DNA of 32,855 nt from Thermoplasmatota archaeon (lineage in GTDB: Archaea > Thermoplasmatota > Thermoplasmata > Thermoplasmatales > Thermoplasmataceae). The stretch spans positions 1-32,855 of the forward strand of contig JAMDBW010000039.1 of the NCBI GenBank assembly GCA_023487765.1. Reading direction: 5' to 3'. Made by a program: the position numbers and the translations under genes. Positions 1 to 32,855 of this stretch are shown here, piece by piece. The notes under the pieces were generated by a model. The model was given only the letters and a program-made list of their open reading frames with translations, did not search any database and was not told the origin of the DNA. Position 1 is the stretch's first letter; every line of letters begins with the position of its first letter.

Positions 1-1863
1 CCGATTCTGCTGGAATCGGACAGAGGCACCAGGATACTGAGACATTCCGCTGCCCATCTTCTGGCCCAGGCGGTCACGGAGATCTTTCCTGATGCCAAAC
101 CGAACGCCGGACCCCCGACGGAGGATGGTTTCTATTACGACATAGAAATGAAGGCGATTAACCAGGAGGAACTGGAAAACGTCGAAAAGAGGATGAGGGA
201 GATCATTTCCAGGAATCTGAAGATAAATAGGGAAGTCCTGTCCAAGGCTGATCTACTTAAGAAATTTTCACACAATCCCTACAAGATCGACAAGATAAAC
301 GAAAATGTGCCCGATGGCGGATTTTCATCTGTTTATTCGCAGGGCGGTTTCACAGATTTCTGTAAAGGACCCCACTTGCCGTCGACGGGATATCTCAGGG
401 CTGTGAAACTCCTTTCAGTTGCCAGCACACACTATAAGGCTGACGCAACGCGCCCCATGCTTGTAAGAATATACGGCACAGCTTTCCCTGACGATAAATC
501 CCTGAAAGAATATCTGAGAAACAGGGAGGAAGCCATGAAGAGGGATCACAGGAAAATCGCGCAGGAAATGGACCTTCTTGTTTTCAATTCAGAACGTGCC
601 CCGGGATTTCCCCTGTATACCCCAAACGGACTGGTACTGAAACAGGAACTGATGGAGTTCATGAAAAGGCTCAACAGGAAGCATGGCTGGCAGGAAGTAG
701 CCACACCCCACATTTACAGAGATACAATATGGAAACAGTCAGGGCATTACGCCAAGTACAAACCGGACATGTTTCTTTTCACGCTTGAGGACGGGGACAG
801 CTATGGGATAAAACCCATGAACTGCCCCGGACACATAACAATATTCGAGAGGGAGCCGAAGAGCTATAGGGATTTGCCGGTTAAATACTGCGAGGCTGGA
901 ACGGTTTACCGCTACGAGAAATCTGGTGAAGTTGGAGGTCTCACAAGGCCGAGAATGTTCACCATAGACGACGGTCATGCTTTCCTGAGGCTGGACCAGA
1001 TTGTCAGCGAGGTCAGGGACATCATGTCGATGATTAAGGAGACGTTTTCCACAATCCTCGGAGAAGCTCAGCTGACGTATGACCTGAGTGTCATAGATCG
1101 CGAGAATCCCGGCAATTATCTTATCACCTACAAATGCGCCAGTTGCGGAACCGCGACCGAAACGCGCAGGGAATCCACGTCAGGTGAGTTCGCCTGTCCA
1201 AATTGCTCATCAACCGATCTGACTCCTGATTTCTCGACATGGGATCAGGCCACGGATCAACTGAGAAGCGCACTGGAAAGTGAAGGCCTGAAATATAGTG
1301 AGAATCCGGGAGAAGCGGCATTTTACGGCCCTAAGATCGATGTGCACGTAAAGGATGCCCTGGGAAGGATGTGGCAGCTCTCGACCGTGCAGGTGGATTT
1401 CTTCATGCCCACAAACTTCGGGCTTTACTATATCAACAGCGAAAGCAAGCATGACAGGATACTGATGATACACAGGGCAGTATTCGGATCATACGAGAGG
1501 TTCATGGCTATCCTGATAGAGAATTTCGCTGGAAAGTTTCCGGCGTGGCTTGCCCCGCTTCAGGTATACATCGTTCCGGTGAGCGAGAAGTATAACGATT
1601 ATGCTCAGAAGGTTCATGCTGATCTTGTGGAAGAAGGCATACGGTCCAGGATCGATACCGGATCCGAAACAATCAGCAAGAAGATAAAGCTCATAAGGAA
1701 GATGCGCCCGCCATACATACTGGTTATCGGTGAGAAGGAACAGAATGATGGTACTGTATCGGTCAGAAACCGTTCCGATAAGCAGTCAGTCATGACGGTG
1801 GATGAATTCCTGCGGAAACTGAAGAACGAGATCAGGTCTTACAGCCTGGACCAATCCATCTGA
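1..1863 (+). CDS. thrS: Threonyl-tRNA synthetase, bacterial-type with N-terminal editing domain; 5' truncated by window edge
   Basis: Frame +1 is open from base 1 (PILLESDRGTRILRHSAAHLLAQAV...) and runs into the listed ORF. Class II motifs (GPHLPSTG, MNCPGHI, EAAFYGPKID, IHRAVFGSYERF) and an anticodon-binding C-terminus. Confidence 0.95.
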   Translation, partial: PILLESDRGTRILRHSAAHLLAQAVTEIFPDAKPNAGPPTEDGFYYDIEMKAINQEELENVEKRMREIISRNLKINREVLSKADLLKKFSHNPYKIDKINENVPDGGFSSVYSQGGFTDFCKGPHLPSTGYLRAVKLLSVASTHYKADATRPMLVRIYGTAFPDDKSLKEYLRNREEAMKRDHRKIAQEMDLLVFNSERAPGFPLYTPNGLVLKQELMEFMKRLNRKHGWQEVATPHIYRDTIWKQSGHYAKYKPDMFLFTLEDGDSYGIKPMNCPGHITIFEREPKSYRDLPVKYCEAGTVYRYEKSGEVGGLTRPRMFTIDDGHAFLRLDQIVSEVRDIMSMIKETFSTILGEAQLTYDLSVIDRENPGNYLITYKCASCGTATETRRESTSGEFACPNCSSTDLTPDFSTWDQATDQLRSALESEGLKYSENPGEAAFYGPKIDVHVKDALGRMWQLSTVQVDFFMPTNFGLYYINSESKHDRILMIHRAVFGSYERFMAILIENFAGKFPAWLAPLQVYIVPVSEKYNDYAQKVHADLVEEGIRSRIDTGSETISKKIKLIRKMRPPYILVIGEKEQNDGTVSVRNRSDKQSVMTVDEFLRKLKNEIRSYSLDQSI

Positions 1864-2019
1864 TCATTTCTTCATGTAACAGACTGCGTACATGTCCCCG
1901 TCGAAGAAAATCTGCCTGTCCGGATGCTGCTGCCGGTAGTCCTCCATGTACTTTATCACGTCATTCAGGGTCGTACCGGTCCCCTTTTCAAACTTATGCA
2001 CTATCACGGTCTTTGGCAA
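1864..2019 (-). CDS. Small uncharacterised protein, 51 aa (TTG start), MPKTVIVHKFEKGTGTTLNDVIKYMEDYRQQHPDRQIFFDGDMYAVCYMKK
   Basis: Uninterrupted frame abutting the thrS stop, below the length cutoff of the ORF track. AT-rich TATA-like tract (TTTATTATATT on the minus strand) about 20-30 nt upstream of TTG. Protein-like composition. Confidence 0.5.
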   Translation of the reverse strand: MPKTVIVHKFEKGTGTTLNDVIKYMEDYRQQHPDRQIFFDGDMYAVCYMKK

Positions 2020-2119
2020 CTTGGCTAAAAATAACCGGCGAATATAATAAATGTGCGGGTGAAGTTATTTCAACGCCCCGCCATGCCTGAAGGTCCCACT
2101 GCATTGATCTTTTCGAAAA

Positions 2120-3178
2120 TTATTTTTTTGTGGCTTTTGCAAGATTTTTCTTCTTTTCTTTTATGGAATCAAGGAGAGCAGGAATTGCCTCGTACAGATC
2201 TGCATTGATGACGTAGTCAGAGTATTTCAATATCTCCGCTCCCGGATCTGTATTTATCGAGAGAATGGTCTCGCTGTTCTTCATTCCCATGATATGCTGT
2301 ATCTTTCCCGATATGCCCGCCGCAATGTATAGTCTCGGACGCACGGTCTGGCCGGTTTGCCCGACCTGGTGATCCCTTGTAATCCATTCCATGTCAACAG
2401 TAGGCCTGCTTGAACCGACCACCCCCCCAATCTCATCTGCCAGGTCCTTGAGGATCTTGAAACCTTCCGGTTTACCCAATCCCATTCCTCCGGAAACCAC
2501 AACCTTTGAATCCGTGAGATCCACTGTGTTCTTCTTCCTGAATTCCAGCACTTCCTTCCTGAGAAGCGACTGATCAATGCTTGCTTTCTTGATCCTGATT
2601 TCTCCCTTTGGTGACTCGACCTTTTCCGGCACCGGAAATATACCCGGCCTTGCGGTAGCCATCTGAGGCCTGTGTTTTCTGCAGAGAATCTCAGCAAGCA
2701 TGCTCTCTCCGTATGTGGGCCGGTTGGCCGATAAAATCCTCGTATCCTGTTCAACGTCCAGTTCCGTGCAGTCAGCAGTGACGCCCGCCTCGCAGCTCAC
2801 CGCAATTCTCGAGGCCAGGTCACGTCCATTTCTTGTAGCAGGGATAAGGAATATGTTGGGCTTCTCCTCTTTCACAAAATCAGATATTATTCTTGAGTAC
2901 GGGAGTGTCCTGTAAGTGCTCAGGGCAGGCGATTCCGCTCCGAGGATAACGTCACAGCCATAAGAGACCGCCACATCGGCTTCCTTCTTTATGTTTTCTC
3001 CAAGCAATACACAATAGAGCTTTTCGCCAACCTTCTCCGCGATCCTCTTTCCAACCCCTATCATTTCCAGCGCCGGCTTGATAAGCTTATCCTCCCTGGT
3101 TTCAAGGAATACAAATACATTCCTGTATTCATCCAGATTAGCTGCCGGGGTTGCGAATTTAATGCCAGCCATCTTCAC
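2120..3178 (-). CDS. etfA: Electron transfer flavoprotein alpha subunit (EtfA/FixB)
   Basis: C-terminal FAD-binding region GQTGQTVRPRLYIAAGISGKIQHIMGMKNSETILSINTDPGAEI is typical of ETF alpha; next to etfB. Confidence 0.95.
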   Translation of the reverse strand: MKMAGIKFATPAANLDEYRNVFVFLETREDKLIKPALEMIGVGKRIAEKVGEKLYCVLLGENIKKEADVAVSYGCDVILGAESPALSTYRTLPYSRIISDFVKEEKPNIFLIPATRNGRDLASRIAVSCEAGVTADCTELDVEQDTRILSANRPTYGESMLAEILCRKHRPQMATARPGIFPVPEKVESPKGEIRIKKASIDQSLLRKEVLEFRKKNTVDLTDSKVVVSGGMGLGKPEGFKILKDLADEIGGVVGSSRPTVDMEWITRDHQVGQTGQTVRPRLYIAAGISGKIQHIMGMKNSETILSINTDPGAEILKYSDYVINADLYEAIPALLDSIKEKKKNLAKATKK

Positions 3179-3972
3179 TCATCCTCCAGCTTGAGTATTT
3201 TCTTCTCATAAAGCTCATCCACCAGGTCTCCAATACTGCTTACTTCTATTTTCTTTGCCGCGCGTTCCCTTTCCCTGATAGGATTCATTTTCCTGACTAT
3301 TGTTGGAGATCCCCTGACACCAACCCATTCAGGCTGAAGCCCAATCCTGTCATGGTCCCACATCTCAATCCCTTTTCTGGTGGCATCTATCTTCCTTCTA
3401 AGCGTCTGCATCCTTGGTGTATTGGAGTTCAGCAAAACGGTGACCAGTACAGGCAGAGGGACTTTGACAACCTCTGTCCCGCCTTCCAGTTCTCTCTCTG
3501 CGATAACGTGACCGTCTTCATATTCCACACTGCTTGCATAGGTTATCTGGTCTATGTCCAGAAACTCCGCAACGCCCGGGCCCACATGTCCGGTACTTGA
3601 ATCCGATGACTCCTCTCCGGCGAATATTATGTCAAACTTTCCTGTCTTTGAAATAGTAGCAGCGATAGTTAATCCCGTCGGGTATGTATCTGCCCCCCCG
3701 AAAAACCTGTCTGATGCAAGTATTGCCCTGTCCGCCCCTCTTGCAAGGCATTCGATCATTGTAGTTTCAGCCTGCGGGGGTCCCATTGAAATTACAGTAA
3801 CGTTCGCGCCGGTCTTATCCTTTATTCTTAAGGCGGCTTCCAGAGCGTTTTCATCTGCACTGTTGGTAACGTTCCTTGTAAGGCTTCTGTTCAGATTCAT
3901 TGTAACCGGATCAATGACAACCTCTTGCTTGTCGGGAACCTGCTTCACCATAACGATTATTTCCAAGGTCAT
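3175..3972 (-). CDS. etfB: Electron transfer flavoprotein beta subunit (EtfB/FixA)
   Basis: MVKQVPD...NSADENALEAALRIKD...SMGPPQAE..ARGADRAILASDRFFGGADTYPTG is typical of ETF beta; overlaps the etfA start by 4 nt. Confidence 0.95.
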   Translation of the reverse strand: MTLEIIVMVKQVPDKQEVVIDPVTMNLNRSLTRNVTNSADENALEAALRIKDKTGANVTVISMGPPQAETTMIECLARGADRAILASDRFFGGADTYPTGLTIAATISKTGKFDIIFAGEESSDSSTGHVGPGVAEFLDIDQITYASSVEYEDGHVIAERELEGGTEVVKVPLPVLVTVLLNSNTPRMQTLRRKIDATRKGIEMWDHDRIGLQPEWVGVRGSPTIVRKMNPIRERERAAKKIEVSSIGDLVDELYEKKILKLEDE

Positions 3973-3978
3973 TTGTGT

Positions 3979-4251
3979 TCACCCAAATTTATACTTTATG
4001 CCATGAGCGCCCTTTGTGTTTGTCCAGGTAACGCTATCGTGCGCACATGCTACAACACAAGTTCCGCATTCCACGCAATCCTCGTATTTGAAATTCAGTC
4101 TGCCATCAATGAGAGTATAACATTTGGCCGGACAGGCAAAGGTGCAGAAATGATCAGGGCAGGTTTCACAAATATCCGGTTTAATTGTTATGTGCGCATA
4201 GGATTTGTCGGTCTTGTAATTCAGCAGCGATAACCTGTCTTCGATTTTCAT
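3979..4251 (-). CDS. fixX: FixX-type ferredoxin of ETF:quinone oxidoreductase
   Basis: CETCPDHFCTFACPAKCYTL...CVECGTCVVAC cysteine pattern; gene order fixC-fixX-etfB-etfA. Confidence 0.9.
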   Translation of the reverse strand: MKIEDRLSLLNYKTDKSYAHITIKPDICETCPDHFCTFACPAKCYTLIDGRLNFKYEDCVECGTCVVACAHDSVTWTNTKGAHGIKYKFG

Positions 4252-4255
4252 TTGT

Positions 4256-5548
4256 TTACATCCTCCTCATCATTCTGTAGGTGTCCATCAAGCTGGATAC
4301 CCTCAGCATATCATTCTGGGATAATGCATCAAGTAACATTCTCGTCATGTGTTTCTTTGGCCTGCCTTCCTCCATGAAGAGCCCCATCATCAGTGTTTCA
4401 AGCATAGCCGGGACTTTTTTGTGAACGAAAGGACTCCACGTCACATCCCCTATGCCTTTGAAAGTACGCATATCCCTCATGACGTATGAGGCTTCCAGCC
4501 TGTCCTGATACGATTTGAACGAATTTTCAGTGTAATTTTTCCTGTCATATGCTGCTGCAAACGTATCGGCAGCGGCTATTCCTGAGTCGATTGCATAATT
4601 CATGCCCTGTAAAACAAGGCCGTTGCTGAATGAGAAACCCGCAGAGTCGCCGGCTATCATGTATCCGTTTCCGAACAGTTTTGGAATTGATCTGAGTCCT
4701 CCTTCCTGAACCAGGTGAGCACTGTATTCCTGCATTTCTCCGCCCTGCAGGAGTGGGGCTATGTACGGGTGGGCAGTAAATTCCTCAATCATATTATAGG
4801 AGTAAGTGGCATTGTTTTTCCTCAGGTGAGACATTGATACAACAATCCCGACCGAGATGCTATCCTTGTTTGTATAAAGAAATCCGCCGGCTTCGAGACC
4901 GCCCTTAAGATATCCCAGGACATATTCACATGCGAATCCGGCACCACTCTTCAGGTGGAATCTTTCATTTATGGTATTTTCTGGAAGTTTTATGACTTCC
5001 TTCACGCCGATTGCAACGTCATGATCAGATAGGGGTTTGCGCAACCCGGAATTTATGGCAACACGGGGATTGGCTCCCTCGCAGAGTATTACTGCGTCAG
5101 AGGTGATTACATCCCCATCCTGTTCAATGCCGGTGACTCTTCCGTCTTCCACGTGAAGTTTTTCAACCGTGACTCCGTTTATCACCATTGCACCGGCTTC
5201 CTTGGCCTTTCTGGCCAGCCACTGATCCAGCCTTGCCCTGAGAACTGTATAACCTGTTTTTTTCTGTTCCAGCTTCTTTGAACTGAAATCTATCCCTATC
5301 TTAGAATCCTGAGTCAGGAAAGCCACAGACTTGGTGTCTACGAATCTTTCAACCGGAGCGCTCTTTTCCCAGTCAGGAATGATCGCGGAAAGTCCGTTGC
5401 CCCATAATACTCCGCCTGATACGTTTTTGCTTCCAGGTGGATCGGATTTTTCAACAAGAAGAACATTTTTTTTGGAAGATGCGAGTCTAATAGCCGCTGA
5501 TGCCCCAGCCGGACCTGCGCCGACTACGATAGCGTCAAATTCGCTCAT
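4256..5548 (-). CDS. fixC: FixC / ETF-quinone oxidoreductase flavoprotein
   Basis: N-terminal dinucleotide-binding motif MSEFDAIVVGAGPAGASAAIRLA. The listed ORF extends to 5683 but the family start fits ATG at 5546-5548, with TTATAA about 25 nt upstream. Confidence 0.92.
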   Translation of the reverse strand: MSEFDAIVVGAGPAGASAAIRLASSKKNVLLVEKSDPPGSKNVSGGVLWGNGLSAIIPDWEKSAPVERFVDTKSVAFLTQDSKIGIDFSSKKLEQKKTGYTVLRARLDQWLARKAKEAGAMVINGVTVEKLHVEDGRVTGIEQDGDVITSDAVILCEGANPRVAINSGLRKPLSDHDVAIGVKEVIKLPENTINERFHLKSGAGFACEYVLGYLKGGLEAGGFLYTNKDSISVGIVVSMSHLRKNNATYSYNMIEEFTAHPYIAPLLQGGEMQEYSAHLVQEGGLRSIPKLFGNGYMIAGDSAGFSFSNGLVLQGMNYAIDSGIAAADTFAAAYDRKNYTENSFKSYQDRLEASYVMRDMRTFKGIGDVTWSPFVHKKVPAMLETLMMGLFMEEGRPKKHMTRMLLDALSQNDMLRVSSLMDTYRMMRRM

Positions 5549-5659
5549 ATTCCACGGATTGAAAGATGACTTATAATTCTTTTCTTGGAGTTGGAGTAGA
5601 GCCCGGATATTACTGAATAGACCGGTCAGTCTGACGGAACCAGGTGGTTCAAATGTTGG

Positions 5660-6358
5660 TTGAATGAAAGTAAAATATTCCACATTTGGCTAAGGGATCA
5701 CTTGAATCTTTCAATTTCAGGGCTGTACAATAAGCTCTATGCATATTTTGGGGACACAGGCTGGTGGCCTGCTGAAACGAGGGATGAGGTTGTCATCGGT
5801 GCGATATTGACACAGAACACTTCCTGGTCAAACGTTGAAAAAGCCCTTTTCGAGATGAAGAAAAATGGCGTGAGAACCCTTGAGGATATCGCTTCGCTCC
5901 CTGTGGATCAGCTTGCGGCATACATCAGGAGTTCCGGATTTTATAACCAGAAATCCCGTAGACTTCATAGTCTCGCGACCAGGATTCTTGAAAAATACGG
6001 GAAGCTTGATTCCATGTCATCGGAATCCATGACAGACCTTGAGGATTTTCTTCGCCCAATCAATGGTGTCGGGCAGGAAACCATGGATTCCATCCTGCTT
6101 TATGCTCTGGACAAACCTGCCTTTGCAGTGGATAAATATACAATCAGAATCTTCAGTAGAACCGGAGTAATGGAGGACCCGACACTATATTCTGTGAAGA
6201 TCGCTGTCAGCAAGGACTTAGGGAATGATGTCCCGATGCTGAAGAACTTCCATGGGATGCTGGTATATCTTGCAAAGGACTTCTGTAAAACGAAACCAAA
6301 GTGCGATGAATGTCCGGTCAGGAGCTATTGCGCATATTATGAGGCGAGCATGGAATAG
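5660..6358 (+). CDS. EndoIII-related HhH-GPD DNA glycosylase (COG2231-like) with C-terminal 4Fe-4S motif
   Basis: WWPAETRDEVVIGAILTQNTSWSNVEKAL, INGVGQETMDSILLYALDKPAFAVDKYT, and Cys motif CKTKPKCDECPVRSYC. An alternative TTG start at 5702 is possible. Confidence 0.88.
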   Translation: MNESKIFHIWLRDHLNLSISGLYNKLYAYFGDTGWWPAETRDEVVIGAILTQNTSWSNVEKALFEMKKNGVRTLEDIASLPVDQLAAYIRSSGFYNQKSRRLHSLATRILEKYGKLDSMSSESMTDLEDFLRPINGVGQETMDSILLYALDKPAFAVDKYTIRIFSRTGVMEDPTLYSVKIAVSKDLGNDVPMLKNFHGMLVYLAKDFCKTKPKCDECPVRSYCAYYEASME

Positions 6359-6360
6359 GC

Positions 6361-7590
6361 TTACCCGAATGCAATTATGTTGCCGTAGCCGATGAGTCTC
6401 CACCTGTTGGAAATTCTCCTTCCGATGGCTATTCTTTCCCCTTCGTATGCTGCAACCGGATATTTCAGGTTAACTTCCACCTTGCTGTCGCGGACATTGG
6501 ATACGATACCCACGGTGTTTGATGTGCCTACAGTCAGCATGAGATTCTCCTTGCTCCTTACCGGTTCGACCTTCTGTTCCTCCTGAAAGCCGACAACTCT
6601 CTTGAGGAGATTGGAATCCAGAGTAAGGCTGAATATTGTCGGAGGCACTTTTCCCGTTCTTCCAACTATTCTGCCGGTAAAAGAGTCGCCCTTTGTCATG
6701 TAGGGGTCAAGTTTGGTACCTATCGCAGCGAGTCCACCCGGTCTGATTGTTTCGTAACTATTCCTGCCTGCCATCAATGCAGTGACCGTAGTAATTACGT
6801 TGTCCCAGACCTGCTTACCTCCACGGCTGGCCTGAAGTCCGGGAACTATCTCAATTTCATCGCCCAGCGAAAGTTCACCTTCGATGAGTGAACCTCCCAG
6901 CACACCACCCTTCAGATCGCCAGGCTTTGATCCCGGTTTGTTTACATCGAATGAGCGCGCAACATACATTCGCGGGTCCGCTCCCGGCTTGATCTCCGGG
7001 TCGGGTATCCGGTCGTTTATTGCCTTCAGCAGGGTGTCTATGTTAGAATTGTGATACGCACTGACAGGAATTATAGGCGAGTTTTCAGCCACGCTTCCCT
7101 TGAGGAAGTCCTTGATCTCTTTGTAGCTCGCAAGAGCCCTTTCCTTGGTCACGAGATCGATTTTGTTCTGTACCACTATGATATTCCTGATGCCCATTAT
7201 TTCAAGGGCGATGAGATGTTCCCTTGTCTGGGGCTGCGGGCATTTTTCATTTGCGGCAACTACAAGGAGTGCGCCGTTCATTATGGAGGAACCGGACAGC
7301 ATCGTTGCCATAAGGGTTTCATGTCCGGGTGCGTCAACGAATGAGATAACTCTGCTCAGTTCGCAGCTATCATTCACTTTCTCTCTGGCATAAAACTCTT
7401 CTCCGTCTTCCCTGATGCAGCGATAAATCGGAGTATCAGCGTATCCGAGCTTTATTGAAATACCTCGCTTGATTTCTTCAGAATGTATATCCGTTTTTGT
7501 TCCGGTCAGAGCCTTGGTAAGCGTACTTTTGCCATGATCAACATGACCTACCATTCCGATGTTCACAGAGGGTTGTGGAAGCCTTACCAT
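6361..7590 (-). CDS. eif2g: Translation initiation factor aIF2 gamma subunit
   Basis: GTPase motifs GHVDHGKST, DAPGHE, NKIDL; aIF2-gamma C-terminus. Start trimmed from 7620 to MVRLPQPSVNIG (ATG at 7588-7590), which removes overlap with S6e. Confidence 0.95.
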   Translation of the reverse strand: MVRLPQPSVNIGMVGHVDHGKSTLTKALTGTKTDIHSEEIKRGISIKLGYADTPIYRCIREDGEEFYAREKVNDSCELSRVISFVDAPGHETLMATMLSGSSIMNGALLVVAANEKCPQPQTREHLIALEIMGIRNIIVVQNKIDLVTKERALASYKEIKDFLKGSVAENSPIIPVSAYHNSNIDTLLKAINDRIPDPEIKPGADPRMYVARSFDVNKPGSKPGDLKGGVLGGSLIEGELSLGDEIEIVPGLQASRGGKQVWDNVITTVTALMAGRNSYETIRPGGLAAIGTKLDPYMTKGDSFTGRIVGRTGKVPPTIFSLTLDSNLLKRVVGFQEEQKVEPVRSKENLMLTVGTSNTVGIVSNVRDSKVEVNLKYPVAAYEGERIAIGRRISNRWRLIGYGNIIAFG

Positions 7591-7591
7591 T

Positions 7592-7984
7592 TTACTCCTT
7601 CTTCTGGTCGCTCTGCGCATCTGGTTCTAATGGTACCGGACCATACTGTGTAATTTTCAAGTTCAACTGGGAGATGTCTGAGCCGATTATTGATCCTCTG
7701 AAGGTAACTCTCTTCCTGTAGCCGTCTTTAGCTCTCTTCCCCTTATTATAAATTCTGAGTATTCGCTTTCTTCCCGGTATCTGCAGGTCGGATCTCATTG
7801 GAAAACCATCATTCGTGCTTCCACCGGTTATCTTAAGCCTGTATCCGGGCAACTCAAAGAAAATTCCGTCCACCTCGTCTCCAACCTTTCTACCTGCCAG
7901 AGAATTTAGATTCTCCGGTGTCACTTCCTTTTTGTATGTTTTTCCTGACTTTGAATCCGCAATTATTGCAACTGAGTTTGCCAT
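7592..7984 (-). CDS. rps6e: 30S ribosomal protein S6e
   Basis: IADSKSGKTYKKEV...FELPGYRLKITGGSTNDGFPMRSDLQ...GYRKRVTFRGSIIGSDISQLNL is typical of S6e. Confidence 0.95.
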   Translation of the reverse strand: MANSVAIIADSKSGKTYKKEVTPENLNSLAGRKVGDEVDGIFFELPGYRLKITGGSTNDGFPMRSDLQIPGRKRILRIYNKGKRAKDGYRKRVTFRGSIIGSDISQLNLKITQYGPVPLEPDAQSDQKKE

Positions 7985-8082
7985 GCCTTACCTCTTTCTA
8001 ATCGATTTGACTGGTATTACCCTAAATTAGGTTCTTGCTAATGGTAATCCCGTTTATAATATTGTTGGGAGCCCAAAGAAAA

Positions 8083-8141
8083 CATTGAGACTCCGGCGCC
8101 TTCGCGCAGAGATATTCTGTCGCTTCGTCACAGAATCAATG
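8083..8141. other. Predicted structured element (two hairpins enclosed by a CATTGA/TCAATG helix) between rps6e and kae1-bud32
   Basis: CATTGA 8083-8088 pairs with TCAATG 8136-8141; hairpin GCGC-CTTC-GCGC 8096-8107 flanked by CTC/GAG; hairpin ATTCTGT-N9-ACAGAAT 8114-8136. Confidence 0.35.
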
Positions 8142-8219
8142 GAAATACCGTTAATCACAAAGTATCCCCGGTTTGTCCACAGTTATATATTTATTCACGC
8201 TCCAGAACATAGATAAACT

Positions 8220-9824
8220 TTGATAGTTCTCGGTCTGGAAGGGACAGCGCACACAGTGAGCTGTGGAATCGTTGATGAGGGCCGCATACTCAGTAATTCT
8301 TCCAGAACTTATCACAACCCGAATGGGGGCATACACCCGAGGGAGGCGGCAGTTCACCACGCTGAGAACGTACACGACGTGATAAAGGAGGCACTCACCT
8401 CTTCCGGAACCTGTCTCCCCGATATAGACCTCATATCGTATTCAAGGGGACCCGGTCTTGGCCCGTGCCTGAGAATCGTTGCTACCGCTGCACGGAGTTT
8501 AGCAATAAAGTCTGCGAAACCAATAGTGGGTGTGAATCACCCGCTGGGACACGTTGAGATCGGAAGGAAACTGACAGGAGCCGGCGATCCGGTTATGCTT
8601 TACGTCTCTGGGGGTAATACACAGATTATATCCCATATAGCCGGGAGGTATCGGGTCATGGGAGAAACGATGGACATCGGGCTCGGGAACCTTCTGGATA
8701 AACTAGGAAGGGACCTTGGTTATCCTTTTCCAGGCGGGCCGGCAATTGAAAAGCTGGCAAAGGACGGTGCTAAGCTTCTCAGTCTGCCGTATTCGGTAAA
8801 GGGGATGGATACCTCCTTTTCAGGAATATATACTGCCGCAAGAGAACTCCTGAAAAAAGGTGAACGCGCGGAGGATGTCTGTTTCAGTGTACAGGAATAT
8901 ACTTTTTCCATGTTACTGGAAGTGCTTGAAAGAGGTCTTCATCAAACTTCAAAATCAGAGATTCTTCTTGCCGGGGGCGTTGCCAGGAATCAGAGACTGC
9001 GCGGCATGATCAATGATCTCTGTTCCGATCTTGGAATCAAAGCTTATGTCACTGACGATGCATACTGCATGGACAACGGAGCCATGATCGCTCAGGCCGG
9101 GCTGCTGATGTTTAAAAACGGGATGCGCGACACAGTGAATACCGCAACAGTCGATCAGAGATACAGAATTGACGAGGTCGAAGCACCATGGATCAGCGGA
9201 TCAGACAGGGAAATAGCGGAGTATCGTGGTGCTGAATCGCTGATTCAGAAGGGGGAGTTCAGGGGGAGACCAATGATCAAGAAAATCAGGATCGCCAAGA
9301 AATACAGAAACCCTGATCTGGACAGGACTATCAGAACTGAAAGACAGAGAAACGAGGTCGGCCTGATTCTCAGGTTTCAGGATGCGGGTGCCCGGACACC
9401 AGTGATTTATGATGTGGATACGGAAGAATTGAGCGTGACTTACGAGGAAATTGAAGGCCACACACTCAGGACTTTTATCCTGAACCGGGAGAGAAATTTA
9501 CACAATATGCTGGTCTCCATAGGATCTGGAATAGGAAAGGTGCATAGTTTAAAAATGACGCACGGTGATCTCACGACTGCAAATATTCTAATCTCACCTG
9601 ATTTCGAGGCATACTTCATTGACACCAGCATGGGGAAGAGTGATTCCGGACCGGAGGATATGGCCGTTGACCTTTTCCTCTTCATGGAATCTTTAAAGGC
9701 TTCCTCCACCGACTCGGACGAACTTTTTGGAGAGTTCATGAAGGGCTATAAGTCCGCTTACGGGAAATGGAGTGAGGTTATGGAGACTATGGGTCGCTTG
9801 GAACTGCGGAGGAGATACGTCTGA
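8220..9824 (+). CDS. Kae1-Bud32 fusion (tRNA t6A KEOPS subunit plus kinase domain)
   Basis: Kae1: GLEGTAHTVSCG, HPREAAVHHA, NHPLGHVEIG, YVSGGNTQI. Bud32: IKKIRIAKKYRNPDLDRTIRTERQRNE and GDLTTANILI..FIDTSMG. TTG start with TTATATATTTA about 30 nt upstream. Confidence 0.95.
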   Translation: MIVLGLEGTAHTVSCGIVDEGRILSNSSRTYHNPNGGIHPREAAVHHAENVHDVIKEALTSSGTCLPDIDLISYSRGPGLGPCLRIVATAARSLAIKSAKPIVGVNHPLGHVEIGRKLTGAGDPVMLYVSGGNTQIISHIAGRYRVMGETMDIGLGNLLDKLGRDLGYPFPGGPAIEKLAKDGAKLLSLPYSVKGMDTSFSGIYTAARELLKKGERAEDVCFSVQEYTFSMLLEVLERGLHQTSKSEILLAGGVARNQRLRGMINDLCSDLGIKAYVTDDAYCMDNGAMIAQAGLLMFKNGMRDTVNTATVDQRYRIDEVEAPWISGSDREIAEYRGAESLIQKGEFRGRPMIKKIRIAKKYRNPDLDRTIRTERQRNEVGLILRFQDAGARTPVIYDVDTEELSVTYEEIEGHTLRTFILNRERNLHNMLVSIGSGIGKVHSLKMTHGDLTTANILISPDFEAYFIDTSMGKSDSGPEDMAVDLFLFMESLKASSTDSDELFGEFMKGYKSAYGKWSEVMETMGRLELRRRYV

Positions 9825-9826
9825 TA

Positions 9827-10381
9827 ATGTTCATTACAAGCAATGCCCACAAGTTCGGGGAAATACGGGAAATCATGAATGCCTCCGGCATAGACATAAT
9901 ATGGAAAAAGATGAGTTATGAGGAGATACAGGAGGACACAACAGAGATCATCTCCCTTGATAGTGCCCGTAAGCTTTCAGTGATGATACCGGAGCCATTT
10001 TTCCTTGAGGATACAGGGTTGTACATCGACGGGCTTGGAGGATTTCCAGGACCGTATTCATCCTATGTATTCAGGACCCTGGGGAATGAAGGCATCCTGA
10101 AACTATTGGCAGGAATACCGGGCAAGGCTAGTTTCATTACTGTTGTGACTTATTTCACCGGGAAAGACTTTTTGCAGTTCAAAGGCGAGCTGAAAGGGAG
10201 CATTTCGAATAACCCCGTCGGGCACGAAGGATTCGGGTATGATCCGATATTCATACCGGACGGTTATACTCAAACTCTGGGAGAACTCAGCGTAACTGAT
10301 AAGAACAGGATTTCCCACAGATCAAGGGCCGTCGCAAAATTCGTGGAGTTCCTGAAAAATACAGAAAATTATGGGAAATAG
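9827..10381 (+). CDS. rdgB: XTP/dITP diphosphatase (Ham1/RdgB family)
   Basis: MFITSNAHKFGEIREI, FFLEDTGLYIDGLGGFPGPYSSYV, GHEGFGYDPIFIPDG..T.GEL....KNRISHRSRA. Confidence 0.95.
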   Translation: MFITSNAHKFGEIREIMNASGIDIIWKKMSYEEIQEDTTEIISLDSARKLSVMIPEPFFLEDTGLYIDGLGGFPGPYSSYVFRTLGNEGILKLLAGIPGKASFITVVTYFTGKDFLQFKGELKGSISNNPVGHEGFGYDPIFIPDGYTQTLGELSVTDKNRISHRSRAVAKFVEFLKNTENYGK

Positions 10382-10479
10382 CAACATAAAACAGGGACGA
10401 ACACAAGGTGACCGGGAAAATCCACCCCAGGAATTTGCGAGGAACCATTGCCAGCGATGAAATTATATAAGTCCGATAG

Positions 10480-10869
10480 ATGAATCGTGAGATTATGGCA
10501 ACAACCTGGAGAAGCTTTCAGTCTTACATATATGTTATTTTAATGGCTATTGGAGCCGTTTTATTGGTGATCACTCTTAACGATCTTCTATTTCACAATC
10601 AGGTTCTGATCGATAACGGCTTCTCTCTCACTGCGGCAGGAAACTGGGAATACTGGATTTTTGCCATTTCCCTCATTATGGCATTTACTTTTGTTTACAT
10701 GTTTGTAAAGGTTACAAATGACGCAAAGAAGTTCAAGACCCTTATAAATAGCTCCAGTAAGCATACATTTGTCAAAAACCTGGGACAGCTGCGGAAAATA
10801 TCAAGAAATCTCGGGCCTGAATACGTTATCGAGCTGGAACGATCGATGGAAAAATGGAAAGTGAAATAA
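10480..10869 (+). CDS. Small membrane protein with about two TM helices, conserved-hypothetical (possibly DUF3198-like)
   Basis: Two hydrophobic helices (YIYVILMAIGAVLLVITL; WIFAISLIMAFTFVYMFV) and a basic C-terminus. TATA-like TTATATA at 10463. ATG at 10495 is an alternative start. Confidence 0.75.
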   Translation: MNREIMATTWRSFQSYIYVILMAIGAVLLVITLNDLLFHNQVLIDNGFSLTAAGNWEYWIFAISLIMAFTFVYMFVKVTNDAKKFKTLINSSSKHTFVKNLGQLRKISRNLGPEYVIELERSMEKWKVK

Positions 10870-11697
10870 TCACTTTATGATTTCTTTCACGAATTGCGGA
10901 AGCTTGAAAGCGCCTTCCAGAACTTCCATGTTGAAATATTTGCCAGTACTGGCACTCGCTCCACTCCTCAGGGCAGGTTCATAATCTGCACCCATAGTGA
11001 ACGACCAGTAGCCGCTTGGATAGGTTGGTATGAATGCGGTATAGGTCAGGACATTCCTGAAGACTTTTCTCATACCGTTGCTGGCCATCTTTAATGCCTT
11101 TGGCTGGTAGAACGGGGATCCGGATTGAGTAACAACTATTCCGGAGGGTGTCAGTATTCCCTCTATAGATCTGTAGAAATCCTCCATGAAAAGTCCTTCA
11201 GCAGGGCCTACCGGGTCTGTGGAATCGATGATGATAAGGTCGAATTTTTCCTTTGTAGTCTGGATATATTTCACGCCATCCTCAATTCTCAGTGAAACTC
11301 TCTTGTCTCCGAATGCACTGTAAAGGTCCGGGAAATATTTCTTCGCTACCTCAACTACGTGGTTGTCAATTTCAACGTTAACTATTTTGTCGAAGCCGAT
11401 TTTTAACAGCTGTCCGGCAGTGCCGCCATCACCACCGCCAATGACAAGGGCGGACTTTGGTTCCTTTGATGCCAGAAAATACGGCACCATGGTGATCATC
11501 TCATGATAGACGAATTCGTCTCTTTCTGTAAGTTGCACAGTACCGTCTATTGTCAGGAGTTTCCCGAAATCATACGTGTCGAAGACATCAATTCTCTGGA
11601 AATCAGTTTTTACGGACAGAAGCTGATCCATTACACGGAATGACAGTTGCAGATTGTCTGAATATCTTTCAGAGAACCAGTTTTCTATTAATTTCAC
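10870..11697 (-). CDS. speE: Spermidine synthase-like aminopropyltransferase
   Basis: [47 protein letters not shown] start. Confidence 0.95.
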
Positions 11698-12058
11698 GGG
11701 TACTTCAATACTTAAAGCATATTTAAGAGTTCAGAACCTGAATCTTATGGAGCTATGTATCACAATAACCCGTTTCGCAACGGCATGCAAGCACAGGTCT
11801 TGTCTGTGATACTGGTTTTCAGGCATGATTTACTGCCGGGTATCCATGTTTTCCCGTTCGCGACGTAGAAAATTTCGTTACATATTCAAATGTGCCGGTT
11901 TTCCGGGGACAAATGTCCGAGGGTTGATCAATTTTATAGCTTGCTGGTTGAGTGCAGGGAAATACGCAGAATCCGTGATATCCGGAAATTCCGTACATTA
12001 ATATTTGTTAATTTTTATTATAAATATATAATATCTGCTAACCCAAATTTTCCTTGAT

Positions 12059-12092
12059 TGTATTAAAACGTCAATACAAATATTTTAATACA
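12059..12092. promoter_or_regulatory. Perfect 10-bp inverted repeat TGTATTAAAA-N14-TTTTAATACA upstream of HTa
   Basis: Arms 12059-12068 and 12083-12092 are exact reverse complements. The element lies 32 nt upstream of the HTa ATG, before the GGAGG Shine-Dalgarno. Confidence 0.6.
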
Positions 12093-12123
12093 ACTAAATA
12101 TATTATCATATTGGAGGGATGAT

Positions 12124-12393
12124 ATGGTAGGAATAAGTGAGCTCTCTAAGACGGTTTCGAAAAAGACAAACACAACGCAGAAGGTTGCGAGAAACGTTAT
12201 CAAGACCTTCCTGGACACTGTCGTCTCCGAGGCGGACAGAAGCAGCAAAATAAACCTTGCTGGTTTTGGAATCTTCGAGAGAAAGATACAGCAGGCCAGA
12301 AAAGCCAGAAACCCGCAAACCAAGAAAATTATAGACGTACCGTCCAAGAAGAAATTTGTCTTCAGAGCATCAAGCAAAATAAAGTACAAATAA
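12124..12393 (+). CDS. HTa, HU-family histone-like DNA-binding protein
   Basis: HU/IHF fold sequence: TQKVARNVIKTFLDTVVSEADRSSKINLAGFGIFERKIQQARKARNPQTKKIIDVPSKKKFVFRASSKIK. SD GGAGG upstream. Confidence 0.95.
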   Translation: MVGISELSKTVSKKTNTTQKVARNVIKTFLDTVVSEADRSSKINLAGFGIFERKIQQARKARNPQTKKIIDVPSKKKFVFRASSKIKYK

Positions 12394-12410
12394 TCTTTAA
12401 TATAAATAAA

Positions 12411-12713
12411 TTAATTTTTTGAAATTTTCTTCTTTCTTTCTTTTGATGAGAAACCAGTCGCTTCTTCGATCAGTTTGTTGAAAATTCTCACCGTATCAAG
12501 CGGATCAGAATGCTTTTGATCAGCTTCTGTGGCCACTTCAAGGTTTTTTCCGTTAAAATGCAGATCTACAAATTTTAGACCCGGAATCACACAAGTTACG
12601 TGATCACCGTTTGTTTCACCATTGCCGGTAACGGCCTTCGCTTTCTCAAGAAGAAACTCTATTGTAATCTCTCTTCCCTTCTTAACAGGATATTCTCTTG
12701 CCGTTGTTCTCAC
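12411..12713 (-). CDS. Conserved hypothetical protein (possibly DUF5611-like), 100 aa
   Basis: Start overlaps the upstream TIM-barrel gene by 4 nt (ATGA-type coupling), basic C-terminal tail. Confidence 0.7.
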   Translation of the reverse strand: MRTTAREYPVKKGREITIEFLLEKAKAVTGNGETNGDHVTCVIPGLKFVDLHFNGKNLEVATEADQKHSDPLDTVRIFNKLIEEATGFSSKERKKKISKN

Positions 12714-13735
12714 CTTTCCGCCGCTTTTTTCGCTGCAGCCTTTTTCTGGAACTTTTTCGACAGCGCCCTGAGGTAGATAAGATTCATGTACTGGGAATCG
12801 TGCTCCAGAAGTGGAGAACTGGAGATTATTGTCATGTCGGAACCGAAGTCTATCAGGGTTTCAGCCAGAGTTTCAAATTTCAGGTCACCGTGTTTTATGG
12901 CGGTGAGTTTTCCCTCGTTGTGGTCTTCATAGTCAACTCCGGAGAATTCGCTGTAAAGGTCGCCTTTGCTGTATTTCTGAAATTCACTGATCACGGCATC
13001 GAAATCCTTGACTTCTATAAGTGATCCGCCGGTGACCGAGTGAACGTGCGGGAAATTCAGGATTGGTTCTATTTCGTGAACCTTTTTGGCAAGTGACATG
13101 AGTTCCGATACGGAACCGAATATTTCTGATTTGCCGGTTGTTTCAACACCAATGTAAGGGTACCCTGAATCGTGGGAATAACGCTTAGAGATGTCGGAAT
13201 ATATCTCAGCAGCTTTCTTGAGGCTGTCCTTTTTACTGCCGTTATAGAAACCTGTATGGGTAATAACTCTATGTGCGATCATTGCCTTGCCTATTATCAG
13301 AGTCCACTTGAGATGGTTATAGGACTTGTCTCCCATTTCATCTTCCTGAAGCAAGTCCATGTAGTATGGAGCGTGCATTGACAGTTTAACATCAAGCTCT
13401 TTCGCAAGCTTGCCGCCGTCATTGAGATCGTCATAATTTCTGGCCATGTTCCAGAAGAGTTCCTGGACTATGTCGTCCTCTTCAATTACGGCATCTATGC
13501 CAATGCCCTGATAGTTCCCGTCTTCATCCTGCCTTAGAACATCAACGATAATGGATGAATCGATATCTCTTGGATTCCGGCCTGCATATTCCAAGGCTGG
13601 CCTTTCTTCAACGTTGACCCTGAGCAGCTGGACTTCAAGAGCGTTCAGACCAAGGTTGTGTGCGTCCTCAACAGATTCTATAAAAGTCCTACCTTTGCTG
13701 GTGAGGGGTATCCCAGCTATTCCAAACCTTATCAT
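12710..13735 (-). CDS. Endonuclease IV / xylose isomerase-like TIM-barrel protein
   Basis: MIRFGIAGIPLTSKGRTFIESVEDAHNLGLNALEVQLLRV, LSMHAPYYMDL, RVITHTGFYNGS, YIGVETTGK, FPHVHSVTGG. Start trimmed from 13750. Confidence 0.85.
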   Translation of the reverse strand: MIRFGIAGIPLTSKGRTFIESVEDAHNLGLNALEVQLLRVNVEERPALEYAGRNPRDIDSSIIVDVLRQDEDGNYQGIGIDAVIEEDDIVQELFWNMARNYDDLNDGGKLAKELDVKLSMHAPYYMDLLQEDEMGDKSYNHLKWTLIIGKAMIAHRVITHTGFYNGSKKDSLKKAAEIYSDISKRYSHDSGYPYIGVETTGKSEIFGSVSELMSLAKKVHEIEPILNFPHVHSVTGGSLIEVKDFDAVISEFQKYSKGDLYSEFSGVDYEDHNEGKLTAIKHGDLKFETLAETLIDFGSDMTIISSSPLLEHDSQYMNLIYLRALSKKFQKKAAAKKAAER

Positions 13736-13936
13736 AATGCATACTCTCAATGCTCAGACATTATTTAAGTTTATCAACCGGGATGTTGCAGCAGGATTGG
13801 AAAACCGCTATTTTTTCCTGTCGCGATCTGCATCGAATATGTTAAATATTATCAAAACATTCAAAAGCGATGGTGATTAATCGGAAAGGGGACGTTTCCA
13901 TAATTATCTCCATTGGAAATTATTCGGGTGATCATA

Positions 13937-15271
13937 GTGAATGTAGATCCAAATTTAACAAAATATCTAATCAAAGCCAAGATTTCGACGGACGGGGTGG
14001 TTGAGAAGCCAGATGTGGTAGGAGCCATATTTGGGCAGACCGAAGGACTTCTGGGAGAAGAGCTTGATCTCAGGGACCTTCAGAAAAGTGGAAAAATAGG
14101 TAGAATTGAAGTAGAAATAGACAGCAAGAAAGGACGAACCGAGGGATACGTTCTGATACCCTCGGGTCTTGACCAGGTAGAGAGTTCAATTCTGGCTGCA
14201 TCTCTTGAGACCATTGATAGAATTGGTCCGTGCAAAGCCAAGGTTGAAGTTGAATCTCTTGAGGATGTCAGGATACAGAAGAGACACAAGATCGTTGAGA
14301 GAGCTGAAGAACTGTACAAGAAAATGAGCGATACAGGAAAGAGCGTCAGCGAAAGTATTGTGGCATCCGTCAGGGAAGAGGTTGAAAAGGGAGAAATTGT
14401 ATCTTACGGCGAAGAGAAATTACCTGCAGGTCCGGCAGTTAAGGACTCTGATTCCATAATAGTTGTGGAGGGAAGGAGTGATATCCTGAACCTGCTGAGA
14501 TATGGAATAAAGAATACCATAGCCGTGCAGGGGACAAACATCCCGAAAACCGTACAGAAATTATCCAGGGAACGCACAGTGACTGTTTTTCTTGATGGAG
14601 ACCGCGGAGGAGACCTGATTCTGAAGGAGATGCTTCAGGTAGCGGAGATCGATTTCGTTGCCAGAGCTCCTCCCGGAACCGAAGTGGAGGAACTTACTTA
14701 CAAGCAGATAGTTAAGGCTCTCAGATACAAAACACCGATAGATCAGTACCTGTCAATGAGGGGTATGTCCGATGAACTGAAGGAACTGACGGAACGCAAC
14801 ACACCGGAAAACCAGAACAAGCAGATCAAGAGAGGCTACGAGGACGCTAAGGCCGTTGTGGAGATAAAGTCCCTCAAATTTGACGAGGAAGAGAAAAAAG
14901 AGGAGAAGCTTCCCAAAGAAAAAGTTCCGGCTAAAATAGAGCAACCAGAACCGGAGGAAATACCGGGAAAAGTTGATTTAGCCAATACGAGATCTATTGA
15001 AAAGAGAGGCATAATCCTTACAAAGGATAAGATGACCGAGGTTTATAGCCACGATGGAAACATAATCGCAGCATTTCAGGTGGCTGAGGCAGTGGAAAAA
15101 ATGAGTGAAATTACTTCTGGTGAGACAATAATCACCGGTGGTGTGATTTCTCAGCGCCTTGTTGATGTTGCCTTCAAGTCCGGGATAAAGAACATATACG
15201 GTGCCAAGTTGGGACACATAACCAAGAAGCCAACAGAAGTCAGGGTAATTTCATGGGAGCGCCATTCATAA
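13937..15271 (+). CDS. dnaG: Archaeal DnaG-type primase / exosome-associated TOPRIM protein
   Basis: MNVDPNLTKYLIKAKISTDGVVEKPDVVGAIFGQTEGLLGEELDLRDLQKSGKIGRIEV; TOPRIM IIVVEGRSDILNLLRYGIKNTIAVQG..FLDGDRGGDL. GTG start at 13937 preceded by GGTGATC (exact anti-SD complement); ORF track start is TTG at 13913. Confidence 0.95.
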   Translation: MNVDPNLTKYLIKAKISTDGVVEKPDVVGAIFGQTEGLLGEELDLRDLQKSGKIGRIEVEIDSKKGRTEGYVLIPSGLDQVESSILAASLETIDRIGPCKAKVEVESLEDVRIQKRHKIVERAEELYKKMSDTGKSVSESIVASVREEVEKGEIVSYGEEKLPAGPAVKDSDSIIVVEGRSDILNLLRYGIKNTIAVQGTNIPKTVQKLSRERTVTVFLDGDRGGDLILKEMLQVAEIDFVARAPPGTEVEELTYKQIVKALRYKTPIDQYLSMRGMSDELKELTERNTPENQNKQIKRGYEDAKAVVEIKSLKFDEEEKKEEKLPKEKVPAKIEQPEPEEIPGKVDLANTRSIEKRGIILTKDKMTEVYSHDGNIIAAFQVAEAVEKMSEITSGETIITGGVISQRLVDVAFKSGIKNIYGAKLGHITKKPTEVRVISWERHS

Positions 15272-16752
15272 ATACTGACGTCAGGGATGCGACTGACACT
15301 TCTCAGATTCCAATACCGGCCAATCCTCTGGAAAGGGTTATAGGACAGGATGAAGCTGTCCGAATGGCGCAAATCGCAGCGAAACAGAGAAGGCATCTGC
15401 TCCTTGTGGGACCACCTGGCGTGGGTAAGTCGATGATCGCGCAGGCAATTTCGTTCTATATCTCGAGACCGCGCGAAGAGATCAGGGTCGTGCATAACCC
15501 ACAATATCCGGAGAGACCATTCATAGAGATTAAGACTGGAGATCAGATAAGTCAGGAAAGAGAGGAACAGAACCTGGTTGAGGGAGAGGTCATCGATCCC
15601 AGGGATGCCCCGGTCAATGTTGCTGAAAGGCTTGGATACAGATGCCAGAGATGCGGGTATTATTCATTTCCGACTGAACCGACCTGCCCGAACTGCAGTA
15701 ATCCTAAAATCCAGACATCTACGCAAGGTCCTTTCGGAGACGTTTTTAACGTTATTGGTGCTGCATTCGGCGTCCAGAACAATACTGAAAAAATCACATC
15801 GACGAGAAGGAACGGAGATCGGGAGGAAGTTATAGTCTACGAGCGTTTCGGTGACCACATAAGGATTCTGGATGAAAAAACGCTTGAACGAAGAAGAAAA
15901 ATGGAAAAGAAAAGTCCGGGCAAAGTTATTGTGCCCATAGACAGGACTCCTTTCGTGCTCGCAACCGGCGCAAGCGAAACTGAACTGCTGGGAGATGTTA
16001 GGCATGACCCGTACGGGGGACATCCCCAGCTTGGTACCTTGCCATATGAAAGAGTGATAGCAGGTGCGGTGCACGAATCACACGAAGGTGTGCTTTTCAT
16101 AGACGAGATCACCCATCTTGGAAACCTTCAGAGATTTATCCTCACTGCAATGCAGGAAAGAAGTTTTCCGATAACCGGGAGAAACCCGCAGAGTGCAGGA
16201 GCCAGCGTCAGGGTGGACAGGGTTCCTGCCAATTTCATACTCGTTGCGGCATGTAACATACGGGACTTGCAGTACATCCTTAGCCCGCTGAGATCAAGAA
16301 TCGTCGGGAGCGGCTACGAGATGCTCATGGCAGTCTCAATGCCTGATATCCCGGAGAACCGCTTCAAATATCTACAGTTCATGGCTCAGGAAATAATAAT
16401 CGACGGGAAGATTCCTCACCTGGCAATGGAGTCTGCTCAATTGATAATTGAAGAAGGCATCAGGCGGGCCAAAGAAATTGATCATAAAGATCATTCCCTG
16501 ACTCTCAGACTGAGAGAGCTAGGCGGGCTGATACGGGCTTCCGGAGATATCGCTGTTTCAAAGAAAGGCAGTCTGATAGAGATCTCAGACGTGAAAGAGG
16601 CACTCCAGATGTACCTGCCGGTAGAGGAAAAAATAAAGAAATATTACGGCAACATGGGGGCCGCTGTATCGTCTGAGAGCACTCTCTCGCAGAGAAGTGA
16701 GGAGTATATGATGAACTACCATAACTACAGGGAAGATCGATCGTATGACTGA
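15253..16752 (+). CDS. Lon/LonB-like AAA+ ATPase lacking the S16 protease domain, with inserted zinc ribbon
   Basis: Walker A GPPGVGKSM, Walker B GVLFIDEI, sensor region FILVAACN; zinc ribbon CQRCGYYSFPTEPTCPNC. No catalytic Ser-Lys protease domain in the 499 aa. Confidence 0.85.
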   Translation: MGAPFINTDVRDATDTSQIPIPANPLERVIGQDEAVRMAQIAAKQRRHLLLVGPPGVGKSMIAQAISFYISRPREEIRVVHNPQYPERPFIEIKTGDQISQEREEQNLVEGEVIDPRDAPVNVAERLGYRCQRCGYYSFPTEPTCPNCSNPKIQTSTQGPFGDVFNVIGAAFGVQNNTEKITSTRRNGDREEVIVYERFGDHIRILDEKTLERRRKMEKKSPGKVIVPIDRTPFVLATGASETELLGDVRHDPYGGHPQLGTLPYERVIAGAVHESHEGVLFIDEITHLGNLQRFILTAMQERSFPITGRNPQSAGASVRVDRVPANFILVAACNIRDLQYILSPLRSRIVGSGYEMLMAVSMPDIPENRFKYLQFMAQEIIIDGKIPHLAMESAQLIIEEGIRRAKEIDHKDHSLTLRLRELGGLIRASGDIAVSKKGSLIEISDVKEALQMYLPVEEKIKKYYGNMGAAVSSESTLSQRSEEYMMNYHNYREDRSYD

Positions 16753-16835
16753 TCTTTACGGCGGTTGCAATTTTTCATCAGCGATCAGGCAAAAATTTAA
16801 CTATAATTCGCACTAACACATTTTCGATAGCAAAA

Positions 16836-18608
16836 ATGAAGGTTCAGTACGTCTTGGCGATGGAAAAGCCTCAAACCCACTTTTTTAACATAACCATGAA
16901 AATTGAGGACTTCAACGAGGATAACATGCTTGTGACTATGCCCGCGTGGGCACCGGGCTCTTATGAAATCTATGACTTTGCAAGGTTTGTCAGGAACCTG
17001 AAAGCAGTTTCCGGAGAAAATGAGCTTGAAGTCGTGAAGAAAGATAAATCAACCTGGAAAATCGCTACAAAGGAAAGTCACTCGATCAGCCTGACGTATG
17101 AAGTGTACGCCAACGATCTGAGTGTACACACAAGCCAGATCGATTTCACGCATGCTTATCTCAACGGAACCAGTGTTTTCCTCTATGTGGAGGGTTATAA
17201 GGATCAGTCGGTTGAGTTAATAATAAGGCCATTTACAGGCTGGAAAATATCCACTGGTCTGGAGAAGCTCGGCGAAAACAGGTACAGGGCAATCAACTAT
17301 GATATCCTGGCTGACTGCCCGATTGAAATAGGCCTGCACAGAAGCCTTTATTTCAATGTGGAGGGAAAGGAACACGAAATAGTGATCTACGGCCATGGCA
17401 ATGAGAATGAGGAAAAGCTGATAGAGGATCTGAAAAAGATTGTCGAAGCGTATAACAGGATGTTCGGCCACCTGCCTTACAAGAGGTATGTGTTCATATA
17501 TCATCTCGTTTCAGGAGATGATGATGTTGCCGGCGGGCTTGAACATCTCAATTCAACCACTATAGATGTCGACAGATTTATATTCTCTCCTTTTGATAAA
17601 TACAAACAGTTCCTGTCGGTAACGTCGCATGAGTTTTTCCACCTCTGGAATGTCAAGAGAATCAGGCCACAGGAACTGGGTCCTTTCAATTACAAGGAAG
17701 AGAACTACACCACGATGCTCTGGATGGCGGAGGGGATCACGAATTTCTATGCATACCTGATCCTTCTGCGGGCAGGGCTCGTAGACCGGAAAGAATATCT
17801 GAAGCACCTTGCTGAGAATATGAGATTTCATGATTTCCTTCCGGGATCGGGCAACACATCCGCTTCAGAATCATCGTTCGATACGTGGATCAAACTTTAC
17901 AAACCCACGCCAAACAATGTCAACAGCTACATATCGTACTACCTCAAGGGAGAAATGCTCGGATTCATGCTTAATACGAGGATCCTGGAAGTTACCAGAG
18001 GTGGCAAGACCCTTGATGATCTCTACAGGCACCTCATGGAAAAATTCAACCGGGATGGCAAGGGTTATTCTGAGAAAGACGTAATAAACTCTATCAGAGA
18101 GGTTACCGGACACGACTTCTCGGATTTTTTCCAGACTTATGTGAGGAAGCCGGGTAAAATTGATTTCTCCCAGGAACTGAAAAAGCTGGGCCTCATAATC
18201 GGGAAAGGATACCGGAAAGTGGACGGGAAGGAGCCCGAAAGAAAATCATATCTCGGGATAATCGTAAAGGGGAACGGGGGGCGTTATGTTGTGGATTCTG
18301 TTCTGGAGGGATCTCCTGCATTCGAAGCGGGACTCAATCCAAAGGACGAAATAGTAGCCGTTAACGGTTTCAGATTCGGGGACAGATTTCTGAAAGACAT
18401 AAGAGAGGACTTCAAGAAGCTCAAGCTTGACAACCTCACCGATTACGATCCCGGCGGCAAGGTCAGGATCAACTTCTTCAGACGAGGCATGCTGATGGAT
18501 GTGGAACTTACACTATCCAGTGCTCCTTACGAGTATTACGAAATACTGGATGATCCTCAACCGAACAATGGTTCGGAAAATCTCAAATCGAAGTTTCTTG
18601 TAACCTGA
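16836..18608 (+). CDS. M61 family (glycyl aminopeptidase-like) metallopeptidase with PDZ domain
   Basis: Zinc motif SHEFFHLWNVKRIRP, LWMAEGITNFYAYLILLRAG, C-terminal PDZ SYLGIIVKGNGGRYVVDSVLEGSPAFEAGLNPKDEIVAVNG. Confidence 0.93.
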   Translation: MKVQYVLAMEKPQTHFFNITMKIEDFNEDNMLVTMPAWAPGSYEIYDFARFVRNLKAVSGENELEVVKKDKSTWKIATKESHSISLTYEVYANDLSVHTSQIDFTHAYLNGTSVFLYVEGYKDQSVELIIRPFTGWKISTGLEKLGENRYRAINYDILADCPIEIGLHRSLYFNVEGKEHEIVIYGHGNENEEKLIEDLKKIVEAYNRMFGHLPYKRYVFIYHLVSGDDDVAGGLEHLNSTTIDVDRFIFSPFDKYKQFLSVTSHEFFHLWNVKRIRPQELGPFNYKEENYTTMLWMAEGITNFYAYLILLRAGLVDRKEYLKHLAENMRFHDFLPGSGNTSASESSFDTWIKLYKPTPNNVNSYISYYLKGEMLGFMLNTRILEVTRGGKTLDDLYRHLMEKFNRDGKGYSEKDVINSIREVTGHDFSDFFQTYVRKPGKIDFSQELKKLGLIIGKGYRKVDGKEPERKSYLGIIVKGNGGRYVVDSVLEGSPAFEAGLNPKDEIVAVNGFRFGDRFLKDIREDFKKLKLDNLTDYDPGGKVRINFFRRGMLMDVELTLSSAPYEYYEILDDPQPNNGSENLKSKFLVT

Positions 18609-18654
18609 GAATATACTATATAATATTTATAGTTAGAAAAAATAGGCATCTCAC

Positions 18655-19257
18655 ATGCTGTTGATTCTCGAAGAATATTTTAAGGACCATCCAATCAAAA
18701 AAAGGATAGTGGAAGGACTCTACCGGAGAGGTATTTCGGTGGTCGACAGCAAGTTTTATTCCGATGGAATCGAGATCGCTATCAGCGAAGTTGCAAAGAC
18801 ATTTCGCGTGAACAGGAGAACAGTCTATGATACCATACGCCTTATTGAGGATACACCGTCAATAAAGACGGTAATGTCAAAATTGCTGCCTGCTACAGAC
18901 ATATCCCGTATTTCACCCCTCATGGGCGATCAGGTCGTTACCGTATCGATATCCCCCGGCTACTTCTCGAAAACCATGGCCGGTGTCATGGATGTGGCAA
19001 AGAGATATGGATCTTACGTCAGGGAGATTTACGGCAGGAATATGATCCGGAATGAGGTTTTCCTGAGGGCAATTTTCCACCATACTGTTCCGAAGAAAAT
19101 CTTTGAAGAAATGAGCAAGATTGAAGGAGTTCAGAAGATACTCATTGAAACATCAGAAACTTTGGATGAGGACACAATCTGCAGTAAATGCGAAGTGAAG
19201 TTGTGCCCGGCTAAACTCTCTTCAGAACTGTTCAGTGAAACGCTGGCTGAAATTTAA
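18655..19257 (+). CDS. HTH + ACT-domain regulator (COG2150-like) with C-terminal Cys cluster
   Basis: HTH segment ISEVAKTFRVNRRTVYDTIRLIED, ACT-like VVTVSISPG.., C-terminal CSKCEVKLC. TATA-like actatataatatttata upstream. Confidence 0.8.
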   Translation: MLLILEEYFKDHPIKKRIVEGLYRRGISVVDSKFYSDGIEIAISEVAKTFRVNRRTVYDTIRLIEDTPSIKTVMSKLLPATDISRISPLMGDQVVTVSISPGYFSKTMAGVMDVAKRYGSYVREIYGRNMIRNEVFLRAIFHHTVPKKIFEEMSKIEGVQKILIETSETLDEDTICSKCEVKLCPAKLSSELFSETLAEI

Positions 19258-19391
19258 CGGCTCGTGCGCGAAGTGCCTTACTGTGGCTTCGGAAGGACTC
19301 CGACTTGATTATGCTGTTTGCAGATCGAAAATCTCAAAGTTTGTCGCCTTCGATAAAAACAATTATATATAATCATTAGTACTAGTAAAAC

Positions 19392-20342
19392 GTGGAAGAC
19401 CGGCGTTATGCACTGGTTAGACATATTTTTAAAGTTCTAACCCGAGACGGATTCAGAGTATCCAATCCCAATCTGGGAGGCCTGGTTAGTTTTGACCTTA
19501 TCGCAAAAAGAGAGCGCCTCAAGTTCATCATAAAGGTTCTTCAGAATGTCGATACATTCAGAGGATCAAATGCTGAGGAAATGATCAGAATTTCAAAGCT
19601 CACTTATGCTGCCCCTCTCGTGATAGGAGAAAAAGCCGGAAGCGGCCCCCTGGAACGGAACGTGGTTTATTACCGGCATCACATCCCCATCCTGTCCCCG
19701 GAGAGTTTCTCGGACTACATTGGCGGGGAAAGGCCGTGCATATCTTCCGGCCCTGGTGGCTTTTACGTCTCCATGGATGTTGAAGTTCTGCACCGGAGAA
19801 GAGAAGAGCTAGGTTTCTCCATAGGTTATCTTTCAAACAAGATCGGAACATCCAGAAGATCAATCTCCCTTTACGAATCAGGTGGTGCTGTCACCATTGA
19901 CGTATTCCTGAAGCTCGAGAAGATTCTTAATCGCGATCTCACAAAGGCTATAGACCTCCTCGAAATTGCCTCGCAACTGGAAATGCCGATTGAAGATTCC
20001 AGCCTTGAAAACGAGTTTTTAAAAGAGGTGATAAGCATAATGATGAATCAGGGATTTGATTTTCACACAATAAAGAAATCCCCGTTTGATGCCATAGTTC
20101 GTGAAAAGATGGAAAAATTCTTCCTGATTGGCCTGCTGGAGTCACTTGGCGAAAGGATAGAAAGGATAACTGCCATGAAGAACATCAGCCAGATATTTGA
20201 AAATGAGGCTTTCATCATCAGCCATTCCAGTACAGAAAAGGAAACTATTGGCGGGTGCCCGGTTGTAAATCTTTCGGAACTCAGGAATATAGGGGAAGTT
20301 GAGCGACTTCAGAGGCTGATAGAAAAGAGAAAGATTGCCTGA
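19392..20342 (+). CDS. Cro/C1-type HTH transcriptional regulator (COG1395-like)
   Basis: HTH core LHRRREELGFSIGYLSNKIGTSRRSISLYESGGA; N-terminal segment GFRVSNPNLGGLVSFDLIAKRERLKFIIKVLQNVD. GTG start about 26 nt after TTATATAT. Confidence 0.85.
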   Translation: MEDRRYALVRHIFKVLTRDGFRVSNPNLGGLVSFDLIAKRERLKFIIKVLQNVDTFRGSNAEEMIRISKLTYAAPLVIGEKAGSGPLERNVVYYRHHIPILSPESFSDYIGGERPCISSGPGGFYVSMDVEVLHRRREELGFSIGYLSNKIGTSRRSISLYESGGAVTIDVFLKLEKILNRDLTKAIDLLEIASQLEMPIEDSSLENEFLKEVISIMMNQGFDFHTIKKSPFDAIVREKMEKFFLIGLLESLGERIERITAMKNISQIFENEAFIISHSSTEKETIGGCPVVNLSELRNIGEVERLQRLIEKRKIA

Positions 20343-20995
20343 TGTTTGTTAAGCTGATGTGTCACGACAGCAGGGTGCTCAACATTTTTTCCGGGGTAAA
20401 GGGACTCGTTTCCCACGGGAATGAACTCAGGAATTTACTTGACGCTGCCAGGCCCGCCATTGTAATGGTTTCCATATCGCCTCCAGAGGTTGATGGCCTG
20501 AAAATGTTTCTCAAATCTCCTTTTGAAATGAATCTCTCCGACTATGAGATAATCTATGGAGTCAGGCTTGCGAAATATGGAGAAGTTATGACCCCGCCAC
20601 CAATATATATTGAGGCCGTGAAATACGCCGTGGATAACGCCAGGGAAATCTCGGGAATCGATATGGAAGAGGAAAAATACGGCGAGACTTACATAAAACA
20701 TGTAAAAGGTTCTCATCTCATACGCCATTCAATCAGAAAAAAACGAATCCTGAATGCCGACTACCATGACACGACACCGTACGAGTTTGCCGAAGCATGG
20801 AATTCCAGGGTGAATTCGATAAAAGGGCTCTCACTGGTGGATATGGAACGTGCCGAGGACATGGCCGGGAAGATAGCAGATTTTCTCCATGGAGAATATA
20901 CCGCGGATCATCTGATCGTGATTGATCACGAGTTTTACAGGCCCGTGGTTACCAGGCTGAACGCGAAAGGCTGCATGGGTCCGGTTACCGGCTAA
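20342..20995 (+). CDS. Uncharacterised protein, 217 aa; possible highly divergent TraB/TIKI superfamily member
   Basis: Intact ORF whose ATG overlaps the stop of the upstream regulator (TGATG). Weak by-eye resemblance to TraB N- and C-terminal His-containing strands. Confidence 0.7.
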   Translation: MFVKLMCHDSRVLNIFSGVKGLVSHGNELRNLLDAARPAIVMVSISPPEVDGLKMFLKSPFEMNLSDYEIIYGVRLAKYGEVMTPPPIYIEAVKYAVDNAREISGIDMEEEKYGETYIKHVKGSHLIRHSIRKKRILNADYHDTTPYEFAEAWNSRVNSIKGLSLVDMERAEDMAGKIADFLHGEYTADHLIVIDHEFYRPVVTRLNAKGCMGPVTG

Positions 20996-21582
20996 CTCCT
21001 GTATCCCTTGAAAATTATGTAAACTTCCTTGCTGGCGTCCCTCGAAGCCGCTACTTTTGTGATTTTTGAATACTGAAACATTCCTGACCATTTGTTTACG
21101 AACTCAGTTGTCAAATCACCGTAGAACTGTTTCACAACAACAAAACCTCCGGCACTGAGAAACTCAGTAGCCAGTTTCATCACTTCCTGGCATATGAGGT
21201 ATGAAGAGGCATGATCGATGTCGTTGTTGCCGGAAGTGTTGATCATTGCGTCGGAAAGAATGCCCTGGAAGGTATCGATAGAGTTCCTTTCCATTTCCTC
21301 CCTGATTCTCCCGGGGAGCTGTTTAGTTCCCACTTTCCCTTTCACGAATATTACCCCTTCCAGCGGATCCATCTGATTCAAGTCCACAGACATTACTTTC
21401 GACCTGGTTATGCTGCTTATAATCTGGCTCCAGCCTCCCGGGGATGAACCAATTTCAAGAATTCTCTGGCCTTCAGACAGGAGGTTGAATTTTGTCTGCA
21501 GCTCTATCAGCTTAAATGCAGCCCTGCTCCTGTATCTTTCTTTCTTGGCAAGGTAGTAATAACGGTCTCTGTGATCAGGCAT
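20992..21582 (-). CDS. rlmE: FtsJ/RrmJ-family 2'-O-ribose rRNA methyltransferase
   Basis: RDRYYYLAKKERYRSRAAFKLIELQTKFNLL..ILEIGSSPGGWSQI, SDAMINTSGNNDIDHASS, FVVVKQF. Confidence 0.95.
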   Translation of the reverse strand: MPDHRDRYYYLAKKERYRSRAAFKLIELQTKFNLLSEGQRILEIGSSPGGWSQIISSITRSKVMSVDLNQMDPLEGVIFVKGKVGTKQLPGRIREEMERNSIDTFQGILSDAMINTSGNNDIDHASSYLICQEVMKLATEFLSAGGFVVVKQFYGDLTTEFVNKWSGMFQYSKITKVAASRDASKEVYIIFKGYRS

Positions 21583-21590
21583 TTATACGG

Positions 21591-21965
21591 TTATTCTCCA
21601 ATGAACTTCTTGTATTCCTTTGCAGACATGGACGCATTCTCAGGCCCTGTTTTCCTGATCTTTACCATCCAGTAGGCGTAGGAATCCTGATTCACCAGTT
21701 CTGGTTTGTCAACGAGTTCCTTATTCACTTCAATAACTTCGCCTTCAACGGGGGAGAAGACATCCTCGGCTGATTTCACGGATTCGATCGTGAGCAGTGT
21801 TTCCCCGGCTTTCTTCCTGGAGCCAATCTGCGGCAGCTCAATGAAGACTATATCCGTGAGCTGGCTCTGGGCATAGTCTGATATCCCCATAACAATGGTG
21901 CTGCTTTCCGCGCTGAACCATTCGTGGGTTCTGGTATATCTTAATTCTTCAGGTATCTTGGACAT
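21591..21965 (-). CDS. gcvH: Glycine cleavage system H protein (lipoyl carrier)
   Basis: IPEELRYTRTHEWF, GISDYAQSQLTDIVFIELP, lipoyl-Lys motif IESVKSAEDVFSPVEGEVIEVN. Confidence 0.95.
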   Translation of the reverse strand: MSKIPEELRYTRTHEWFSAESSTIVMGISDYAQSQLTDIVFIELPQIGSRKKAGETLLTIESVKSAEDVFSPVEGEVIEVNKELVDKPELVNQDSYAYWMVKIRKTGPENASMSAKEYKKFIGE

Positions 21966-22104
21966 ATTGTCATTATCTTAAGATGATATATAATTATTTT
22001 ATGGGATGGAGGAACAGTTCAACAAATGCGACCCGATCTTCCGGATGCATGTAATACTGAACTTCAGCACGATATGCCTTAAATAATGAGTCACGGATGA
22101 CATA

Positions 22105-22629
22105 ATGTTGAGGATATTCATAGCGAGTTCCATTGATCGATTCCCGGGTTTAACTCCGCTTATTGAGGAACTGGAAAGCATAAAAGGTAGCAGACCGGTC
22201 AGGACCCGCGAACTGCATCTCACCTTCAGTTTCATAGGCGAGATATCCGGGGCTGAGCTGCGCGTGATTCAGGATCGGTTTGCCGAACTTCAGTGTGACA
22301 GGTACATTCTGAAACTTTCAGGACTGGGGTCATTCCCCGCTGCCGGCAGGGCAAGAGTTCTGTTCATCAATGTTGAACAGAACGCGGAGATCATGGAAAA
22401 CTGGCTGAAAATATCCAGCTTAACGGGAAATACGGTATCGCCTGAAAGGGAATTCATTCCCCACATAACCGTCTGCAGGTTCAGGATTCCATGTGACACC
22501 CGTCCCCTCGTGACGAAATACAAATATATGGGTTTTACACAGCAGATCCAAAAAATATCAATATTCAGGAGCGTTCTTTCAGGAGACGGCCCGGAATACG
22601 ACGAGATCTGTGCGCTTCAATTGAAGTAG
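22105..22629 (+). CDS. thpR: RNA 2',3'-cyclic phosphodiesterase (2H family, LigT/ThpR)
   Basis: Two HxTx motifs (LHLTFSFIG; PHITVCRFR), MLRIFIAS. Confidence 0.93.
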   Translation: MLRIFIASSIDRFPGLTPLIEELESIKGSRPVRTRELHLTFSFIGEISGAELRVIQDRFAELQCDRYILKLSGLGSFPAAGRARVLFINVEQNAEIMENWLKISSLTGNTVSPEREFIPHITVCRFRIPCDTRPLVTKYKYMGFTQQIQKISIFRSVLSGDGPEYDEICALQLK

Positions 22630-22931
22630 GTGGTCTTTTCGGGATCGTCGACCTTCTTCTTTGCTGCCATCAGCTCATCGTCCCCGAATTCTATGGCAAT
22701 TAAACCGGAGACCGGTATGAGACGCAGGATGCTCTTCTCCTCCTCCCCCTTAATCCTGAAACAGACAGCGCCTTCCTCTCCCAGGAGAGTGTAACCCACA
22801 AATTCGCCGGTAGTCTCCATTGGTTCATCCCTACCGCTGTTTGAAACAACTTTGTATTTTCCGCCTTTCTTGATTTCGATCAAATCCATATTAATCAACA
22901 ACTCTGACAACAGGGACAGGTTAATTTTCAT
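22617..22931 (-). CDS. Conserved hypothetical protein (small beta-rich), internal start MDLIEIKKGGKYKV possible
   Basis: Intact ORF of good composition; 13-nt convergent overlap with thpR. Confidence 0.7.
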   Translation of the reverse strand: MKINLSLLSELLINMDLIEIKKGGKYKVVSNSGRDEPMETTGEFVGYTLLGEEGAVCFRIKGEEEKSILRLIPVSGLIAIEFGDDELMAAKKKVDDPEKTTYFN

Positions 22932-22989
22932 CTGATCCCCCTCGGACGCTCATTCAAAATGTCATATAAAACTTTATGATTTTATAACC

Positions 22990-23433
22990 CTATGGCTTTG
23001 ATTTGAGGCGCGATAACTGCCATATGTGTTCCACTGTTTTCCGGTAATTATCGATTGCCATCTTCAGGTTGACTTCAACCCAGTTCCATGCCCTCATGAT
23101 ATCTCCGGACCTCAGCCTGTATTTCTTTGTTTTCCCGTCCTGCACCTCTTCCAGTATATCCATGGATTTCAGCTTGTTAAGGTGCCTGTACAGGGTTGTC
23201 CTGCTTGTCTTGAGATATGCCAGTAGTTCTTCTCCTGTCCAGTATCTGTCGGAATTCAGAAGGAAGCACTCCTTGAACAGCCTGAAATAGGCAGACCGGG
23301 ATATCACCTGTAAATCTGTGCCAGGCTTAAGCCTTGGAATGTAACCAATGTCCGAGAGGAAATATGCAATGTTCTTGTCAATGTCTTCATCCAGAACCCT
23401 GGTCGGTGTTGATACCACTGTCATCTTGAACAT
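22990..23433 (-). CDS. Winged-helix transcriptional regulator
   Basis: HTH-like WTGEELLAYLKTSRTTLYRHLNKLKSMDILEEVQDGKTKKYRLR. Confidence 0.8.
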   Translation of the reverse strand: MFKMTVVSTPTRVLDEDIDKNIAYFLSDIGYIPRLKPGTDLQVISRSAYFRLFKECFLLNSDRYWTGEELLAYLKTSRTTLYRHLNKLKSMDILEEVQDGKTKKYRLRSGDIMRAWNWVEVNLKMAIDNYRKTVEHIWQLSRLKSKP

Positions 23434-23500
23434 AATACCTTTCTGCCTAACGGTACAAAATTAATAAATCTATAGACTCCGGAACTTCAGCCTGCTCGTT

Positions 23501-24136
23501 TCAAATTCCGGTTACAATTGCGATCAGCCCTGTTACCATGAACTCAACGCCTATGGACGCAAGAAGAAGTCCCATTATTCTTGATATTATGAGAGACCCC
23601 GTTTTGCCCATTCTCTCAAAGAGAGGAGTGGACAGCCTCAGGATGATGTACGAAAAAATCAGCACAGTTATTATCGCAACAAGCACAACAAGTTTCTCAA
23701 TCGGCCCGTATCCGCTCGTATTGAAATATATTATGGCAGTCGTTATTGTTCCAGGACCGGCGAGAAGCGGTGTCCCAATCGGTACAACGCCTATGGCCTC
23801 CTTCTCCAGTGACTCGTCTGTTTCCTGCTGCGTAAGCTTGGTACGCGAGGTTTTCCCCTGGAGCATATCAAAAGCAACAATGAAAAGCAAAGCGCCACCT
23901 GCTACCTTGAAGTCGGAGATGCTTATTCCAAGGACGGAAAATATATAGACTCCCAGAAGCATGAAACCCAGTATCATGCCGGTCGCAACCATGATGCTCC
24001 TGAATATCACCCTTGACTTTTCCTTCTTCGTATAATTTTCTGTCAGTACCATAAGTGTCGGTACTGCCCCTATGGGATTGAGAATCGCAAAGATGGTCAA
24101 TACCGTGGAAATATAGAGGAATATTAAGACAGTCAA
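23501..24136 (-). CDS. MarC family integral membrane protein
   Basis: TIFAILNPIGAVPTLMVLTE..., VPIGTPLLAGPGTITTAIIY, SLIISRIMGLLLASIGVEFMVTGL. Confidence 0.93.
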   Translation of the reverse strand: MTVLIFLYISTVLTIFAILNPIGAVPTLMVLTENYTKKEKSRVIFRSIMVATGMILGFMLLGVYIFSVLGISISDFKVAGGALLFIVAFDMLQGKTSRTKLTQQETDESLEKEAIGVVPIGTPLLAGPGTITTAIIYFNTSGYGPIEKLVVLVAIITVLIFSYIILRLSTPLFERMGKTGSLIISRIMGLLLASIGVEFMVTGLIAIVTGI

Positions 24137-24263
24137 TCTACAAAGTTATAGATTTACAGCCTAAATTACTTTCGGGAATGTTACAGTTGTTGTTTCAGGC
24201 ACAGCTTGCGCACTGTTTTTACAGCCGGGTATTGTATTTATATAGGCTAAAGATTGGGGAGGG

Positions 24264-24947
24264 ATGGTTAATGCCAATTTTCTCAAGAAAATAATGGTTG
24301 TTGGAGAAAAAAGCGTGCTTCAGCAGCTTACCCGGTTTATAGACCTGGCAGTTGACTCTACAGGGGCCCTCAAAGAGATGCTGATGACAGAGGAAAACAA
24401 GAAGAGCCAGCTTAATGATAAAATAAAGTCCATAGAGAAAAAGGGCGACACACTCTGCATGACAGTTAAGCAGCATATAACGGGTGGAGCAATAAGCTCC
24501 AACCTGATGGATAATCTTATTACTCTTGTTGAAACCTGCGATGACCTGCTGGATAAATCCTATTTCGTCAGCCGTGAATTCAAGCGCGTTCATGAAAATA
24601 AACATAAGTTTGACGACCAGGCCAGAGCCATTCTGAGGGATGGATATGACGTCTGCGTGAAAATCCTTGATAATACCCTTATAGCCCTCGGGGAGGTCAG
24701 GATATTGCTTGAATCCAGGGACACAAAAGACATGCAGGAATCCAGGGCAAAGATAGAGATTCTTGAGGAAAAAGTTGATGATCTGAAGGATAACCTGATT
24801 GATGAAGTATACAATAATGCAGACAGTTTACCATACCTCATTTTCATTCACCTGATAGAGCTGGCCCATAAACTCGATGACATGCTGGATGACTGCGAGG
24901 ATATCTCTGATCTTGTGCAGACCATTAACATCTCGATAACCAGGTAA
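24264..24947 (+). CDS. DUF47/PhoU-like Pit accessory protein
   Basis: KSIEKKGDTLCMTVKQHI.., ELAHKLDDMLDDCEDISDLVQTINI; immediately upstream of a Pit transporter; GGGGAGGG SD. Confidence 0.92.
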   Translation: MVNANFLKKIMVVGEKSVLQQLTRFIDLAVDSTGALKEMLMTEENKKSQLNDKIKSIEKKGDTLCMTVKQHITGGAISSNLMDNLITLVETCDDLLDKSYFVSREFKRVHENKHKFDDQARAILRDGYDVCVKILDNTLIALGEVRILLESRDTKDMQESRAKIEILEEKVDDLKDNLIDEVYNNADSLPYLIFIHLIELAHKLDDMLDDCEDISDLVQTINISITR

Positions 24948-24948
24948 A

Positions 24949-25848
24949 ATGTTATACAGTTATCTCATCATCCTGCTTTCAGTGGTACTGACCGCGCTGG
25001 TTTCGGGAAACAACCTGTCCGCAGCGGTGGGAACACTCATAGGCTCCAGAATCGTCTCGAGGATCGGAGGTATCATAATCGGGATACTCGGCTTCACTTC
25101 CGGTCTCCTGATACAGGGGGAAAGTCTCGCTGACACCGCGACGAAGCTGATACCGAGATCCAGCGAAATCATAGTATTCGCACTTCTCATTGCCCTTATC
25201 ATTTTTGCGCTGGCCACATACTTCCGTGTTCCGCTTTCACTGATCATGGCACTGGTGGGAGTCTCAATAGGGCTTTCATACAGATTCGGGTATCCCGGGC
25301 ATACCTACCTGATCAGGATAATAATTCTGACGTGGATAATTGCACCTCTGGCTTCAATAGCCCTGGCATTTGTCATGAACAGGAAACTCACAGGCCTGCA
25401 GCCCAGAAACGTCTGGAATTTTGCATTATCATTGAAACTGGCACTTGTGGCAGTATCCTTCCTCACCGCATTTACACTGGGCGCCAACACGCTCGGCTTC
25501 ATAGAGCAGATATCCGGACTGAACGGCTTCGGCGTGATTTACATGATCATCGGCATCATCCTGGGATCAGTCTTCCTGAGCAAAGGCGTAATCAGGAGAG
25601 TCGGGCAGGAAATGTATCTCATGCGATATACCAATGCTTTTGTGGCGCTGATAGTCTCCTCCGCGCTTGTTGAGGGAGCGACACTGATCGGACTACCCCT
25701 CAGTAACACCCAGACCCTGACCTCCAGCGTTTTCGGAACCGGACTTTCTTATCGGAACAAGCTCATGGAGATCAGGCCTTTTCTGATCACTGTTGCCACC
25801 TGGATACTGTCTCCGGTGCTTGGTGTAATATGCGGACTACTGGCCTGA
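24949..25848 (+). CDS. Inorganic phosphate transporter (PiT family)
   Basis: VSGNNLSAAVGTLIGSRIVSRIGGIIIGILGF, GLPLSNTQTLTSSVFGTGL, multiple TM helices. Confidence 0.92.
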   Translation: MLYSYLIILLSVVLTALVSGNNLSAAVGTLIGSRIVSRIGGIIIGILGFTSGLLIQGESLADTATKLIPRSSEIIVFALLIALIIFALATYFRVPLSLIMALVGVSIGLSYRFGYPGHTYLIRIIILTWIIAPLASIALAFVMNRKLTGLQPRNVWNFALSLKLALVAVSFLTAFTLGANTLGFIEQISGLNGFGVIYMIIGIILGSVFLSKGVIRRVGQEMYLMRYTNAFVALIVSSALVEGATLIGLPLSNTQTLTSSVFGTGLSYRNKLMEIRPFLITVATWILSPVLGVICGLLA

Positions 25849-26652
25849 CAGAGGATCGTAGTCGAATATGGTGGTTTTGGATATTTTCTCCATATAATTA
25901 TAGAATTGCCTGATGAAACGGCGCCTGTACTCATCGAAATTCGTCGGGTAGTACAGGTACTGTCCCCTTGACTTGAAAACTCCCGCACCGACAATATTCC
26001 TGACAAGGTCCTGGAAATCCCTTCTTATCTGGTCCTTTCTTATCCCGATTGAGTTTTCATAGGCGTCATTCAGGCTGTGCGCCATGATTAGATTCCTGTT
26101 TATCGGCGGTTTGAGGAGCAGGTTTCTTGTGAGGAATAGCGACTTGATCAGCGGATCAAGATCCGGGTGATACGGTGAAGGGAAATTGATCATTCTTGGA
26201 GCTTCCGCGCTGGCCAGCCTCACTACGGCTTCGAATCCTTCCGTCGATCCTCCCGTGAATTTAAGAGTCCCTGACGGTACATTCATGGAAATTGCCGGAT
26301 TCTGGCTGTCGCCTGCGGTTTTTACGGTCTTTCCCGGAGCGAGGAGCTTAACTGCCCTGATTCCGGATCCGAACCTTTCCTGCAGCCCGTCAATTATTTC
26401 AGTCACTATGGAACGTTCCGGAGCTTTTCTGTCTTCAGAGAAAGTATAGAAGAGGAAATTCCCGATTTGCATCGCACCGGATCTCCTGCCGGCGAGAATG
26501 TACCATGCAGGCGAATGAAGACCTAATTCCAGCGGCATCAGGCCGGTAATTTCATGCCCGGCCTGCAGCCTTGAGAATACCTCGCTTATTATTGTGTGAT
26601 TGTTGAGATTTGTGCGGAATGCCGCATTCCTGTCACTGTAAGTTCTAGTCAT
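25837..26652 (-). CDS. Uncharacterised protein, 271 aa
   Basis: Long intact ORF. 8-nt overlap with the next upstream gene on the same strand suggests translational coupling. C-terminus KTTIFDYDPLSGQ. Confidence 0.75.
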   Translation of the reverse strand: MTRTYSDRNAAFRTNLNNHTIISEVFSRLQAGHEITGLMPLELGLHSPAWYILAGRRSGAMQIGNFLFYTFSEDRKAPERSIVTEIIDGLQERFGSGIRAVKLLAPGKTVKTAGDSQNPAISMNVPSGTLKFTGGSTEGFEAVVRLASAEAPRMINFPSPYHPDLDPLIKSLFLTRNLLLKPPINRNLIMAHSLNDAYENSIGIRKDQIRRDFQDLVRNIVGAGVFKSRGQYLYYPTNFDEYRRRFIRQFYNYMEKISKTTIFDYDPLSGQ

Positions 26653-27502
26653 TTTGAATCAGCCTTTCCGTGACATCCATCAGTTTTATGCCGAAATCCA
26701 GTCGCGTTTCCGACTGGAAATTCAGGAGAACGTGGCCTTCATCAACCATTATGCTGCCTCTCTCGCCGGATCTGCCAGTGAAAGCTATTCCGTAAGGGGG
26801 ATAAGGCCTGAATGAACATTCACGCGCGAAATGTGAAGATAATGCGGAACTCAGGCTCATGATGTTCTTTACTCTCCCGCCTATCTCCATCGGCCTGACT
26901 ATGGCAACATCGTCATCGTTTCTCTTTGGAGTGAATGCCCGGAACACATCCTCGTACACCCGGCTCTGTCCCATGACTCCCGCCGACATTTCGAATATCA
27001 GCCCGGCACTCCCGGCATCGGGATTATGCAATGTGAAGGTCATTTCACTGTCTACGTGGATTCTGCAATCTGAATTTGCAAAACCAAAACTGACCGGCCA
27101 CCTGGAGAGGTCGCCTGATGCCTCGAGCCACATCTTCTCCGCCAGAGACGGGTCGTCCATCACGTTGCTGACAGTCGCGTCTCCCCTGGACAGGGTCAGG
27201 CCTGTCATGGCGTATCCGTGTTCAGCGGCCAGCCCGGGGAACATCGAGAATGTTCTGGAAAATACCCGGATCCTGTGTACCTGGCCTGATGCAGCAGATG
27301 TGGAAAGATAACGTTCATTTTGTGCCATAGCCACTTTGAAATGTTCCTGCACAGGTATCATGAACACCCTCGGGGACTGATTCTGCATCGTGAGAGGGCT
27401 CGTGTCTGAGGCAAAAAATAACAGTCTGACATAAACACGTCCCTTCCTTCCGATTATGTTTATGTTCTGGCTGAAAAGCTCCATGAATTCTTCCTTGTTC
27501 AA
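26645..27502 (-). CDS. Uncharacterised protein, 285 aa, apparently beta-rich
   Basis: Long intact ORF coupled to the 25837-26652 gene; no family recognised. Confidence 0.75.
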   Translation of the reverse strand: MNKEEFMELFSQNINIIGRKGRVYVRLLFFASDTSPLTMQNQSPRVFMIPVQEHFKVAMAQNERYLSTSAASGQVHRIRVFSRTFSMFPGLAAEHGYAMTGLTLSRGDATVSNVMDDPSLAEKMWLEASGDLSRWPVSFGFANSDCRIHVDSEMTFTLHNPDAGSAGLIFEMSAGVMGQSRVYEDVFRAFTPKRNDDDVAIVRPMEIGGRVKNIMSLSSALSSHFARECSFRPYPPYGIAFTGRSGERGSIMVDEGHVLLNFQSETRLDFGIKLMDVTERLIQND

Positions 27503-27565
27503 CTCATGAAAGTAAGCGAGCGACGCTAAAAAAAATTTGTATCCGTAATCACGAATGCGACAGGT

Positions 27566-27988
27566 TCACAGATCGCCGTTCGCGAGAAAATCCCTGATGT
27601 CATCGTCACTGTACGGACCTTCCACGGCTACCGGGAGCATAATAGGCTCTTCGACAAAGCCACCGTCTTCATATTCCTCCGATATATTCTCCAAATGCAC
27701 TTCAAAAGTGTCAGGATAGGATTCTGTTGTTTCATCTTCCAGTTCACCTTCTCTGGCGTACACTTCGTCAAACCAGATTATGTAACAGTGACCTCCGAAT
27801 TTGTACACTTTCCTGTGGTCTGAATCCATGCTCAGCTTGCTGAGGCTGTTCTCTGTCAGCAGCCCGTAAATGTAGCCCACCAGGACAGCCTCCTGAAATG
27901 TGCCCTGCCCGCCGTACTCTTCGTCTCCGAGGGTATGGAATTCGGACATTATTTCATACAGCAGCCTTGCATCAAGTTTCAACGTCAT
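27566..27988 (-). CDS. Uncharacterised acidic protein, about 140 aa
   Basis: Intact ORF; ATG at 27988 preceded by GGGTGATC, an SD match (listed ORF starts at GTG 27994). Glu/Asp-rich C-terminal half. Confidence 0.75.
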   Translation of the reverse strand: MTLKLDARLLYEIMSEFHTLGDEEYGGQGTFQEAVLVGYIYGLLTENSLSKLSMDSDHRKVYKFGGHCYIIWFDEVYAREGELEDETTESYPDTFEVHLENISEEYEDGGFVEEPIMLPVAVEGPYSDDDIRDFLANGDL

Positions 27989-28145
27989 GATCACCCGGGT
28001 CCGGGAACTGTTCTCCCCTTATCCTCAGATATTCCTTATGTCCCGATCATTGTAAAACTTATTCACTTTGATTTATGTTCGAAAGAAATCTCAAATCAAT
28101 TATATATTCAATGATACTGATTGTTCTGTGCAGGTGAAAGCGACC

Positions 28146-29378
28146 ATGAAGATTCCGGCATCTCTGTGCCTGAGATGCAGAGGCGCCAAGATGTTATGCG
28201 GCCTTTCATACTGCCCGATATCGGTAAAGTACATGACGCAGCCCGGCCTGAAAATGGTCAGGGGGAACACACTCAGCGGAGCGTCTCCTCCAAGTATCTT
28301 CGTGGGAAGATACGGCTATCCTAAAGTCAAGATGTATCCTTCGACTCCCCTGGTTCACGGTGATACTTCCCTCTACGAAGACCCCAAGGAATGGATGAAC
28401 ATTCCTCTCGAGAAATTTCTCTCAATGAGGCTTTCCATGATCAGGGGCGGTGTGGACGTTGAAGTGGGCCAGGCTGTTGATCCCACGAGACTTTTCCATG
28501 AAATACAGCTCATGGCTCTTTCTGAGAAATCTGTCGAGGTGGAGATGGTGCTGGACAGAAACATTTCGGACAAAGATGTCATACTGGATGAACATACTCC
28601 CCCAATGGGCCCGTCGGCACCGGTCAGGAAATTTACTGCAGATTATTCAGCACCGGACCTGCACATGGAAAAGGTGTACGGGGATACCGACCTGAAGGCA
28701 ATGGATGCCATGATCTATCTGTATTCCAGCGGACAGGATGTTTCCAAAATTTCCAGGATACTGAGCGTTGGCGCGGTAGGCCAGAAAAATTCCAGGAAAG
28801 TTGTCCCGACCAGGTGGTCAATAACCGCCGTTGACAAGAACCTCTCGGATCACGTTGTTGAAGACGTTAAGGACTACAGGCAGATAGATAAATTCATCGC
28901 ATTTGTGAGGGGGACTCCCGGAAATCTTTTCATGGCTGTGCTCACCCCGTCCAACTGGATATACGAATGGGGAGAGTCCTGGTTTCCGGGCAGCACGTGG
29001 AACCAGTGGGGAGAAGAGGCATACGTGGAGATTGACGATGAGGGTTATTACGGCAGGACCGATTATCCGGGAATAGGGGGCTGTTATTATTCAACAAGGC
29101 TTGCAACGGCAGAAAAATTCGCTTCAATGAAGAGAAGCGGCGGAGCAATAACCTGGCGGGAAATTTATCCCGGTTTCAATCTCCCGGTAGGAGTATGGTA
29201 CGTCAGGGAGAACATGAGGGCACTCTTCAACTCGGATCCCGTTGAATTCGATACCCTTGACATGGCACTTGCGTATATTTCCAGGTTCATGAAGGTCCCC
29301 CTCCAGAAGTGGACTGCAAAATCAAATGTGGTCAAGACCCTGAAATACAACAATCTTGACAGGTTTTTCATGATCTGA
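28146..29378 (+). CDS. Nre family archaeal DNA-repair protein (NreA/B) with N-terminal zinc finger and C-terminal PIP-like motif
   Basis: CLRCRGAKMLCGLSYCPI zinc motif; SPPSIFVGRYGYPKV, VPTRWSITAVD, GEEAYVEIDDEGYYGRTDYPGIGGCYYSTRLA, PVGVWYVRENMR; ends YNNLDRFFMI. Start may be GTG at 28134. TATA-like at 28100. Confidence 0.92.
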   Translation: MKIPASLCLRCRGAKMLCGLSYCPISVKYMTQPGLKMVRGNTLSGASPPSIFVGRYGYPKVKMYPSTPLVHGDTSLYEDPKEWMNIPLEKFLSMRLSMIRGGVDVEVGQAVDPTRLFHEIQLMALSEKSVEVEMVLDRNISDKDVILDEHTPPMGPSAPVRKFTADYSAPDLHMEKVYGDTDLKAMDAMIYLYSSGQDVSKISRILSVGAVGQKNSRKVVPTRWSITAVDKNLSDHVVEDVKDYRQIDKFIAFVRGTPGNLFMAVLTPSNWIYEWGESWFPGSTWNQWGEEAYVEIDDEGYYGRTDYPGIGGCYYSTRLATAEKFASMKRSGGAITWREIYPGFNLPVGVWYVRENMRALFNSDPVEFDTLDMALAYISRFMKVPLQKWTAKSNVVKTLKYNNLDRFFMI

Positions 29379-29379
29379 G

Positions 29380-30219
29380 ATGAAAATCGTAGAATATGAA
29401 GCGAAAAAGGGAATTTCCAGATCGAATTTGCCCGAACTGGATTACGCTGTGAATCCCTACAGCGGATGCCAGCACAGGTGTCTCTACTGTTTCGCCATAA
29501 ACTTCACCTCCGTGCCCGAAGCCAGGGAAAACTGGGGAAAAGTTGTGTACGTCAAGACGAATATCGTGAAATTATTAAAACGGGAAATAAACGGCATGAG
29601 GCGCGGAACTGTCGGCATTTCCACCATAACTGATCCGTATCAGCCCGCGGAAGCGATATACCGGCTGACAGGGAGTGCTGTTGAACTGCTGGCAAAAAAC
29701 GGGTTTCGTGTAACCATCCAGACCAAGTCCCCGCTTGCGAGGAGGGACATGGAAATTTTCAAACGCTACCGGAACAGCCTCGACCTTGGGGTGACAATAA
29801 CTACTCTCGACAGGAAAAAAGCCCTGATAATTGAGCCACAGACGCCGTCTCCTCAAGAAAGAGCCAGATTGCTTATGGAACTGAAAGAAGAGAAAATCCC
29901 TGCGTGGATATTTCTGGGTCCGATAATCAGGGAATTCAACGATAATTACGAGAATCTGGATGGAATTTTCTCCCTTGCCTCCATGACCGGATCAAGAGTG
30001 ATCTATGATTTCTACTCCCAGTATGACGGATCGAAGGAACTGATGATGAGAGAATTTCCCGGATATGTTTCCGGCGAGGCGTTTCATGGTGATAGATCAT
30101 GGCAGTCCGGAGTCACGAAATTGATCGAGAACATGGCAGGGGAGTATTCCGTGAAATGCAACAGCCAGGCCGATGAATGGGTGGCCTCCAAAACGCAGGC
30201 CGGCCAGAGTTTTCTTTGA
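29380..30219 (+). CDS. Radical SAM protein, SPL (spore photoproduct lyase)-related / COG1533-like
   Basis: NPYSGCQHRCLYCFA (C-x3-C-x2-C), ISTITDPYQPAE, TIQTKSPLARRDME. Starts 1 nt after the nre stop codon. Confidence 0.92.
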   Translation: MKIVEYEAKKGISRSNLPELDYAVNPYSGCQHRCLYCFAINFTSVPEARENWGKVVYVKTNIVKLLKREINGMRRGTVGISTITDPYQPAEAIYRLTGSAVELLAKNGFRVTIQTKSPLARRDMEIFKRYRNSLDLGVTITTLDRKKALIIEPQTPSPQERARLLMELKEEKIPAWIFLGPIIREFNDNYENLDGIFSLASMTGSRVIYDFYSQYDGSKELMMREFPGYVSGEAFHGDRSWQSGVTKLIENMAGEYSVKCNSQADEWVASKTQAGQSFL

Positions 30220-30371
30220 AACCATGCCTGTTCATTGCAGCAAAGACATTTTCCGGTGCCTGTGCCCTGCCTTCAGGACGATATCCCGGACATTTCCTCT
30301 GCTTCAGCAGGTGCCTCAAGCCATTCAGATTGTTTCCGTTTTCTTGTGCCGTTCAGGAAAATTGCAGGAGG

Positions 30372-31061
30372 CTAAAGATAAAACTTTTTCAGGGAATTTA
30401 GATGGTCCCGGTGATCTCCAAGTATGCCTGACAGTTTGGCGACTGTCCTGGCGTTATCATACCTGAAACGTTTGAAGACCAGTTCGTCGTTCTGCGTGTC
30501 GAGCATGGCGTACATAGGCATCCAGTTTCCGTCCCTTGGTTGACCGGAGCTTCCCGGATTTATGATTTTCCCCCTGTACAGCATCGGAAAATGCGTATGC
30601 CCGACCATGATGTAATCAAACTTCCGGTAACTGGCATTTTTCCAGATCATCTCGGCCTCCGTGGAGAACAGGTAACCAAAAAGATTGTTGTTGGGGGAAG
30701 CATGCGTGATCAATACTTTCCTGCCATCTATCTCTATCTCGTCCTGCTGCTTCAATCCGGACAGCCTGGAAATATCCCCGGTCGAGAGATATTTTCTTGT
30801 TATGAATTCTCTAGTAAATTCACTGAGATCGTGCATTTCTGCTGCACATCTGCAGTCTTCGTTTTCTGCAGCCGCATAATCATGGTTGCCCATGACCATG
30901 TAATCGGCTTCCTGAAAAACAAGGTCAAGGGTTTCAGCCGGTTCCGGACCGTAGTCAACGATGTCGCCAAGGAAAATTGCCTTGTCGTACGACTCCCTGT
31001 TAATCAGCGCTTTCAGGGCCTCGAAATTTGAATGAATGTCTGAAAAAATCAGGACCTTCAT
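30372..31061 (-). CDS. Calcineurin-like metallophosphoesterase (YfcE/MJ0936-like)
   Basis: MKVLIFSDIHSNFEAL, FLGDIVDYGPEP, VMGNHDYA, VLITHASP, IMVGHTHFP, INPGSSGQPRDGN. Confidence 0.95.
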   Translation of the reverse strand: MKVLIFSDIHSNFEALKALINRESYDKAIFLGDIVDYGPEPAETLDLVFQEADYMVMGNHDYAAAENEDCRCAAEMHDLSEFTREFITRKYLSTGDISRLSGLKQQDEIEIDGRKVLITHASPNNNLFGYLFSTEAEMIWKNASYRKFDYIMVGHTHFPMLYRGKIINPGSSGQPRDGNWMPMYAMLDTQNDELVFKRFRYDNARTVAKLSGILGDHRDHLNSLKKFYL

Positions 31062-31147
31062 GTCCAGCCGATACGATAATAATATTTATCATTATCAGCA
31101 GTGCCGGGAAGCCGAACTCTTTTTTAGGGGTGCCCGAATTATATGCC

Positions 31148-31933
31148 ATGGACGATTTGAAAGGTAAACGTGGCATCATTACGGCAGCCAGTTCCGGAAT
31201 AGGACAGGCCGTTGCCAGGGTGCTGCATGAAGCTGGTGTTGAATTGCTTATCAGTTCAAGCAACCGGGACAAAATTAAGCTGTCCGCGGAAAATATCGCC
31301 TCAGGCGGAGATGCAAAGGTCATATGGCAGAAATGCGACCTGAACAGCAAAAGTGATCTTCACTCAATCCGCCAGACCGTCCAGAAACAGTTTGAAACCC
31401 TGGATTACATAATAGTTAACTACGGAGACCCGAAAATTTCAGAATTCCAGCAGTTGACAGATGAGGACTGGTCCACTTACATGAATATGTTCATAGGTGC
31501 AACCACTACTCTTGTCAGGGAGCTCCTCCCCTTCCTTCAGAAACCCGGAGGGAGGATCATATTCATCACGTCGATGACGACAAGGGAAGCATACGAGGGT
31601 TTCTCCCTTTCCGGATCCTTGAGGGCCGCCATAGTCAATCTTGGAAAGATTCTCTCACTCGAACTGGGTCCAGCGGGAATTAACGTGAATTCCATTTCCC
31701 AGGGATATTTCCTGACGGACCGGCTCAAGGCAGTGCTGGAAAAAAATTCAACAAAGAACGGTACGGATATGGACGCAGAACTTCAGAAGATCAAGGATCA
31801 GATTCCTCTTCGAAGAATCGGGGAACCCGAGGAAATCGGCCGTCTCGTGGCATTCTTATGCTCAAGCGATGCCTCTTACATTACGGGAGCCAACATACCG
31901 ATTGACGGTGGAATAACAAGATATCCCTATTGA
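31148..31933 (+). CDS. Short-chain dehydrogenase/reductase (SDR)
   Basis: MDDLKGKRGIITAASSGIGQAVARVL, and C-terminal RRIGEPEEIGRLVAFLCSSDASYITGANIPIDGG. Start corrected from 31028. Confidence 0.93.
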   Translation: MDDLKGKRGIITAASSGIGQAVARVLHEAGVELLISSSNRDKIKLSAENIASGGDAKVIWQKCDLNSKSDLHSIRQTVQKQFETLDYIIVNYGDPKISEFQQLTDEDWSTYMNMFIGATTTLVRELLPFLQKPGGRIIFITSMTTREAYEGFSLSGSLRAAIVNLGKILSLELGPAGINVNSISQGYFLTDRLKAVLEKNSTKNGTDMDAELQKIKDQIPLRRIGEPEEIGRLVAFLCSSDASYITGANIPIDGGITRYPY

Positions 31934-32068
31934 TTACCTCTGATTATCCCATATTGCATGCCATAATCCGGCATATGGCTCATAATTTATTCGTATCACG
32001 AATGAATATCATCAATTAATGTATTTAATGTAAAAAAAGTTTAATTATCTCCCTGTTCATGTTACGGG

Positions 32069-32722
32069 ATGAAGATCAACGGAATCTATGATCTGTCCGT
32101 TACGCTCAGGACTAACATGCCCGCGTGGCCGACAAACCCCCTTATAACCATTAATCCTGTTGGAACGGTAGCCAGGGACGGTTACAGCGTTGAATCTTAT
32201 GCCTCCGCTACACACAGCGGAACTCATATAGACGCTCCGTCGCACATGATTGAAAAGGCAAAAACTGTTGATAAGGTGGAACTCGACAAGCTCATTGGCG
32301 AAGGCTACTGTATAAGACCGGAACTCAACGGGAGAGAAATTGGCAGATCTGCCCTGGCCGCGGTGTGGAAACCTGAATATGACGGAAAGATAATCCTTAT
32401 TAACACCGGGTGGGACAGGAAGAGAGATTACACGAAGGAATTCCAGTTCAATTTTCCCGGGCTTGCCATGGATACTGTTGATTTCTTCGTGGAACACAGG
32501 ACAAAGGTAATCGGCATTGATACCCTGGGCATAGAGCCGTATGATCACTCTGACTTCAGGGTACACAAAGCACTTCTTGTGCATGATATGGCTTTCATCG
32601 AAGATATGGCTAACCTGGATCAGTTGAAGGAAGGAAAAAAATACCTGGTCGTGGCATTACCGCTCAAGATTGAAAATGGTAGCGGGGCAATGGCAAGAGT
32701 CGTTGCCCTGGATGTAGTTTGA
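32069..32722 (+). CDS. Cyclase family protein (kynurenine formamidase-like)
   Basis: YDLSVTLRTNMPAWPTNP, ASATHSGTHIDAPSHM, ILINTGWD, VIGIDTLGIEP. Confidence 0.92.
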   Translation: MKINGIYDLSVTLRTNMPAWPTNPLITINPVGTVARDGYSVESYASATHSGTHIDAPSHMIEKAKTVDKVELDKLIGEGYCIRPELNGREIGRSALAAVWKPEYDGKIILINTGWDRKRDYTKEFQFNFPGLAMDTVDFFVEHRTKVIGIDTLGIEPYDHSDFRVHKALLVHDMAFIEDMANLDQLKEGKKYLVVALPLKIENGSGAMARVVALDVV

Positions 32723-32731
32723 GGTGTTGAA

Positions 32732-32855
32732 ATGACGGAAGAAAAAGGAACATACAAGAAGGGGCTTGGATTCTGGCACGTAGTTTTTCTGACCATCGGG
32801 GCAATACTGGGACCGGCTGTCGCATACATACCGGTAACCGTTCTTGCTGACGGTG
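32732..32855 (+). CDS. Amino acid permease-like membrane protein, 3' truncated by window edge
   Basis: MTEEKGTYKKGLGFWHVVFLTIGAILGPAVAYIPVTVLADG, resembling the first TM of APC-family permeases; begins 9 nt after the cyclase stop. Confidence 0.65.
   Translation, partial: MTEEKGTYKKGLGFWHVVFLTIGAILGPAVAYIPVTVLADG

Follow-up and report, generated by a model that had tools for sequence, protein, structure and literature searches.

Genes A and B, which lie next to each other on the minus strand of the DNA analyzed here, form an obligate two-gene unit (B–A), previously unnamed, that occurs in a single family of acidophilic archaea. The C-terminal tail of protein A resembles, at the level of sequence, the tails of the PCNA clients Hef and Fen1 in the same family. 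We put at roughly even the chance that B–A encodes a lineage-specific, clamp-associated A–B complex of Thermoplasmatales-like archaea, which would act on DNA without being an enzyme itself, adapting or regulating a step of replication or repair.

The window, a 32,855-nt stretch, is one contig from the genome of a Thermoplasmatales-like archaeon (G000; family f1, genus g1) that is 70% complete; labels beginning with G, L, f, and g (for example, G050, L021, f1, and g1) are our handles for genomes, loci, families, and genera. From left to right, the relevant part of the window contains PhoU-like and Pit genes (plus strand), genes A, B, and C (minus strand), and Nre and radical SAM genes (plus strand):

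24264–25848, plus strand: PhoU-like (DUF47) and Pit phosphate transporter genes (PF01865, PF01384)
25837–26652, minus strand: gene A, 271 aa; ORF with homologs in family f1 and an AlphaFold2 model
25858–25878, minus strand: PIP-like tail of A, K259-T-T-I-F-D-Y265, assigned from motif conservation
25948–26154, minus strand: winged-helix-like region of A, about residues 167–235, helix-helix-helix-strand-strand in the model
26645–27502, minus strand: gene B, 285 aa, upstream partner of A; ORF with homologs in family f1 and a structure model
27566–27988, minus strand: gene C, 140 aa, acidic; ORF with homologs in 8 genera
28128–29378, plus strand: Nre protein, NreB type, 416 aa (PF04894/PF04895; start placed by alignment)
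29380–30219, plus strand: radical SAM protein, SplB-like (PF04055; adjoins Nre in 69 loci)

The PhoU-like and Pit genes are the context of A and are not put forward as its partner. All three minus-strand ORFs described in a first-pass annotation of this DNA were present, as was the 8-nt overlap between A and B (26645–26652); B and C are spaced by 63 nt. The annotation had placed A, B, and C in no recognized family, and this assessment stood: the three window proteins gave no convincing family match in Pfam, NCBIfam, PADLOC, or PHROGs, the members of their homolog alignments were without a Pfam match, and searches with PDB sequence profiles matched nothing. Codon comparison of the window with its closest relative (L021) gave dN/dS values of 0.17 for A, 0.18 for B, and 0.075 for C, with values of 0.02–0.08 for most neighboring genes; A, B, and C are all under purifying selection. 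These low values, together with homologs of A in 42 genomes, of B in 43, and of C in 25, indicate that all three are real genes. Elsewhere in the window, a LigT-like gene (22105–22629) was the fastest-diverging of the compared genes (dN/dS 0.26), and the ORF at 8220–9824 reads, as judged by eye only, as a Kae1-Bud32 fusion in which an ATPase is followed by a kinase-like domain.

Distribution and gene order of B–A and of gene C

The 43 genomes in which we found the B–A unit all belong to family f1 and represent 12 of its 19 genera. An initial set of 33 loci all had B immediately upstream of A, on one strand and usually with an overlap, and this order was seen again in all later loci with enough contig, including those of G049, G050, G051, G057, and genus g6. 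A profile of B recovered the same genomes as A except for G093, where the contig ends, and G050, in which A escaped detection at first and was afterwards found beside B. The unit is essentially single copy and is retained within genera. Comparison of the A and B profiles detected no homology between the two families (probability 0.5%). B–A is tail-to-tail with Pit in five genera (g1, g4, g6, g16, and g17), upstream of glutamine synthetase in four (g9, g11, g18, and g19), and beside neither gene in g7 and g8. The two genes thus stay together in the same order whatever surrounds them. A and B would be two subunits of one complex, and we infer a direct A–B contact.

Homologs of C were found in 25 genomes from 8 genera; the family has a pI of 4.1–4.2 and 16 invariant alignment columns. 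Associations were tested across the 77 genomes of family f1 by the presence or absence of B–A, C, and the NreB–radical SAM pair. C co-occurs with B–A above expectation (odds ratio 7.2, p=6e-4, a value that carries no correction for phylogeny) and lies within 4–6 kb of B–A in g6 and g7. C is a small acidic protein and a possible, not obligate, companion of B–A, to which it may be an accessory. In g4 (L128–L131), C is located away from B–A and beside a very long protein, the start of which (AVSEIIGAILLFAIASVLL) resembles a signal sequence of the archaeal pilin type.

The C-terminal tail of protein A

The tail of A, exemplified by the peptide EKISKTTIFDYDPLSGQ with core T-I-F-D-Y, follows the consensus (mostly K/R)-x-[ST]-[LI]-[FYL]-D-[FYW]. 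The sequence [ST][LI][FYL]D[FYW] occurs in the last 15 residues of 40 of 40 complete A C-termini, and of a 41st from G050; none of the 724 other ORFs with a length of 150 aa or more has it. Proteins with as little as 15% identity to the window A still carry the tail, and 0–8 residues follow the motif in complete proteins. D264 of the tail is the most conserved column in A, and the tail holds four of the top eight. The hydrophobic position 4 and aromatic position 7 of a PIP are represented by [LI]-x-D-[FYW] in 41 of 41 complete C-termini. At PIP position 1, the 40 tails have K (29), R (7), P (3), or F (1), so 36 of 40 have a basic residue there, and the canonical glutamine is absent from every A tail. 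The tail is flexible in the AlphaFold2 model, in which the last block has a pLDDT of 51 compared to 85–97 in the preceding blocks, and A proteins are basic (median pI 9.0).

Tails of Hef proteins from the same family include QKTIFDF (from G097), KMDLFDFE, KKDLFDFS, and similar sequences; they place a nearly identical motif at the very C-terminus and, like A, several lack the glutamine. Fen1 tails in the same genomes are mostly Q-x-[NS]-L-D-S-F-F. When six genomes were scanned for T-[LIMF]-[FY]-D-[FY], A and Hef were the only credible proteins that ended in this motif. The proteins differ in that Hef is an SF2 helicase (NF010337, 1.1e-92), whereas A has no helicase domain. An interaction between Hef and PCNA has been reported in Thermoplasma acidophilum (PMC7776575). 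Archaeal PIP motifs sit at the extreme C-terminus, and degenerate PIPs, which depart from the canonical sequence, are not necessarily weaker binders (PMC6881253). The Hef tails as a set (L239–L251) are very variable PIP-like sequences, many without Q, which suggests relaxed PIP rules for the clamp in this lineage. RfcL proteins in genomes of the family have no such tail, and most of the RNase HII proteins have no full PIP tail; clamp clients in these archaea are thus not uniform. We dropped the RNase HII and RfcL tails as yardsticks for a PIP, as they mostly lack a full tail and were uninformative.

Non-core archaeal PCNA clients, such as NreA, NucS/EndoMS, and TIP, are likewise lineage-restricted or archaeal and are linked to the clamp through a terminal PIP (PMC4929162). 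A differs from these proteins in having K or R rather than Q at PIP position 1, in that our searches linked it to none of them by sequence family or by a confident fold, and in being invariably paired with a second unrecognized protein.

Predicted folds and possible functions of B–A

The model of A (pLDDT 88.3, pTM 0.84) consists of an N-terminal alpha/beta domain, a winged-helix-like C-terminal region, a long last helix, and the tail. Foldseek found no confident match to this model in the PDB; the winged-helix-like region gave a weak match to the winged helix of E2F/DP, with a probability of 0.84 but an E-value of 0.53. The model of B (pLDDT 87.8) contains repeated antiparallel alpha/beta elements and had no confident Foldseek match in the PDB or among viral models. 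Its recurrent weak matches include TBP entries and bacterial and phage RdgC, the latter with probabilities of 0.84 in the PDB and 0.87–0.99 among phage proteins but E-values of 8e-4 to 0.05 and TM scores of 0.24–0.32. Since TM scores reach only about 0.3 and B has no sequence homology to RdgC or TBP (no Pfam or PDB sequence match), this likeness is a lead and not homology. Neither the A nor the B alignment contains a conserved set of catalytic residues, which argues that an A–B complex would be non-enzymatic.

In the reading that we favor at about even probability, A would dock on the sliding clamp PCNA through its PIP-like tail (K/R-x-T-[LI]-[FY]-D-[FY]) without the canonical Q, and B, as the constant partner of A, would probably add DNA binding. 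Positioned at the clamp, the complex would then act on DNA during replication or repair, in an adaptor or regulatory role. The main weakness of a tether to the clamp is the absent glutamine, which is missing in every A. The tail-less RfcL and the incomplete tails of most RNase HII proteins also weigh against it, as do the lack of a solved structure confidently like A or B, with the RdgC and TBP likeness of B being weak, and the possibility that the binding partner of the tail is B or some other protein.

The same folds could be taken to mean that B and A are a pair of transcription regulators, with the tail of A contacting the transcription machinery or B rather than PCNA. The E2F/DP match of the winged-helix-like region and the appearance of TBP among the weak matches of B point in this direction, but every fold match is weak, and the tail of A is similar to those that clamp clients carry in these organisms. 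We know of no transcription-factor motif that the tail resembles. The neighborhood also varies among genera, such that no constant candidate target adjoins B–A, and on balance we consider a transcriptional role unlikely.

Two features of B–A would fit a host conflict system, acting in defense or counter-defense: A and B diverge fast relative to most of their neighbors (dN/dS 0.17–0.18 versus 0.02–0.08), and their distribution over 12 of 19 genera is patchy. Both genes are nonetheless under purifying selection and occur as an essentially single-copy unit that is retained within genera. Moreover, PADLOC and PHROGs gave no match, the window A protein, used as a query, found no relative in viral contigs, and no mobile-element context was seen at most B–A loci. 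A conflict system is therefore very unlikely.

The Nre–radical SAM pair and its relation to B–A

The annotation of the plus-strand neighbor as Nre was borne out by strong matches to both domains (PF04894 [Nre_N], 4.7e-95; PF04895 [Nre_C], 1e-34), and the protein has the N-terminal Cys4 motif (CLRCRGAKMLCGLSYCP). Its C-terminus, YNNLDRFF, is PIP-like with Y in place of Q; the PIP of NreB has been described as less clear-cut (PMC4929162). Alignment with relatives places the Nre start at a GTG at 28128, a start conserved as 'RTGCAGRTG'. The divergent layout of C and Nre is real; with this start, the gap of about 145 nt given at first is corrected to 139 nt. A TATA-like element is present on the Nre side, 20–28 nt before the Nre start, making separate promoters likely for the two sides. 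As each side looks like a core promoter of its own, we did not accept the intergenic region that they share as a sign of co-regulation.

The radical SAM gene starts 1 nt past the Nre stop, as annotated, and encodes the expected C-x3-C-x2-C core (motif CQHRCLYC; PF04055, 6.9e-11). The protein is SplB-like and has this core of the SPL-related class; its best curated match was to the PA0069 family and fell under the cut-off. The protein resembles both the PA0069 and Rv2578c families, in each case below curated cut-offs (NF033668, 3.9e-35), and phmmer found no relative of solved structure.

Of the 117 genomes of the order, 108 have Nre. Among 117 Nre loci order-wide, 69 have the radical SAM gene as the next gene downstream, including 59 of the 60 Nre genes that are at least 48% identical to the window Nre. 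The tight coupling of the two genes proposed at first is thus real and very strong. Unpaired Nre genes are more distant (about 31–38% identical) and are often a second paralog. Across genomes, retention or loss of NreB-type Nre goes along with that of the radical SAM gene; G048, G049, G055, G058, G059, and G070, for example, have only the distant Nre paralog and no such radical SAM gene. The adjacent Nre and SplB-like radical SAM genes of the window are the published NreB–SplB pairing of archaea (Giroux and MacNeill, reviewed by MacNeill, PMC4929162) and are not new, with nothing notable to set them apart beyond the near-perfect pairing counted over 117 Nre loci. Joint retention of NreB and the radical SAM gene goes beyond the published 'in a number of genomes', and their near-constant pairing in the order bears on the published question of whether the arrangement is a relic or functional.

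The first-pass annotation had joined all five genes into one co-regulated DNA-damage module at a shared divergent promoter. Gene order gives this proposal some support, as Pit-A-B-C-Nre-radical SAM is kept in g1, g16, and g17 and A-B-C-Nre-radical SAM in g12, and both Nre and A have PIP-like tails. The co-occurrence data, however, argue strongly against a five-gene island. Among the 77 genomes, 33 have both B–A and the NreB–radical SAM pair, 10 have B–A only, 27 have the pair only, and 7 have neither, which corresponds to no association (odds ratio 0.86, p=1); within family f1, C and the pair are also unassociated (odds ratio 1.2, p=1). B–A adjoins the Nre–radical SAM block in 13 of 43 genomes, from four genera. 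C adjoins Nre in 14 of the 25 genomes that have it, again from four genera only (g1, g12, g16, and g17), and is located elsewhere in g3, g4, g6, and g7. The annotation's own check, conserved co-localization of the three unrecognized genes with nre and SPL in related genomes, went against it: such co-localization is confined to these four genera.

A natural empty site occurs in g10 (L126 and L127), where PhoU-Pit stands beside Nre-radical SAM-phosphoesterase, with Pit directly adjoining Nre, and A, B, and C are absent. Genera with the local linkage also keep the order of the long flanking block FtsJ-GcvH-LigT-MarC-PhoU-Pit. Because this block is equally syntenic, the linkage of A, B, and C to Nre is mostly background. 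With no co-occurrence, flanks that are just as syntenic, and a TATA-like element of its own on the Nre side, a co-regulated five-gene module is highly improbable. The annotation's suggestion of genome maintenance gains independent support for B–A, through the PCNA-binding-like tail of A, but not for the other genes. The NreB–radical SAM pair stands as a module of its own and should not be studied together with B–A as one island, and B–A would work independently of this pair.

The clamp-associated complex can be drawn more specifically as a new heteromeric clamp accessory with a novel combination of folds, in which a saddle-like or DNA-encircling B and a winged-helix A would be held on PCNA by the Q-less PIP tail, a version that we consider unlikely. 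If it is true, this single family of archaea uses a heteromeric clamp accessory for a step in replication or repair that is handled in another way elsewhere in the archaea. The known set of archaeal PCNA partners outside the core enzymes is incomplete (PMC4929162). B–A is a testable addition to it: two proteins of no recognized family, inseparable across 12 genera, with a tail that looks like those that bind the clamp.
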